Origin: an uncultured Clostridia bacterium
GTDB lineage: Bacteria; Bacillota; Clostridia; Oscillospirales; Ruminococcaceae
NCBI GenBank assembly: GCA_947630555.1
Contig: CANRIA010000007.1
Span: 17,205 to 81,204 of the forward strand
DNA: 64,000 nucleotides
Reading direction: 5' to 3'
Part shown: in pieces, positions 1 to 64,000 of the stretch
How the letters are laid out: each line of letters begins with the position of its first letter
How positions within the stretch are numbered: position 1 is the stretch's first letter
Program-made: the position numbers and the translations under genes
The notes under the pieces: model-generated
What the model saw: the letters and a program-made list of their open reading frames with translations, nothing else
Told to the model about the DNA's origin: nothing
Database searches by the model: none

Positions 1-1227
1 GACTAAGTTCTTGAAAAATCTTCCCAGCGAAGGCAAGTCTTCAAAATAGAATATGCCATAACCGACCGCGACTACAATAGTCACATAAATGTGTGCCAGC
101 ACACTTGGCAGTTTTTTCATGCGCTTTCTGCCTATTTTCAGCTCCAGCACTATGAACAGCCCATAGTAAAGACCCCACAGAATGAAGTTCCAGCTTGCGC
201 CATGCCACAGTCCCGTGCAGAACCACACAAGGAACAGTCCGCCGTATTTTCTTCTTTTTCCGAATATCGGCACATACAAAAGGTAATCTCTGAAAAAGCT
301 GCCTAGAGAGATATGCCACCTCTGCCAGAATTCTGTTATGTTCTTTGATACATATGGGTAGTTAAAGTTTTCGTTAAAGTGGAAGCCGAACATTCTTCCT
401 ATGCCTATCGCAATGTCCGAATATCCCGAAAAATCGAAATAATACCACAGTGCAATAACTATAATGCCATACCATGTTCCCACGGTGGAAACAGAACTCA
501 GCCCTGCATAGCCGTTGTCTTTGTCGCCAAACATAGTGGTAACTATAGAGCTTAAATTATTAGCTATTATGACCTTTTTCGACACGCCGAGGATAAGCCT
601 TGAAAAGCCCTCGCTCAAATCGACAAGTTTAGTCTTTCTGTCCTCAATTTCAGCTTCAATGTCGGCATAGCGCACTATAGGGCCTGCCACCAGCTGTGGG
701 AACAGCGAGACGTACATCAAAAATTTTCCGAAGCTTCTCTGCGACTTCACCTTGCCCCAGTATACGTCTATTATGTAGGAAAGTATCTGGAAGGTGTAAA
801 AGCTTATTCCTATAGGCAGCGCGGCGGTCTTTAAATTCAGACCCGTGACCGAATTGAGTTTTTCAACAATAAGCAGCCCGAAGCCGTCTTCGCGCAGGTG
901 CGTGCCTGCAAAAGCGTTTATGTTCTGAGCTATAAATCCGCTGTACTTGAAAAGCCCCAGTATACCTATGTTATATATCAAAGCTGTCGCCAGCAAAAAT
1001 TTTCCCGAGCGTTTTTCACGTCTTGGCTCTATCGCCATGCCAAGCAGCCAGTTCACCATAGAGCTTAGCAGCAGCAAAACTATCCACCATGGCTCTCCCC
1101 AAGCGTAAAATATCAAAGAAAACAGCACTAAAATAAAATTTCTGTACTTCAGCTTTTTGGTTGCAAAGTAGCATACCAGACACACAGGCAGAAAGAAGTA
1201 CAGAAAGAAAAGATCCGCAAATACCAA
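1..1227 (-). CDS. MBOAT family O-acyltransferase (AlgI/DltB-like), truncated by left window edge
   Basis: Reverse-strand translation from TTG ~1227 is open to position 1 (LVFADLFFLYFFLPVCLVCYFATKKLKYRNFILVLFSLIFYAWGEPWW...), the typical MBOAT N-terminus; absent from the ORF track because it runs off the edge. Confidence 0.8.
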   Translation of the reverse strand, partial: MVFADLFFLYFFLPVCLVCYFATKKLKYRNFILVLFSLIFYAWGEPWWIVLLLLSSMVNWLLGMAIEPRREKRSGKFLLATALIYNIGILGLFKYSGFIAQNINAFAGTHLREDGFGLLIVEKLNSVTGLNLKTAALPIGISFYTFQILSYIIDVYWGKVKSQRSFGKFLMYVSLFPQLVAGPIVRYADIEAEIEDRKTKLVDLSEGFSRLILGVSKKVIIANNLSSIVTTMFGDKDNGYAGLSSVSTVGTWYGIIVIALWYYFDFSGYSDIAIGIGRMFGFHFNENFNYPYVSKNITEFWQRWHISLGSFFRDYLLYVPIFGKRRKYGGLFLVWFCTGLWHGASWNFILWGLYYGLFIVLELKIGRKRMKKLPSVLAHIYVTIVVAVGYGIFYFEDLPSLGRFFKNLV

Positions 1228-1406
1228 TTTGTTTTACTCCTTGTCTTTCTTTTGTTACACTTGTTCCACTCCACAGGCATTTTTCTATCTTTATTTTCGC
1301 CTATATATTATTATATAACATCATCTCGCCATAGTCAATTACAATTAGGTAACAATTTCGACTTTTTTATAAATTTATTTTGGTTATTTTAACAAAAACG
1401 AGGCTT

Positions 1407-2033
1407 TCAGTCTATAATGCTCTTGGTCGGGCGGTCGTTGTATTCGTCTTTTGCACGTTTGCGCTTTCTTACGGCTGCAAATATTTTCATCGCAAGCAGT
1501 GCCGCCGCGCACACCGCAATTATTATAGAAGGGTAGAAAAACAGCATATATTTCACGTCCATCTTGCTGTTTTCGGGCGATACATAATAATTTTGCATAT
1601 AGTAGTGTATCTTGCCAACGAACTTCACGCCCTCGCTGAAAAACATAACGCTTCCGCCGCCTGCAAAAATAAATGCCAAAATATACTTTCGCAAAAACGC
1701 AAATACTATTCCCAAAGTAACGGATGCTATCTCTGCTAAAAGAAAATAAGCCGTCACTTTTTCAATATCGTTTATGCCCACAAAAAGTATTGCAATGGTC
1801 ATCACAAGCCCGAAAAACAGGCAGTTTACGGCATAAGGAACAAGCATTATCACCTTTATAGCTTTGTAGGCGATATGCTCCTTGGCTTTTGCGCTTTTTA
1901 TGTATTTTTTTGCCGATTTGCTCTGCGCGCCGTTTTTTGCCTTTAGTTTTTCCTGCTGTTCTTCGCGCTCAAGTTCTTCCTTTTCTCTCAGCTGCTTTGC
2001 CTTTTGGGCTCTTAATCTTGATTTTTTTGACAT
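1407..2033 (-). CDS. hypothetical membrane protein with charged coiled N-terminus
   Basis: ORF; start revised to MSKKSRLRAQKAKQLREKEE; several TM segments. Confidence 0.7.
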   Translation of the reverse strand: MSKKSRLRAQKAKQLREKEELEREEQQEKLKAKNGAQSKSAKKYIKSAKAKEHIAYKAIKVIMLVPYAVNCLFFGLVMTIAILFVGINDIEKVTAYFLLAEIASVTLGIVFAFLRKYILAFIFAGGGSVMFFSEGVKFVGKIHYYMQNYYVSPENSKMDVKYMLFFYPSIIIAVCAAALLAMKIFAAVRKRKRAKDEYNDRPTKSIID

Positions 2034-2093
2034 ACAAAAACTGCCTTCCGAATTTTTTATATTATACCATAAAAGCGTAAGCGTTATGGTATA

Positions 2094-2205
2094 ATTGTCC
2101 GATACGTCGGGAGCAGACCTTTTGGTCTGCGTATCGACGAGGACATAAATATATAATAAAATCATTTATGATTTTATTATAACACAAACGGCAGAGTAAA
2201 TTCAA
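2094..2205 (-). promoter_or_regulatory. Dispersed promoter+structured leader module, copy 1
   Basis: -35 TTGAAT / 18 bp / -10 TATAAT (reverse strand), palindrome over -10, then GTCCTCGTCGATACGCAGACC-AAAA-GGTCTGCTCCCGACGTATCGGAC; same sequence at 24796 and 57196. Confidence 0.75.
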
Positions 2206-2357
2206 TACCTTTTGTGCTGCCAATGAAAATAATACTTGAAAAGCCAAGTGAATTTTATCGCCTGACGGGCAAATGATAAGTAAGGGCGCGAAAAGCGTTC
2301 CCAAACGCACAGAACAAAAGAAAGGCAAGGCTCCTGCTGCAAAAGCGCGGCAGGGCT

Positions 2358-3605
2358 TTGAACATAGAAAAAATGAAAAATATAAAACACAAAATAAGGG
2401 CTGTTACAGCCGCGGCGGCGTGTACGTTTTCGGCTGTATCGCTCGTTCTTCTTATGCTTGCAGGGGTATACAGCTGCTCGCTGCCCGACAGCTATACCGT
2501 GCCGCAAGAAGGGCAGCTTACCTTTTCTTCCATGCCGTATATTACCTCAAAAAGCGCTGCGGCAGAAGCACAGGCAAGCTTTACTTCAAATGACAGCCGG
2601 CAGAGAACTTTAATGCTCCTTGGCTGCATACCGATAAAGACAGTTACCGCAAACGCTTCCTCGCCCGTTATGCTTATGAGCGGTGGCGACCCATTCGGCA
2701 TAAAGCTTGAAGCGCAAGGTGCGGTAGTGGTAGGCATAAATGATATAGGGGGCTCCAGCCCTGCACGCGAGTGCGGAATACAAACAGGCGACGTGATAAT
2801 ATCTGCCGCAGGAAAAGCAGTTGACACAAACCAGTCGTTTGCAGACATTATAATGGCAAGCAAGGGCAGACCCACCGAAGTTGTTATAATGCGCGGCGGC
2901 AGCGAAATGGCGCTGACTATAACACCAAAGCTTTACTGCGGCACTTACAAAGCAGGCATTGATATTCGCGACAGTTCGGCAGGCATAGGCACCGTTACCT
3001 TTTACGACCCCTCCAGCGGTATGTACGCAGGGCTTGGGCACGCGGTTTGCGATAACGATACGGGTGAAGAATTCCCCTGCGGCAGCGGCAGCATTTGCGG
3101 CGTTGAGATAACCGGCGTAAACAAAAGCACATTCGGTCAGCCCGGCGAGATACAGGGGCTTTTCTCGGGCGGCAAAGCGCGCGGCGATATACTTCTCAAT
3201 TGCGACAGGGGCGTGTACGGAAACGCGTATTCTATACCCTCAACAGCAAAAGCTTATCCCCTCGGCTACCGTCAGGAGGTTGAAACAGGAAAAGCTACAA
3301 TACTTTGCACCCTTGACGGCGGCGCGCCGAAAGAATATTCGATAGAGATAGAAAGCATTGACCTTTCCGACAGCGGCGTGAAAGACATGGTGATACACGT
3401 CACCGACAAAACGCTTCTTGCGCGTGCAGGCGGCATAGTTCAGGGAATGAGCGGCAGCCCCATAATACAAAACGGCAAAATAGTGGGCGCTGTAACGCAC
3501 GTTTTCGTAAAAGATACCACCCGAGGCTACGCTATAATGGCTGACAAAATGTACTCCGCCGCTGTGTCATGCGAGGGCGGCAATTCTCTGCAAATGGCAG
3601 GATAG
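2358..3605 (+). CDS. spoIVB: SpoIVB-type serine peptidase (S55) with PDZ domain
   Basis: PDZ region plus GMSGSPIIQNGKIVGAVTHVFVKDTTRGYAI active-site motif. Confidence 0.88.
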   Translation: MNIEKMKNIKHKIRAVTAAAACTFSAVSLVLLMLAGVYSCSLPDSYTVPQEGQLTFSSMPYITSKSAAAEAQASFTSNDSRQRTLMLLGCIPIKTVTANASSPVMLMSGGDPFGIKLEAQGAVVVGINDIGGSSPARECGIQTGDVIISAAGKAVDTNQSFADIIMASKGRPTEVVIMRGGSEMALTITPKLYCGTYKAGIDIRDSSAGIGTVTFYDPSSGMYAGLGHAVCDNDTGEEFPCGSGSICGVEITGVNKSTFGQPGEIQGLFSGGKARGDILLNCDRGVYGNAYSIPSTAKAYPLGYRQEVETGKATILCTLDGGAPKEYSIEIESIDLSDSGVKDMVIHVTDKTLLARAGGIVQGMSGSPIIQNGKIVGAVTHVFVKDTTRGYAIMADKMYSAAVSCEGGNSLQMAG

Positions 3606-3623
3606 CAGCGCCAAGCGCAAACA

Positions 3624-3654
3624 AAAAAGACCGCACTTTTGGTACGGTCTTTAT
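3624..3654. terminator. Rho-independent terminator
   Basis: AAAGACCG...CGGTCTTT hairpin after spoIVB, before convergent gene. Confidence 0.7.
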
Positions 3655-3666
3655 ACATAAGAATAT

Positions 3667-4137
3667 TTAGTCAATAGTAACTTTTTTCATTACCTGCGGC
3701 GTAAGCGGCATATCGTTTCTATCCGTCTTAGTTTCCGCTATTTCGTCAACAACGTCCATGCCTTCTATAACTTTGCCAAACGCAGCATACTGCCCGTCAA
3801 GGTGAGGTGCATCTTGGTGCATGATAAAAAACTGCGAGCTAGCCGAATTTGGCATCATAGAGCGCGCCATAGAAACAACGCCTCTTGTGTGCTTTATAGG
3901 GTTGTTTACGCCGTTAGCGGCAAATTCGCCCTTTATCTTCTCTTTAGCGCCGCCCATTCCGTTGCCCATAGGGTCGCCGCCCTGGATCATAAAGCCCTTT
4001 ATAACTCTGTGAAAACGCAGTCCGTCATAAAACCCCTGCGATACCAGCTTTTCAAAATTTGCAGCGGTTATCGGCGCGGCATCAGGATAAAGCTCTATCT
4101 TTATCTTCTTGCCGTTTTCCATTTCAATAGTTACCAT
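3667..4137 (-). CDS. Peptidyl-prolyl cis-trans isomerase, cyclophilin type
   Basis: FHRVIKGFMIQGGDPMGNGMGG, SQFFIMHQDAPHLDGQYAAFGKV. Confidence 0.95.
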   Translation of the reverse strand: MVTIEMENGKKIKIELYPDAAPITAANFEKLVSQGFYDGLRFHRVIKGFMIQGGDPMGNGMGGAKEKIKGEFAANGVNNPIKHTRGVVSMARSMMPNSASSQFFIMHQDAPHLDGQYAAFGKVIEGMDVVDEIAETKTDRNDMPLTPQVMKKVTID

Positions 4138-4155
4138 ATTTCCTGCTCCCTTGCT

Positions 4156-4674
4156 TTAGTTCTTGGTGCGCGGCAGCAGACCCTTTTCGCATCTGTCTTT
4201 AAGATCTGCAAAATACAGCGCTATAGGCGAGGGGTCTTTCTTCTTTGAGAACAGTCCCTTCTTATCAGAATCAACATAAATAAAGTAGTCCAGCTTGCCC
4301 TCGTTGTTTATGGCATACAGCCTGTTTACCTTTTTAAAGCCCTGCTCTGTTCTTACATTCTTGTCAAAGCAGCAGAAAATATCCTGCGCCATAAGATTTA
4401 CAAGGTTCAAAACTGTCTGAAAGCTGTCGCCTTTTTCGTTCCAAGCATCAATATCCGCTCTGAAAAATTCCTGCACAGGCACGCCGTTTACTTCCATTTT
4501 CTTGATAATTCTCGCCAGCGATATTGATTTGTCCTTATCGGTAAGCTTTTCGTAAATAGTGCCCTTATACTCAAAAATGTAGTCAGCCACGGTATTTAAG
4601 AAAAGCTTCTCATAATTGAACGGCTTGCCCTTCTCGGCATACTTGATTATCGGTTCGTTCTTGTCAATGTTCAT
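4156..4674 (-). CDS. hypothetical protein
   Basis: ORF with AAGGAG-type RBS, operon-like spacing. Confidence 0.7.
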   Translation of the reverse strand: MNIDKNEPIIKYAEKGKPFNYEKLFLNTVADYIFEYKGTIYEKLTDKDKSISLARIIKKMEVNGVPVQEFFRADIDAWNEKGDSFQTVLNLVNLMAQDIFCCFDKNVRTEQGFKKVNRLYAINNEGKLDYFIYVDSDKKGLFSKKKDPSPIALYFADLKDRCEKGLLPRTKN

Positions 4675-4715
4675 TTAAAACATTCTCCTTTTTCTATTTT
4701 ATAATAATATAATTA

Positions 4716-5519
4716 TTACCCAAACATTGCCCTCAGCCGCGCAAGCTCTGCATCTTCCTCAGCCTTTGCCGCATCAGAAGCGTTCTTGTCCTGCTCGTCT
4801 TTCTCTTTTGCTATCCTGCTGTATTTTTCTTCAAATTTCGCAGTCAGCTCATCTACCGCTTTTGCAGAAAGCTCAGGTATCTCTCCCTGCTTCTCTATAG
4901 GTTTAGCCTTTATATCGCTTTCTTCAAACTTGCGTATCGCCTCCAGCTGTTCGTCCGTCAGCGAGGGCATATTGCTTTTGGCTTTTTCGCGCTTCTCAGC
5001 AAACTGCATATCTATCTCCATAGTGCGGCGAAAACCTTCTTCGTCATACACTTCGTTAAACTCGGCAGTGTTGCGGTCGTAATTTTCATCAGTCAGATAG
5101 TCATAAGTATTCGCAAGTTCCTCGACCTTTTTGTCCATATCGTCTTGCAGCGCGCTTTTTATTATGTTATATCTGGTCATGCTTTCTTTTTCGCTTACCT
5201 GCGCGCATATCTCTGCAAAACCTTCATTTGCCTTGTCAAGCTCTTTTGCCCTTACGGGGTTTTTGTCATAGCTTTTGTAATCGAGCGGCTCTGGGCGGTC
5301 GGCAAGCTCTTTTTCCATAATAGCTACCTTTTCGTCAACGGTGCTTTTCTTTATGCTTTTAAGACCTTTAACGCTCTTGCTTTCTTCGCTCTTGAAAAAA
5401 TCGTCTGAACTCATAGCAACTGAGGGCGCGGTCTTTTCGTCCGTCGGCGCGGTTTTTATCGTTACCGCGGCAGGCGCAGCTGTATTTTCTTTTGATTTTT
5501 TCCTGCCAAAAAGTCCCAC
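4716..5519 (-). CDS. hypothetical coiled-coil protein
   Basis: ORF; likely GTG start at VGLFGRKKSKENT; Lys/Glu-rich. Confidence 0.6.
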   Translation of the reverse strand: MGLFGRKKSKENTAAPAAVTIKTAPTDEKTAPSVAMSSDDFFKSEESKSVKGLKSIKKSTVDEKVAIMEKELADRPEPLDYKSYDKNPVRAKELDKANEGFAEICAQVSEKESMTRYNIIKSALQDDMDKKVEELANTYDYLTDENYDRNTAEFNEVYDEEGFRRTMEIDMQFAEKREKAKSNMPSLTDEQLEAIRKFEESDIKAKPIEKQGEIPELSAKAVDELTAKFEEKYSRIAKEKDEQDKNASDAAKAEEDAELARLRAMFG

Positions 5520-5765
5520 GGTCAACGCTCCCCTCATACAAAAACATAACTTGCTCACATCTACATACTATTATACAACATATCTTACAAAAAATCAATC
5601 ACTTTTTTGGTAAAAAAATAATACACTACAATCGCAAGCCTTTTGTTTACAGTTAGTTAATAAATAAAAAACAAAATAGTAATAAAAATGCCTCTCTGCT
5701 TTGCTATAATAGAAGTATATATAATACACTTTCGCCGACCTTTTTCGGCTGATTGGAGAATTACT

Positions 5766-7055
5766 ATGGACAAACTTGGCGTAACAGCGACCGAGCTGTT
5801 TTCAAACAACCCTTACCGAGTTCTTGGTATTCCTGTAAACGCTTCGGCAGAAGAAATTGACGAGCGGTATGATATGCTTCTGGATATGTGCGAGGACGGC
5901 ACTATAGGCGAATTTGAGTCTGACTATGACCTGAAGTATCTTCCGCCTGTTGAAAGAAACGTTGATAACATCACTTCCTCGCGCGATAAGGTATTAAGCA
6001 ACGGCTACCGCGCCTTTGCGTATGCCGACAGCATGTATGCCTATGACCCCTCGCAGACGGATATAAGCATACTTATCGACAATATTGACTGCTACGACTG
6101 TTTCCTGAGCTGCTACATATGGCTTGTGCTGCACGACCGCAACATTATGTACAAATCCATGTGGTTCAAGCTGGCAAAGTATATCGACGAGCTTATATGC
6201 TCCGACCCTACCGACTGGTACAGGCTGTTTGACAACCGCTATCCGCAGGATATATACGAGAGCGATTTTGATACTATCTATGCATTCCACTCAACATTCT
6301 GCGAGATAATACTGCTTCCGCTGAAAGAGCTTGTAAAGGGCTCTATGGATTGTCAGTCAGCTGTTGAAGTGCTTTCGGTAAGAGTATTTGAGAACTTCGG
6401 CAATGAAGATGACGACCTGCAAACGCTTACCGAAAAGGCAGAAGAAGCTTCTAAGCAGTCTAAAAAGTCTGTCGGCAGAAATCCTTCTATGAAAGGCATC
6501 TCGCTTACCGAGGCATACCTTGAAGAGCAGGAAGGCAAGAAAGACGAAGAGGGCGTTTCACAGACCATAAGCCTTGTAGAGGGTCTTGACGAGGACAACA
6601 TTTATAACGAAACTCTGCGGCAGATGCTAAGAGCCAACAAAGCCAGAAATCAGGTAATAAAAGACCTTAAGACCGACGTTGTGTTCGGCTCGGGCAACCT
6701 TGGCAAGGAAGACGAAGCAAAGCTTTCTATGCAGTCGGTAAACACCACCGCAAAGGACGATAAACGGCTGAAATCTCCATATAGCCTTGAGGGCGAGAAG
6801 ATGACTCTGGAAGAAAAGTATTCCGACGTAAATATTAACGATATGCTCAACCCCACACTGCCCTATTCAAATATGAGAGATGTTTTCTCAGGCGGCGAGA
6901 CTAACGAGTTTGAAGAAAACAAAACCGCACAGCGCAACGGCAAAATACTTTTCATAATAATTATAATACTGTTCGTGCTGGGCATTGCAGGCTACTTCGG
7001 CTATACATACTGGGACGAGATAACTAAATTCATAAACGACCTGCTGTTCACATAA
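5766..7055 (+). CDS. J-domain-like N-terminal protein with C-terminal TM anchor
   Basis: NNPYRVLGIPVNASAEEIDERYDMLL resembles J-domain helix I/II; C-terminal ILFIIIIILFVLGIAGYFGYTYW. Confidence 0.6.
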   Translation: MDKLGVTATELFSNNPYRVLGIPVNASAEEIDERYDMLLDMCEDGTIGEFESDYDLKYLPPVERNVDNITSSRDKVLSNGYRAFAYADSMYAYDPSQTDISILIDNIDCYDCFLSCYIWLVLHDRNIMYKSMWFKLAKYIDELICSDPTDWYRLFDNRYPQDIYESDFDTIYAFHSTFCEIILLPLKELVKGSMDCQSAVEVLSVRVFENFGNEDDDLQTLTEKAEEASKQSKKSVGRNPSMKGISLTEAYLEEQEGKKDEEGVSQTISLVEGLDEDNIYNETLRQMLRANKARNQVIKDLKTDVVFGSGNLGKEDEAKLSMQSVNTTAKDDKRLKSPYSLEGEKMTLEEKYSDVNINDMLNPTLPYSNMRDVFSGGETNEFEENKTAQRNGKILFIIIIILFVLGIAGYFGYTYWDEITKFINDLLFT

Positions 7056-7065
7056 CAAAAAAAAT

Positions 7066-7106
7066 AAAACGGTTCGCAGAAAATTGCGAGCCGTTATTTT
7101 TTATAT
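7066..7106. terminator. Bidirectional terminator
   Basis: AAAATAAAACGGTTCGCAGAAAATTGCGAGCCGTTATTTTTT between convergent genes. Confidence 0.75.
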
Positions 7107-7778
7107 CATCTCTGCAAGCGCGCGGTAATCGTCAACGCATACATCTGCAAGATCAGAAAGCTCATCGCGAATATCTTCGTTTGCTTTGCAAAAATATGCC
7201 GCAGCAGCCATGCCGCCCTGTTTTGCAGCCGCTATGCCAGTGGGTATATCCTCAAACACTATGCACTCGCACGGCTGAACTCCTGCCCTTTTTGCCGCCA
7301 GAAGATACACATCGGGAAAGCCCTTTCCCCTCACTGTTTCCTCGGTAGATGCAAACGCATCAAAATAATGCAAAATGCCGTTGTTTTCAAGTGCCGCACT
7401 ATAAAGCCTCTCGCCCGAAGCCGTTGCTAGGGCTATTTTTTTGCCCTCCTTTTTCAAAGCAGCCAGCAGCTCTTTCACGCCGTCAAAAACTTTAAGCTCC
7501 TGTGAATACTGCCTTTGTATGCAGTCAAACCACTCTTTCGTTATATCCTCGGTACTCTCCGAAAGCTGCAAAAGCTCAATAGTGTACTCAGCCGCCTCTT
7601 TGAAGGTCATGTAAGCCACGCTTTTGCCGTAGCCCTCGGGCTCTGTTATGTTTCTCTTTTTGAAAAATTCATAGTCAACGTTTCGCCACGCATCGTGAGA
7701 GTCAAGAAGCGTGTTATCTAAGTCAAATATAACGCACTTTGCCTCTTTCAGCAGGTGCGCCGCCGAAGCTTTTGTCAT
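7101..7778 (-). CDS. HAD-superfamily hydrolase (beta-phosphoglucomutase-like)
   Basis: VIFDLDNTLLDS motif, VFEDIPTGIAAAKQGGM. Confidence 0.88.
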   Translation of the reverse strand: MTKASAAHLLKEAKCVIFDLDNTLLDSHDAWRNVDYEFFKKRNITEPEGYGKSVAYMTFKEAAEYTIELLQLSESTEDITKEWFDCIQRQYSQELKVFDGVKELLAALKKEGKKIALATASGERLYSAALENNGILHYFDAFASTEETVRGKGFPDVYLLAAKRAGVQPCECIVFEDIPTGIAAAKQGGMAAAAYFCKANEDIRDELSDLADVCVDDYRALAEMI

Positions 7779-8647
7779 TAAAGTTCACTGTCCTCGTAAG
7801 ATTTAAACCCCATGCCGTAAATAGCCGTCGCCGATGATACTATCATAAACGCCGCCTTGTCGCATGAATATATAAGCTGCTTTGCCTTGTAAAGATTTTG
7901 CTTGCGAATGGCACACATAACTATCTTTCTGCCGCTGTGAGTGTAGCCGCCCACCGCATCAATGGTGCTTACGCCTGCTTCAAGCCCCTCAACCAGAGCA
8001 TTTACCACCTTGTCGCAGTTGTTGCATACCACAAAAAGCAGTTTTGCTTCGTCAGAGCCGTATAGCACCATGTTCATAGCAAAGCCCGATACCGTTATCG
8101 TAAGCAGAGAGTATATAACAATTCGCCAGTCGCCGAAAACTACCCCCGATGCAAACGCCACCGCGCTGTCAAGAATAAAGAATATCACGCCCGTTTTTAT
8201 ATATGCAAACTTCTGCTTTATAAGCTTTACTATTATGTCAGAGCCGCCCGTGGTAGAGCCGCAGCGCATTATCACGCCTATCCCCACAGCTTGCATCGCT
8301 CCACCTGCCAGCGCGCACGCAGCAGCATCATAGGTAACGGGGGCAAGCTCATCAAAAATGTTGGTCGCCGCCGAGCAGGCAGCTATAGAAAAAAGCGTGT
8401 CGGCAAAAAACTTTCCGCCGAATTTGTAAAACGCAATTATCAAAAGCGGTATGTTTATAACAAAACTAAGCGTGCCGACCTTTATGCCCGTCAGCTTGTT
8501 TATGATTATAGAAATACCGCTCACTCCGCCCGGCACAAGACCGGCAGGCGTTAAAAACAGGCTTATTCCTGCTCCCACCGCTGCGGCTGAAAAACATATT
8601 ATAAAAAGCCTTGCCGCATGATAAAACACTTTGCGCACCTTTCTCAC
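7778..8647 (-). CDS. YitT family membrane protein (DUF2179)
   Basis: GLVPGGVSGISIIINKLTGIKVG, GGSDIIVKLI, C-terminal DUF2179-like region. Confidence 0.88.
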   Translation of the reverse strand: MRKVRKVFYHAARLFIICFSAAAVGAGISLFLTPAGLVPGGVSGISIIINKLTGIKVGTLSFVINIPLLIIAFYKFGGKFFADTLFSIAACSAATNIFDELAPVTYDAAACALAGGAMQAVGIGVIMRCGSTTGGSDIIVKLIKQKFAYIKTGVIFFILDSAVAFASGVVFGDWRIVIYSLLTITVSGFAMNMVLYGSDEAKLLFVVCNNCDKVVNALVEGLEAGVSTIDAVGGYTHSGRKIVMCAIRKQNLYKAKQLIYSCDKAAFMIVSSATAIYGMGFKSYEDSEL

Positions 8648-8687
8648 CCCAAGGGTATTATGCGCCGTATCTTATCAAAAAATTATA

Positions 8688-10172
8688 TCAGTTCTGATAA
8701 TACTTGTTTTCCTGAAATTTCGCCTCGCAGGTAAGGTCTGCTCCCAGCCGCTTGAACACCTTTTCATCAACGTTTGAAAGGATTACCGTAGAGTGCACCT
8801 GCGCGCCCTTCAGCTTTGAAAGCTGCTCTAAGGCAAGCTCGGCAGTCGGGTTGGTAACAGCGCATATCGACAGCGCAAGCAGCACTTCATCAGTGTGCAG
8901 CCGAGGGTTGATATTGCCAAGATGCTTTGTTTTAAGCTTTTGTATCGGTTCTATAACGTTGGGCGAGATAAGCAGCACCGCATCGTCTATCCCTGCAAGG
9001 GTTTTAAGCGCATTAAGCAGCATTGAAGAAGCCGCACCAAGCAGCTCGCTTGTCTTTCCGGTAACAATCCTGCCGTCGCCAAGTTCCATAGCCGCGGCGG
9101 TGTCGCCCGTTTTCTCCGCCTTTTCAAGAGCCGCATTCACAGACTTTCTGTCACCCGTGGTAACGCCTGCCTGATTCATCAAAAGCTCTATCTTATATAT
9201 CTCTTCTTTAGTGCCCCGTCCCTGACGCTCGGCACAAAGCGCGCTGTAGTATCTTCTTATTATCTCCTGATTCGATGCCTCTCTCACCACATCGTCGTCT
9301 ATAATGCAGTTGCCTGCCATGTTTACGCCCATGTCTGTAGGAGACCTGTACGGCGACTCGCCCAGAATACGCTCAAACATGGCGTTCAGCACGGGGAATA
9401 TCTCAACATCTCGGTTGTAGTTTACCGTGGTCTTTCCGTATGCCTCCAAATGGAACGGGTCTATCATGTTTACGTCGTTGAGGTCTGCCGTCGCCGCCTC
9501 GTATGCAAGGTTTACAGGGTGCTTCAGCGGTATGTTCCATATCGGGAAAGTCTCAAACTTCGCATAGCCTGCCTCCACTCCCCTCTCGTGCTCGTGGTAA
9601 AGCTGCGAAAGGCAGGTAGCCATTTTGCCGCTGCCGGGGCCCGGTGCGGTCACAACGATAAGCTGCCTTTCGGTTTCTATGTACTCATTCTTGCCAAATC
9701 CGTTTTCGCTAAGTATATTCGATATATTTGAAGGGTAGCCCTCTATAATGTAGTGCTTGTAGACCTTTATGCCCAAGCCCTCCAGCCGCTTTTTGAAGTT
9801 ATCGGCAGCCGTCTGCCCGTCATACTGCGTAAGCACCACGCTGCCAACATACAGACCTATCTTTCTGAACACGCCTATCAGCCTTAAAACGTCAACGTCG
9901 TATGTTATGCCAAGGTCGCCGCGAATTTTGTTTTTCTCAATGTCGCCTGCGTTTATGGCTATGACTATCTCGGCATCGTCTTTGAGCTGCAACAGCATCT
10001 GCAATTTGCTGTCAGGCTTGAATCCCGGCAGCACGCGCGAGGCATGATAGTCGTCAAACAGCTTGCCGCCAAATTCAAGGTACAGCTTTCCGCCAAACTG
10101 CGCTATCCTTTCCCTGATGTGCTCCGACTGCATCTTCAGATATTTTTCGTTGTCAAATCCCGTTTTCATCAT
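8688..10172 (-). CDS. DUF1846 domain-containing protein
   Basis: GFDNEKYLKMQSEHIRERIAQFGGKLYLEFGGKLFDDYHASRVLPGF; ~494 aa. Confidence 0.88.
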   Translation of the reverse strand: MMKTGFDNEKYLKMQSEHIRERIAQFGGKLYLEFGGKLFDDYHASRVLPGFKPDSKLQMLLQLKDDAEIVIAINAGDIEKNKIRGDLGITYDVDVLRLIGVFRKIGLYVGSVVLTQYDGQTAADNFKKRLEGLGIKVYKHYIIEGYPSNISNILSENGFGKNEYIETERQLIVVTAPGPGSGKMATCLSQLYHEHERGVEAGYAKFETFPIWNIPLKHPVNLAYEAATADLNDVNMIDPFHLEAYGKTTVNYNRDVEIFPVLNAMFERILGESPYRSPTDMGVNMAGNCIIDDDVVREASNQEIIRRYYSALCAERQGRGTKEEIYKIELLMNQAGVTTGDRKSVNAALEKAEKTGDTAAAMELGDGRIVTGKTSELLGAASSMLLNALKTLAGIDDAVLLISPNVIEPIQKLKTKHLGNINPRLHTDEVLLALSICAVTNPTAELALEQLSKLKGAQVHSTVILSNVDEKVFKRLGADLTCEAKFQENKYYQN

Positions 10173-10204
10173 GTTTACTCCTCTGCGTTATATACTTTGC
10201 TATT

Positions 10205-10460
10205 GGGGGAGACCCTTTTGAAAAAGGGTCTTCCCCCAAGCCCCCTCACTAAAACTTCTGTATTTTTTGCGAGGGGTAATTATATTTTTTAATATACATA
10301 GAAATTGCCATTCATCACTGATTTATATAAAAGAAATTACCCCTCGCAAAAAACAATATAAAAGTCTTTGGAAGAGGGGTCACTCTTCCTTCGGAAGAGG
10401 GGGAATAACCTTTCGCAGTTGCACAGCAACTGTGAGAAAGAGTTTTCCCAAAAAGAAAAG
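10205..10460. repeat. MITE-like family A element, copy 1
   Basis: GGGGGAGACCCTTTTGAAAAAGGGTCTTCCCCC hairpin; TTTTGCGAGGGGTAATT...AATTACCCCTCGCAAAA inverted repeat; related to 26851 and 46112. Confidence 0.75.
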
Positions 10461-10491
10461 CAGATAGCTCAGAATTTAAACTGCGATAGAT

Positions 10492-10833
10492 TTATTTGCA
10501 AATACTGCATTCTTTTGGAAACATTTTAGTCTTGTCATACTCTTTGAATATCTCTCCCAGCAGAGCCAGCGCCACAAAATCTATTTCAAACTCATCTGTA
10601 GTTGTTGCCCAGCAATTGCTGCAATTTTTAAATTCAACCACTTTGTTTGCACCAAGCTGACGTCTGTCAGGGAATTTTGAAAGCAGATCCTTGTGTATGG
10701 TTATCTGACCGTCGCATATTTTGTCGTTGTTGTAATGCACGGGGTTTTCACGGTTGAAGCTGCCGTATTTGTAGCAAACAACGCTTTCGGTTTCTTCCGT
10801 CAGATAAGCTAAGCCTTTGACTTCATTACTCAT
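10492..10833 (-). CDS. hypothetical cysteine-containing protein
   Basis: ORF with GAGGTG RBS ahead of MSNEVKGL. Confidence 0.6.
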   Translation of the reverse strand: MSNEVKGLAYLTEETESVVCYKYGSFNRENPVHYNNDKICDGQITIHKDLLSKFPDRRQLGANKVVEFKNCSNCWATTTDEFEIDFVALALLGEIFKEYDKTKMFPKECSICK

Positions 10834-10923
10834 AATTTTCACCTCAAATTTATTTTATTTTGCGCTATCGCGCAGCCTGCTGGAGCCACACATTGACCGT
10901 CTGCAAGCAGTCGGTCAAGTGCA

Positions 10924-10972
10924 GAAAAAATCCCTCGCCGCCGACCGTTTATGGCGGCGAGGGATTTTTTCG
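10924..10972. terminator. Strong hairpin terminator
   Basis: AAAAAATCCCTCGCCGCC...GGCGGCGAGGGATTTTTT. Confidence 0.7.
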
Positions 10973-11082
10973 GGGTGGCTTGGAGGCTAAAGCCGACAAG
11001 ACACTGCGCTCCATGCGCCACGCGTAAGCGTATAAATTCTGATTTATCTCATTATACCACAAAAACAAAGAAAGGTCAAACA

Positions 11083-11934
11083 TTATTGACCTTTTCTCAT
11101 TCTGAACTGGCGCGGTGTTACGCCCTTGTGCTGCCGAAACACCTTTATCAGGTGGCTGCAATCCGAAAAACCAAGCTCCTGACTTATAAAACTAAGGTCG
11201 TGGCTTGTAAACAGCAGCAGCTTTTCAGCCCTGTCAATGCGCACGTTTTCAATATACTCTTTGCAGGTCTGCCCGTATACGGCGCGAAAACGCTTCGCAA
11301 AATACGAATAGCTCATGCCGCACTTTGCCGCAAGGTCTTCAACGCGCAGCTGCTCGTCGCAGTGCTTTACTATATATGCCCCAACACTGTTCATATCAAG
11401 CTTTTCGGAACTTACACCGCTTTGGTCTATAACAAAACCTGCCTTGCACCATATGCGTATCATCTCAATAAGCAGCCTGCCAAGGCTCGAATTTATAACA
11501 ATGTCGTAACCATAGCCGCTGCCCCTTGCCTCGCTCACGCACTGCGAAAAGCAGTATTCCGCGATGTTTTCATCTATCGTACCCACGGTAAAAAGCGCCT
11601 GAGTGCACAGGCTTGAAGCTGCCTTTTTCAGTATCACGGGGAGTCTTTCAAACGCAACGCCCAGCGTGCAAAGGTGCACAGGGTCAAAACTTATTGATAC
11701 CACCTTAGCGCCAAGCCCTGCCGTAACCGAGTGCACCACACCTGCATGAACAAGAAAAATACTGCCCTTTGTAAGTATGTTTTTCGTATCTCCTGCCGTT
11801 ACCGAAGCCGTGCCTTTCATGGCATACAAAACTTCATAATGATAGTGACTGTGCATTTTCTGCGGCAAGCTTCTGCTCTCCGCGCTGAGTACCGCCACTT
11901 GTGTTTCATGTCTGCCGCCGTGCATATCAGTCAC
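11083..11934 (-). CDS. AraC family transcriptional regulator with cupin-like N-terminus
   Basis: C-terminal double HTH ...LAAKCGMSYSYFAKRFRAVYGQTCKEYIENVRIDRAEKLL... Confidence 0.9.
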   Translation of the reverse strand: MTDMHGGRHETQVAVLSAESRSLPQKMHSHYHYEVLYAMKGTASVTAGDTKNILTKGSIFLVHAGVVHSVTAGLGAKVVSISFDPVHLCTLGVAFERLPVILKKAASSLCTQALFTVGTIDENIAEYCFSQCVSEARGSGYGYDIVINSSLGRLLIEMIRIWCKAGFVIDQSGVSSEKLDMNSVGAYIVKHCDEQLRVEDLAAKCGMSYSYFAKRFRAVYGQTCKEYIENVRIDRAEKLLLFTSHDLSFISQELGFSDCSHLIKVFRQHKGVTPRQFRMRKGQ

Positions 11935-11940
11935 GCATAC

Positions 11941-12669
11941 TCACTCCCCACTGCTGTCTTCAGTGCTTTCAACCTTTATCGGGTTTTCTATCTCTCCTGC
12001 CCCGTCCGAATAAATTATCTTTATGGTGTAATCCATAATAAGCTCGCTGCCGTCGTCGTTTTTGCCTTTAGCTACCTGGTGTATCTGCCTTACCGTGTCA
12101 AAGCTGTCAAGCGTGTACTCTATAACATAGCTGTCAAGCGTTCCGCCGTCTACAGATACCCCTGCATCTTCGGGCGAGTATGTATAAGTCAGCGTATAGC
12201 CGCCGTCTTCGGTGTCTGCGCGCTCTGCGTTTTCAACACCGCTTGCTATAAATCCGAACACCGCATCGGTTGTCTTTGTGTTTCGCGAATAATCTTTTGT
12301 ATACATAACAACGCGCTCGTCGCTTTTGGGCAGCTTTTTGCCCACGCCGTCTTCTTCTGCATATGTCGCATACCCCGAACAGTATTCTTTGTATACCTTG
12401 CCGTCGTTATACTGCTCTGAAAGATATATCAGAAAACCCACTTCATCATACTGATATACAAATCTTTCAGTCATCTCTCCCGTGGTGTTGTCATAAGCCT
12501 CATAGCCGCCGCTGTTTTGCTCGTTATATGCCTTCATAGACTTTTCTATTATTTCCTGACCTTCGACCTTTTCACTGCTTTCGGTATTACCCATAAAAGA
12601 GCACGAAGCACACAAAGCCGCCGCCAGCACGATCGCCGCAAGCTTTTTCAGCATATTCAGCATATTCAA
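11941..12669 (-). CDS. hypothetical lipoprotein
   Basis: Signal peptide with lipobox LAAALCASC. Confidence 0.6.
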   Translation of the reverse strand: MNMLNMLKKLAAIVLAAALCASCSFMGNTESSEKVEGQEIIEKSMKAYNEQNSGGYEAYDNTTGEMTERFVYQYDEVGFLIYLSEQYNDGKVYKEYCSGYATYAEEDGVGKKLPKSDERVVMYTKDYSRNTKTTDAVFGFIASGVENAERADTEDGGYTLTYTYSPEDAGVSVDGGTLDSYVIEYTLDSFDTVRQIHQVAKGKNDDGSELIMDYTIKIIYSDGAGEIENPIKVESTEDSSGE

Positions 12670-12675
12670 ATTTGA

Positions 12676-12942
12676 TCAACCTCTTTTGCAAAGCTTGGCG
12701 TTCACAATAAGCATTATAGCCACGCAGAATATTTGCGCCACGGTTACATTTAGCTTCATACCCAGCGTGAACGACAAAACGTTCAGGTCTATATGAACGG
12801 GGTCAAAGCCTATCGACTGCCCCCACGCCAGCCAGCCCACATACGACCTGCCGTCGCATATGTATGCTATAAAAGCCCCCAGCACAATGCCTGCCAGCAC
12901 AAAAAATATGAACGCGAACGTGTTTTTAAAGTCCTTTGACAT
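12676..12942 (-). CDS. DUF4321-like small membrane protein
   Basis: 88 aa two-TM protein with GWLAWGQSIGFDPVHIDLNVLSFTLGMKLNVTVAQIFCV. Confidence 0.7.
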   Translation of the reverse strand: MSKDFKNTFAFIFFVLAGIVLGAFIAYICDGRSYVGWLAWGQSIGFDPVHIDLNVLSFTLGMKLNVTVAQIFCVAIMLIVNAKLCKRG

Positions 12943-13006
12943 TTTTATTCTCCTCTCTCTTTTTCAAAACAAAATGCAGACTTGTCTTTCAAAGCCTGCA
13001 TCACGC

Positions 13007-13489
13007 TTACTTTCTGTGTGAATTGCTCCTGCGTTTGTTTTCCTTGGCTTTTTTCATATCGCCGATCTTTTCCTCGCTCGACGCCTTGAATTTGCTGAGC
13101 ATATCCTCAAATGACTGATCGCCGCTCTCTGTCAGCGTAGACCTTGTCGGTATGTATTCGGGCGGCTGCTCGCTCTCACCCGTCGGACGTCTTTTCTTAA
13201 AGCCGCCGTCGCTCTTTCCGCGAAACTGCTGACGTTCTTTAGGGCTGTCCTCAGCCTTTTTTATAGACAAACTCGTCTTTCCGTCCTCTGAAACGCTAAG
13301 CACCTTGACCTTCACGGTCTGACCTTCCTGCACATGATCCTTTATTTCGCTCACATAAGTGTTTGCGATCTCGGATATATGCACCATGCCCGTTACCTTG
13401 TGTCCCTGCTCGACGATATCAACAAATGCGCCGAACTTTGTAATTCCTGTGATCTTTCCCTCGTAAATTTTTCCGACCTCAAGCCGCAT
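13007..13489 (-). CDS. S1 RNA-binding domain protein (YabR-like)
   Basis: EGKITGITKFGAFVDIVEQGHKVTGMVHISEIA. Confidence 0.88.
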   Translation of the reverse strand: MRLEVGKIYEGKITGITKFGAFVDIVEQGHKVTGMVHISEIANTYVSEIKDHVQEGQTVKVKVLSVSEDGKTSLSIKKAEDSPKERQQFRGKSDGGFKKRRPTGESEQPPEYIPTRSTLTESGDQSFEDMLSKFKASSEEKIGDMKKAKENKRRSNSHRK

Positions 13490-13536
13490 ACGGATAATAA
13501 CCTCTCTCTTGAAAAATACACAACGCTTTCTCGCCG

Positions 13537-13848
13537 CTATTCCACATTAGTAAAGTAATAACGGTGTTCACCAGGATAGCCGTATCCGTATTTTTCAATT
13601 GCTATACGCTCCATATACTCGTCACGGTCATCAGAACTGAGTATCCTGTTGTACTCGTCGCACTGCTGCTGAGTCTGCACTATCTGCTGCGAGAGCTCAT
13701 CGTTTGCCTTTTTAAGCTCTTCAATATCGGCTCTCTGAGATACCCAGACGAACACAGCATACACTATAAGCAGCACTATCGCCAGAATAACAAGATAATG
13801 CACTATCGTTCTTTTATTGCCGCTTTGATTTTTTGATCCCGTATTCAT
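13537..13848 (-). CDS. DivIC/FtsB-type septum formation initiator
   Basis: Short TM + coiled coil; located between yabQ and yabR as in Bacilli/Clostridia. Confidence 0.8.
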   Translation of the reverse strand: MNTGSKNQSGNKRTIVHYLVILAIVLLIVYAVFVWVSQRADIEELKKANDELSQQIVQTQQQCDEYNRILSSDDRDEYMERIAIEKYGYGYPGEHRYYFTNVE

Positions 13849-13929
13849 TGACTTGCAACTTTTACGCCTGTGACTAGGCTATCCTTTCATTGTATTCAAA
13901 GCAATTATACAACACTTATTCACTATCTT

Positions 13930-14415
13930 TCAAGCGTTTTCGGGCGGTTTTTTTATTTTTTTGAAAACTTTAGCGCTTTGCACAAATTTTGACCCTGAAT
14001 TTTTTGCAATCTTCACTATACTTTTAAACGGAAAAACTATAATTTTTCCTGCCGTGCCAAACACCGACCGCAATATGACCGCCGCGCTTTGTGCCACAAC
14101 GTCACCTAAAACAAACTGTTCCAGCGCCATGCCCAGCACCATACCTATAAATATAAACATTCTTATTTGCCCCCATGCCGAGGCGTGCACAAATATAAAA
14201 TACCAAAACGCGCACACCACTACAAACAAAAAGTCCTCAATAAACACCGCTATGTCGCTATGCCTTACCGCGCGCCGAAATGTTCGCAAAAGCTCATACC
14301 CCACGCCGAAAAGCGCGCCTATGACCACAGCGCACAAAAACAGCCTTGCCTCGGTGCCTACCGAAAATATCATCTCGGTCTTAAAGCCTTTGGGCAGTAT
14401 CGCAAGCATCATCTC
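13930..14415 (-). CDS. yabQ: Spore cortex biosynthesis protein YabQ
   Basis: TM protein directly downstream of yabP; YabQ-like ALFGVGYELLRTFRRAVRHSD. Confidence 0.75.
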   Translation of the reverse strand, partial: EMMLAILPKGFKTEMIFSVGTEARLFLCAVVIGALFGVGYELLRTFRRAVRHSDIAVFIEDFLFVVVCAFWYFIFVHASAWGQIRMFIFIGMVLGMALEQFVLGDVVAQSAAVILRSVFGTAGKIIVFPFKSIVKIAKNSGSKFVQSAKVFKKIKKPPENA

Positions 14416-14696
14416 AGTGCCCTCTTGATAAGCCCCGTTTTGCCCCTGCGGTCTTTCTCGCCGTATGAAAGCGACCATATATCGCCCTCTACCGTCAGCC
14501 TGCCCGAATCTACCGAAAGCTCATTAACATGCAGTTCCCTGCCCTTTATAACAAGTTCGCCAAGCTGTGTGTAAAGCAAGATCTGCCCCTCATCAAAGCT
14601 TTCTATATCCGTAACTCCCGTCAGGCTCAGCATTTTTCGGTTCTCCAGCGTAAGACCATGTTCGCCGCTTTTTTCGGCAGTGTTGTTTACAGCCAT
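14409..14696 (-). CDS. yabP: Sporulation protein YabP
   Basis: LENRKMLSLTGVTDIESFDEGQILLYTQLGELVIKGRELHVNELSVDSGRLTVEGDI. Confidence 0.88.
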   Translation of the reverse strand: MAVNNTAEKSGEHGLTLENRKMLSLTGVTDIESFDEGQILLYTQLGELVIKGRELHVNELSVDSGRLTVEGDIWSLSYGEKDRRGKTGLIKRALR

Positions 14697-14882
14697 AAAA
14701 TTACTCCTCTCTATATTTATATAAATATATTATCTCACTGCTTGTACATATTCTTTGTTCATCATTTTAAGCAATTTACAAAAAATATACTCTTGCTGAT
14801 GATTTATGCCGCTTTCTTCTATTGAAATATCGGGCAGATGTGCTATAATTATTATGTAAAAATAATTTAGGGAGATATTTCT

Positions 14883-17081
14883 ATGGGAATATATTATAAT
14901 GAAAAATCACAAAGCTTTAACATCTGCGCTAAAGATACAAGCTATATTCTGGCTGTTGCGCCGTGCGGCTATCTTGCGCACGTTTATTTCGGCAAACGCC
15001 TGCCCGATGAAGACCTGACCTATCTTCTGCGGCTGGACGAAAGCCCTTTCACGCCGCTTACAAACGACCGCGACAGGGCATCATACCTTGACACCCTGCC
15101 TATGGAGTACCCCACTTTCGGCACGGGCGATTACCGCGACTGCGCACTTAAAATCACCGACGACAACGGCTGCTCCACCTGCAATTTAGAGTACGTTTCG
15201 CATAAAATTTACGGCGGCAAGCCTAGCCTCACCGGTCTGCCTGCCACATTTGCAGATGAAAACGAAGCTTCAACTCTTGAAATAGAGTGCGTTGACAAGG
15301 CTGTAGGTCTTCGGGTAACTCTTTTGTATACGGCGTTTGAAGACCTTGACGTTATAACGCGCAGTGTTAAATTCAAAAACTGCGGCGAAAAGCCCGTAAC
15401 GCTCACCAAGGCTCTCTCTGCCTGCGTTGAGTTTGACGACTGCGGCTATGACATGATCACCCTCAACGGCTCGTGGGCGAGAGAAAGGCAGGTAGAGCGC
15501 GCGCCGCTCCACCACGGCAAGCAGCTTATAGATTCAATGCGCGGCGAAAGCTCTCATCAGAACAACCCGTTTGTCGCTCTGGTCTCTCACAGTGCTGATG
15601 AAGACAGCGGCGAGGCATATGGCTTTAGTTTTGTGTATTCGGGCAACTTTATAGCCCAGGCAGAAGTTACACAGCACAAGAAAACGCGCTTTATAATGGG
15701 TATAAATCACGCCGATTTTTCGTGGCTTTTAGAAAGCGGTGAAGAATTTATTGCCCCCGAAGTGGTAATGGTGTACTCATGCGGCGGCATAGGCAAAATG
15801 TCACGCACATTCCACGACCTTTACAGACAGCACCTTATCCGCGGTCAGTATAAAGACAAGCGCCGCCCCGTTCTTATAAACAACTGGGAGGCAACATATT
15901 TTGACTTCAACACCGAAAAGCTTATAAGCATTGCAGACGAGGCATCAAAACTGGGCATAGAAATGCTTGTTATGGACGACGGCTGGTTCGGTCACCGCGA
16001 CAGCGACAACAGCTCGCTCGGCGACTGGTTCGTATATGAAAAGAAGATAAACGGCGGCTTGAAGCACCTTGTAGACGAGGTAAACAAACGCGGCATGAAG
16101 TTCGGCATATGGTTCGAGCCTGAAATGGTGTCGCCCGATTCCGATCTTTTCAAGGCTCACCCCGACTGGGCAATACAGGTCAAAGGCAGACCTCTCACCC
16201 TCTGCCGCGAGCAGTATGTGCTTGATTACTCACGCAAGGAAGTGCGCGACTATATATATTCTTTAATGAGGAACATTTTAGATAACGCGAATATTGAGTA
16301 TATAAAGTGGGATATGAACCGCCAGATAACCGAGGCAGGCTCTAACGCTTTGCCGAAAGAGCGGCAGAAAGAACTGTGGCACAGATATGTTTTAGGCGTT
16401 TATGACCTTATGGAACGGCTTACAACAGACTATCCTTACATACTTCTTGAAAACTGCTCGGGCGGCGGCGCAAGATTTGATGCAGGTATGCTGTACTACT
16501 CGCCGCAAATATGGTGTTCGGACGATACCGATGCGATAGAACGCCTTAAAATTCAGTACGGCACATCACTTTGCTACCCCTGCTCGGCAATGGGTGCGCA
16601 CGTTTCCGACTGCCCCAACCACACAGTAGGCAGAAACACACCGTTTGAAACGCGCGGCAACGTGGCTCTGGTGGGCACTTTCGGGTATGAACTCGATGTA
16701 ACTCGCATACCGCAGCAGGACAGGGACATGATACCGCGGCAGATAGAAACATTCAACAAATATAACAGCCTTGTGCGCACGGGCGACCACTACCGCATAG
16801 GCAATATGTTCAAAGATAACACCTGGGACGCGTGGATGTTCACCGCGAAAGACAAAAGCGAGGCTCTGCTGGAATTTGTTCAAGTCCTTGGCAGACCCAA
16901 CGAGCGCTCACGCAGGATAAAGCTGAAAGGTCTTGACGAGAACGCATATTACTATGAAGAAAGCGCTCCTGACGTGAAAATTTCGGGCGTGGCGCTTATG
17001 AACGCAGGCATAAATATATCAAACCTGTGGGGCGACTATCAAAGCAGGCTGTATCATTTTATAAAAGTTATAAAAGCATAA
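14883..17081 (+). CDS. Alpha-galactosidase, GH36
   Basis: LVMDDGWFGHRDSDNSSLGDW, YIKWDMNR, LLENCSGGGARFD. Confidence 0.95.
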   Translation: MGIYYNEKSQSFNICAKDTSYILAVAPCGYLAHVYFGKRLPDEDLTYLLRLDESPFTPLTNDRDRASYLDTLPMEYPTFGTGDYRDCALKITDDNGCSTCNLEYVSHKIYGGKPSLTGLPATFADENEASTLEIECVDKAVGLRVTLLYTAFEDLDVITRSVKFKNCGEKPVTLTKALSACVEFDDCGYDMITLNGSWARERQVERAPLHHGKQLIDSMRGESSHQNNPFVALVSHSADEDSGEAYGFSFVYSGNFIAQAEVTQHKKTRFIMGINHADFSWLLESGEEFIAPEVVMVYSCGGIGKMSRTFHDLYRQHLIRGQYKDKRRPVLINNWEATYFDFNTEKLISIADEASKLGIEMLVMDDGWFGHRDSDNSSLGDWFVYEKKINGGLKHLVDEVNKRGMKFGIWFEPEMVSPDSDLFKAHPDWAIQVKGRPLTLCREQYVLDYSRKEVRDYIYSLMRNILDNANIEYIKWDMNRQITEAGSNALPKERQKELWHRYVLGVYDLMERLTTDYPYILLENCSGGGARFDAGMLYYSPQIWCSDDTDAIERLKIQYGTSLCYPCSAMGAHVSDCPNHTVGRNTPFETRGNVALVGTFGYELDVTRIPQQDRDMIPRQIETFNKYNSLVRTGDHYRIGNMFKDNTWDAWMFTAKDKSEALLEFVQVLGRPNERSRRIKLKGLDENAYYYEESAPDVKISGVALMNAGINISNLWGDYQSRLYHFIKVIKA

Positions 17082-17100
17082 TTTTAAAGGGGTGTATTTT

Positions 17101-19356
17101 ATGAAACGCAGAAATTTATTGCGCTGTGCGGCAGTTATGCTTGCGGCTGTAACGGCGGCAGGCTGCATGGCTTCATGCGCAGGAAAAGATAATTCGTCTT
17201 CGGGCGGAGAAGGCGAAAAGAAAGAAGATGTACACTACTACAACGGTGAGGACATCGATACAGGCTGGACTTGGGGCAACGTTCAGATAGTCGGCGGCGG
17301 ATACATACCCGGCATAATATATAATCCCACCGAAGAGGGGCTTGCATATCTGCGCACCGATATGGGCGGCGCATACAGGCTGAATAAAGAAACTAAGCGC
17401 TGGGAGTGCATTACCGACTGCATAGGCGCTGACGACTGGAACCTCAACGGCATTGAGTCTATCGCTACCGACCCCGTTGAACCAAACAGGGTGTATATTA
17501 CCTGCGGAACTTATATGTCGCAGGGAAGCGGCGCGATACTTTCTTCAAGCGATTACGGCGAAAACTGGGTAAAAACCGACCTGCCTTTCGGCGTTGGCGG
17601 CAACGAACTTGGCAGGGGCGCAGGTGAACGCCTTGCCATTGACCCCAACGACAACAGCATTATCTATTTCGGCTCACGCACCGAGGGACTTTACCGCTCA
17701 AAAGACTATGGCGCTACATGGCAGCCGGTAGAGTCTTTCCCTACCAAAGGCAAAATGACTGCCGAGGGCGCTTCAATGGGGCTTACGTTTGTGGCGTTCG
17801 ATAAATCGAGCTCTGAAAAAGGCGAGGCTACAAAAACCATATTTGTGGGCGCGGCTCTGGGCAGTGAAGACAACATTTTCCGCAGTGACGACGGCGGCGA
17901 AACTTGGTCGGTCATAAAAGATTCCAACCCCAACACTACCGAAAGATCCATTCGCTACCCCTATGAAGGCAAAGTCTCAAACGGCTTTTTGTATGTTACA
18001 TATGCAGACAAGGCTTTCCCGAATGATGCGAGCATGGGCGACGTTTGCAAAATAAACATCTCCACGGGCGAAGTTATAAACATAACCCCCACCGAGCACG
18101 CTTTCTGCGGTCTTGACGTTCAGGGAGATACGGTAGTTATTTCAACGGTGTGCTGCTGGGTGCCGCAGGATAACATTCTTGTTTCATACGACGGCGGCGA
18201 AACGTGGACAGGCTTCTGGGATCTAAGCAGCCAGAAAAACAACTACACTATGGACGTTTCAAACGCACCGTGGCTTGAATGGCACGGTCAGCTTAAACTC
18301 GGCTGGTGGACTTCCGCGCTGGCTTTAAATCCTTTCAATACAGAAGAACTCATGTACGGCACGGGCGCAACGGTCTATGGCACAAGCAATCTATCTGCCG
18401 TAAAAACGGGCGATATGAAGATAGATGTGCGCGCTATGGGCGTTGAAGAATGTGCAATTTCTGATATTGTTTCACCAAGCGACCCCACCGGCCCCGAACT
18501 TTATTCCACTATGGGTGATGTTTACGGTTTCAGACATGATGATGTAAATACTCCTCCGCAGCAGCATTTCGGCGATTTTGCTTCAACCGACTTAGCGGCT
18601 GCCGATGATGCGGCTCAGTATGTTGTAAGAGCCACCGAGCAAGGCGATATGCCCGTTACCTACAGTACCGACAGCGGCGACACCTGGCAGTATGTTGAAA
18701 CGCTGCCCGAAGGCGAAAGCGGCAAAGGCGGTCAGGTGGCTATGGCGTGCGACGGTTCATCGTTTATATGGATGCCCGGCGTTATAGGCTCGCAGGGGTA
18801 TGTTACAAGCGACTTTGGCAAAACATGGACACTGTGTGACGGTCTGCCCGGCGGCGCGCAGTTTATTGCAGACGGCGTTGACCCCATGCGCTATTATGCA
18901 GTTAAAGACGGCAGTTTTTACAGATCTGAAGACGGCGGCAAAACCTTTGAATACATTACCGCAATGCTTATGACAAAGTGCGAAATGGTCGCAAGCAGCG
19001 AAAAAGCAAACGAAGTATGGCTTGCAGCAGGCGGCGCGGTATTTAAAATGGATATGTCTAAAAATGATGCCCCCGTAAGGGTTTCAGCCGATATTACAGA
19101 GGCATATGCAATAGGTCTTGGCAAGGGCGCAGAGGGCTCTGACAGCATGGCTGTATACGTCATAGGCGCGGCTGGCGAGCAGGGCTGGGGCGTGTATATG
19201 TCAGATGACGGCGGCGCGACCTGGAAAAAGATAAACGACGACACCGAGCGCTGGGGCAACGTGAATAATAAAATAGTCGGCGACCCCAAAGTTTACGGCA
19301 GATGCTATATCTCAACCAACGGCAGAGGTATAATAATGGGCAATATCAACAGCTAA
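17101..19356 (+). CDS. GH74-like xyloglucanase / BNR-repeat lipoprotein
   Basis: Lipobox (TAAGC); WTWGNVQIVGGGYIPGIIYNPTEEGLAYLRTDMGGAYRL; repeated S-D-G-T-W motifs. Confidence 0.85.
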   Translation: MKRRNLLRCAAVMLAAVTAAGCMASCAGKDNSSSGGEGEKKEDVHYYNGEDIDTGWTWGNVQIVGGGYIPGIIYNPTEEGLAYLRTDMGGAYRLNKETKRWECITDCIGADDWNLNGIESIATDPVEPNRVYITCGTYMSQGSGAILSSSDYGENWVKTDLPFGVGGNELGRGAGERLAIDPNDNSIIYFGSRTEGLYRSKDYGATWQPVESFPTKGKMTAEGASMGLTFVAFDKSSSEKGEATKTIFVGAALGSEDNIFRSDDGGETWSVIKDSNPNTTERSIRYPYEGKVSNGFLYVTYADKAFPNDASMGDVCKINISTGEVINITPTEHAFCGLDVQGDTVVISTVCCWVPQDNILVSYDGGETWTGFWDLSSQKNNYTMDVSNAPWLEWHGQLKLGWWTSALALNPFNTEELMYGTGATVYGTSNLSAVKTGDMKIDVRAMGVEECAISDIVSPSDPTGPELYSTMGDVYGFRHDDVNTPPQQHFGDFASTDLAAADDAAQYVVRATEQGDMPVTYSTDSGDTWQYVETLPEGESGKGGQVAMACDGSSFIWMPGVIGSQGYVTSDFGKTWTLCDGLPGGAQFIADGVDPMRYYAVKDGSFYRSEDGGKTFEYITAMLMTKCEMVASSEKANEVWLAAGGAVFKMDMSKNDAPVRVSADITEAYAIGLGKGAEGSDSMAVYVIGAAGEQGWGVYMSDDGGATWKKINDDTERWGNVNNKIVGDPKVYGRCYISTNGRGIIMGNINS

Positions 19357-19380
19357 AAATGCAGTATAATTGATATAATG

Positions 19381-19421
19381 CGGCAGCGGACACCGTCAGA
19401 AAATGGCGATGTCCGCTGCCT
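19381..19421. terminator. Hairpin terminator
   Basis: GGCAGCGGACA...TGTCCGCTGCC then T-rich. Confidence 0.5.
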
Positions 19422-19800
19422 TTGTAGATTTTATTGCGAGTGTCGTAAGCGTATTAAATATTTGCCGCAAACATTTGGGCATAACTTCGGCAAATTCTAT
19501 GATGCTTTCGCATACTTTGCCATTAAAAAAATGCTTTCACTAATAAGTACACACGAAAAACGCAAAATGTTACAAAAATTTTTAAATTTCTTTTAGTTTC
19601 TACCTTTTGCACAATTTTATATATTTATATTTGTAAATATTGTATAAAAATCAGCCGACTTTCTGCCGTTGCGTACTTTTAGCCAAAGTGCGCGCGTTTT
19701 TTTCTGTAAAACTGTCAAAATGACGATTGACAAACAGCCCTTGATATGTTATATTTGTATGTGTAGCAAATACATCTGTTTGCAGGAGGTGTACTTCAAT

Positions 19801-20259
19801 ATGTCTGAGCGCAATGAAAACAGCGAAAACGGGCTTGTGGTGGTAAATAGCGAGGTGCTTCCCGAAATAATACTGAAAGTGCTTGAAGCAAAACGCATGA
19901 AAGCGCGCGGAGATGCCAAAAATTCTACCGAGGCTTGCAAGGCGGTCGGCATATCGCGCAGCGCTTATTACAAGTATAAAGACAGCGTTTTTACATACGC
20001 CGAAAAGCTTACAAACAAAATAATCTCTCTTTATTTTGTTCTGCGTGATGAAAAAGGCGTGCTGTCGGCAATAATATCAAAGCTGTATGAGTACAGCGTA
20101 AACATTCTTACCGTTAATCAGAACATTCCCGTTGATTCGGTGGCGGCAGTAACGGTGTCGTTCAGGTTTGAGGGCGCACAGATAGATACTTCTGTAATAC
20201 AGAAAGAACTTGCAAAGATAAGCGGCGTTGTAAGCGTAAAGCTTATTGCAGGCGAATGA
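19801..20259 (+). CDS. ACT domain protein (UPF0735/PheB-like)
   Basis: KNSTEACKAVGISRSAYYKYKDSVFTY + C-terminal ACT domain; AGGAGGT RBS. Confidence 0.85.
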   Translation: MSERNENSENGLVVVNSEVLPEIILKVLEAKRMKARGDAKNSTEACKAVGISRSAYYKYKDSVFTYAEKLTNKIISLYFVLRDEKGVLSAIISKLYEYSVNILTVNQNIPVDSVAAVTVSFRFEGAQIDTSVIQKELAKISGVVSVKLIAGE

Positions 20260-20308
20260 ACGTCGGCAGGAATATAAACATATCATTGTAATGAAAGGAC
20301 TTTTAAAA

Positions 20309-21550
20309 ATGAGCAGAAAGATAGCAGTTATAGGATACGGAGTAGTAGGTTCGGGCACGGTGGAGCTTTTTGAGATGAACCGTGAGAAGATAGAAAAGCG
20401 CGTGGGCTCGCCCATTGAGCTTGGTTATATTTTAGATCTTAAAGATTTCCCCGACAGCCCCTATGCAGATAAACTGGTGAAGGATTTCAACATTCTTCTG
20501 CACGACCCCGAAGTTGAGGTAGTTGTTGAATCAGCAGGCGGAGCGACTTTTGCATACAGCTACACAAGGGCTCTGCTGGAGGCAGGAAAGAGCGTTGTAA
20601 CATCGAACAAAGAGCTTGTAGCAAAAAAAGGCGCAGAGCTTTTAGCCATTGCCAAAGAGCACAACTGCAACTATCTGTTTGAGGCAAGTGTTGGCGGCGG
20701 CATACCTATAATAGGGCCTATCTACAGATGTCTTTCGGGCAATACGATTCAGGAGATAACAGGTATTCTCAACGGCACCACAAACTTTATTCTTACAAAG
20801 ATGATAAAAGAACAGCTTTCTTTTGAAGAAGCGCTGAAACAGGCGCAGGCAAACGGCTATGCCGAGGCTGACCCCACCGCCGACGTTGAGGGTCACGATG
20901 CTTGCAGAAAGATATGTATTCTGGGCTCTCTTGCATACGGCAAGCAGATAGACCCCGAAAAAATACACTGCTCGGGCATTTCAAAAATAACCATGGCAGA
21001 TGTTGACTATGCCGACGTTGCAGGTTATGTTATAAAGCTGATAGGCTCAGTAAAACAGACAAACGACGGCAGAATAGCCGCAAAAGTGTGTCCGCGGCTT
21101 GTTCCCAAAAAGCATATGCTCGCGCACGTTGACGATGTTTACAATGCAATATGCGTAAAGGGCGACGGCATAGGCGATGCGGTGTTCTATGGCAGGGGCG
21201 CAGGTAAACTGCCTACCGCTTCAGCTGTTGTGGGCGACGTTATAGACGCGCTGCGGCACAAGGGAACAAACATAGGCGTTTACTGGCAGCAGGCAGAAGA
21301 TGATATGCTTCTTCCTTACAAAGACGACGAAGCCGCCATGTATGTAAGGGTAAAAGGCGAAGATGCCCAGAAAAAATGCAAAGAGCTTTCTGAAATGTTC
21401 GGCGGTCTTATTTTCCTTGACAGGCGCATGAGCAAGAGCATTGAAGAAGCGGCATTCATAACTCCTTTCATGAAAGAGGCAGACATAGACAAAAGCCTTG
21501 CTATACTTTCACATTCTCTCAGCATAGAAAGCAAGATAAGGCTTCTGTAA
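20309..21550 (+). CDS. hom: Homoserine dehydrogenase
   Basis: IAVIGYGVVGSGTVELF, NKELVAKKG, GGIPIIGPIYRCLSGNTIQEITGILNGTTNFILT, C-terminal ACT-like region. Confidence 0.96.
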   Translation: MSRKIAVIGYGVVGSGTVELFEMNREKIEKRVGSPIELGYILDLKDFPDSPYADKLVKDFNILLHDPEVEVVVESAGGATFAYSYTRALLEAGKSVVTSNKELVAKKGAELLAIAKEHNCNYLFEASVGGGIPIIGPIYRCLSGNTIQEITGILNGTTNFILTKMIKEQLSFEEALKQAQANGYAEADPTADVEGHDACRKICILGSLAYGKQIDPEKIHCSGISKITMADVDYADVAGYVIKLIGSVKQTNDGRIAAKVCPRLVPKKHMLAHVDDVYNAICVKGDGIGDAVFYGRGAGKLPTASAVVGDVIDALRHKGTNIGVYWQQAEDDMLLPYKDDEAAMYVRVKGEDAQKKCKELSEMFGGLIFLDRRMSKSIEEAAFITPFMKEADIDKSLAILSHSLSIESKIRLL

Positions 21551-21568
21551 TAACGGAGTGACAGTATA

Positions 21569-22465
21569 ATGATAAGCATAAAAATACCTGCAACGAGCGC
21601 AAATCTCGGTGCAGGTTTTGATGCTCTCGGGCTGGCGGTAAGCCTGTATAACTACGTCGAAATGGAGGAGAGCGACAAAGTCGAGATAATCTCCGCCGAC
21701 GGCACTAAGATACCGACAGATGAGAGCAATATGGTGTATATTGCAGCGCGCGACCTGTTTGAAGTGTGCGGCAAAAAGCTGCACGGTCTTAAAATACGGC
21801 AAACCAACAACATACCCATGACAAGGGGCTTAGGCTCGTCGTCTGCCTGTATAGTCGCAGGGCTTGTGGGCGCAAACAAGCTGCTGAAATCGCCCTTAGG
21901 CAATAACGATATAGTCGACCTTTCCGCGCAGATAGAGGGTCACCCCGACAACACCGCGCCTGCGCTTCTTGGCGGTATAGTTACGGCGGTGTTTGACGGC
22001 AGAAAGGTTCACTGGGTAAAGCAGGAAGTGTTTACTAAACTGAAACTTGCCGCTGTGATACCGGATTTTGAACTGAGCACTACAAAAGCGAGAGCCTGCC
22101 TGCCAAAGCAGATAGACTTTCGCGATGCTGTTTATAATCTTTCAAGAGCCGCGCTGTTTTCGGCATCTCTCTTAACAGGCAAGTTTGAAAACCTTAAAAC
22201 AAGCGTTGATGACAGGCTTCACCAGCCCTATAGAATGGAGCTTATCCCCGGCGGCAAAGAGGTCTTTGAGATTGCCTATGCCCACGGCGCTTATGCTGTA
22301 TATGTCAGCGGCGCAGGGCCTACGGTAATGGCAATAGCAGACGAGGACAACGAATTTTTTGCAGGCAAGGTGCAGTTTTCTTTAGATAACGCAGGGCTTA
22401 CAGGCTGGAAAGTGCACGAGCTGAAAATAGACAACTGCGGTACGCAGATACTAGGTACGAATTAA
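21569..22465 (+). CDS. thrB: Homoserine kinase
   Basis: PATSANLGAGFDALGLAV, TRGLGSSSACIVAGLVGAN. Confidence 0.95.
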   Translation: MISIKIPATSANLGAGFDALGLAVSLYNYVEMEESDKVEIISADGTKIPTDESNMVYIAARDLFEVCGKKLHGLKIRQTNNIPMTRGLGSSSACIVAGLVGANKLLKSPLGNNDIVDLSAQIEGHPDNTAPALLGGIVTAVFDGRKVHWVKQEVFTKLKLAAVIPDFELSTTKARACLPKQIDFRDAVYNLSRAALFSASLLTGKFENLKTSVDDRLHQPYRMELIPGGKEVFEIAYAHGAYAVYVSGAGPTVMAIADEDNEFFAGKVQFSLDNAGLTGWKVHELKIDNCGTQILGTN

Positions 22466-22525
22466 CATAACAATTGCCCCTTTTTAATATAAATCGGAAT
22501 TTATTAAAGCAAAGAAGATGGTAAA

Positions 22526-22948
22526 ATGAGTAAAAAGTTAAGTATTATTTTGAAAATCATTTTTGAAACTATTATTGTATTTATTGAAGAGCATCTTTTC
22601 TATGTTACCATTTTAAGTAACGCCATGACTAAACGAAGTTTGATTATGTGGCTCACATTTATTTTCGGTTCGATTATTATTTCTGTTATAAACATTGTTT
22701 TTGTTTACATTTCAACAAAAAATATAGAATTAAAGCTAAAGAACATTTCTTTTCTAATTATATCTTCTATACTAGCAAGCATTGTCATATTAATATTATC
22801 CTTGTTATTTGATAAAGATTTTTTAGCATTGGTAGATTACAGAAACGAAATTGATTATTTTACAATTCTAATACTCTCAGTTTTAATTGATATATTGACA
22901 AGTATTTTTGTGTTGTTATTAAAAATACTTGTAAAAACCAAACACTAA
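22526..22948 (+). CDS. hypothetical AT-rich membrane protein
   Basis: 140 aa multi-TM ORF, composition unlike neighbours. Confidence 0.5.
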   Translation: MSKKLSIILKIIFETIIVFIEEHLFYVTILSNAMTKRSLIMWLTFIFGSIIISVINIVFVYISTKNIELKLKNISFLIISSILASIVILILSLLFDKDFLALVDYRNEIDYFTILILSVLIDILTSIFVLLLKILVKTKH

Positions 22949-23012
22949 GACTTAGTAATGCAAATTCTGATTTATCTTAGGAACACAATTTACCAAAGGC
23001 GGTGAACTACAT

Positions 23013-23726
23013 ATGAAAGGCAGATTTTTAAGCGGTATGCGTGACGGCATACCCATTGCGCTGGGATACCTTTCTGTGTCGTTCACTTTTGGCATTAAAG
23101 CCGTAAACGACGGCTTGTTTTGGTGGGAAGCGCTGCTTATCTCGATGACCAACCTTACCTCGGCTGGGCAGCTTGCAGGTATATCTGTGATCGCAGCAGG
23201 CGGCTCTCTTGTAGAAATAGCCATGACGCAGATAATCATCAATATGCGTTACGCGCTGATGTCTCTCTCCCTCACGCAGAAGCTTGACAAACACTTCACC
23301 AAAGGCAAACGCTGGCTTGCTGGCTTTGGCATAACAGACGAGATATTCGCCGTTGCAAGCGGCAGGCTGTGCGATGTAACCGTTTCGTATATGGCAGGGC
23401 TTATTACAACGCCGTTTGTCGGCTGGTCGCTCGGCACGGCTCTGGGCGCTCTGGCAGGCAATGTTTTGCCGCCATCGGTGCAGTCGGCGCTGTCGGTCGC
23501 TATATACGGAATGTTCGTTGCAATATTCGTTCCGCCTATGAAAAAGCACAAGAGCATTTTCTTTGTGGTAATGCTGGGTATAGCGCTGAGCTGCTGCTTT
23601 AAGTGGCTGCCGCTGCTTGGCAGAGTGTCTTCGGGCTTTGCAATAATAATCTGCACCGTGATAGCCGCAGCAGTCGGCGCAGTTGTATTCCCTGTAGATG
23701 ACGCAGAAAGCGAGGGCGCAGCATGA
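23013..23726 (+). CDS. azlC: AzlC family branched-chain amino-acid exporter subunit
   Basis: IPIALGYLSVSFTFGIKAVNDGL...TSAGQLAG, overlaps AzlD gene. Confidence 0.9.
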   Translation: MKGRFLSGMRDGIPIALGYLSVSFTFGIKAVNDGLFWWEALLISMTNLTSAGQLAGISVIAAGGSLVEIAMTQIIINMRYALMSLSLTQKLDKHFTKGKRWLAGFGITDEIFAVASGRLCDVTVSYMAGLITTPFVGWSLGTALGALAGNVLPPSVQSALSVAIYGMFVAIFVPPMKKHKSIFFVVMLGIALSCCFKWLPLLGRVSSGFAIIICTVIAAAVGAVVFPVDDAESEGAA

Positions 23727-24040
23727 GTTTTGAAAAATTTTTGCCATACCTCGCGGTAATGGCAGTAGTTACATATCTTATAAGAGCAGTGCCGTTTGCC
23801 TTGTTCAGCAAGCAGATAAAAAGCCGCTTTGCCAAAAGTTTTCTTTACTATGTGCCGTATGCCGTGCTGGCGGTAATGACCGTCCCTGAGATATTTTTCT
23901 CCCCTGACATGATAATTGCAGGCGTTGCGGCTCTGGCGGTGGCAGTGCTTTTGGCGTATAAAGAACGCGGTCTTCTTACAGTCGCGATGTGCTGTTCAGC
24001 AGCAGTTTTTGTTACGGAGCTTATCGCGAAGCATATATAA
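23723..24040 (+). CDS. azlD: AzlD family protein
   Basis: Four-TM ~105 aa, YLIRAVPFALFSKQIKSRF, ATGA overlap with azlC. Confidence 0.85.
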   Translation: MSFEKFLPYLAVMAVVTYLIRAVPFALFSKQIKSRFAKSFLYYVPYAVLAVMTVPEIFFSPDMIIAGVAALAVAVLLAYKERGLLTVAMCCSAAVFVTELIAKHI

Positions 24041-24095
24041 AATGCGCTTTTCAAAAAGCCTTGACAAATAAATTTTTTTGGTGTATAATATAAAT

Positions 24096-24188
24096 AGAAA
24101 AAGAGATACCGGCTGGTACGATAGCGGCTATCTCCCAAGATTATAGTTAAAATAACCGTTTGCTTGGAAGGTCAGCGGTTATTTTTTC
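24096..24188 (+). ncRNA. Putative antitoxin RNA, locus A
   Basis: Promoter TTGACA 24061-24066 / 17 bp / TATAAT 24084-24089; hairpin GAGATACCGGCTGGTACGATAGCGGCTATCTCCC; terminator AATAACCG...CGGTTATTTTTT. Confidence 0.7.
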
Positions 24189-24268
24189 TTGATATTTTTT
24201 ATAATCTCGTTTATACAAACGAGAATTATTATGAATAAAATCAATACAAGAATATCAATAATACTCAC
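24179..24268 (-). CDS. Putative small hydrophobic toxin peptide, locus A (29 aa)
   Basis: GTG start after GGGAGGTGGTATTT; (M)SIIDILVLILFIIILVCINEIIKNIKKK; own promoter TTGACA-18-TATAAT at 24397-24368 (-). Confidence 0.7.
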   Translation of the reverse strand: MSIIDILVLILFIIILVCINEIIKNIKKK

Positions 24269-24443
24269 AAATACCACCTCCCAACCCTATGTATTCAGAC
24301 ATAAGTCCGGACAAGGTTATAAGGGAGTATAGCCGCTACCGTTTTCGTACTTCACCGGTACAAATATATTATAACATATTCAGTCGATACTTGTCAACTC
24401 GCGCAGATTTCAAAAAGCCCTTGACAAATGTTTTTCTGTGGTG

Positions 24444-24547
24444 TATAATATAAATAGAAAAAGGAGCACCGGCTGGTACGATAGCGGCTGTCTCCTCTAA
24501 ACAACGATTGAATAACCGTTCAGCATTGGGAGCGAGCGGTTATTTTT
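24444..24547 (+). ncRNA. Putative antitoxin RNA, locus B (coordinates include -10)
   Basis: TTGACA 24421-24426 / 17 bp / TATAAT 24444-24449; conserved CACCGGCTGGTACGATAGCGGCTG hairpin; terminator at gene overlap. Confidence 0.7.
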
Positions 24548-24620
24548 TCTTGATATTCTTAATGATCTCATTTATTACAATGAGAAGCACTATGGTCAGA
24601 GCAATACTTGCTATATCCAT
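24540..24620 (-). CDS. Putative small hydrophobic toxin peptide, locus B (26 aa)
   Basis: MDIASIALTIVLLIVINEIIKNIKKK; promoter TTGACA 24750-24745, TATAAT 24726-24721 (18 bp). Confidence 0.7.
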   Translation of the reverse strand: MDIASIALTIVLLIVINEIIKNIKKK

Positions 24621-24795
24621 AAAATATCACCCCCACTCCTATGTATTCAGACATAAGCCTGGACAAGGTTATAAGGGAGAAATAGCCGCTACCGTTTTCG
24701 CACTTCGCCGGTGCAATTATATTATAGCATATTCAGTCGGCATATGTCAATAAAGGCACAGCCGACAAAATTATATAAAAAATTTAATTTTACTC

Positions 24796-24906
24796 TTGCT
24801 TTTGCAGGCGCAACGTGATATAATAAAATTATAAATGATTATATTATATCTTTTATGTCCTCGTCGATACGCAGACTAATGGGTCTGCTCCCGACGTATC
24901 GGACAA
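24796..24906 (+). promoter_or_regulatory. Dispersed promoter+structured leader module, copy 2
   Basis: TTGCTT-17-TATAAT, near-perfect 34 bp palindrome over -10, GTCCTCGTCGATACGCAGACTAATGGGTCTGCTCCCGACGTATCGGAC. Confidence 0.8.
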
Positions 24907-24966
24907 TTGGATAATACCGAACACTTCATACAAAATATATACATTTACATTTTAAGGAGCAGCAAC

Positions 24967-25515
24967 ATGGCGATATACCTTTATCATTATTACGATCAGG
25001 AAATAGGCCCTTTCAAAAATCTGTCGGCGCTTTCCGATGACGAGGCGAAGCAGATACTTCTCGATATGCGCGAAACAAAGCCGTATTCTCAGCCTGCGCA
25101 GAGAGATGTTCTTTACATGATGCGCCGCCGCCAGTACGAAAAAATAGCCTACGACAAATTCGTCGAGATAGGCGGCAAACCACAAAGGACTTATCCGCAG
25201 TATATGGTAGTAGAATACTGCAAATGGATGAGCGAGTGGTACCAGAACAGCGCATTCATAAAGATACCGATAGAGAAATTCAACAAAGATACTATCTCGT
25301 TCACATATGGCGATATGCCGCTGAATTTCAGCCCCTTGGAGGAAAGTGACAACAAGCCCTACCGCGGCAAGGTGTATAACTACGAGCAGATACTTAAAGT
25401 TATAGAAGAATACGGTCTGCCGCAGGAGTGGAACCCAAACGGTGAGCTGGGTCCCGAGAGATACATAGAAGTTCAGGTGTGGAGCGACGACGCTATTGCA
25501 GAGTATTTAAAGTAA
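24967..25515 (+). CDS. hypothetical protein
   Basis: ORF, AAGGAG RBS then MAIYLYHYYDQEIG. Confidence 0.75.
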   Translation: MAIYLYHYYDQEIGPFKNLSALSDDEAKQILLDMRETKPYSQPAQRDVLYMMRRRQYEKIAYDKFVEIGGKPQRTYPQYMVVEYCKWMSEWYQNSAFIKIPIEKFNKDTISFTYGDMPLNFSPLEESDNKPYRGKVYNYEQILKVIEEYGLPQEWNPNGELGPERYIEVQVWSDDAIAEYLK

Positions 25516-25533
25516 CACAAAGGAGAATGTGCT

Positions 25534-26274
25534 ATGGCTATGATAGTTTACGGCTGGGGAAATGTGCTGAAGAAAAAGCAGTTTATGGGTTATCAGTATT
25601 GCTCAAGCTGCTGCGACTTCATGCCTGCGTATCTGGCTAAAGTTGTTTTTCGTATACACATATGCTACATACCGATATTCATGCTGACAAAGGGTCGTTA
25701 CATCTGCTGCGGCACTTGCGAGAGGGGCAAAGAGATATCAAAGCAAGAGTACAAAATGCTCAAATTCAACTACAAGGCGATGAGCAAATCGCAGGGCAAA
25801 AAGGCTTTTACAGAACTTTGTCAGATGTGCGACAGCCTGCCAAATTATTCGCCCGAAAATGTTGAGTATGTATACGGTCAGATAGCATCTTCCTACCCGA
25901 TAGCCGCGAACGAAGTGCTGCAAAACCACTACCGCGACCTTATCACCGCGCGTTTGCAGGTTATGGAAGCTTTGAGAGCGCGCAGTGCAGGAGCAGCGAT
26001 ACAGCAGCCTGCCGCCCCGAAAACTTTGCAGACGAGCGAAGAATGGACTTGCCCCAAATGTGGAAGTACAAATAAAGCAAAATTCTGCTCTAGCTGCGGT
26101 CAGGCAAAACCTGCGCCGACCATGGACGAAGTTCAGATACCGCAGGCAGCGCAGCAGGCACAGCCGCAAGAAAAGCCTGCTCCCGTTACAGTCTGCCCGA
26201 GATGCGGAAAAGAGGACAGCTCCGCGCCGTTTTTCTGTATGGCGTGCGGCGCACCGATGAACAAGCCGCAGTAA
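25534..26274 (+). CDS. zinc-ribbon hypothetical protein
   Basis: CPKCGSTNKAKFCSSCGQ and CPRCGKEDSSAPFFCMACGAP ribbons plus N-terminal Cys pairs. Confidence 0.75.
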   Translation: MAMIVYGWGNVLKKKQFMGYQYCSSCCDFMPAYLAKVVFRIHICYIPIFMLTKGRYICCGTCERGKEISKQEYKMLKFNYKAMSKSQGKKAFTELCQMCDSLPNYSPENVEYVYGQIASSYPIAANEVLQNHYRDLITARLQVMEALRARSAGAAIQQPAAPKTLQTSEEWTCPKCGSTNKAKFCSSCGQAKPAPTMDEVQIPQAAQQAQPQEKPAPVTVCPRCGKEDSSAPFFCMACGAPMNKPQ

Positions 26275-26286
26275 AAATATTAAAAG

Positions 26287-26325
26287 CAAAAAGCACCGCA
26301 CTAAGCGATGCTTTTATTTTTATGT
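26287..26325. terminator. Terminator hairpin between convergent genes
   Basis: AAAAGCA(T/C)CGC...GCGATGCTTTTA. Confidence 0.5.
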
Positions 26326-26333
26326 CTTAATGT

Positions 26334-26750
26334 CTAAGCGACCGTTCGGGCGGTCTTCTTGTTTTTCAGCTTTGCAATAAAGCTCAATATAATTGCCACA
26401 TTCAGCGCCGCGGCGTTCAGCATAACAGCCGCTATCACGCCCATGCTGTCTGCGCCATTTTTGTTGACTGCCTTAAACACGTGATAAAACAAAGGCTTTC
26501 TGCCAAACATGAATACCAAAACGGCAAATACTATAGTTAATACGACCGATAGATAATAACTGCCGCTTTTGCTTCGGTGTATGAAGAAGACAAGCTGTAC
26601 AAATAAATACACCGCAGAAAAAATTAAAAATGAAAAGACAGGGTGCAGAGCCGCGCCGAGAAACGCTGTAATATTAAACAGAAAGCCGCACAATAAGCAT
26701 TCAAAAAGCGTGACAGTAATATGTAAAATGCGGTCAGATAATTTTTGCAT
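26334..26750 (-). CDS. hypothetical membrane protein
   Basis: ORF with four hydrophobic segments. Confidence 0.55.
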   Translation of the reverse strand: MQKLSDRILHITVTLFECLLCGFLFNITAFLGAALHPVFSFLIFSAVYLFVQLVFFIHRSKSGSYYLSVVLTIVFAVLVFMFGRKPLFYHVFKAVNKNGADSMGVIAAVMLNAAALNVAIILSFIAKLKNKKTARTVA

Positions 26751-26850
26751 CTCGTTCAGCCTCCGTCGCTATTGTATCACATTAAGGTGCGTTTTGTCAA
26801 TACATAAGGCAATATTTGCGCTCCATGCGCCTGTTTTCTTTTGGTGGAGA

Positions 26851-27034
26851 CCCCTCACTAAAACTCATATATTTTTGGCGAGGGGTAATTATACTATATA
26901 ATACACGCAGAACTTACAACCTATAGAAGATTTATAAAGGCAAATTACCCCTCGCCAAAAACAATATAAAAGTCTTTGGAAAGGGGGTATGGGGAACAAC
27001 CTTTCTTCAGAAAGGTTTTCCCCAAAAAAGCAAA
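26851..27034. repeat. MITE-like family A element, copy 2 (one end truncated)
   Basis: TTTTTGGCGAGGGGTAATT...AATTACCCCTCGCCAAAAA, then GTCTTTGGAAAGGGGGTATGGGGAACAACCTTTCTTCAGAAAGGTTTTCCCC. Confidence 0.75.
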
Positions 27035-27063
27035 GGAGAACGTCAAGCGTTCTCCTTATTATG

Positions 27064-27258
27064 TTATTCTTTTTTGTCGTTGCGGTGGAGCAGGTAAATT
27101 ATCGTTTCGCCGAGTATCCAGCCTATCGCGACCGCTATCACCCTGCCGACTTCAAACAGACCTTCGACCAGCCCCGTCTTGTCAAGCACGAATGTTATCA
27201 GCGCGAACAGACCTACAAAAACCACAAATCTTATAACTATCTTCAAGACCTTGTTCAT
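27064..27258 (-). CDS. small membrane protein
   Basis: 64 aa, two hydrophobic segments, immediately downstream of GH94 gene. Confidence 0.5.
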   Translation of the reverse strand: MNKVLKIVIRFVVFVGLFALITFVLDKTGLVEGLFEVGRVIAVAIGWILGETIIYLLHRNDKKE

Positions 27259-27270
27259 TGTGCACCTCCG

Positions 27271-29682
27271 TTATCTGCCGAGGGTTATCTTTACCTCGGT
27301 GTTGTCCGTCAGTTTGTCAGCCGCAAGGAAGTCGCCCTCTACCTTCTCGCCGTTTACAAGCATTGTCTTAACGCCGCTTTCAACATGGTCGGGATTTGAA
27401 ATCTCAATGTGAACATTCTTTCCTCTGAACTTCTTGTCAATGGTGAAGCCGTCCCACTTTGAGGGGATAGACGGGCTTATAACAAGACCATCAGCGTTCG
27501 GGCGCATACCGCAAATACCCTCAACACAGCCTACCATAACGGTTGAGCCCGTGCCCGTCAGCCAGTGAACGTGTGAACGTCCTGCAAAAGGCGAGCGTGT
27601 AGACTCTGTAAACTGACCGTGAACATACGGCTCCAGCACTCTTATTTCAGCCTTGTCGTTCATAGCCGCAGGCGAGCTTTCCATAAAGTATTCAAACGCC
27701 CTGTCGCCGTGACCGAGCAGAGATTCAGCCAGTATAGCCCAGCCCTGTGTCTGAGAGAATATACCGCCGTTTTCTTTAGTGTCGGGGTTGAATATGTGCA
27801 TAAGCGCGCCGTCAAAATAATGGTCAACATACGGCGGTTCCATTACCTTTACGCCATACGGTGTGTTGAGTATCTCGTGAACGCTGTTCATAGCCTTTTC
27901 AGCCTGCTCTTTTGTAGCAAAGCCCGAAATTACCGACCAGCTCTGCGGGTTGAGCCACATACTTGCCTCGGGGTCTTTCTTCGCGCCGACAATTGTGCCG
28001 TCTTCCCTTATGCCTCTTATGAACCTGTCCTCGTCCCAGCAAGCTGCAAGGCTCTCGCCCAGTTGCGGCTGTACCTTTTCAATATATGCAACATAGTCGG
28101 TGTCGTTCTTTTCCTGCGCATACGCCTTGATTATAGTCATCGCATAGTAAAGCTGGAATGCCACGAACGTTGACTCGCCCTTCTTGCCAAGGCGCAGGCA
28201 GTCGTTCCAGTCAGCGTGCAGACCGGCAGGCATAGAGTGCGCGCCGAGCCTGTTCATTGAAAATTCTATAGCCTTTTTAAGATGTTCATAAACGGTATCT
28301 TCGCCGCCGTTGGCATATACTATAACTTCATCTAAGAAAGCCTTGTTGCCGCTCTCGCCTATGTACTTGTATACCGTCGGGAACAGCCACAAAGCATCAT
28401 CAGCACGGTAGCAGGGGTGACCCGTTTCTTTTGCGTATACAGAGTTCTCGTCGTTCTCATCGGGGCAGTTTTCATGACCTGCATTGTGGTTGAACTTAAC
28501 AAGAGGCAGTCCGCCGCCGTTATCTACCTGCGCCGAGATCATAAACCTTATCTTGTCCGCGGCAAGCTCAGGGTCTATGTGTATAATACCCTGAATATCC
28601 TGAACGGTATCGCGGTAGCCGTAGCCGTTGCGCAGACCGCAGTAAATGAACGATGCCGCTCTTGACCATATAAACGTTATAAAGCACTGGTATGCGTTCC
28701 ATACGTTTATCATGTTGTTGAATTCTTCGCTCGGCGTTTTTACAACAAAGTTTTCAAGCTTGCTGTGCCAGTAATTTTTAAGCTCTTCTATCTCTTTGTC
28801 AGCCGTGCCGGATCGCTTGTAGGTACTGAGTATCTCTTCCGCCTCGGCATTGTTTCTCTGACCCAGAACATAAACAAGCTCAATGTCCTCACCGTCAGCA
28901 AGGGTAATATCGCTTTGCAGAGCGCCGCAGGCATTTGAGTTGTAGTTGAGAACATTGTCGCACTTTCCGCTCTCGACTGCAATAGGGTCGCTGTATGTTC
29001 TGTAAGGCCCTATAAAGCTGTCAAGGTTGCCGTTGTATGCAGTAACGTCAGCACCCACCATGCCGAAAAATCTTTCCCTGTGGTTAGATCCCGTGGCATC
29101 TTTGCCGCTGTTTTCGTTTATATGCTGTACTATCTTGTTGCCCTCAAAAGAAGTCCTCGTTATAAATAGGGTGTATTGCAGGTTTACCTGATCCTGCTCA
29201 TAATTGTTGTCGTTTGTAAATTCTATAAAGCCGTATGTAGAAAGCTTTCTTTCTCTGCCAGAGATGTTCTTTATCTTCGCGCGCCATACTTCATAAGTCT
29301 TGTTCAGCGGTACATAGTATGTTACTTCGGAAACTATGTTGTCATACTCAGCGCTGATAACTGTGTATGCAGTACCGTGGCGGCACTTTGACTTGTATGT
29401 GTCAAGCGGCTTGCCAACAGGCTGCCATGATGCCGACCAGTAGTCGCCGTTTTCGTTATCTCTTATGTACACATATCTGCCGGGAAGTGCCATGTTAGAG
29501 TTAAAGCGATAACGCGCAATTCTTCCGTTAGCGCCGCTCTGAACAAAGCTGTAGCCGCCTGCATTGTTTGAGATTATAGCTCCGTATGCAGGAGAGCCCA
29601 GGTAGTTTGCCCACGGTGCCGGGGTGTCCGGTCTTGTGATGACGTATTCCTTGTTTTCAAGGTCAAAATAGCCGTACTTCAT
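27271..29682 (-). CDS. Cellobiose phosphorylase-like GH94 protein
   Basis: MKYGYFDLENKEYVITRPDTPAPWANYLGSPAYGAIISNNAGGYSF; RNGYGYRDTVQD; LHADWNDCLRLGKKGES; ~803 aa. Confidence 0.92.
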   Translation of the reverse strand: MKYGYFDLENKEYVITRPDTPAPWANYLGSPAYGAIISNNAGGYSFVQSGANGRIARYRFNSNMALPGRYVYIRDNENGDYWSASWQPVGKPLDTYKSKCRHGTAYTVISAEYDNIVSEVTYYVPLNKTYEVWRAKIKNISGRERKLSTYGFIEFTNDNNYEQDQVNLQYTLFITRTSFEGNKIVQHINENSGKDATGSNHRERFFGMVGADVTAYNGNLDSFIGPYRTYSDPIAVESGKCDNVLNYNSNACGALQSDITLADGEDIELVYVLGQRNNAEAEEILSTYKRSGTADKEIEELKNYWHSKLENFVVKTPSEEFNNMINVWNAYQCFITFIWSRAASFIYCGLRNGYGYRDTVQDIQGIIHIDPELAADKIRFMISAQVDNGGGLPLVKFNHNAGHENCPDENDENSVYAKETGHPCYRADDALWLFPTVYKYIGESGNKAFLDEVIVYANGGEDTVYEHLKKAIEFSMNRLGAHSMPAGLHADWNDCLRLGKKGESTFVAFQLYYAMTIIKAYAQEKNDTDYVAYIEKVQPQLGESLAACWDEDRFIRGIREDGTIVGAKKDPEASMWLNPQSWSVISGFATKEQAEKAMNSVHEILNTPYGVKVMEPPYVDHYFDGALMHIFNPDTKENGGIFSQTQGWAILAESLLGHGDRAFEYFMESSPAAMNDKAEIRVLEPYVHGQFTESTRSPFAGRSHVHWLTGTGSTVMVGCVEGICGMRPNADGLVISPSIPSKWDGFTIDKKFRGKNVHIEISNPDHVESGVKTMLVNGEKVEGDFLAADKLTDNTEVKITLGR

Positions 29683-29814
29683 AATTTTTCACCTTTACCT
29701 TTTTATATTTTTTCGGCTGCCGCACACACAGCGCAAGCCGATATTTCCGTATATAATATTGTAACATAAACCGCTCGGTTTTGCAATAGCAATAAAAGCA
29801 CATTTAGTAATTTA

Positions 29815-30744
29815 TTAACCTGCCTGCGGAAAAATTACCGATATCCTCGTGCCAACGCCCAAAGTGCTCTCTACCTTTATATCGGCGTTGTGATATGCCG
29901 CGCCGTGCTTTACTATAGAAAGCCCCAGCCCCGTGCCGCCTATCTCTTTAGAATGGCTCTTGTTTACTCTATAGAACCTCTGAAAGATATGTTCTGTGTC
30001 CTCAGGCGGTATGCCTATGCCCGTATCGGAAACAGAAAGAACATTGCCGCTCTCGCCGCCGTATACCCTCACGGTTATCCAGCCGTTTTCTTTGTTGTAC
30101 TTTATGGCGTTGTCGCACAGGTTGTATATTATCTCGTCTATTATCTGCTCAACGCCTATTATGCTTACGTGCTCGCCCTCCAGCGTGAACTTTACGCCCC
30201 GTTTGTCGGCGGTGCTTTTCAGCTGCGATATAACAGCCGCACAGGATTCATACAGGTCTATCTGCTCTTTCTGCGCAGGCACGGCATCTTCGTCAAGCTG
30301 CGAGAGTTTCATTATATCCCCCACCAGCGTTATAAGCCTTTGCGTTTCGTCGTAAATATTCCCTGCAAAGCGGCTTATATCCTCCTGCTTTACAAGCCCG
30401 TTCTGTATTATCTCCGCAAAGCCCGAAATAGATGTCAGCGGTGTCTTCAGCTCGTGAGATACGTTCGCAGTAAATTCGCGCCTCATCTTGTCTTGTGCCT
30501 CGTGCTCTTTTTTAAGCTCGTTTTGCTGCTCTGTAAGTACCTTGCGCATATTCTCTGTCTCCGCAAGCATTTTCCTGCTTATCACGGTAGCAAGCACAAA
30601 TGCCAACACCGCCGTGAATATTATCCCTATGCCTGCAACAGCCCATGTCGGCAGCCCAAAATATGCAGACAAAGCCACAACAGCCGCCGCAAGCGCCGCC
30701 GTCAGAAATATGCTGAAAAAAATTCTCTCTCTCATAACTTTCAT
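29815..30744 (-). CDS. Sensor histidine kinase (PhoR-like)
   Basis: FTANVSHELKTPLTSISGFAEII, DTGIGIPPEDTEHIFQRFYRV, GGTGLGLSIVKH. Confidence 0.92.
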   Translation of the reverse strand: MKVMRERIFFSIFLTAALAAAVVALSAYFGLPTWAVAGIGIIFTAVLAFVLATVISRKMLAETENMRKVLTEQQNELKKEHEAQDKMRREFTANVSHELKTPLTSISGFAEIIQNGLVKQEDISRFAGNIYDETQRLITLVGDIMKLSQLDEDAVPAQKEQIDLYESCAAVISQLKSTADKRGVKFTLEGEHVSIIGVEQIIDEIIYNLCDNAIKYNKENGWITVRVYGGESGNVLSVSDTGIGIPPEDTEHIFQRFYRVNKSHSKEIGGTGLGLSIVKHGAAYHNADIKVESTLGVGTRISVIFPQAG

Positions 30745-31424
30745 TTGTCTGTGTCTCCGCTTATCTTATAGCCTATGCCCCTTACCGTTTCTATAACGTC
30801 GCATGGCTTTAGTTTGTTTCTAAGTGTTCTCACATGAACATCTACCGTTCTGTTCTCTCCGTCAAACGCATATCCCCACACCTTGTTTAGTATCTGGTCT
30901 CGCGTAAGCACTATGTCTCTGCTTTCAAGCAGCAGGCAGAGCATCTCAAACTCTTTCAGCGTAAGGGTAATGTTTTTCTCTCCCACCTTTACAATGTGCT
31001 TTGAAGGGCACACATAAAGTTCGCCTATCCTGTATTCTTTCGAGTCCTCTCCGCCCTCGTCTGTACGCCGCAGCAGTGCTTTTATTCTCGCAATAAGCTC
31101 CATCATGCCAAAAGGCTTTGGCACATAGTCGTCAGCGCCCAGGTCAAGCCCTACCACCTTGTCATACTCGCTGCCCTTTGCGGTAAGCATCATTATCGGC
31201 GTTTTCTTTGTCGCCTTTGCCTGCCTCAGCTTTTTCAGTATGCTAAGACCGTCCTCCTCAGGCAGCATAATGTCCAGCAGTATCATGGTCGGCAGTTCGT
31301 TTTCCATAGACGCCCAGAAGTCCGAAGGCTTTGCAAACCCGACCGTCTTCATACCGGAACTATTCAGCGTGTACACCACAAGCTCTCTTATGCTGTTGTC
31401 GTCCTCAACAAGATATATCATCAC
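30741..31424 (-). CDS. OmpR/PhoB family response regulator
   Basis: ILLDIMLPEEDGLSIL receiver, LTLKEFEMLCLLLE...GYAFDGENRTVDVHVRTLRNKL winged helix. Confidence 0.94.
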   Translation of the reverse strand: MMIYLVEDDNSIRELVVYTLNSSGMKTVGFAKPSDFWASMENELPTMILLDIMLPEEDGLSILKKLRQAKATKKTPIMMLTAKGSEYDKVVGLDLGADDYVPKPFGMMELIARIKALLRRTDEGGEDSKEYRIGELYVCPSKHIVKVGEKNITLTLKEFEMLCLLLESRDIVLTRDQILNKVWGYAFDGENRTVDVHVRTLRNKLKPCDVIETVRGIGYKISGDTDK

Positions 31425-31425
31425 A

Positions 31426-31878
31426 TCACCCTATTTCAGCCGTGTCAAGCACTATAGTAAAAGGCCCGTCGTTCACAAGCTCTACTTTCATATCCGCTCC
31501 GAAAACGCCCTTTTGCACGCAGCCGTCAATGCGCTCATCTACACATCTGCAAAAGTATTCATAAAGTTCATTCGCTAAGTCCGGCGCAGCCGCTTTTATA
31601 AACGAAGGTCTGTTGCCTTTCTTGCAGTCTGCATATAATGTGAACTGCGATACCGCAAGCACGTCGCCGCCTATGTCGTTTATTGAAAGATTCGTCTTTC
31701 CGTTTTCGTCCGAGAATATCCGCAGCTTTGCAAGTTTGTCTGCAAGCCTTTCGCAGCGGCTTTTGTCATCGCCCTCACCTGCCCCGAAAAGCACTAAATA
31801 TCCGTTTCCTATGCTGCCTGTAACAGCGCCTTCAACGGTAACGCTTGCCCTGCTCACCCTTTGTATAACGATTTTCAT
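31426..31878 (-). CDS. dtd: D-aminoacyl-tRNA deacylase
   Basis: [56 protein letters not shown]. Confidence 0.95.
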
Positions 31879-32735
31879 TATCTTACCTCTATATCGTATC
31901 TGTATTCAAACACCATGCCGCTCTCCAGCATAACAGCGTGCGGCTTTTCTTCAATGTTTTCAAATGCATCATCGCAGTATACGGGAACCGAAGTCCACGG
32001 CTCCAAGCACACAAACGCCGCATTGTTATTCCCTGTTACAGACCACACCGCAATGCAGTCGGAATCGGGATAATACAAAGTAACGCTTCTTTCGCCCTTG
32101 TCGCTTTTAAGCGAAATACTCTCCGACATCGGCATATTCTTCATAATAACGTCGTGGTCGAAAAGCTCCCTGCTAAGCGGCAGTTTGTTTTCGCCGCAGA
32201 TTATCGTGCGCATACAGTCGCCCACCGTCTGCTCAATTATCTCGTTCTGCTCGTATTCAACATAATAGTCATCAAATTTAAGCCCATCTTCCAACGGGCA
32301 GTTGAATGCAGGGTGTCCGCCTAGGTAAAAATACATATTCTCCTTGCCTGTGTTCTTCACCACGCATTTTGTCACCAGCCTGCCGTTTTCAAAAAAATAC
32401 TTGACCGTCAGTTTAAACGGGTACGGGTACTGCGAAAGCGTTTCTTCATTTTCACAAAGAGCAAATTCGCAAAAGCCCTCGCCGCTTTCGCAAGGAGTAA
32501 ACTCCATATCTCTCGCAAAGCCGTGGTTGGCTTTCATAGCGTACTCCTTGCCGCCTGCTTTATACTTTTTGCCGTTTGGCGAACATATGAACGGGAAAAG
32601 CAGCGGCGCGTGCCTGTTCCATGCCTCTCCGGCCTGCCATATGTACTCTGTGCCATTATAGATAAGCGAATTCAGTTCCGCCCCGAACGATGATATTTTT
32701 GCGGTCATCTCTCCGTCTCTTATTGTGTACAGCAT
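31878..32735 (-). CDS. Aldose 1-epimerase family protein
   Basis: [41 protein letters not shown]. Confidence 0.88.
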
Positions 32736-33632
32736 TTAATCCAAGTCCTTTCTGCTTTTCTTTTCCCAGCGCGATTTTGCAGGCTTTTCAAATCGCCTCG
32801 CAAATATTCCCCAAGTGATGTATAGTATAGCCCCTGCCAAAAAGCCTATAACTATCGGCAAAAACAAAAGCCATATGTAGCCCAGTATGCCAAGAGGCGG
32901 CCGTTTGAAAATGCAAAGCAGCCAAGTTGCAATAAAGCACGCCGCTGCGCCTGCCGCACCCGTAACGCTTGCCCAAGTGCCGCTGTCGCTCTCGCAGTGG
33001 TAGCCTATCATAAATGCGGCTATCATCAGGCTGTCGCATATGCAAAGGGGTATCAGCGGTCGGTAGTCTTTGCCTTGCTTTGCAAACGTTAGTATGTATA
33101 TCAAGGCAACAAAAACGCACACCGCAGCCGCAGCCAAGCAGCAAATTATCTCGTATTTTCTGCGTTTTATATATGCCGCCTGCAAAACCTTGCTCCTCTC
33201 CGAATATTCCCTCGCGTAGTCGGCCGCGCCCTCTATCGAAGAAAACCTATTTAAAAACACCTGAGAAATTTCTTCAAGCCGCCTTGCCGCATCACGCTTT
33301 TTAAGAATCTTTTCCGCCCTGTCGGCTTCCTCGCGCAGGCTTTGATATTCCGCTCTCAGCTTTTTGTCTGCCTCTGTCTTTAGCCTGTCTATTTCCGACT
33401 TTTTCTCCGTCAAATTTTTTAGCCTCAGCGAGCATATTTCCAAACGCTTTTCGCTGTCAGAGTAATCGCCAAGCTCTTTAAAGAGCTCAACAAGCCGCTC
33501 CAGCTGTGCAATTGCCTCTGTGCCATCGCTGCCTGCATATGCAATTTCGCTCATAAGGTGGCACGCCTGATAATATTTTTCAGCCGTCAGACCTTCCTGC
33601 ATTTCGTTAATTTCGTTGTTCGTATCCGGCAT
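32736..33632 (-). CDS. hypothetical membrane protein
   Basis: ORF with N-terminal helical repeat and C-terminal TM helices. Confidence 0.6.
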   Translation of the reverse strand: MPDTNNEINEMQEGLTAEKYYQACHLMSEIAYAGSDGTEAIAQLERLVELFKELGDYSDSEKRLEICSLRLKNLTEKKSEIDRLKTEADKKLRAEYQSLREEADRAEKILKKRDAARRLEEISQVFLNRFSSIEGAADYAREYSERSKVLQAAYIKRRKYEIICCLAAAAVCVFVALIYILTFAKQGKDYRPLIPLCICDSLMIAAFMIGYHCESDSGTWASVTGAAGAAACFIATWLLCIFKRPPLGILGYIWLLFLPIVIGFLAGAILYITWGIFARRFEKPAKSRWEKKSRKDLD

Positions 33633-33654
33633 AGTTTCACTTCCTTATAATATT

Positions 33655-34577
33655 CGCGCTTACGCGCCCACTGGAGTGGGTTCACCGCTCCACAGTACGC
33701 AAAGGTTTAAAGTCTTGTCAAGAAAGGAAAAGTTTTCGGTCAAGCCTTTTTCAAAAGGGTCGCAGGGGTACGGGGGCAGCGCCCCCGAAAACACAACGTG
33801 CGCTCCGCAAATGGGTGTAGCGGTCGTAAACGACCGCTGGGGAAGAATTATTTCGCTTTTAATTTTGGGGGCGAAATAATTCTTCAGGCGTTCCCAACGG
33901 GAACGCTACGCCCATGCAAGAGAGGGCGTTCCCTTTGAGAAGACCCGACTATTTTCCCTGCGCGCGCTTGCGTGCGCAATAGCGATTTGTATTTTCGCTG
34001 CTTTCGCAGCAGCCTGCGGAGCCGTTCACCGCCCTCTGTACTTCGGTTTTCTTCTCATTTTGAGTGTGCCATGCGTTTGTGCATATATTAAACTGTAACT
34101 TTTCAGCGAGTGCGTTTAACCGCTCCACAAAACAACTCTACTCCCTCAAATCATAAACGCCAACCCCTTCGTGCTGCTAGAAGAATATTCTGCCAGCCAC
34201 CTTTTCCTTTGGGGAGGCTGGTGGGAAGGGAATTTATTAAGTCTATTATATAAAAACTTTTCACTTCGTTTGGCGTTCCATAATGGAACGCGGAAAGAAA
34301 GCGTTGCGCTACAACAAGGGAAATCCCTCTCTTGCAGGGATTTCCCTCTTGAAAAACAGTCCACAGGACTGTTTTTCAATTCACCCTTTGCGGAGCGCCT
34401 GCCGTATGGGGATTTCGCCGTCTGCGGACGGCGACAAAGGGCTTCCGCCCCTTGACCCTGATGACCCTTTTGAAAAAGGGTCAATCGAAAACTTTTCCTT
34501 TCTTGACAAGACTTAAAACCTTTGCGCATTATGGCGTTCAATGTGTGCGCTCCATGCGCCGCGCGTAAGCGCATATT
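33655..34577. repeat. Composite hairpin-cassette element, copy 1, with long terminal inverted repeats
   Basis: Left arm AAGTCTTGTCAAGAAAGGAAAAGTTTTCGGTCAAGCC..., right arm inverted ...GGGTCAATCGAAAACTTTTCCTTTCTTGACAAGACTT...GCGCTCCATGCGCCGCGCGTAAGCGC; many hairpins inside. Confidence 0.75.
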
Positions 34578-34732
34578 TATATCAACACAATAATTAAAAT
34601 GAGTCTGATTATTTATACGCATTTCTTCATATTATAATTATACCGAAAAATGCCGCCGATGTCAACCTTGCAAGCACAAAAAGCGCTCCGCATATTTGCG
34701 AAACGCTCCGACCACTTTTAACTGCCCTGCCA

Positions 34733-35263
34733 TCAAGACTTTTGTATATCTGAAAACTCCACGCTCAGCCTGTTTTCAATGCTCAGCGAAATAAGCCTGC
34801 CGCCGCTGTCGGTTCGTAAAATATACTCGCCGCACGGAGCCTCACCCCTCAGCATTACCTCGTCGCCGTCACTTTCGCCCTTTACCGACGACGAATTTGC
34901 CGCGTGATCCAAACATTCCGTCACCGATGCAGCCACCGAGCCCACAGGCATTTTGCCGCGTTCTATCTGCTGCGAAAGACCCGAGAACTCAACAGCATAG
35001 CTCTCGCCGAACGTCTTCACCGTCATGTCGCAAATGGTCTCGGGCTGAGAAAACCTCACCGTCCATACACCGCTCTCATCGCGGCAAAGGTCTGCGCAAT
35101 AGCTTTTCTCTCCGTCAGTCACCTGCGCCGTGCAAACCTTGGGTATCTCGGGCTTTACCTGCACATCACTGCCTGAGCAGCCAACCGCCGTGCACGAAAG
35201 CATAGCCAGCGCTGCCAGCCCTATGAATCTTTTCTTCAAACAAAGCACCCCGTTATTTTTCAA
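34733..35263 (-). CDS. hypothetical lipoprotein
   Basis: Lipobox (AVGC), upstream overlap with nnr. Confidence 0.6.
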   Translation of the reverse strand: MKNNGVLCLKKRFIGLAALAMLSCTAVGCSGSDVQVKPEIPKVCTAQVTDGEKSYCADLCRDESGVWTVRFSQPETICDMTVKTFGESYAVEFSGLSQQIERGKMPVGSVAASVTECLDHAANSSSVKGESDGDEVMLRGEAPCGEYILRTDSGGRLISLSIENRLSVEFSDIQKS

Positions 35264-36731
35264 TATCGCAGAGTACCTCGGGCAGCGCGTTTAAAATATC
35301 TTCGGCAATTATACCTCTCGGCGACATTGTCAGGCACAGCTTTTCTGCCGTTTCACCTAAAACGAACGATGCCAGCACGCCGCAAAGTTTTGCACCCTGC
35401 GCCGCCATACCTGCCGTCAGCCCTGCCAGCATATCGCCGCTGCCGCCCTTTGAAAGCGCCGTGTTGCCTTTCGCTGTGATATAGTCACCCTCGCGAGAAA
35501 CAAAAAACGTCTGCGCACCCTTTGCCAGCACCGAAACGCCAAAGCGTTCCGAAAGATCTTTAGCCGCTTCGTATCTGTCAGCAGGGGGCTTTTCAAAGCC
35601 GCACAGCCTCGCCAGTTCCATCGGATGAGGGGTCAACAGCACGTCAGCCCTTGTACTCTTTAGTATATCTATATTCGCCGAAAGACAATTTATGCCGTCC
35701 GCATCAATAATTACGGGACATACCGCATTTTCAAGCACAGCCGACAACAGTTTTTGCGTATCTTCTCCGCAGCCAAGACCGCAGCCAAAAAGCACACTGT
35801 CGGCAGTTTTCACTTCCTGCGCCAGAATATCAGCCGCCGCAGATGATATATACCCCTCATCGTTTTGCGGCAGAGCTTTGAATATCGCGCCGTACATATT
35901 CCCTGCCAGCCTGTCAATTACCGTCTTTACACTGCACAGCTGCACCAGCCCTGCGCCGCTCCTCATAGCCGCTTTTACTGCCATAGCAGCCGCGCCCGTG
36001 TATCTCTCGCTGCCGCAAATGCACACCACTTTTCCAAACGTTCCCTTGTGACCATCGGGCGCTCTTTTTGGCAAAGCGTTTTTCACATCTTCTTTATCGA
36101 GCAAAAGCACGCCCTTAACATCGCTCTGTATGCCTATGTCAGCGACTGTTATTTCGCCAAAATATTTGCAGGCAGGGTATAGCGCCGCAGCAATTTTTGT
36201 CCTGTGCATGGTAACAGTTTCGTGCGCCGCAAAGGTGTTCTCATCTGCCTTGCCCGTTGCACCGTTTACGCCCGAGGGTATATCACACGCTATGCGGTAT
36301 GCATCTGTGCTGTTATATCTGCTGAAAATTCGTGCTATATCTTCCGGCAAACTGCCATTGAACCCCGTGCCGAAAACGCAGTCTGTCACAATATCAAAAT
36401 CTTCTTCCGGCATACTTTCCGTAACGCTGACACCATAGTTTTTCATGCTCTCAAACGCCGCCTGTGCAAGCTTAGTTTTGGGCATACCGCAGCAAAGAAA
36501 GACGGTCGTATCAATGCCGCTTTGAGAGAGTATCTCAGCCGCTGCAAAGCCGTCGCCGCCGTTGTTGCCCTTGCCGCACAGCAAAAGCACCCTTTTAAGC
36601 ATATTTTTATAGCAGACGTCCCTCACCTTTTCTGCAAGAGCCGCGCCTGCGTTTTGCATAAGAAGATAAAGATCCTTACCGCAGTTTTTCTCCGCCAGCG
36701 ACATCTGCTTTGGTGTGTATAGTTCAGTCAT
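35253..36731 (-). CDS. nnr: Bifunctional NAD(P)H-hydrate epimerase / ADP-dependent dehydratase
   Basis: LLCGKGNNGGDGFAAA, PDGHKGTFGKVVCICGS, GDMLAGLTAGMAAQG. Confidence 0.93.
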   Translation of the reverse strand: MTELYTPKQMSLAEKNCGKDLYLLMQNAGAALAEKVRDVCYKNMLKRVLLLCGKGNNGGDGFAAAEILSQSGIDTTVFLCCGMPKTKLAQAAFESMKNYGVSVTESMPEEDFDIVTDCVFGTGFNGSLPEDIARIFSRYNSTDAYRIACDIPSGVNGATGKADENTFAAHETVTMHRTKIAAALYPACKYFGEITVADIGIQSDVKGVLLLDKEDVKNALPKRAPDGHKGTFGKVVCICGSERYTGAAAMAVKAAMRSGAGLVQLCSVKTVIDRLAGNMYGAIFKALPQNDEGYISSAAADILAQEVKTADSVLFGCGLGCGEDTQKLLSAVLENAVCPVIIDADGINCLSANIDILKSTRADVLLTPHPMELARLCGFEKPPADRYEAAKDLSERFGVSVLAKGAQTFFVSREGDYITAKGNTALSKGGSGDMLAGLTAGMAAQGAKLCGVLASFVLGETAEKLCLTMSPRGIIAEDILNALPEVLCDIEK

Positions 36732-37107
36732 TGCCGCCGCTTCCTTTCCTGTAAGCTATAACTACCGCTGTGGCATAGTTTTCGCTGTGAGATATAGAGA
36801 CCGAAAATTCCAGCCCCAATTTCTGAGCTATCTTTTCGGCATTTCCCGAAAGATTTATATACGGCGCACCCATTTCATCGCGAAGCACTTCAACCTCTGC
36901 AAGCTTAAAATCGCGCACGCCCGTGCCCAAAGCCTTTGAAAACGCCTCTTTCGCCGCCCAGTTGCCAGCCATCGAGGGGTAAGGAAAACTTCTCCCCTCA
37001 AACATCTCTCGCTCCTGCGGCGAATAAACGCGCTCAACAAAACTTTGCCTCTGCGCGCTTTTCTTTATCCTGTCAATCTCGACAATATCAGTACCGACCC
37101 TTATCAT
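36724..37107 (-). CDS. acpS: Holo-[acyl-carrier-protein] synthase
   Basis: IRVGTDIVEIDRIKKS, AGNWAAKEAFSKALGTG, VSISHSENYATAVVIA. Confidence 0.94.
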   Translation of the reverse strand: MIRVGTDIVEIDRIKKSAQRQSFVERVYSPQEREMFEGRSFPYPSMAGNWAAKEAFSKALGTGVRDFKLAEVEVLRDEMGAPYINLSGNAEKIAQKLGLEFSVSISHSENYATAVVIAYRKGSGGND

Positions 37108-37631
37108 AGCTGTTTGTTTTTAAGTTCTCTCGGAAAATACGGTTTAAGCTCTTCAACAAACTGTTCGCTCGGCGTAAACACCACATAGCACAGTCCCAGC
37201 GTTTTGTGCTTGCACTGCAAGTAATAGTCCCCGTCAGACTGCATATTGTCGGTAGCGTCAACCACCGTGCAGTCTGATGAAAATATCTCTGCGCGCTTCT
37301 CCTCCGTAACCTTGCCAAACTGCATTATTCCCGAAATATCCACGGTTATAAGGCGTTTTCTTTTGCGCTGACCCATTATCTTGTCAACGTCCATATCGCC
37401 GTTTGTAAAGATGTACTCATACTCTATCTTTTTATATACGGCAAAAATATACACCCCATAAAACGCCGCCAGCAGACCGAATATAACAAACCCCAGCACG
37501 GGCAGTATCACCTGCATAAACGTTATTGCCAGCATAAGCGCAAAGCAGCACAAAAACGTCAGCCCGAAAATTTGCAGCCTGTCCTTGCCGTCCTGCCTCC
37601 TTGTCACCATATACTCTTTGAATGTATCCAT
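37104..37631 (-). CDS. hypothetical membrane protein
   Basis: ORF overlapping acpS; two TM segments (MDTFKEYMVTRRQDGKDRLQ). Confidence 0.6.
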   Translation of the reverse strand: MDTFKEYMVTRRQDGKDRLQIFGLTFLCCFALMLAITFMQVILPVLGFVIFGLLAAFYGVYIFAVYKKIEYEYIFTNGDMDVDKIMGQRKRKRLITVDISGIMQFGKVTEEKRAEIFSSDCTVVDATDNMQSDGDYYLQCKHKTLGLCYVVFTPSEQFVEELKPYFPRELKNKQL

Positions 37632-37718
37632 ACAAAACACCTGCTGTTCAATATATTTAATATAATGCTATTGTACCACATATACAAAAAAATTGCAAGC
37701 GCGAAAAGAAAAATCAGA

Positions 37719-37758
37719 AAAATACCCTGATGCTCGATATGAACATCAGGGTATCCCA
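37719..37758. terminator. Terminator-like hairpin
   Basis: ATACCCTGATG CTCGATATGAA CATCAGGGTAT. Confidence 0.5.
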
Positions 37759-37805
37759 TCATCATTCAATTATGCTAAACATTTGTTAAATGCTTGCTTG
37801 TGAAA

Positions 37806-38606
37806 TTATTCAGCGGCAGGAGCCTCTACGGGGTCGCCAAGTGTAATGCTTGATACGTTGATACCGTAGGTCTGGAATACGAGACCGCCCCACTGTGAAC
37901 CGTCATCGTTGGTAGCCATATTGTCATATACAGCCTGAATGCACTCGGGAGTGAGGTTGATAGTAACGCTCTCGCTGCTCCAGTTGCCGTCAGCGTCCTG
38001 GCAGAATACTATGCATCCGTCAGACTGCATGAAGCATTCGCCTGTGAAGTCTGCCTTCTGAGCGCCGCCTATAGATTCTCTTGCATCGAGTTCTTCGGGT
38101 ATGCCTGTAACATAAGGAGTTCCCTCGGGAGCTTCAGCATAAAGCTTAGTCCAGCCGTTTGCAAAAGCAGGAGCAAGCAGATAGTACTGATAGTAAGACT
38201 CTTCAAGAGTGGTCATGTCCATGGTCTTCTCAAACGTATAGTTGATAGTCATAGAGCAGCCTGTTTCCTTATAGTCTTCCAGCCATTCAACATTGAAGAA
38301 GTTAACAACGTTGCCCTCGTCATCAATAACGAAGTTAGGTGTGCTCCAGTCGCCGGGGTACTCGCCGTCAGTGTTGGCTGTACCGCTGAATTCAACAGCC
38401 TCAGCCTCGCTGCTGTCAGCAGCAGAAGAAGTTTCCTCAGCGGTGGTGGTCTCTTCGGGCTTGCTTTCCTCGGGAGCAGTAGTGGTCTCCGCAGCGGAAG
38501 AAGTGGTATCGGCAGCAGCAGATGAAGATGAAGAATCATCGCCGCAAGCTGCAAACATAGTAGCAGCCATCATCATAGAAACAATTATTGCAAGTTTCTT
38601 TTTCAT
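37806..38606 (-). CDS. Secreted lipoprotein with Ser/Thr/Glu-rich linker
   Basis: MKKKLAIIVSMMMAATMFAACGDDSSSSSAAADTTSSAAETTTAPEESKPEE; RBS GGAGGTAATTGAA. Confidence 0.75.
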   Translation of the reverse strand: MKKKLAIIVSMMMAATMFAACGDDSSSSSAAADTTSSAAETTTAPEESKPEETTTAEETSSAADSSEAEAVEFSGTANTDGEYPGDWSTPNFVIDDEGNVVNFFNVEWLEDYKETGCSMTINYTFEKTMDMTTLEESYYQYYLLAPAFANGWTKLYAEAPEGTPYVTGIPEELDARESIGGAQKADFTGECFMQSDGCIVFCQDADGNWSSESVTINLTPECIQAVYDNMATNDDGSQWGGLVFQTYGINVSSITLGDPVEAPAAE

Positions 38607-38811
38607 TTCAATTACCTCCATAAATAGATGTTATCCATTGAATAAAAATTATTCTATGCTAATTATAACATCTGAAAAATCAAAAGTCAACGTGATAATC
38701 GCAGTGATTTTTAATTAAAAATCAGCCTTTTTTCATGTATTATGCACAAGTAAACGTTACCACATGACCGATTTTTACCAGTGCCATACTGCAAGAATAT
38801 GAAAGCCCTTG

Positions 38812-39636
38812 TTATTCAGCGGTCTCAAGCTCGCCCTCAGGAGATTCTAACTTGATAGATACATCTTCGTCGGCAGCCTTGTCGGTCGGCAGACCCGAAA
38901 CAGTAAACTTGATAACTACAGGGTCTTCAGACTGCCATGTCAAGCACTGATATTCGTCAATACCTCTCTGGTCTATCTGCTCGCCTGCCCAGCTGTTTAC
39001 TACTTTAACAGTACCGCCGTGATTGTCCGTACCGTTATCCTCCATGCCTACTTCGGAACCTGTAAGGTCGAATGTCTTGCCGTCCTGCTGATACTCTGTA
39101 AGAGTTATCTTTGCATCGGGGTAATCCTTGAATGTTGCAACGCCGTCTGTAACCACAACGGGTATTGTGGTGTCAAGACCTACCCAGCCCAGCAGTGCTT
39201 CATCAAATCCGCACCACCAGCCCTCAATGCTTACTTCATAGTCGCCGTTGCCGGTAATGTAAACATCATTGCAGGTTGCAGCGAACGACTTGTTGCTGGA
39301 TTCGTTGAGCAAAAGCTCTCCAACAGCGTTTCTGTGCTCCCAAGAGTCTCTTACCTGGAAAGATATGCCTGCAATGCCGTAAGCGTTTTCGGGCAGCTCA
39401 ACGGGTTCGGGAAGCGTTACCTTTGCAGCCTCAGTTTCCTCGGCAGTTGTTTCCTCGGGCTTGCTCTCTTCGGGAGCGGTAGTGGTTTCTGCATCTGAAT
39501 TTGTATCGGCGGCAGATTCTGCCGGTGCTGTAGTGGTTTCATTTGCCTTTGATGAAGACGACGAATCGCCGCAGGAAGCAAACATTGTTGCAGCCATCAT
39601 CATGGCGGCGAGTATCGCAAGTTTCTTTTTCATCAT
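38812..39636 (-). CDS. Secreted lipoprotein, N-terminal paralogue of 37806-38606
   Basis: MKKKLAILAAMMMAATMFASCGDSSSSSKANETTTAPAES... Confidence 0.75.
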   Translation of the reverse strand: MMKKKLAILAAMMMAATMFASCGDSSSSSKANETTTAPAESAADTNSDAETTTAPEESKPEETTAEETEAAKVTLPEPVELPENAYGIAGISFQVRDSWEHRNAVGELLLNESSNKSFAATCNDVYITGNGDYEVSIEGWWCGFDEALLGWVGLDTTIPVVVTDGVATFKDYPDAKITLTEYQQDGKTFDLTGSEVGMEDNGTDNHGGTVKVVNSWAGEQIDQRGIDEYQCLTWQSEDPVVIKFTVSGLPTDKAADEDVSIKLESPEGELETAE

Positions 39637-39815
39637 TATTCCTCCTTATAATTTTTTGGATAAAGATGATATAGATACAGTCTATCTCTATCCTGTTGTC
39701 ATTATAACACTTTGCAGGCGCAAAAGTCAACATTATTTTTATAATATATTTCACTGCCTTATTTGGCTACATTGCACAAAAAACGTAACGGCTTTGTAAT
39801 AATTGTAACAAAAAG

Positions 39816-39846
39816 TCCTTCCACTTACCATGAAAGGACTTTTAAT
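39816..39846. terminator. Terminator hairpin
   Basis: AAAAAGTCCTT..AAGGACTTTT downstream of hydA. Confidence 0.6.
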
Positions 39847-39886
39847 ATTACTGAAATTTTACATTTCTGTAACTGACTTTAAGCCG

Positions 39887-41626
39887 TCACATACCTCTCT
39901 TAACGTATGAAGTATGCAGAACGTGATGTGCCTTTTCAGAGCCCGGCTTGCCGAAATACTCAGCATATACCTGCTTTATGGCAGGGTTCTCGTGAGATTT
40001 TCTTATCGGCATACTTGCATCAAGATCATAAAGCACTTTAGCTCTCTTAGCTCTGATGTCAACAGTGTTTCTGATATAACCCGGCTGCTGCGGCTGACCA
40101 CCGCCGTTTACGCATCCGCCCGGGCAGCCCATTATCTCAATAAACTGATAATCAGCCTCGCCTGCCGCAACTTTCTTGAGTATCTCTTTGGCATTTGCAA
40201 GACCCGAAGCAACCGCAACCTTTACTTTCATGCCGGCAACGTCGTATTCTGCCTCTTTAATGCCCTGAGTGCCTCTTACCTCTGTAAAGTCTACAGACTT
40301 GAGTTCCTCGCCTGTAAGCGTTTCAACGGCAGTTCTGAGAGCAGCTTCCATAACGCCGCCCGTTGCGCCGAATATAACGCCTGCGCCTGTCGAAAGTCCC
40401 AAAGGCTCGTCAAACTTCTCATCGGGCAGCTCGTTGAACTTAATGCCTGCCTTGTCTATCATTCTGCCAAGCTCTCTGGTAGTCATAGCATAGTCAACGT
40501 CGGGAACGCCTGCCGCGTTCTCATCGTCTCTGCCTATCTCGAATTTCTTTGCGGTACACGGCATAACAGCCACTACAACGAGGTCTTTCGGGTCTATGCC
40601 CATTTTCTCAGCATAGTAAGTTTTAGCCGTTGCGCCGAACATCTGCATAGGTGACTTGCAGCTTGAAAGGTTCTCTGTCAGGTCGGGGAAATAGTGCTCG
40701 CAGTATTTAACCCAGCCGGGTGAGCAAGAGGTTATCATCGGCAGAGTACCGCCGTTTTGAACTCTCTCAACGAACTCGTTAGCCTCTTCCATTATAGTAA
40801 GGTCGGCTGCAAAGTCGGTATCGAACACCTTGTCAAAGCCAAGCCTTCTCAGTGCGCAAGCCATTTTGCCCTCAACGTCAGTGCCTATCGGCATACCAAA
40901 GCACTCGCCGAGACCTGCTCTTACCGCAGGTGCGGTCTGAACTATAACAGTCTTTGTCGGGTCTGCAATAGCGGCAAATACGTCGTCTATGCATTCCTTT
41001 TCTCTCAGTGCCCCGGTCGGGCAAACTGCGATACACTGACCGCATGATACGCAAGTGGTATCAGCCAGACCGTTTTCAAAGCTTGTGCCGATAATGGTTC
41101 TGAAGCCTCTCTCGTTAGCGCCTATAACGCCAACAGACTGCACCTTTTCACATACAGCAGCGCAGCGGCGGCAGAGAATGCACTTGCCGTTATCTCTTAT
41201 CATATGCGCGGCAGATTCGTCAACTTCTGTTTCTGTTCTTACGCCTGCAAAGTATTCCTCATCATCAACGCCAAGGTCGCGGCAGAGTTTCTGCAATTCG
41301 CAGTTACCGCTTCTCACGCAGGAGAGGCACTTCTTATCGTGATTTGAGAGCAGCAGCTGCAATGTAGTCTTTCTTGACTCCAGCACCTTCGGAGAGTTTG
41401 TGAATACCTCCATGCCCTCATTTATCGGGTATACGCAGGAAGCCACCAGGCTTCTCGCTCCCTTTACCTCAACAACGCAGATACGGCAAGCGCCGATCTC
41501 ATTTATGTCTTTCAGAAAGCAAAGGGTCGGGATCTCTATGCCTGCGTACCTTGCCGCTTCCAGAATGGTAGCACCCTTGGGGGCGGAAACGGGAACGCCG
41601 TTGATCTTTATATTAACCATATCCAT
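39887..41626 (-). CDS. hydA: NADH-dependent [FeFe] hydrogenase catalytic subunit (group A6-like)
   Basis: 2Fe-2S/4Fe-4S N-terminus; ITSCSPGWVKYCEHYFPDL, VMPCTAKKFE, EIMGCPGGCVNGGGQP. Confidence 0.95.
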   Translation of the reverse strand: MDMVNIKINGVPVSAPKGATILEAARYAGIEIPTLCFLKDINEIGACRICVVEVKGARSLVASCVYPINEGMEVFTNSPKVLESRKTTLQLLLSNHDKKCLSCVRSGNCELQKLCRDLGVDDEEYFAGVRTETEVDESAAHMIRDNGKCILCRRCAAVCEKVQSVGVIGANERGFRTIIGTSFENGLADTTCVSCGQCIAVCPTGALREKECIDDVFAAIADPTKTVIVQTAPAVRAGLGECFGMPIGTDVEGKMACALRRLGFDKVFDTDFAADLTIMEEANEFVERVQNGGTLPMITSCSPGWVKYCEHYFPDLTENLSSCKSPMQMFGATAKTYYAEKMGIDPKDLVVVAVMPCTAKKFEIGRDDENAAGVPDVDYAMTTRELGRMIDKAGIKFNELPDEKFDEPLGLSTGAGVIFGATGGVMEAALRTAVETLTGEELKSVDFTEVRGTQGIKEAEYDVAGMKVKVAVASGLANAKEILKKVAAGEADYQFIEIMGCPGGCVNGGGQPQQPGYIRNTVDIRAKRAKVLYDLDASMPIRKSHENPAIKQVYAEYFGKPGSEKAHHVLHTSYVKRGM

Positions 41627-41644
41627 ATTATACTATCCTCCCTA

Positions 41645-43459
41645 TTACTTCTTGGAAATTGCGCCGAACTTACACTGAGCCATGCACGCGCCGCACTTTA
41701 CGCACTTCTCCGGATCTATAGCCAGAGCAGGCAGCTTCTTGCCGGGAGCGGTGTAATCGGTCTTTGATATAGCGCTGGCAGGGCACTGTCTTGCACACAT
41801 ACCGCAGCCTATGCACTTTTCCTTGTCTATCTCATAGCTGAGCAGATCTTTACATACGCCGGCAGGGCACTTCTTGTCTACAACGTGGGCGATATACTCG
41901 TCCTTGAAGTAGCGAAGTGTTGAAAGCACGGGGTTGGGGGCTGTCTGACCCAGACCGCAAAGAGAATTGTCTTTGATGTAGTAGCTAAGCTTCTCTATCC
42001 TGTCCAGATCTTCCAGAGTAGCCTGACCCTTAGTTACCTTGTCGAGCATTTCAAGAAGTCTTCTTGTACCTATACGGCAGGGCGTACATTTACCGCAGGA
42101 CTCATCAACAGTGAACTGGAGGAAGAACTTGGCTATATCAACCATACAGTTGTCCTCGTCCATAACGATAAGTCCGCCCGAGCCCATCATAGAGCCTATA
42201 GCGATAAGGTTATCGTAATCTATAGGAACATCAAGATTCTCAGCCGAGATGCAGCCGCCCGAAGGTCCGCCTGTCTGTGCAGCCTTGAACTTTTTGCCGT
42301 TGGGTATGCCGCCGCCTATCTCTTCTATAATAGTCCTCAGCGTAGTACCCATAGGAACTTCAACAAGTCCCGTATTGTTTATCTTGCCGCCAAGGGCGAA
42401 CACCTTAGTGCCCTTTGATTTTTCCGTACCCATTTCTGCGAACCATTCAGCGCCGTTGAGAATTATTCTCGGAACGTTTGCATATGTCTCAACGTTATTA
42501 AGAATGGTAGGTCTCTCAAACAGACCCTTTACAGCAGGGAACGGAGGTCTCGGACGAGGCTCGCCTCTGTTGCCCTCGATAGAAGTCATAAGAGCAGTCT
42601 CCTCACCGCAGACGAATGCGCCCGCGCCAAGTCTCAGACCTATATCAAAATCAAATCCCGTACCGAATATATCTTTACCCAAAAGTCCGTATTCATGCGC
42701 CTGATTTATAGCAATTTCCAGACGTTTAACAGCTATAGGATACTCAGCACGAACATAGATGTAACCCTGCGAAGCGCCTATTGCGTAACCTGCTATAGCC
42801 ATAGCTTCCAGTACAACGTGGGGGTCGCCCTCAAGTACCGAACGATCCATGAATGCGCCCGGGTCGCCCTCGTCAGCGTTACAGCAGACATACTTCTGTC
42901 CGCCGTCCTGAACGAAGTTTCTTGCCATCTGCCATTTGCGGCCTGTCGGGAAGCCTGCGCCGCCTCTGCCTCTCAGTCCCGAAGCAAGAATGGTATCAAT
43001 AACCTGCTCGGGGGTCATCTCTGTAAGAGCCTTGCCCAGAGCCTCATATCCGCCTGTGCCTATATATTCCTCGATATTCTCGGGGTTGATAACGCCGCAG
43101 TTGCGAAGCGCTATTCTCTTCTGATTTCTGTAGAAGTCGGTATCCTGAAGCGACTTTACACCCTCGGTGGTAACGGTCTCATCATAAACGAGCCTTGATA
43201 CTACACGGCCCTTTACAAGGTGCTCTGCAACTATTTCCTCAATATCCGCTTCCTTTACCATCGAATAGAAAGTACCTTCGGGGTAAACTATCATTATCGG
43301 GCCCAGCGCGCAAAGTCCGAAGCAGCCCGTCTTGACTACCTGAACTTCCTTGTCCAGACCGTTCTTGGCGATCTCGAAATTAAGCTTTTCGATAATAGCC
43401 TGACTTCCCGAAGAAGTACAGCCTGTTCCGCCGCATACCAAAACGTGTGAACGATACAT
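41645..43459 (-). CDS. hydB: NuoF-like flavoprotein subunit of electron-bifurcating hydrogenase
   Basis: GLRGRGGAGFPTGRKW, GAGAYICGEETAL-type motif (GAGAFVCGEETAL), SCGKCTPCRIG, two C-terminal 4Fe-4S motifs. Confidence 0.95.
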   Translation of the reverse strand: MYRSHVLVCGGTGCTSSGSQAIIEKLNFEIAKNGLDKEVQVVKTGCFGLCALGPIMIVYPEGTFYSMVKEADIEEIVAEHLVKGRVVSRLVYDETVTTEGVKSLQDTDFYRNQKRIALRNCGVINPENIEEYIGTGGYEALGKALTEMTPEQVIDTILASGLRGRGGAGFPTGRKWQMARNFVQDGGQKYVCCNADEGDPGAFMDRSVLEGDPHVVLEAMAIAGYAIGASQGYIYVRAEYPIAVKRLEIAINQAHEYGLLGKDIFGTGFDFDIGLRLGAGAFVCGEETALMTSIEGNRGEPRPRPPFPAVKGLFERPTILNNVETYANVPRIILNGAEWFAEMGTEKSKGTKVFALGGKINNTGLVEVPMGTTLRTIIEEIGGGIPNGKKFKAAQTGGPSGGCISAENLDVPIDYDNLIAIGSMMGSGGLIVMDEDNCMVDIAKFFLQFTVDESCGKCTPCRIGTRRLLEMLDKVTKGQATLEDLDRIEKLSYYIKDNSLCGLGQTAPNPVLSTLRYFKDEYIAHVVDKKCPAGVCKDLLSYEIDKEKCIGCGMCARQCPASAISKTDYTAPGKKLPALAIDPEKCVKCGACMAQCKFGAISKK

Positions 43460-43479
43460 ATTATGTACTCCTCCTTAAA

Positions 43480-43842
43480 TTATTTGAATGTATACTCGGC
43501 AACTACCTGACCTCTTACAAGGTGCTTGTCTATAACTTCGGCAGCCTTTTCGGGGGTCATTTTAATGTATGTTACCTTTTCTTTGCCGGGTTCCATTACC
43601 TCAACTATAGGTTCATACTGGCAAAGACCTATGCAGCCTGTCTGGGTAACAACTACCTTGTCATTAATTCCCTTGGCAGCAACGCCCTCAACAAAAGCGT
43701 TGAGCACCGGTCTTGCGCCGGAAGCTATACCGCAGGTAGCCATACCTACAACAACTCTTGTGGTGGTCTCGTCCTCGTGACGCATACCTACCTGACCCTG
43801 CATTTTTTCGCGTATAGCCTTCAGTTCTTCCAAAGATTTCAC
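43480..43842 (-). CDS. Thioredoxin-like [2Fe-2S] ferredoxin domain protein
   Basis: VGMATCGIASGARPVLNAF...VTQTGCIGLCQYEPIVEV. Confidence 0.9.
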   Translation of the reverse strand: MKSLEELKAIREKMQGQVGMRHEDETTTRVVVGMATCGIASGARPVLNAFVEGVAAKGINDKVVVTQTGCIGLCQYEPIVEVMEPGKEKVTYIKMTPEKAAEVIDKHLVRGQVVAEYTFK

Positions 43843-43893
43843 TTAAATCACCATTCCTTTACTGATTTGCATTTACACGCCGACAGCCCTTGA

Positions 43894-44451
43894 CTATAAA
43901 ATTATATCGCCGTCGGTCTCTTTTTTGTTTTCGGAAAGATATTCTTTTATATAATCCGAAACGTCGGGAACATCAAAGGGCACGCCCTCAAGTATCTCCC
44001 TAAGTTCTCTCGTGTCAAGAACGAATCCTCTTTCATTTACTTTGTAGCAGTATACAAAGTCTGTATCCTTGTTCAATGTGATGAGGCTGTGCATCGTCGA
44101 GGTCATATCCCCCAGCGGCATTCTGTCAATGCTCGATATAACGAAAGTCGCGGTTACGGTAGTGCCCACGCCCTTTTTCGAGGTTATCTCAAACTCTCCG
44201 CCGGTGCTTTCGGCTGCAAGCTTGAAAAAAGATACCCCAAGTCCCACTTTTCTTGTGGTGCGCGTGGTAAAGAACGGGTCGCACACCCTTGCAAGCTGCT
44301 CTTCGTCCATACCCTTGCCGTTATCCTTAATAACTATCGTCATAAGGTCTCTCGCCGTATCACTGCACACCGATATCTCTATCAGCGTTGCCTCTGCCTT
44401 GACGGAGTTTTCCGCTACGTCAAGCACATTGAGCGAAAGCTCGGTCATCAT
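43894..44451 (-). CDS. Histidine-kinase-like ATPase domain protein in hydrogenase operon
   Basis: VLDVAENSVKAEATLIEISV, IKDNGKGMDEEQLARVCDPFFTTRTTRKVGLGVSFFKLAAE. Confidence 0.88.
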   Translation of the reverse strand: MMTELSLNVLDVAENSVKAEATLIEISVCSDTARDLMTIVIKDNGKGMDEEQLARVCDPFFTTRTTRKVGLGVSFFKLAAESTGGEFEITSKKGVGTTVTATFVISSIDRMPLGDMTSTMHSLITLNKDTDFVYCYKVNERGFVLDTRELREILEGVPFDVPDVSDYIKEYLSENKKETDGDIIL

Positions 44452-44945
44452 GCGTTGCGGTATTTATCGAGAATACCTTCAACTTCCTTGGTGGTAAGTC
44501 TGCCGTAAACGTCATCGTTTATGGTCATTACCGGGGCAAGACCGCACGCGCCTATGCAGCGGCAGTCCACCAGAGTGAACTTTCCGTCCGCGGTAGTTTC
44601 GCCGCCCTTGATACCGAGCGTCTCGCTGATCTTGTCAAAAATATCTCCGCTGCCCTTAACGTAGCAGGCAGTGCCGAGACATACCGAAATAGTATATTCT
44701 CCCTTAGGATAAAGTGAAAACTGAGAGTAGAACGTTACAACGCCGTATATCTTCTCCATGGAAACATCCATTTCTTCGGCGATGATCTTCTGCACCTCCA
44801 CAGGGAGATAGCCGTATATCTCCTGTGCTTTCTGCAAGACAGGCATCAGCGCGCCCTTGTCGGACTTATGCTCCGCAATGACCTGACGCAGTTTAGCCTC
44901 CTGCTCAGCCGTTCCCTTGAACGGGATAGCTATGTTTTTAGCCAT
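44448..44945 (-). CDS. hydC: NuoE-like [2Fe-2S] subunit
   Basis: AQEIYGYLPVEVQKIIAEEMDVSMEKIYGVVTFYSQFSLYPKGEYTISVCLGTACYVKGS; start revised to MAKNIAIPFKG. Confidence 0.93.
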   Translation of the reverse strand: MAKNIAIPFKGTAEQEAKLRQVIAEHKSDKGALMPVLQKAQEIYGYLPVEVQKIIAEEMDVSMEKIYGVVTFYSQFSLYPKGEYTISVCLGTACYVKGSGDIFDKISETLGIKGGETTADGKFTLVDCRCIGACGLAPVMTINDDVYGRLTTKEVEGILDKYRNA

Positions 44946-45330
44946 TTCAAAACCTCCTGTAAAATTTATATGCACACATGGCAAACAAAACAGCTTTTGC
45001 GGCGAGTTCCCACCGCACAAGTAATTTTATGCACCGCAGGCAGAAAATGCTGTATTGCCCCTGCTTACGGTCTTACAGTATCTATTATAACATATTCGCT
45101 TTCAAATTGCTATAAACATTTCTTACATACAAAGCAAACGTTTTTTGTGCAATTTCGACATCTTTAATAAAAAAGAAAAATTTCTGACTTGATTTTCCGC
45201 TTTTTGCACAAAAGAACTTCCTTAAAATTATATGAAAAACGACTTGAAAATAATGCGGAAAGATGTTATTATAGAAGTATATATTTTTTGATACGTGTAA
45301 ATCTCTAAAAAATGTAAGGAGTTTTTAGTC

Positions 45331-45684
45331 ATGACAATTGCCGATATTCAAAAGCTGCTCGGCGCAGAAGTGCTCTGCGGTGAGGAATTTATTTCAAAGA
45401 ACGTACATACCGCCTGCGGTTCGGACATGATGAGCGACGTTTTAGCATATGTAAAAGACCAGTCGCTTTTGCTGACGGGGCTGTGCAATCCGCAGGTGAT
45501 AAGAACTGCTGAAATGATGGATATAATCTGCATATGCTTTATCAGGGGCAAGCGCCCTTCGGAAGAAGTGCTGGAGCTTGCGCAGGAAAGAGACCTTGTT
45601 GTGCTGGCATCGAACATGAGAATGTTTGAGGCTTGCGGCATACTGTACTCTAACGGTCTCGCAGGGGGTGCGGTGCTTGAGTAA
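45331..45684 (+). CDS. DRTGG-domain protein
   Basis: MTIADIQKLLGAEVLCGEEF...CGSDMMSDVLAYVKDQSLLLTGLCNPQVIRTAEM. Confidence 0.85.
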   Translation: MTIADIQKLLGAEVLCGEEFISKNVHTACGSDMMSDVLAYVKDQSLLLTGLCNPQVIRTAEMMDIICICFIRGKRPSEEVLELAQERDLVVLASNMRMFEACGILYSNGLAGGAVLE

Positions 45685-46096
45685 TCTTGTTTTCAAATAC
45701 ACCATAGACGGCAACGATTTTACTCGTGCAGGGGAGGCTTCGAGCGACACCAAGGGCAAGCTGAAAAGAATGGGTCTGCCGCCCGAGGCTGTGCGCAAGG
45801 TGGCAATCGCTATGTATGAGGGCGAGATAAATATGGTAATACACGCAAACGGCGGCGAGATCACCGTTGAGATAACCCCCACACAGATAATTATGACACT
45901 TGCCGACAACGGACCCGGCATTGCAGATATAGAAAAAGCTATGCAGGCAGGCTGGTCAACGGCATCTGAGAACGTGCGCGCGCTCGGTTTCGGCGCAGGA
46001 ATGGGTCTGCCGAACATGAAAAAATATTCCGATGAAATGACGATAGACACAGTTTTAGGCAAGGGCACGACAGTTACCATGAAAGTAAATATCTGA
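45677..46096 (+). CDS. RsbW/anti-sigma-factor-like ATP-binding protein
   Basis: KVAIAMYEGEINMVIHANGG, DNGPGIADIEKAMQAGWSTASENVRALGFGAGMGLPNMKKYSD; TTG start overlapping DRTGG stop. Confidence 0.85.
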   Translation: MSNLVFKYTIDGNDFTRAGEASSDTKGKLKRMGLPPEAVRKVAIAMYEGEINMVIHANGGEITVEITPTQIIMTLADNGPGIADIEKAMQAGWSTASENVRALGFGAGMGLPNMKKYSDEMTIDTVLGKGTTVTMKVNI

Positions 46097-46111
46097 CCTT
46101 GAAAGTTGATA

Positions 46112-46406
46112 ATAAGATAAATCGGAATTTATCTGCTGTGCCTGTTTTTCTTTTGGGGAAAACCTTTCTGAATAAAGGTTGTTCCCCATACCCCTTTCCA
46201 AAGACTTTTATATTGTTTTTTGGCGAGGGGTAATGCCTTTGATAAATCAGCGATAAATTGTAAGTTATCTGTTTTTTAAGAGAACAATTACCCCTCGCCA
46301 AAAAATACAGAAGTTTTAGTGAGGGGGCTTGGGGGAAGACCCTTTTTCAAAAGGGTCTCCCCCAATAGCAAGGCAGATATAGCGGACAAAATTCTGATTT
46401 ATCTTA
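46112..46406. repeat. MITE-like family A element, copy 3, with TIRs TAAGATAAATCGGAATTT / AAATTCTGATTTATCTTA
   Basis: TIRs at 46112-46129 and 46388-46406 bracket the two GGGG-hairpins and the GAGGGGTAAT inverted repeat. Confidence 0.8.
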
Positions 46407-46436
46407 TGAACACTTTTGTATAAAGGGAGTTTAATT

Positions 46437-47711
46437 ATGAGCGAAAAATATACAAATTCCGTGCGGCTCGACCCCGACAAATGCATGGGGTGCATAAACT
46501 GCATAAAACGCTGTCCCACTCAGGCAATAAGGGTGCGCGGAGGAAAGGCGCATATAATTCAGGATTTCTGCATTGACTGCGGCGAATGTATCAGAGTGTG
46601 CCCTCACCATGCAAAAAAGGCTTATTACGATCCGCTCGAAGTGCTTGATAACTACAAATACACCGTGGCTCTTCCTGCGCCGTCATTCTATGCGCAGTTC
46701 AACAACCTTGATGACATAAACATAGTTCTGCGCGCATTGCGTCTCATGGGCTTTGACGACGTTTACGAGGTGTCTGCGGCTGCTGAGATAGTTTCTGAGC
46801 TCTCGCGCGATTACATAAGTAAACACCCCGAAAACGCGCCGTTCATCTCCACCGCCTGCCCCTCTGTGGTAAGGCTGATACAGGTCAGATTTCCAAATCT
46901 TTTGGAACATCTTATTCAGGTGAACGCGCCCGTTGAGATAGCCGCCTCGGAAGCGCGGCGCATAGCGATGGAGAAAACGGGTCTTAACGAGAGCGATATA
47001 GGAATAATTTTCATATCCCCCTGCCCTGCCAAAGTTACGTCCGTCAAAAATCCCCTCGGCTGCGACAAGAGCGCTATAGATGCCGTTATTGCTATAAAAG
47101 ATGTCTACCCCAAAATACTGCCGCTTATGGTGCAGACAGCCAACGAAAGCTCCGAGCTTGCACATTCGGGAAAGATAGGCATAAGCTGGGGCGCATCGGG
47201 CGGAGAGGCAAGCGGTCTGCTGCTTGATAACTATCTTGCTGCCGACGGCATAGAGAACGTTATAAACGTTTTAGAAGATCTTGAAGATCAGAAAATTTCG
47301 CATTTGCAGTTTATAGAGCTCAATGCCTGTTCGGGCGGCTGTGTTGGCGGCGTTTTGCAGGTCGAGAACCCATACGTTGCCAAAAGCAAGCTGAAACAGC
47401 TTAGAAAATATATGCCCATTACCAAAACCCATGTGGGCGAGGCTCTGCCGTGCAACGCGTACATCGAGCAGGCGATAGAATACAAGCCTGTGTTCAACCT
47501 TGGCAAAGACTTCGCCGACGGTTTGAAGAAAATGGAGCAGGTCGAGGAGATATGCTCACGCCTGCCTGGGCTTGACTGCGGCTCATGCGGCGCGCCCACC
47601 TGCAAAGCCCTTGCAGAGGACGTGGTGCGCGGTCTTGCGAACGAGAAAGACTGCGTTCACCTGCTGAGGGAATACATTCACAAAATGGCAAGCGACCTCA
47701 ATGGTATATAA
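46437..47711 (+). CDS. [FeFe]-hydrogenase-like (putative sensory, HydS-type) protein with 4Fe-4S domains
   Basis: CMGCINCIKRCPTQAIRV, CIDCGECIRVCPHHAKKA, STACPSVVRLIQVRFPNL, NACSGGCVGG, C-terminal CGSCGAPTCKALAEDVV. Confidence 0.9.
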   Translation: MSEKYTNSVRLDPDKCMGCINCIKRCPTQAIRVRGGKAHIIQDFCIDCGECIRVCPHHAKKAYYDPLEVLDNYKYTVALPAPSFYAQFNNLDDINIVLRALRLMGFDDVYEVSAAAEIVSELSRDYISKHPENAPFISTACPSVVRLIQVRFPNLLEHLIQVNAPVEIAASEARRIAMEKTGLNESDIGIIFISPCPAKVTSVKNPLGCDKSAIDAVIAIKDVYPKILPLMVQTANESSELAHSGKIGISWGASGGEASGLLLDNYLAADGIENVINVLEDLEDQKISHLQFIELNACSGGCVGGVLQVENPYVAKSKLKQLRKYMPITKTHVGEALPCNAYIEQAIEYKPVFNLGKDFADGLKKMEQVEEICSRLPGLDCGSCGAPTCKALAEDVVRGLANEKDCVHLLREYIHKMASDLNGI

Positions 47712-47714
47712 AAT

Positions 47715-48078
47715 TTGCGCTGTCGCGCAAGCCTGCGGAGCAGAATCAGTGAATAGTGAATAACGAATAATGAATAGTGAATAGTTAAGGTGCGGCTTAC
47801 GCCGCGTATCTTAAAATCTTGTCAAGAAACTAAAAGTTTTCGGTCAAGCCTTTTTCAAAAGGCTTGCGGGGTGTGGGGCAGAGCCCCACAAAACACAACG
47901 TGCGCTCCGAAAAAGGTGAATTTAAAAACAGTCCGGTGGACTGTTTTTAAAGAGGAAAATCCCTGCAAGAGAGGGATTTTCCTATGAAAAGACCTTAGCT
48001 TTTTACCTGCGCACGCTTGCGTGCGCAATAGCATTATGAAAAGTTTACGCTGCTCCGCAGGCTGCGCGTAAGCGCAAA
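47715..48078. repeat. Composite hairpin-cassette element, copy 2 (left arm only)
   Basis: AATCTTGTCAAGAAACTAAAAGTTTTCGGTCAAGCCTTTTTCAAAAGGCTTG; cassettes AAAAACAGTCCGGTGGACTGTTTTT and GGAAAATCCCTGCAAGAGAGGGATTTTCC. Confidence 0.75.
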
Positions 48079-48137
48079 TAATATTACAACCCCCACTTTT
48101 GTATAAAGTGAAAAATCCAATACAAAAAGGTGATAAT

Positions 48138-48473
48138 ATGACAGTAAACGAACTTATAGAAAAAACAGGCTACCGTCCGCTTAACGTTTCCTCGGGCTAC
48201 AGAGAGATAAGCGGCATTTACAACTGCGACCTTATGAGCGTGGTAATGTCCAAAGGCTTTGCAGGCGCGGCATGGGTAACTATAATGGCGAACATAAACG
48301 CCGTGGCAGTCGCGGCGCTTACAGACATGGCTGTTATAGTGCTCTCCGAGGGCGCGGCTCTTGACAGCGTTATGGTCGAGAAAGCCAAAATTCAAGACAT
48401 AAACGTCGTGCAGTCTGACAAGCCTATCTTTGAGACCTCGCTCGAGATCTACGAGCTTATGCAAAATGCTTAG
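48138..48473 (+). CDS. DRTGG-domain protein (second copy)
   Basis: MTVNELIEKTGYRPLNVSSGYREISGIYNCDLMSVVMSKGFAGAAWVT. Confidence 0.85.
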   Translation: MTVNELIEKTGYRPLNVSSGYREISGIYNCDLMSVVMSKGFAGAAWVTIMANINAVAVAALTDMAVIVLSEGAALDSVMVEKAKIQDINVVQSDKPIFETSLEIYELMQNA

Positions 48474-49197
48474 TCTTTCGTATGACCTGCATATACATTC
48501 CTGCCTTTCACCCTGCGGCGACAACGAAAGCACCCCTGCAAACATCGTCGGCATGGCGTATGTAAAAGGGCTTGATGTTATCGCGCTTTCGGATCACAAT
48601 TCCTCCAAAAACTGCGTGGCGGCAAAGGAAGTCGCCGATGCATACGGTGTTACGCTGATATGCGCTATGGAACTTACCACCAGCGAGGAATGTCATGTGC
48701 TTATGCTTATGCCCTCTCTTGAAAAGGCTCTGGAGCTTGACGAGTATGTGCACCAAAGAATAATGCCTATACAGAACAGCCCCGAGCTTTTCGGCGAACA
48801 GCTTATAAAAAACAGTGACGACGAGACAGTCGGCATTGAAGACACCCTGCTTATCAGCGCGACCAGCATCTCCTTTTCGCAGGCTTTCCCACTGGCGGAG
48901 AGCTTCGGAGGGGTGGCTTTGCCTGCGCACGTTGATAAATCTACAACTTCGGTAATATCAAACTTGGGTTTCATACCGCCCGACAGCACCTTTAAAAGCT
49001 TTGAGATGAAAAACATCTCGCGGCTGGAGGAGTTCAGAAACGGCTATCCCTATCTGCAAAACTGCAAGGCTATCACAAATTCCGATGCCCACTATTTGCA
49101 GGATATAAACGAGCCTGTGAATTTCCTGCACGCCGAAGAAAAGTCTGCCGCAGCTGTTATAGAGGCGCTTAAACACCCGAATATTTTGCAAGATTAG
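48466..49197 (+). CDS. PHP-domain phosphoesterase
   Basis: YDLHIHSCLSPCGDNESTPANIVGMAYVKGLDVIALSDHNS, ALPAHVDKS, SDAHYLQDI. Confidence 0.9.
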   Translation: MLSLSYDLHIHSCLSPCGDNESTPANIVGMAYVKGLDVIALSDHNSSKNCVAAKEVADAYGVTLICAMELTTSEECHVLMLMPSLEKALELDEYVHQRIMPIQNSPELFGEQLIKNSDDETVGIEDTLLISATSISFSQAFPLAESFGGVALPAHVDKSTTSVISNLGFIPPDSTFKSFEMKNISRLEEFRNGYPYLQNCKAITNSDAHYLQDINEPVNFLHAEEKSAAAVIEALKHPNILQD

Positions 49198-49200
49198 CAT

Positions 49201-50109
49201 ATGAAAGCATTTGTTTCTTTTCTTAAAAAAGTATTTTGCCTGCCGCCCGTGCCTACACTTATCGCGGCTGTAATAGGCTTTGGCTCTATACTTTGCGTGG
49301 CGATATTTCATATACATCAGCCCGTGATATGCTATTTTGCATATTTTGCCTCGGCGTATGCTCTTACGGTTTCTATAACAGGTTTTAAGTATTTGACCGC
49401 AGTTTTCGTCAGCCTGAAAAATCATATAAACAACAGCGCGCCTGTAAAGAAATTTCGCTCAACAAAGATAGGTCAGCGATATTTTTCAGATGTTCGTTTC
49501 CGCACGGGCGTATCTCTGTATCAGGGCTTTTTTGTAAGTATTCTGTACATAGCCGTAAAGCTGTTTTCGGGCATATACTACCGCTCGGAGTGGTTTGTCG
49601 CGCTGGCGGTGTATTATATTTTGCTTGCTGTAATAAGGCTTATGGTGATACGCCGCATATCAAACAGCGACATTATAGCCGAAATAAAGCGCTACCGCCT
49701 TTGCGGAATAATGCTGCTTTTGATAAATCAGGCTTTGGCAGGTGTGGTTATTCTGATAGTACACCGCGGCAACGGCTTTGTCTACCCCGGCGTGCTTATA
49801 TACGCAATGGCATTTTATTCGTTCTATATGGTGATAACGTCAGTCATAAATATAGTAAAATTCCGCAGGCACAAAAGCCCTCTGCTTTCTGCCGCAAAGG
49901 CAATAAACTTAGTTTCCGCGCTGGTGTCTATACTTTCTCTTACGACTGCCATGCTTACGCAGTTTGGCGGTAACGACAGCGCAGACTTCAACAAAGCAAT
50001 GACAAAAGCGGTCGGCGGCGGAGTGTGCACGATAGTAATTTTAATGGCGGTGTTTATGATAGTCCGCGCGAACGCTATGATGAAAAGTATTAAAAAGCAA
50101 GAAGGGTAA
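49201..50109 (+). CDS. hypothetical polytopic membrane protein
   Basis: ORF with multiple TM segments. Confidence 0.7.
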   Translation: MKAFVSFLKKVFCLPPVPTLIAAVIGFGSILCVAIFHIHQPVICYFAYFASAYALTVSITGFKYLTAVFVSLKNHINNSAPVKKFRSTKIGQRYFSDVRFRTGVSLYQGFFVSILYIAVKLFSGIYYRSEWFVALAVYYILLAVIRLMVIRRISNSDIIAEIKRYRLCGIMLLLINQALAGVVILIVHRGNGFVYPGVLIYAMAFYSFYMVITSVINIVKFRRHKSPLLSAAKAINLVSALVSILSLTTAMLTQFGGNDSADFNKAMTKAVGGGVCTIVILMAVFMIVRANAMMKSIKKQEG

Positions 50110-50112
50110 GTT

Positions 50113-50882
50113 TTTTGTTGCGCTTCCGCGCGCGCATGGAGCGCACACGTTGAACGCCTGCACGCAAAAGTTTTAAGTCTTGTCAAGAAAATAAAAGTTT
50201 TCGGTCAAGCCTTTTTCAAAAGGCTTGCAGGGGTACGGGGGCGGCGCCCCCGAAAACACAGCGTGCGCTCCGAAAAAGGTGAATTTAAAAACAGTCCGGT
50301 GGACTGTTTTTAAAGAGGAAAATCCCTGCAAGAGAGGGATTTTCCTTTGAGAATACCCGACTATTTTGCCTGCGCGCGCTTGCGTGCGCAACATCTTCAT
50401 GGAAAGCCCCTGTTTTTTGGCTTTTCCGTACTGCGATTTATTCGATTTTTGAGAAATATTATATACCCCCCTGTCCACTTGCCGCCTAAAGAGAACTCTG
50501 GAAGAATATTCTGCCAGTAGTTTCTTCTTAGGGCGGTGTGTGGAGGGAATATTCTATAGTTTTGTGTTTAAGAATTTTTCATATTGTACGGCGTTCCATG
50601 ATGGAACGCGGAAAAATAGCTATGCGCTACAACTAGGGAACGCCCTCTCTTGCAGGGCGTTCCCTCTTGAAAAACAGTCCACCGGACTGTTTTTCAATTC
50701 ACCCTTTGCGGAGCGCACGTTGTGTTTTGTGGGGCTCTGCCGGCGGTCGCTTGCGAACGCTACGACCCATGCAAGCCTTTTGAAAAAGGCTTGACCGAAA
50801 ACTTTCCCTTTCTTGACATGGTTTAATACTTTTGTGTACTGTGTGGCGTTGAACGCGCTCCTGCGCCGCGCGTAAGCGCAAT
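50113..50882. repeat. Composite hairpin-cassette element, copy 3, with long terminal inverted repeats
   Basis: Left GCGCTTCCGCGCGCGCATGGAGCGCACACGTTGAACGCC...AAGTCTTGTCAAGAAA; right arm inverted ...TTTCTTGACATGGTTTAATAC...GTTGAACGCGCTCCTGCGCCGCGCGTAAGCGCAAT. Confidence 0.75.
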
Positions 50883-50967
50883 CAACACTTTAATTTAACC
50901 ACAAAAGAATATTCCACAGCAATAGCGCATACCATAAAGCAGAGAATTTTTTAAGGAGCTTTACGGT

Positions 50968-51441
50968 ATGCGTTTTGTTGATAAGATAAAATACGCCGCT
51001 GTGGCATTATTAGCTTCAGGCGGCACCCTCGCTTTGTCAGCCCTTGCGACCATGAACAGCAGCAAGGTCTACGAGCAGATAAAAAAGCCGTTTTTCGCGC
51101 CCCCGGGCAAGGTCTTCCCTATCGTCTGGGGAATACTTTTCCTGCTTATGGCGGTGTCTTCCTACATCGTCTTAAAGGGCGGCGCGCCCAACCGCAAAAA
51201 GGCACTGCTCACCTATTTTGCACATCTGCCAGTGAACTTTCTGTGGGGCGTCATATTTTTCGATATGCAAAATTTTGCGCTGTCGTTTTTGTGGATATTG
51301 CTCTTGCTTGCGTGGGTGATATGCTTTGCGCGTGAGTTTTACAAAGCCGACAAACTCGCAGGGCTTCTGCAAGTGCCTTATGCAGTGTGGGTCGCTTTTG
51401 CAGCCGTTCTTAACGCCGCCGTGTGGATATTAAACCGCTAG
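50968..51441 (+). CDS. TspO/MBR family protein
   Basis: YEQIKKPFFAPPGKVFPIVWGILFLLMAVSSYIV. Confidence 0.93.
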   Translation: MRFVDKIKYAAVALLASGGTLALSALATMNSSKVYEQIKKPFFAPPGKVFPIVWGILFLLMAVSSYIVLKGGAPNRKKALLTYFAHLPVNFLWGVIFFDMQNFALSFLWILLLLAWVICFAREFYKADKLAGLLQVPYAVWVAFAAVLNAAVWILNR

Positions 51442-52500
51442 TTTTTCATCAATAAGCCTGCACAGCTTTTCGGCGGTGTCGTCAACAGACGAAAAATCCA
51501 TAGCCGCAATGTAGTATTTTTCTATCTCGTCATGAACTTTTTTAGCCTCTGTAAGCGTCTGCGCAGTTTCTTCAAGAAGCTTTGCGCAGGCATTTTTGTT
51601 CATTTTAAGGCGAGCCTTTTTAACAGCCATCTCGTTTTTGTCATAAAACCTCATCACGTTTATCTTCGCGGCGTTTTCGTTTTCGTAACCGTTCATCGGC
51701 GAGGATAGCGCGAACGCCATGCCAAGCTCTTTTATTATCACAAATTCGTAAACGCTTTGCGTGAACATATTGCTCTTGCTTATCATAACGTCATAGCCCT
51801 TGCGCATAGCCTCGTCAGCTATTTTCTTTAAGAATATATCCCCTGCCGCGTAGTAGTCGTCTTTCACTATAAATACTTTTTCAATGCCTTCAAGCGTTTC
51901 GGTCTGTGTCATGTATCCTTTCGGCGATATAGCAGAAAGCAGCGAAAACTCAGCCTTGCCGCGTGCAGAGCATTTTTTCGCAAACAGTTTAGCGGCGGTC
52001 TTTTCCGCAAGCGCTTCTATCCTGTCGGCAGCCGCATCACCCTGCGCCGAAAAATATGTATCGTCAAAAAGCTTAGTCATTGCTGCCACATAGCTTTTCA
52101 CGGTGTTCATATAGCCGCGATGCTTGAGCGTTACGCCGATAATATCGCTCGTGTGCTCTCTCAGTATCTCTCCGTTCCAGTGGTCGCCAAGATTCACTAT
52201 CATCTGCTTTACCGCAGGGAACTCGGGGTCAAACGTGTGCGGTGCTGTGCCGTCTACCACCAGCGCGTTCGCCTTTTTTACATACACAGCATCTAAGCTT
52301 TCGGGGTCTGACGAGCAGCAGTATGTTACTATGTCGCTCGCGCCCTCAAACTCTGCCGCTATCTTCTTCATCAGCGAGGATTTTCCCGTTCCTGCGCCGC
52401 CTTTGAGTATGTAAGTGTACACGCCGTCAGAAGATATAAGTTTGTGAAAATCGCTGCGGAAGCCCTCCTCAGCCATTGAGCCTAAAAAATATTTTTCCAT
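51430..52500 (-). CDS. Uncharacterised P-loop ATPase (PRK06851-like)
   Basis: ILKGGAGTGKSSLMKKIA Walker A; YCCSSDPESLDAV, VVDGTAPHTFDPEFP. Confidence 0.8.
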   Translation of the reverse strand: MEKYFLGSMAEEGFRSDFHKLISSDGVYTYILKGGAGTGKSSLMKKIAAEFEGASDIVTYCCSSDPESLDAVYVKKANALVVDGTAPHTFDPEFPAVKQMIVNLGDHWNGEILREHTSDIIGVTLKHRGYMNTVKSYVAAMTKLFDDTYFSAQGDAAADRIEALAEKTAAKLFAKKCSARGKAEFSLLSAISPKGYMTQTETLEGIEKVFIVKDDYYAAGDIFLKKIADEAMRKGYDVMISKSNMFTQSVYEFVIIKELGMAFALSSPMNGYENENAAKINVMRFYDKNEMAVKKARLKMNKNACAKLLEETAQTLTEAKKVHDEIEKYYIAAMDFSSVDDTAEKLCRLIDEKLAV

Positions 52501-52562
52501 AAATATCCCCCTTTTTGATTTGCTCAGTCTATTTTATGAAAAAATATCTCCGACTGCCACTT

Positions 52563-52685
52563 TTACTTCTTCACAAAAAACGCGCACCGCTCGTCGCCGC
52601 TTATGTTCGCAGCCCTTACATCTTCCAGCGTGCATGCGCCCTCTTTCTGATACATACATTCTTCAAGACAGCTTATCATCGTCAT
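52563..52685 (-). CDS. Small cysteine-rich 40 aa protein
   Basis: MTMISCLEECMYQKEGACTLEDVRAANISGDERCAFFVKK; GTGAT RBS region; below ORF-track size cut-off. Confidence 0.55.
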   Translation of the reverse strand: MTMISCLEECMYQKEGACTLEDVRAANISGDERCAFFVKK

Positions 52686-52801
52686 ACATATCACCCTTTC
52701 AATATGTATACTGCCGCTGCCTCGCCGCTTTTATACATGCGCTGACAAAAAACACATCTTCGGCATAGAATAAAAAAGATATTCTCAAACGGAGGTGTGA
52801 T

Positions 52802-53425
52802 ATGTCTATAATAGAAATAATGCTGATGGCGCTTGCAAGCTGTTTTGATGCCATGTCGGTTTCGGTAAGCTACCGCATTTCGGGCATAGGTTTTCCGCTG
52901 CGGTGCGTAATGACCATGACATTTATACACGGGCTGGGCATGGCGTTCGCTCTTTTTCTTGCAGATGCCGTTTTGCCTTTCTCGCCGCAGACCTGCATAA
53001 AGCTGGGCGCGGTGCTTATACTTATGTTTGGCATAACAGGAATTTTAAAACCCATACTCTCGCGCATTGACCGCAAACAAGGCGGCAAGCTTAGTAAAAG
53101 CAGCCGTGCCATGGCGCTGCTCATTGACGAAACTACAGCGGATACCGATAATTCAAGATCTCTTTCTGTAAAAGAATGTATACCGCTCTCACTCGCGGTC
53201 GCATCAGATGCCATGGTGGTGGGTATATGCACGGGGCCATCGCTGAGCACAGGCGGCAAGATATTTACTTCGTCCGCCACTTTTGTGGTATGTCTTATAC
53301 TTGTACTTATCGGCAGGAATTTGGGCACGCAAATAAACAGGCGGCTGGGCGGCAAGTTTGACCTCAGCTTCATACAAGGCGGTTTTCTGCTGCTTCTGGG
53401 GCTGTATATGCTTATCTTCAAATAA
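52802..53425 (+). CDS. MntP/YtaF family membrane protein
   Basis: MLMALASCFDAMSVSVSYRISGI, SLAVASDAMVVGICTG, multi-TM. Confidence 0.8.
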   Translation: MSIIEIMLMALASCFDAMSVSVSYRISGIGFPLRCVMTMTFIHGLGMAFALFLADAVLPFSPQTCIKLGAVLILMFGITGILKPILSRIDRKQGGKLSKSSRAMALLIDETTADTDNSRSLSVKECIPLSLAVASDAMVVGICTGPSLSTGGKIFTSSATFVVCLILVLIGRNLGTQINRRLGGKFDLSFIQGGFLLLLGLYMLIFK

Positions 53426-53426
53426 C

Positions 53427-53460
53427 AAAAAAGAGCGACCAAAATCGCTCTTTTTATTAT
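53427..53460. terminator. Terminator hairpin
   Basis: AAAAAAGAGCGACCAAAATCGCTCTTTTT. Confidence 0.75.
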
Positions 53461-53483
53461 GCTTCTTCATTTATACAAAAGTT

Positions 53484-54133
53484 TAAGTTCTTGTCAATAA
53501 AAGAAAAGTTTTCGATCGACACTTTTTCAAAAGGGTCGTCAAGGTCGTAGCGTATGCGTGCATACGCCGGTGAAACCCTCGTCGCCGTCCGCAGACGGCG
53601 AAAGCCCCATTCGGCAGGCGCTCCGCAAATGGGTGTAGCGGTCGTAAACGACCGCAAGGGAAGAATTTTTCGCTTTTAATTTTGAGGGCGAAAAATTCTT
53701 CAGGCGTTCTCAACGGGAACGCTACGCCCATGCAAGAGAGGGCGTTCCCTAAGTGGTAGTCATATCAAACTTTCCGCGTTCCATTATGGAACGCCGTGCT
53801 GTATGTGAAGTTTTAACTGGCGCACAAGTGCAAACTTTTAAAAAAGCTATTGCGCACGCAAGCGCGCGCAGGGAAAATATTTGGGTCTTTTCAAAGGAGA
53901 GGCTCTCTCTTGCAGAGCCTCTCCTCTTAGAAAACAGTTCACCGAACTGTTTTCTAATTCACCTCTTGCAGAGCGCACGTTGTGTTTGTGGGGCGCTGCC
54001 CCACACCCCGCAAGCCTTTTGAAAAAGGCTTGACCGAAAACTTTCCCTTTCTTGACAAGAATTTAGAATCCGCGGCGTAAGCCGCACCTTAACTATTAAC
54101 TATAAACTATTCAATATTCACTATTCACTACTT
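53484..54133. repeat. Composite hairpin-cassette element, copy 4
   Basis: Left TTCTTGTCAATAAAAGAAAAGTTTTCGATCGAC; right AAGGCTTGACCGAAAACTTTCCCTTTCTTGACAAGAATTTAGAATCCGCGGCGTAAGCCGCACCTTAACTATT...ATTCACTATTCAC (inverted match to 47745-47830). Confidence 0.75.
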
Positions 54134-54740
54134 CCGCCAGCCACGTTATTTCAACGCTGCTTTCTATCTTTTCTTTCGGCAGTGCTACCATTGCCGACCT
54201 GCCCTGCGGCTGGGCGCTCAAAGCCATGGGGCTTGCCTGCTCGCACAAACAAACCATTTCGCCGCCGAAGCTTACCTCGTCAATGCCCGTGATCTTCAGC
54301 CCCAGACCCTTTGCAATTATCTCAGCCTTTTTGCGCGAATCTTCTGTAGCAGAAGCAAGCACTTCGTCTTCTTTTGCTTTCCTGTCTAAGAGAGAAAAAT
54401 CAACGTCATAGCCTACATATTTCAGCTCTTTTGCAATATCCGCCAAATTACTTACAAGCGCCATATCAGCCTTTGCCGAAAATTCAAGCTTTTTTGTATA
54501 GGAACAGCCATTGTTCTCGCGGTAATAAGAACTGCCGACATTCTCCCTTTCAAAAACTATATCTTCGGGCTTTATAGATACCTTTTCTTCCAGCGCGGCA
54601 AGCAGTTTTTCGGTCTGCTCTTTGCCCACTTTTGCAGCTATAGTGCTGTCGTTATCATGTACCGCGACCGTAAAAGTGACCGTCATCTTGTCGCAGTCAA
54701 ATTCTTTAGCCGCACTTGTGCTGACCTTTATTTTCGTCAT
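54111..54740 (-). CDS. SIMPL-domain (DUF541) protein
   Basis: ALEEKVSIKPEDIVFERENVGSSYYRENNGCSYTKKLEFSAK, ALVSNLADIAKEL; C-terminal codons lie inside the repeat. Confidence 0.75.
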   Translation of the reverse strand: MTKIKVSTSAAKEFDCDKMTVTFTVAVHDNDSTIAAKVGKEQTEKLLAALEEKVSIKPEDIVFERENVGSSYYRENNGCSYTKKLEFSAKADMALVSNLADIAKELKYVGYDVDFSLLDRKAKEDEVLASATEDSRKKAEIIAKGLGLKITGIDEVSFGGEMVCLCEQASPMALSAQPQGRSAMVALPKEKIESSVEITWLAEVVNSEY

Positions 54741-54751
54741 GCTGTCGCTCC

Positions 54752-56236
54752 TTATTTGAACGGGTTCTCATCGTGGTATTTTTCGCTTTCGGGGTGGTTG
54801 TAGTCTATCTCTGTAACGCCCAGCAGTTTAAACGTCTCAAACAGTTCTCTGCCAAAGTGACCGAACGCCACAGCCCCGTGGTGAGGATAATTTTTGTTTA
54901 TAAGCACATAGCGGTAGAACCTGCCCATATCGTGTATAGCAAATACGCCTATGCCGCCAAAAGAGCAGGTCTGCACGGGCAGGATCTCGCCCTGAGCCAC
55001 ATATGCGCGAAGTTTGCAGTCGCTGGTGCTTTGCAGGCGGAAGAACGTTATCTCTCCTGCCGCTATATCTCCCTCCAGCGTGCCGTTCGTGCACTCCTGC
55101 GGAAGCGTTCGCGCCATTATCTTCTGATACTTCATCTCTGCCGACGACAGCTTGCAAATAGGCGTGTTTCCGCAGTGGAAGCCCATGAACGTGTCGCGGT
55201 GAGTGTAGTCAAACTTGCCCTTTATGTTGTTTTCATACATATCCGCAGGAACGGTGTTGTTTATATCAAGAAGCGTTACAGCATCGCGGCTTACAGCAGC
55301 GCCTATGTATTCGCTCAGCGCGCCGTAAATATCAACCTCGCACGAAACTGGTATGCCGCGAGAGGTAAGTCGGCTGTTCACATAGCACGGCACAAAACCA
55401 AACTGCGTCTGAAACGCAGGCCAGCACTTGCCTGCAATGGCAACATACTTTCTGCCGCCGCGGTGGTTTTCGCACCAGTCCAGCAGAGTAAGTTCATACT
55501 GCGCAAGTTTCTTAAGCACTTCGGGCTTTTTGTTGCCCTTTCCAAGCTCCTTTTCCATGTCCGCTATAACCGAAGGTATGCGCTCGTCGTCTGCGTGGTT
55601 ATTAAAGCTTTCAAACAGGTCAAGCTCGCTGTTTTCCTCTATTTCAACGCCCAGATCGTACAGACGTTTTATAGGCGCGTTGCAGGCAAGAAAATCCTGC
55701 GGACGAGGGCCGAACGATATTATCTTCAGGTTCTTAACAGCTATAACAGCCCTTGCAATGGGTGCAAAGCCTGCTATCATGTCGGCGCATTCCTCAGCCG
55801 TGCCAACGGGGTATTCGGGTATGTAAGCACTTATGCCGCGAAGATACAGATTATAGCTTGCGTTCAGCATACCGCAGTAAGCATCTCCCCTGCCGTCGCA
55901 CATATCGCCCGAGCTTTCTTCTGCCGCCGCAAAGTACATCGCAGGGCCGTCAAAATATTTTGCAAGCAGCGTTTCGGGTGTTTCGGGCCCAAAATTGCCA
56001 AGATACACAGCCAGAGCGTTGCAGCCGTTTGCCTTAATGTCGTCAAGGGCTTTAAGCATATCTTTTTCATTTTCAATGCACACGGGGCATACGTAAAGGT
56101 TGCCCTGCGCGCCGTATTTTTCTTCATAAGCTTTAGCAAGCCTGTCGCGCCTGCTTACTGAAAGTGTCATGGGAAAGCAGTCGCGGCTGACAGCCACCAG
56201 CGCAATTTTTTCCTTTGGTATGTTATTAAATTCCAT
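54752..56236 (-). CDS. L-fucose/L-arabinose isomerase-like family protein
   Basis: MEFNNIPKEKIALVAVSRDCFPMTLS...PVCIENEKDMLKALDDIKANGCNALAVYLGNFGPETPETLLAK; C-terminal HHGAVAFGHFG. Confidence 0.8.
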   Translation of the reverse strand: MEFNNIPKEKIALVAVSRDCFPMTLSVSRRDRLAKAYEEKYGAQGNLYVCPVCIENEKDMLKALDDIKANGCNALAVYLGNFGPETPETLLAKYFDGPAMYFAAAEESSGDMCDGRGDAYCGMLNASYNLYLRGISAYIPEYPVGTAEECADMIAGFAPIARAVIAVKNLKIISFGPRPQDFLACNAPIKRLYDLGVEIEENSELDLFESFNNHADDERIPSVIADMEKELGKGNKKPEVLKKLAQYELTLLDWCENHRGGRKYVAIAGKCWPAFQTQFGFVPCYVNSRLTSRGIPVSCEVDIYGALSEYIGAAVSRDAVTLLDINNTVPADMYENNIKGKFDYTHRDTFMGFHCGNTPICKLSSAEMKYQKIMARTLPQECTNGTLEGDIAAGEITFFRLQSTSDCKLRAYVAQGEILPVQTCSFGGIGVFAIHDMGRFYRYVLINKNYPHHGAVAFGHFGRELFETFKLLGVTEIDYNHPESEKYHDENPFK

Positions 56237-56265
56237 TTGAAAAACTCCTTTATATAATATATAAT

Positions 56266-56937
56266 TTAGTCGGGTATTCGCCAGTCTATCGGCACAATAT
56301 CGTTTGAAGACAAAAATTTGTTCACTTTTGAAAAATGCCTGCACCCGAAAAATCCGTTGTAAGCCGAAAGAGGGCTGGGGTGCGCCGCCGTGAACACACC
56401 GTGGCGGTCATTTGTTATAAGCGCAGCTTTCGTTCTCGCATTTGCGCCCCACAGTATAAAAGCTATCGGCTTTTCGCGCTCGTTAAGTTTGCGAATTATC
56501 TCGTCGGTAAAAATCTCCCAGCCTAGCCCCTTGTGGCTGTTTGCCTGCCCTTCGCGAACCGTCAGCACAGTGTTCAGCAAAAGCACTCCCTGCCTTGCCC
56601 AAGCGGTAAGTTCGCCGTGTTTTGCAGGCGGAATGTCAAGGTCGCTCTCCAGTTCTTTGTACATATTTTTCAGCGAAGGCGGTATCTCGCACCCTTTTCG
56701 CACCGAAAAGCACAGCCCGTGCGCCTGTCCTTTGCCGTGGTAGGGGTCTTGACCTAACAAAACTGCCTTCACGTCGCTGTATGCGGTAGTTTTCAGCGCG
56801 TTGAAAACATTTTGCTTTTCGGGGTATATAGTGTACTGCGCGTATTCCTGCCGCAGCTTTTCACAAAGGCTTTGAAAATACGGCTTTTCAAACTCGCCGC
56901 TAAGCACTTCGTCCCAGTCGTTGCCTATATGTATCAT
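56266..56937 (-). CDS. ung: Uracil-DNA glycosylase
   Basis: KAVLLGQDPYHGKGQAHGLCFSV, LLNTVLTVREGQANSHKGLGWE, AAHPSPLSAYNGFFGCRHF. Confidence 0.97.
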   Translation of the reverse strand: MIHIGNDWDEVLSGEFEKPYFQSLCEKLRQEYAQYTIYPEKQNVFNALKTTAYSDVKAVLLGQDPYHGKGQAHGLCFSVRKGCEIPPSLKNMYKELESDLDIPPAKHGELTAWARQGVLLLNTVLTVREGQANSHKGLGWEIFTDEIIRKLNEREKPIAFILWGANARTKAALITNDRHGVFTAAHPSPLSAYNGFFGCRHFSKVNKFLSSNDIVPIDWRIPD

Positions 56938-56939
56938 AA

Positions 56940-57050
56940 TTACGCCACACCTGCAATAGCGGTAAGCAGTATTCCGCCAACAATGCTAAGCCCCATGGCT
57001 ATTACCAGTATCCACGCAACTATGCGCTTTTTCTTCTCACGATTTTTCAT
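56940..57050 (-). CDS. Small single-TM protein (DUF4044-like)
   Basis: MKNREKKKRIVAWILVIAMGLSIVGGILLTAIAGVA; GAGGTGGTATT RBS. Confidence 0.6.
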   Translation of the reverse strand: MKNREKKKRIVAWILVIAMGLSIVGGILLTAIAGVA

Positions 57051-57085
57051 AATACCACCTCGCACAATATGTATCATGTCATATA

Positions 57086-57196
57086 ATTGTCCGATACGTC
57101 GGGAGCAGACCCTTTGGTCTGCGTATCGACGAGGACATAAATATATAATAAAATCATTTATGATTTTATTATAACATATTCGCGCGAACATTTCAA
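57086..57196 (-). promoter_or_regulatory. Dispersed promoter+structured leader module, copy 3
   Basis: TTGAAA-17-TATAAT; perfect palindrome ATAATAAAATCAT-AA-ATGATTTTATTAT; GTCCTCGTCGATACGCAGACCAAAGGGTCTGCTCCCGACGTATCGGAC. Confidence 0.8.
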
Positions 57197-57295
57197 CCAC
57201 TTTGCCAAGCTATTTTGAAACATTTTGCAGAATAAAAAACGCACCGCAGTGCAAAAACCTCTTGACAAATCGCTTTCCACGGTGTATAATATAAA

Positions 57296-57392
57296 TAGAA
57301 AAGAGATACCGGCTGGTACGATAGCGGCTATCTCCCCAAAATTGGATTAAAAAATAATCGCTGCAATTTGGTGAGTTGAGCGGTTATTTTTT
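57296..57392 (+). ncRNA. Putative antitoxin RNA, locus C
   Basis: TTGACA 57262-57267 / 17 bp / TATAAT 57285-57290; GAGATACCGGCTGGTACGATAGCGGCTATCTCCCC; terminator AATAATCGCT...GAGCGGTTATTTTTT. Confidence 0.65.
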
Positions 57393-57461
57393 ATTATTAT
57401 TGATAATATCCCTGATAAGTATCAATATAATAATAACTAATATCAATGTAACATTATCCAC
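57384..57461 (-). CDS. Putative small hydrophobic toxin peptide, locus C (25 aa, diverged)
   Basis: GTG start after GGGGGTGATATCA; (M)DNVTLILVIIILILIRDIINNNKK; weaker -35 TTGCAA. Confidence 0.6.
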   Translation of the reverse strand: MDNVTLILVIIILILIRDIINNNKK

Positions 57462-57754
57462 TGATATCACCCCCGATCTTCCTCTGACGGAGGAGAAATG
57501 GGAGGGAAGTTTTATGGTTTTCAGCGACTTCTATGAAGTCGCGCAAAAATCGCCGACCTTTTGTCGGCGAAATAAAACTTACAAGCGGCTTCGCAAGAAG
57601 ACGCTGTTGCCTGCTACCGTTTTCGTACTTCACCGGTATATGTGCCATATTGGCACAAGTATATTATAACATATTCTTTTTATAATTGCAATACTTGAAA
57701 AACTTCTTTACCGATGTTATAATGTATAATAGTAAACTTTGCGGAGGTGACACT

Positions 57755-59689
57755 TTGTTTACAAAAACTATAGATATAAAAATTCTTAAAGACTGGTATG
57801 AAGCCAACAAGACCTACTTTCCCGACCCTTTGGAAGACATATTCACAGCCTGCAAGGGCGTTTTCCCCGAAGGCGCGCAGATGAAACGCATGGGCACGCT
57901 CAAATGCCGCCTAACGCTATGTACCGAGGACAGCAGTGAGCAGCTTGTGCGTGTGATACAGGGTATAGCAAAGCAGTCTTTCAGCCTTGAAAGCGTTGCC
58001 GAAGCGCTCTTAGTGACACCCGTCTTCTTAGGTAAAGCAAACGCCGTCCACGGCGCGCGTGAGCGAATAGAAAAGCTTGTGGGTGCAGAGGAATTTAAAG
58101 CACTTGCTAGCGAGATAGCCGCCATAACACCGCAGATAAAGCAGTTTAACACGCAGAGGGTGTTTGCATCGCAGTCATATCTTTTCTCGATAAACGACGG
58201 CTGCGGCTTTTCCACCTATGCGGAGCTTTTCGCCGACCTTTTAGAGGAACTCGGCATTTTTGAATTCTGCTCCGAGCGGCGTATCGTTGAGCTGAAACTT
58301 ACCCAAAAGCAGCTGACCGACTCGCCTGACACCTTCATGGGCGCGCTGGCAGACCTTAAAAAGCTGGGCCTGAAACGAAAAGGCATAATGTACTGCGTTG
58401 ACATAAGCGAGTGGCTTAGCATGACGAGCGAAAAGCCTTTCCGCGATATGCTTGCCCTTATTGACCGCCACACCGCCGACAACATTTTTATTTTCCGCGT
58501 GCCGTTTGTTGAGGCTAACATTCTGAAAGAGATAAAAGAAGCCCTTGCCGACTATCTTTTCATACGCGAGGTAACGTTTATGCCTTTCAGTACGCAGCAG
58601 CTTAGGCAGTGCGCCGAGGCAGCCCTTGCAGAAATAGGCTACACCACCGAAGAAAGCGCGTGGCAGGTATTTAATGCTCGCATTGCAGAGGAAAAGCGCG
58701 ACGGCAGATTCTACGGCATAAACACAGTCAAAAAAGTCGTGTGCGAAATGGTGTATCAAAAGCAGGTCAGCAGCCTTACCTCGGGTGTTGATAACGTTAT
58801 CCGCCAAAGCGATATTCTCTCGCTCTCCGAAAGCAGCATGATAAAAGAGCAGACGAGCGAAGAAATGCTGTCTTCTCTCGTCGGTATGGAAAACGTTGCG
58901 AAGCGCGTGAAAGAGATAGTCGCGCAGATAAATACAGCAGTTTCAAGCAGCGGCATAGAACGCCCCTGCCTGCATATGCAGTTTATAGGCAGCCCCGGCA
59001 CAGGCAAGACCACCGTTGCGCGTATAATAGGCAAAATGCTCAAAGAAAGCGGCGTTTTGCGTAACGGCAGCTTTTTTGAATACACCGGCAGAGACCTTTG
59101 CGGCAAGTTCATCGGCGAGACTGCCCCAAAAACCGCAGGCATATGCCGCGATGCATACGGTTCGGTGCTGTTTATAGATGAGGCGTATTCACTCTACCGC
59201 GGCGAGGACAGCAGAGATTTCGGTCGTGAGGCTCTTGAAACGCTGATAGCCGAAATGGAAAACCACCGCAGCGATATGGTGGTTATAATGGCAGGTTATG
59301 CAGACGAAATGAAAACGCTTATGCAGGGCAACCAAGGTTTAAAAAGCCGTATGCCGTATGTTATAGAATTTCCAAACTACACAGGCGAGCAGCTTTTTGA
59401 GATATTTAAAAATATGCTGCAAAAGTCCTTCAGCTATGATGAAAACATTCTTTCAGCCGCTAAAGATTATTTTTGCTCTATACCCGAAAGCGTGCTTTCC
59501 TCAAAAGAATTTTCAAACGCGCGCTTTGTGCGCAACCTGTTTGAGCGAACGTGGGGCAAAGCCGCCATGCGCTGCCGTTTTGAAAACTCAGCCGAAATTT
59601 GCGTTACAGCCGAGGACTTTTTGCAGGCGTGCAGAGAAAAAGAATTTGACCTGAGTGGCGGCTACAAACGCCGCACCGTGGGCTTTTAA
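57755..59689 (+). CDS. AAA+ ATPase (CbbX/SpoVK-like) with unknown N-terminal domain
   Basis: QFIGSPGTGKTTVARIIGKML, VLFIDEAYSLYRGEDSRDFGREALETLIAEMENHRSDMVVIMAGY; TTG start after GGAGGTG. Confidence 0.85.
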   Translation: MFTKTIDIKILKDWYEANKTYFPDPLEDIFTACKGVFPEGAQMKRMGTLKCRLTLCTEDSSEQLVRVIQGIAKQSFSLESVAEALLVTPVFLGKANAVHGARERIEKLVGAEEFKALASEIAAITPQIKQFNTQRVFASQSYLFSINDGCGFSTYAELFADLLEELGIFEFCSERRIVELKLTQKQLTDSPDTFMGALADLKKLGLKRKGIMYCVDISEWLSMTSEKPFRDMLALIDRHTADNIFIFRVPFVEANILKEIKEALADYLFIREVTFMPFSTQQLRQCAEAALAEIGYTTEESAWQVFNARIAEEKRDGRFYGINTVKKVVCEMVYQKQVSSLTSGVDNVIRQSDILSLSESSMIKEQTSEEMLSSLVGMENVAKRVKEIVAQINTAVSSSGIERPCLHMQFIGSPGTGKTTVARIIGKMLKESGVLRNGSFFEYTGRDLCGKFIGETAPKTAGICRDAYGSVLFIDEAYSLYRGEDSRDFGREALETLIAEMENHRSDMVVIMAGYADEMKTLMQGNQGLKSRMPYVIEFPNYTGEQLFEIFKNMLQKSFSYDENILSAAKDYFCSIPESVLSSKEFSNARFVRNLFERTWGKAAMRCRFENSAEICVTAEDFLQACREKEFDLSGGYKRRTVGF

Positions 59690-59735
59690 AAAACAAGACC
59701 GGAGAGCCTTTACTTTCCGGTCTGTATTTTTAGTA
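59690..59735. terminator. Terminator hairpin
   Basis: AAGACCGGAGAG...CTTTCCGGTCTGTATTTTT. Confidence 0.65.
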
Positions 59736-59756
59736 TGTCAGCGATGTTTAGTGCGT

Positions 59757-60380
59757 TCAGTCTTTTTTGTTCTTCTGCTCAATATAGCCGAGGATTATAT
59801 CCACCGCGCCTTGCAGCCCCGTCTTTGAGGAATTTATGCAAAGGTCGTAATTCTTCGCCTCGCCCCAGCGCATATCGGTATAGTAGTTATAGTAACTCGC
59901 CCTGCGCTTGTCCGTCTTGCGGATAAAATCTTCAACCTTGTCTTTTTCAATATCGTATCGCTGAAGTATGCGCCTTTTCTTTTCAACAATGCTGCCTACT
60001 ATAAAGAAATTCAGCACGTTGGTGTGCTCTTTCAGAACATAGTCAGCGCACCTGCCGACAATAACACACGGTTCTTTCGCAAGCTCTTTTATAGTATCGA
60101 ACTGCGCCAGAAAAATTTTGTGGTTTATCGGCATATTGTCAGAAATTATCCTGCCGTCAGAAGTCGGCGTGTAGCTGCCCATGACGAGCGAATACAAAAG
60201 GCTGTTTGAATACGTTTCGTCATGCCGCACAAAAAGGTCTTCGCACAAGCCGCTGCGTTTTGCAGCCTCGCTGAGCAGCTCCTTGTCGTAAAATGGTATG
60301 CCCAGTTTTTCTGCGATCATCTTTCCTATCTCGTGTCCGCCGCTGCCAAATTCACGGCTTATTGTAATAACGTTTTTCAT
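59757..60380 (-). CDS. Cytidylate kinase-like family protein
   Basis: MKNVITISREFGSGGHEIGKMIAEKLGIPFYDKELLSEAAKRSG. Confidence 0.9.
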   Translation of the reverse strand: MKNVITISREFGSGGHEIGKMIAEKLGIPFYDKELLSEAAKRSGLCEDLFVRHDETYSNSLLYSLVMGSYTPTSDGRIISDNMPINHKIFLAQFDTIKELAKEPCVIVGRCADYVLKEHTNVLNFFIVGSIVEKKRRILQRYDIEKDKVEDFIRKTDKRRASYYNYYTDMRWGEAKNYDLCINSSKTGLQGAVDIILGYIEQKNKKD

Positions 60381-60511
60381 ATCAAACACCTCCTGCAAAA
60401 TACAGCTTATACTGTTACAATATTATTATACCACATCTTATTGCCTTATGTCAACCCACGCACCCAGCAAAAAAGTCTTGACAAATAATTTTCTGTGGTG
60501 TATAATATAAA

Positions 60512-60605
60512 TAGAAAAGAGATACCGGCTGGTACAATAGCGGCTATCTCCCAATACTGTTATTCAGAATAACCGTTTACTTGAGAGGTGGGCGGTTATT
60601 TCTTC
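60512..60605 (+). ncRNA. Putative antitoxin RNA, locus D
   Basis: TTGACA 60478-60483 / 17 bp / TATAAT 60501-60506; GAGATACCGGCTGGTACAATAGCGGCTATCTCCC; AATAACCG...GCGGTTATTTCTTCTT. Confidence 0.7.
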
Positions 60606-60676
60606 TTGATGTTTTTAATAATTTCGTTTATCAAAACGAGGATTATTATAAGCAATACTGCCGCAGCAATATCCAT
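60596..60676 (-). CDS. Putative small hydrophobic toxin peptide, locus D (26 aa)
   Basis: MDIAAAVLLIIILVLINEIIKNIKKK; promoter TTGACA 60822-60817, TATAAT 60798-60793. Confidence 0.7.
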   Translation of the reverse strand: MDIAAAVLLIIILVLINEIIKNIKKK

Positions 60677-60880
60677 AACATCACCCCCATTCCCTATGTA
60701 TTCAGACATAAGTCCGGATAAGGTCATAAGGGAGAATAGCCGCTTTCCGTTTTCGTACTTCGCCGGTATATGTGCCATGTTGACACAAGTATATTATATC
60801 ATATCTTGTCTCTTTATGTCAACCCACGCACCCAGCAAAAAAGTCTTGACAAATAATTTTTACCGGTGTATAATATAAAT

Positions 60881-60979
60881 AGAAAGAGGAGTATTGGCTA
60901 CATACGATAGCGGTTATCTCCCGAATACTTGATTAAAAAATAATCGCAGCATTTTGGTAGAGTGTGCGGTTATTTTTTT
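60881..60979 (+). ncRNA. Putative antitoxin RNA, locus E
   Basis: TTGACA 60846-60851 / 17 bp / TATAAT 60869-60874; GGAGTATTGGCTACATACGATAGCGGTTATCTCCC; terminator at toxin 3' end. Confidence 0.65.
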
Positions 60980-61059
60980 CGGATATTCTTTATAATTTCG
61001 TTTATGCAAACGAGAATTATTATGAATAATACCAATACGAGAATATCAATAATACTCAT
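60970..61059 (-). CDS. Putative small hydrophobic toxin peptide, locus E (29 aa)
   Basis: MSIIDILVLVLFIIILVCINEIIKNIRKK, almost identical to locus A. Confidence 0.7.
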   Translation of the reverse strand: MSIIDILVLVLFIIILVCINEIIKNIRKK

Positions 61060-61285
61060 AAATATCACCCCCCGTTCCCCTATGTATTCAGACCAAAGTC
61101 CGGAAATAGGATAGGATGGGAGTATAACCGCTGCCGATGTCGTATTTTGCCGGCGCTCCACTTATAATTATATCATATTTTATTAAATGTCAATGCTAAT
61201 GAGGCGTTTTATTGCGGTATTTCAACAAAACAGGGGCGCGGTGGGGCTTTAGTATGAGTAAATTGACCAAATTTGCAAAAAACTC

Positions 61286-61314
61286 TTGACAACAGGAAAA
61301 TAATGATGTATAAT
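61286..61314 (+). promoter_or_regulatory. Promoter of rpmG-secE-nusG-rplK-rplA operon
   Basis: TTGACA-17 bp-TATAAT; ~170 nt leader before rpmG. Confidence 0.8.
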
Positions 61315-61489
61315 AATTTTACCTCTTTGTGAGGCATTATTTTTTGCGCCGTTTTTTTGGAGGCGAAAAATATAGCCGCACTACCCGATATACCGTCGGG
61401 GCGCAGCAGGGTGCTGTGTGAGGGAGGCAAGGGATTAGACAATGTCCCAAGCTAATGTGGGGCATAATTTTCGTCAGGAGGTGCCGAAT

Positions 61490-61639
61490 ATGAGAGTGAA
61501 GATAACTCTGGCTTGTACCGAGTGCAAGCAAAGGAATTACAACACTAAGAAAAACAAGAAGAATGATCCCGACAGACTTGAAATGAACAAGTATTGCAAG
61601 TTCTGTAAGAAGCATACTCTTCATAAGGAGACCAAGTAG
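61490..61639 (+). CDS. rpmG: 50S ribosomal protein L33
   Basis: [49 protein letters not shown]. Confidence 0.97.
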
Positions 61640-61662
61640 GTCTTTGGCAGGAGGTAAGCGTT

Positions 61663-61914
61663 ATGGGAAAAGCAGAAAAAGAAAAGGCTAAAAAGCCTGA
61701 GACTAAGGTCAAAAAGAAAAAGCAGGGCGGTATTCGCAAGTATTTCAGAGATCTCAAGAGCGAGATGAAGAAGGTAACGTGGCCTAGCAGAAAGCAGGTA
61801 GTGAACAACACTGCCGTTGTTATGGTGACCATGTGCATAACAGGACTTTTACTTGCAGGTATCGACATAGGACTGGGCTGGCTGGTAACGCTGCTGGCAG
61901 GTCTGGGCGCGTAA
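61663..61914 (+). CDS. secE: Preprotein translocase subunit SecE
   Basis: YFRDLKSEMKKVTWPSRKQVVNNTAVVMVTM. Confidence 0.95.
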   Translation: MGKAEKEKAKKPETKVKKKKQGGIRKYFRDLKSEMKKVTWPSRKQVVNNTAVVMVTMCITGLLLAGIDIGLGWLVTLLAGLGA

Positions 61915-61988
61915 GGCGCGTGACGGTTTTAAGACAAGCACTTTTTGAGAGGGGGAAGTTTGCCGCATAAAGTGTGCGGCAGTCGTAA

Positions 61989-62528
61989 ATGGCAGAACAG
62001 GCAAAATGGTATGTTGTCCACACCTATTCGGGATACGAAATGATAGTTACCGAGAATATCAAAAAGGTAGTCGAAAACCGCAAGCTTCAGGATCTTATTC
62101 CCGAAGTTATGATGCCGACGGAACATTTATCGCCCGAAGACGGTGAAAACGGCGGCAAGAAAAAGGCAAAAGATAAGAATCTTTTTCCGAGCTATGTGTT
62201 TGTAAAAATGGTAATGACGGACGAAACGTGGTACATTGTGCGCAACACGAGGGGCGTTACGGGATTTGTAGGCCCGGGATCGAAACCGATACCGCTGACA
62301 GACAAGGAAGTTGAGGCTCTGGGCGTTTCGATGACAAAGACGTTCGACGATGCGAAGATTCAGCTTGTAAAGGGCGATCAGGTCGTTGTTACCGAAGGAA
62401 AGCTGAAAGGTATGCACGGTGTTGTTCAGAGCGTTGACGACGAAAGCAAGACTGTCAACATTACCATATTTACTATGGGCAGAGAAACACCTGCGCAGCT
62501 GCCTGCCTATATGGTAGAAAAGGCTTAA
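61989..62528 (+). CDS. nusG: Transcription termination/antitermination protein NusG
   Basis: KWYVVHTYSGYEMIVTENIKKVVENR, NTRGVTGFVGPGSKPIPL, KGDQVVVTEGKLKGMHGVVQS. Confidence 0.97.
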   Translation: MAEQAKWYVVHTYSGYEMIVTENIKKVVENRKLQDLIPEVMMPTEHLSPEDGENGGKKKAKDKNLFPSYVFVKMVMTDETWYIVRNTRGVTGFVGPGSKPIPLTDKEVEALGVSMTKTFDDAKIQLVKGDQVVVTEGKLKGMHGVVQSVDDESKTVNITIFTMGRETPAQLPAYMVEKA

Positions 62529-62608
62529 AGCGACGGAAAAGATTTTTGGCAGAAAGTGGGAGAGCATATTGACGGCTCGCCTTACCACAAATTATGGAGG
62601 TGTGCATT

Positions 62609-63034
62609 ATGGCACAAAAAGTAGTAGGCTTGATCAAGCTTCAGATCCCCGCAGGAAAAGCGACTCCTGCACCGCCTGTAGGACCGGCTCTCGGTCAGCA
62701 CGGCGTAAACATTATGGCATTTACAAAGGATTTCAACGAGAGAACTAAAAACGACATGGGTCTTATAATACCTGTTGTTATTACCGTTTATGCGGATCGT
62801 TCTTTCACATTCATCACTAAGACTCCGCCGGCGGCAGTTCTTATAAAGAAGGCTTGCGGTATTGAGTCGGCTTCGGGTACACCGAACAAGACGAAGGTAG
62901 CCAAGATCACAAAAGAGCAGGTAAAGAAGATAGCCGAGCAGAAGATGCCCGACCTTAACGCAGGCTCTGTTGAGGCTGCTATGAGCATGATAGCAGGTAC
63001 TGCGCGCTCTATGGGCGTAGAAGTCGTTGACTGA
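62609..63034 (+). CDS. rplK: 50S ribosomal protein L11
   Basis: [39 protein letters not shown]. Confidence 0.98.
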
Positions 63035-63133
63035 TAAGTTAGTGTGAATGGCTTGACAGGTGGGAGGAAGATTTTCCGCTAACCGTTTTGCGCAGAGCAT
63101 TTCGGTATCACCACCAATAAGGAGGATAATATA

Positions 63134-63829
63134 ATGAAACATGGTAAGAATTATGTCAATTCCGCAAAGGAAATAGACAGAACAAAGCTTTATGATTCGG
63201 CTGAAGCGCTGGAGCTTGCCTGCAAGTGCGCAAAGGCTAAGTTTGATGAGACCGTTGAGGCACATATACGTCTGGGTGTTGACTCACGTCACGCTGACCA
63301 GCAGGTAAGAGGCGCAGTTGTACTTCCCAACGGCACGGGCAAGACCGTAAGGGTTTGCGTATTCTGCAAGGAAGACAAGTATGATGCCGCTAAAGAGGCA
63401 GGCGCTGACTATGTTGGCGGACAGGATCTTGTTGACAGGATAATGAAAGAAAACTGGATGGATTTTGACGTTGTAGTTGCATCTCCCGATATGATGGGAC
63501 TTGTAGGACGTCTTGGTAAGATACTCGGACCGAGAGGTCTTATGCCTAACCCCAAGGCAGGCACTGTTACGCCTGATGTTGCAAAGGCAGTTACCGATGC
63601 CAAGGCAGGTAAGATAGAGTATCGTCTTGACAAGACCAACATAATCCACTGCCCGATAGGAAAGGCATCTTTTGGCAAGGATAAGTTGGAGGAGAACTTC
63701 AACACCCTTATGGATGCAATAGTTAAGGCTAAGCCTGCCGCTGCAAAGGGTCAGTACCTCAAGAGCGTTGTAGTTGCATCGACTATGGGCGTTGGCATAA
63801 AGGTAAGCACCGCAAAATACGGTGTCTGA
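63134..63829 (+). CDS. rplA: 50S ribosomal protein L1
   Basis: [15 protein letters not shown]...[40 protein letters not shown]. Confidence 0.98.
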
Positions 63830-63856
63830 TAAAACGGACAATTAAAGAGCAAATTA

Positions 63857-63893
63857 AAATATCTCATGGTGTTACGCCGTGAGATATTTTTTT
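63857..63893 (+). terminator. Terminator after rplA
   Basis: AAATATCTCATGGTGTTACGCCGTGAGATATTTTTTT. Confidence 0.8.
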
Positions 63894-64000
63894 GCGCAAA
63901 GGTTTCAAATCTTGTCAAGAAAATAAAAGTTTTCGATTGACCCTTTTTCAAAAGGGTCATAGGGTCGAGGGGCAACGCCCCCGTCGCCGTCCGCAGACGG
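63892..64000. repeat. Composite hairpin-cassette element, copy 5, runs off right edge
   Basis: TTGCGCAAAGGTTTCAAATCTTGTCAAGAAAATAAAAGTTTTCGATTGACCCTTTTTCAAAAGGGTC...CCGTCGCCGTCCGCAGACGG. Confidence 0.75.

Follow-up and report, generated by a model that had tools for sequence, protein, structure and literature searches.

The repeated module that stands in front of three unrelated genes in the window (the whole stretch of 64,000 nucleotides analysed here) is, judged by sequence comparison, very probably a short non-autonomous mobile DNA element of gut bacteria in the Ruminococcus group that inserts 3' of extended -10 boxes, TGnTATAAT. The pattern of filled and empty orthologous sites is most simply explained by an element that enters functional promoters and comes to lie precisely behind the -10 box. 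The element would thus leave the host -35 and -10 hexamers intact, while the downstream transcription unit would gain a leader of roughly 100 nt. With both hexamers intact, a common leader is added to unrelated genes and a regulon is mimicked. Promoters are usually damaged by mobile elements, or struck by chance; here the extended -10 box is apparently the target itself, a choice that is uncommon among mobile elements. The original prediction had taken the module for a candidate cis-regulatory RNA or operator regulon, an interpretation that is not supported, in view of empty orthologous promoters and of downstream units that share no function.

Anatomy and fold of the unit

The three near-identical modules, each behind a strong promoter, occur at the positions and on the strands predicted (Table 1), and the 20-mer GTCCTCGTCGATACGCAGAC is found exactly three times in the window against an expectation of 0 (100 shuffles). 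Their length, put at ~111 bp, had been underestimated, as copy 1 continues into a third hairpin (hp3) that is lost from copies 2 and 3. The -35 hexamers TTGAAT, TTGCTT and TTGAAA had been assigned correctly, but their spacing, given as 17–18 bp, is 17 bp in all three copies, with an extended TGnTATAAT. The AT-rich palindrome (hp1) is likewise real, its left arm being the -10 box itself. The -35 and -10 boxes are, however, not part of the module: the target promoter belongs to the host, and the remainder is an insertion that is missing in close relatives.

Table 1. Copies of the unit in the window, with their parts, target promoters and neighbouring genes.
Feature	Position	Strand	Description	Evidence
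Copy 1	2061..2175	-	complete 115-bp unit, between TATAAT and ATAAAAAATTCGG	sequence
Copy 1, target promoter	2176..2205	-	TTGAAT 2205-2200, 17 bp, TGT + TATAAT 2181-2176	
Copy 1, hp1 palindrome	2152..2181	-	left foot is the -10 TATAAT; TATAATAAAATCATAAATGATTTTATTATA	
Copy 1, folded core	2096..2145	-	helices P1-P3, conserved AUAC/UCC and U/NAUC internal loops	covariation, 80 distinct homologues
Copy 1, hp3 palindrome	2061..2095	-	ATTATACCATAACGCTTACGCTTTTATGGTATAAT; inverted target copy inside, end GGTATAAT	
Copy 1, neighbour	1410-2033	-	208-aa membrane protein gene downstream of unit	
Copy 2	24825..24907	+	unit 3'-truncated, hp3 lost	
Copy 2, target promoter	24796..24824	+	TTGCTT 24796-24801, 17 bp, TGA + TATAAT 24819-24824	
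Copy 2, hp1	24819-24848	+		
Copy 2, core	24856-24905	+		
Copy 2, neighbour	24967-25512	+	182-aa protein gene downstream of unit	
Copy 3	57086..57167	-	unit 3'-truncated, hp3 lost; 3' edge approximate	
Copy 3, target promoter	57168..57196	-	TTGAAA 57196-57191, 17 bp, TGT + TATAAT 57173-57168	
Copy 3, hp1	57173-57144	-		
Copy 3, core	57137-57088	-		
Copy 3, neighbours	56960-57050	-	36-aa TM protein (MKNREKKKRIVAWILVIAMGLSIVGGILLTAIAGVA), directly 5' of ung	

An intact unit is a non-coding sequence of ~115 bp, consisting of hp1, a three-helix core and hp3. TATAAT flanks the unit on both sides, at a distance of mostly 109–117 bp between the two. The 3' end reads TGnTATAAT, the right copy mostly carries the element's own n, and adjacent units in tandem have TATAAT in common. 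Terminal inverted repeats are absent by inspection, the ends being AAAATCATAAATG.. and ..CGCTTTTATGG followed by TATAAT. The foot of hp1 would pair with the TATAAT of the target, and the TGnTATAAT that ends hp3 would let a further unit sit behind it, giving tandem arrays. Such arrays exist, with a period of ~116 bp; several contigs of the present genome (C17, C40, C44) end inside element copies, so that assembly breaks probably conceal longer ones.

The core reads UGUCC-U-CGUCG-AUAC-GCAGACC..GGUCUGC-UCC-CGACG-UAUC-GGACA in all three window modules, with a predicted folding energy of -24.5 kcal/mol (z -5.0) for the core hairpin and -33.9 (z -6.7) for the module. In an alignment of 80 distinct homologues, which was fitted to the proposed structure and is hence biased towards it, 96.8% of the cells are paired and double changes occur in 8 of the 17 pairs (145 cells). 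Sliding the partners lowers pairing to 28–43%, and the raw sequences themselves plainly show paired swaps in each of the three helices. The middle helix interchanges CGUCG/CGACG and UGCAG/CUGCA, with 99.5% of the cells paired and both-side changes in three of five pairs. The helix CGAUACG/CGUAUCG proposed earlier must be given up, being paired in 76.6% of the homologue cells without any compensatory pair. Conserved unpaired bulges, also part of that proposal, are confirmed; the core has the conserved internal loops AUAC/UCC and U/NAUC.

Both palindromes keep their pairing while the inner sequences vary. The outer six pairs of hp1, TATAAT/ATTATA, are essentially invariant among 85 distinct examples, an invariance owed in part to the extraction of hp1 and hp3 by their TATAAT/ATTATA ends. 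A specific operator at hp1 is unlikely, since its arms differ between copies yet stay self-complementary. Solo hp1 palindromes are mostly degenerate or core-deleted copies; one isolated hp1-like palindrome without a core, located near ung behind TGCTATAAT in congener G002 (L370, near 2379 of the listed strand), is probably a core-deleted remnant. The hp3 arms have an apparent similarity to the XerD arms of dif.

Departures from pairing in the core comprise 41 G:T and 34 A:C, without a wobble bias towards sense RNA. A functional sense RNA should favour G:U, and the near-equal numbers therefore favour a structure at the DNA level. In hp3, departures on the plus strand lean to A:C (11 versus 2); read on the minus strand, most loops are C-GNA-G triloops or GNRA tetraloops. 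Loops of the d(GCGAAGC) type are very stable in single-stranded DNA. The departures and loop types of hp3 hint at folded bottom-strand DNA, short of proof. For the covarying core, a role as a fold recognised during mobilisation is likelier than one as a sensor.

Filled and empty promoters

For each of the three window copies, some congeners have an orthologous site that is empty, and at filled sites a unit or tandem array sits exactly 3' of the extended -10 box. The site of copy 1 is empty in G003, G004, G006, G007, G008 and G009, contains two tandem units in G005, and has the unit in the more distant G001. Its promoter is host sequence, which occurs without the element in congeners: in the empty G007, GTGTTATAAT is joined directly to AAAGTATAATAC, while in the filled G005 GTGTTATAAT is followed by two units, the last ending TTTTATGTTATAAT, and then by AAAGTATAATAT. 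At the site of copy 2, a complete unit is present in G006, G007 and G009; in G009 GATATAAT is followed by a unit ending TTTTATGATATAAT and by GGTAAGTTGG, hp3 having been lost in the present genome. The same site is empty in G005 (..GATATAATGTAATTTGG) and G008 (..GTTATAATGTAATTTGG); the promoter is retained without the element in G005, and G008 has TGTTATAAT there. The site of copy 3, in front of ung, is filled in the present genome only and empty in G001 and G003–G008 where readable, the -35 to -10 sequence of G005 being identical but without the element. Some of the empty sites could have been made by precise loss via recombination between the TATAAT repeats.

The 208-aa and 182-aa proteins downstream of copies 1 and 2 are without Pfam match and have orthologs in all ten congeners. 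Small ORFs similar to the 36-aa TM micro-protein precede ung in the congeners examined.

A search with a covariance model of the core, of the kind proposed earlier, finds 16 copies in the present genome (1.9 Mb, 45 contigs) and 8–21 copies in each of seven of nine congeners; the other two, G003 and G004, have no core. At the family level, under stricter filters, 18 of 299 sampled genomes and 8 of 126 genera match, and the core thus also occurs in further genera of the Ruminococcus group. The genomes compared are mostly MAGs. Among the matches listed in a pattern scan of named genomes, all are Ruminococcus, R. flavefaciens or MAGs; they include the R. flavefaciens isolates FD-1, XPD3002, YAD2003, SAb67, YL228 and MA2007, and MAGs labelled Oscillospiraceae, Clostridia, Clostridiales, Ruminiclostridium or Bacillota. 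Carriage by a phage or plasmid was rejected, as the viral contigs, plasmids and phages searched gave no match.

Nearly all copies point towards a gene. Among 123 copies with clear neighbours, 112 are gene-sense, two are convergent and nine have an opposite-strand ORF downstream (38 further copies overlap naive ORF calls and fall outside this count). This agrees with the predicted arrangement of a promoter and structured leader in gene-sense orientation before unrelated genes. The -10 box is TATAAT in 170 of 186 copies; TGn precedes it in 161 of 183, and TTG lies at exactly -23 in 102 of 183. The downstream units comprise 131 protein clusters, tRNA-Ser, tRNA-Pro and skipping-rope RNA, the proteins ranging from RecA-, UvrA-, PolA- and MreB-like (named by eye) to membrane proteins. 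The skipping-rope RNA (RF02924, a candidate sRNA; L029 5096-5193 on contig C1 of the present genome) lies ~43 nt 3' of an element copy, and its promoter is therefore element-occupied.

A regulatory leader RNA, controlling the downstream genes through a sensed ligand or a bound protein, would account for the covarying fold with its conserved unpaired loops, for the constant gene-sense position directly behind a promoter and for the orthologous genes that carry the element in more than one species or genus. The last are a minority of loci, and selection or hotspots could explain them. This interpretation is nevertheless improbable. The same promoters occur without the element in relatives whose proteins are 94–99% identical, presence is patchy, with none in two congeners, and the core shows no wobble bias towards sense RNA. 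The downstream units are unrelated, offer no regulon theme and include tRNA and sRNA genes; translation control or a regulon of a single pathway is therefore unlikely. Rfam gives no match to the element at the gathering threshold in the window and the 16 loci, in line with the predicted lack of a named riboswitch, and a permissive search of two loci (L016 and L019) gives chance-level matches only.

For a mobile element, the orientation follows from the asymmetry of the insertion target: insertion exactly behind a -10 box, with the promoter kept intact, always places the element in front of a gene. Random orientation or a match to an annotated mobile repeat had been named as evidence that would count against a regulon. 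Orientation is non-random and Rfam gives no match, yet the regulon is unsupported; as target polarity explains orientation without regulation, such a test would have missed a mobile element. An identical promoter and leader before unrelated genes need not imply regulation.

Target choice and possible mechanisms of mobilisation

The present genome contains 371 TGnTATAAT sites versus 78 for the reversed pattern, an excess which indicates that most are probably real promoters. TTG at -23 is commoner at occupied than at unoccupied sites (31/43 versus 48/164, p=8e-7), and occupied sites lie less often in coding DNA (2/43 versus 38/164, p=0.004), a contrast to which selection may contribute. Targeting of the -10 box would provide intergenic, low-harm sites.

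In 102 of 128 copies, the target base n is complementary to the left-arm base of hp3. When targets are permuted within genomes, 54.7 +/- 3.8 matches are expected versus 78 of 98 observed, a number reached in 0 of 20,000 permutations. For the base before TG, matching within genomes is not significant (p=0.5); the matching thus spans nTATAAT, and target choice appears to depend on it. Tracking of n by hp1 is at chance level (41/111). Where the left and right n differ, the right n is usually that of the element, with exceptions such as the copy 1 site of G005, where it equals the target n although the hp3 left arm mismatches. The insertion could therefore be target-guided and free of duplication, or proceed by a 7-bp crossover. 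Because n matches an internal base of the element, a guided choice of target can be tested directly.

The enzyme at work would be a recombinase or transposase that acts in trans and recognises the element in its folded form, perhaps as a single DNA strand; matching or pairing of bases across nTATAAT would guide it to its targets. Any single enzyme class is at best a tentative candidate. A tyrosine recombinase might take a circular form of the element and integrate it through a crossover inside the 7-bp overlap nTATAAT. The overlap-like identity, the matching of n, the right-end n at the G005 site and the tandem arrays are consistent with this possibility, and tyrosine recombinases are present in all ten congeners. 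Set against it are the right end, which usually follows the element where the two n differ, and the target, in which conserved arm-type sites are not seen. The single candidate tested, of 289 aa, occurs at 90–99% identity in six congeners that carry the element, while the searches of G003 and G004 did not find it. It was rejected, as most other element-bearing genomes have no ortholog and G010, where the core was not found, has one, so that co-occurrence failed. Contig C22 of the present genome has six tyrosine recombinase matches, in two opposed sets within 6 kb (18684-24845, L322); C22 and C50 of G001 have similar clusters.

Equally tentative is single-strand transposition as in IS200/IS605, in which hp3 itself would act as the guide and pair with its own end and with the target. 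The lack of terminal inverted repeats, the palindromes close to the ends, the position of the insert 3' of a fixed target and the internal inverted target copy that tracks n all fit such a mechanism, as do the minus-strand loops and the A:C departures of hp3. The failure of hp1 to track n does not. Moreover, among the ten genomes the Y1_Tnp domain (PF01797; IS200/IS605/RAYT) is absent from the present one and from every element-bearing congener, occurring as a fragment only in the element-free G003; the usual enzyme for short palindromic elements is thus missing here. Somewhat more doubtful is the more specific proposal that an enzyme guided by the inverted nTATAAT copy inserts folded DNA just behind the -10 box, perhaps where RNA polymerase has opened a single-stranded bubble; insertion would then follow transcription and the promoter would stay usable.

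Retro-mobility, by which a leader RNA that is always transcribed would enter promoters through reverse transcription or reverse splicing, is very improbable. Promoter insertion would guarantee transcription, and the core is folded and covarying, but the insert contains sequence upstream of the expected start site and the core is without sense-strand wobble bias. Reverse transcriptase (PF00078) is absent from nine of the ten congeners, including the present genome, G001 alone having one.

Relation to known systems

The mobile element is best described as a new family, PATE- or REP-like in anatomy but with specificity for the promoter -10 box. No mobile element that targets TATAAT or the -10 box was found in the literature covered, which excludes subscription journals. 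The attC sites of integrons resemble the element in their folded imperfect hairpin, conserved bulges, variable end loop and tandem arrays; here, however, there is no evidence of an integron integrase, there are no cassettes, and the crossover would lie outside the core, at TATAAT. The Rfam riboswitches and leader RNAs, too, are structured 5' leaders with conserved bulges, but the element differs in matching none of them, in its polymorphic presence at the same gene, in lacking a functional theme and in preceding tRNA and sRNA genes.

Like the MITE-like Correia, RUP and ERIC/RU-1 sequences (PMC2229807), the element is non-autonomous, shorter than 200 bp, AT-rich and intergenic, with stable hairpins in its transcript; most of those sequences are bounded by terminal inverted repeats and duplicate a TA target, whereas this element has no such repeats and a TGnTATAAT target. 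REP elements mobilised by RAYTs are thought to move via folded single strands and likewise have short imperfect palindromes, covarying stems and many copies (PMC3733652). The present unit differs from them in its greater length with three hairpins, its promoter target and its fixed orientation. In addition, it has neither a RAYT/Y1 gene nor a GTAG tag; no such tag lies beside the palindrome, and the sequence 5' of the core is TTTATG. The palindrome-associated transposable elements (PATEs) of Haloquadratum are also too short for a transposase gene, lack terminal inverted repeats, have near-terminal palindromes and insert adjacent to a fixed short target (PMC3119063). The PATE target is a sequence of 4–5 bp instead of an extended -10 box, and the present element differs further in its conserved three-helix core, its tandem arrays, the lack of an IS200-type gene and its unrelated host. 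They pose a comparable puzzle as to the enzyme, since their insertions differ between strains even though one strain has its IS200-type genes as pseudogenes (PMC3119063).
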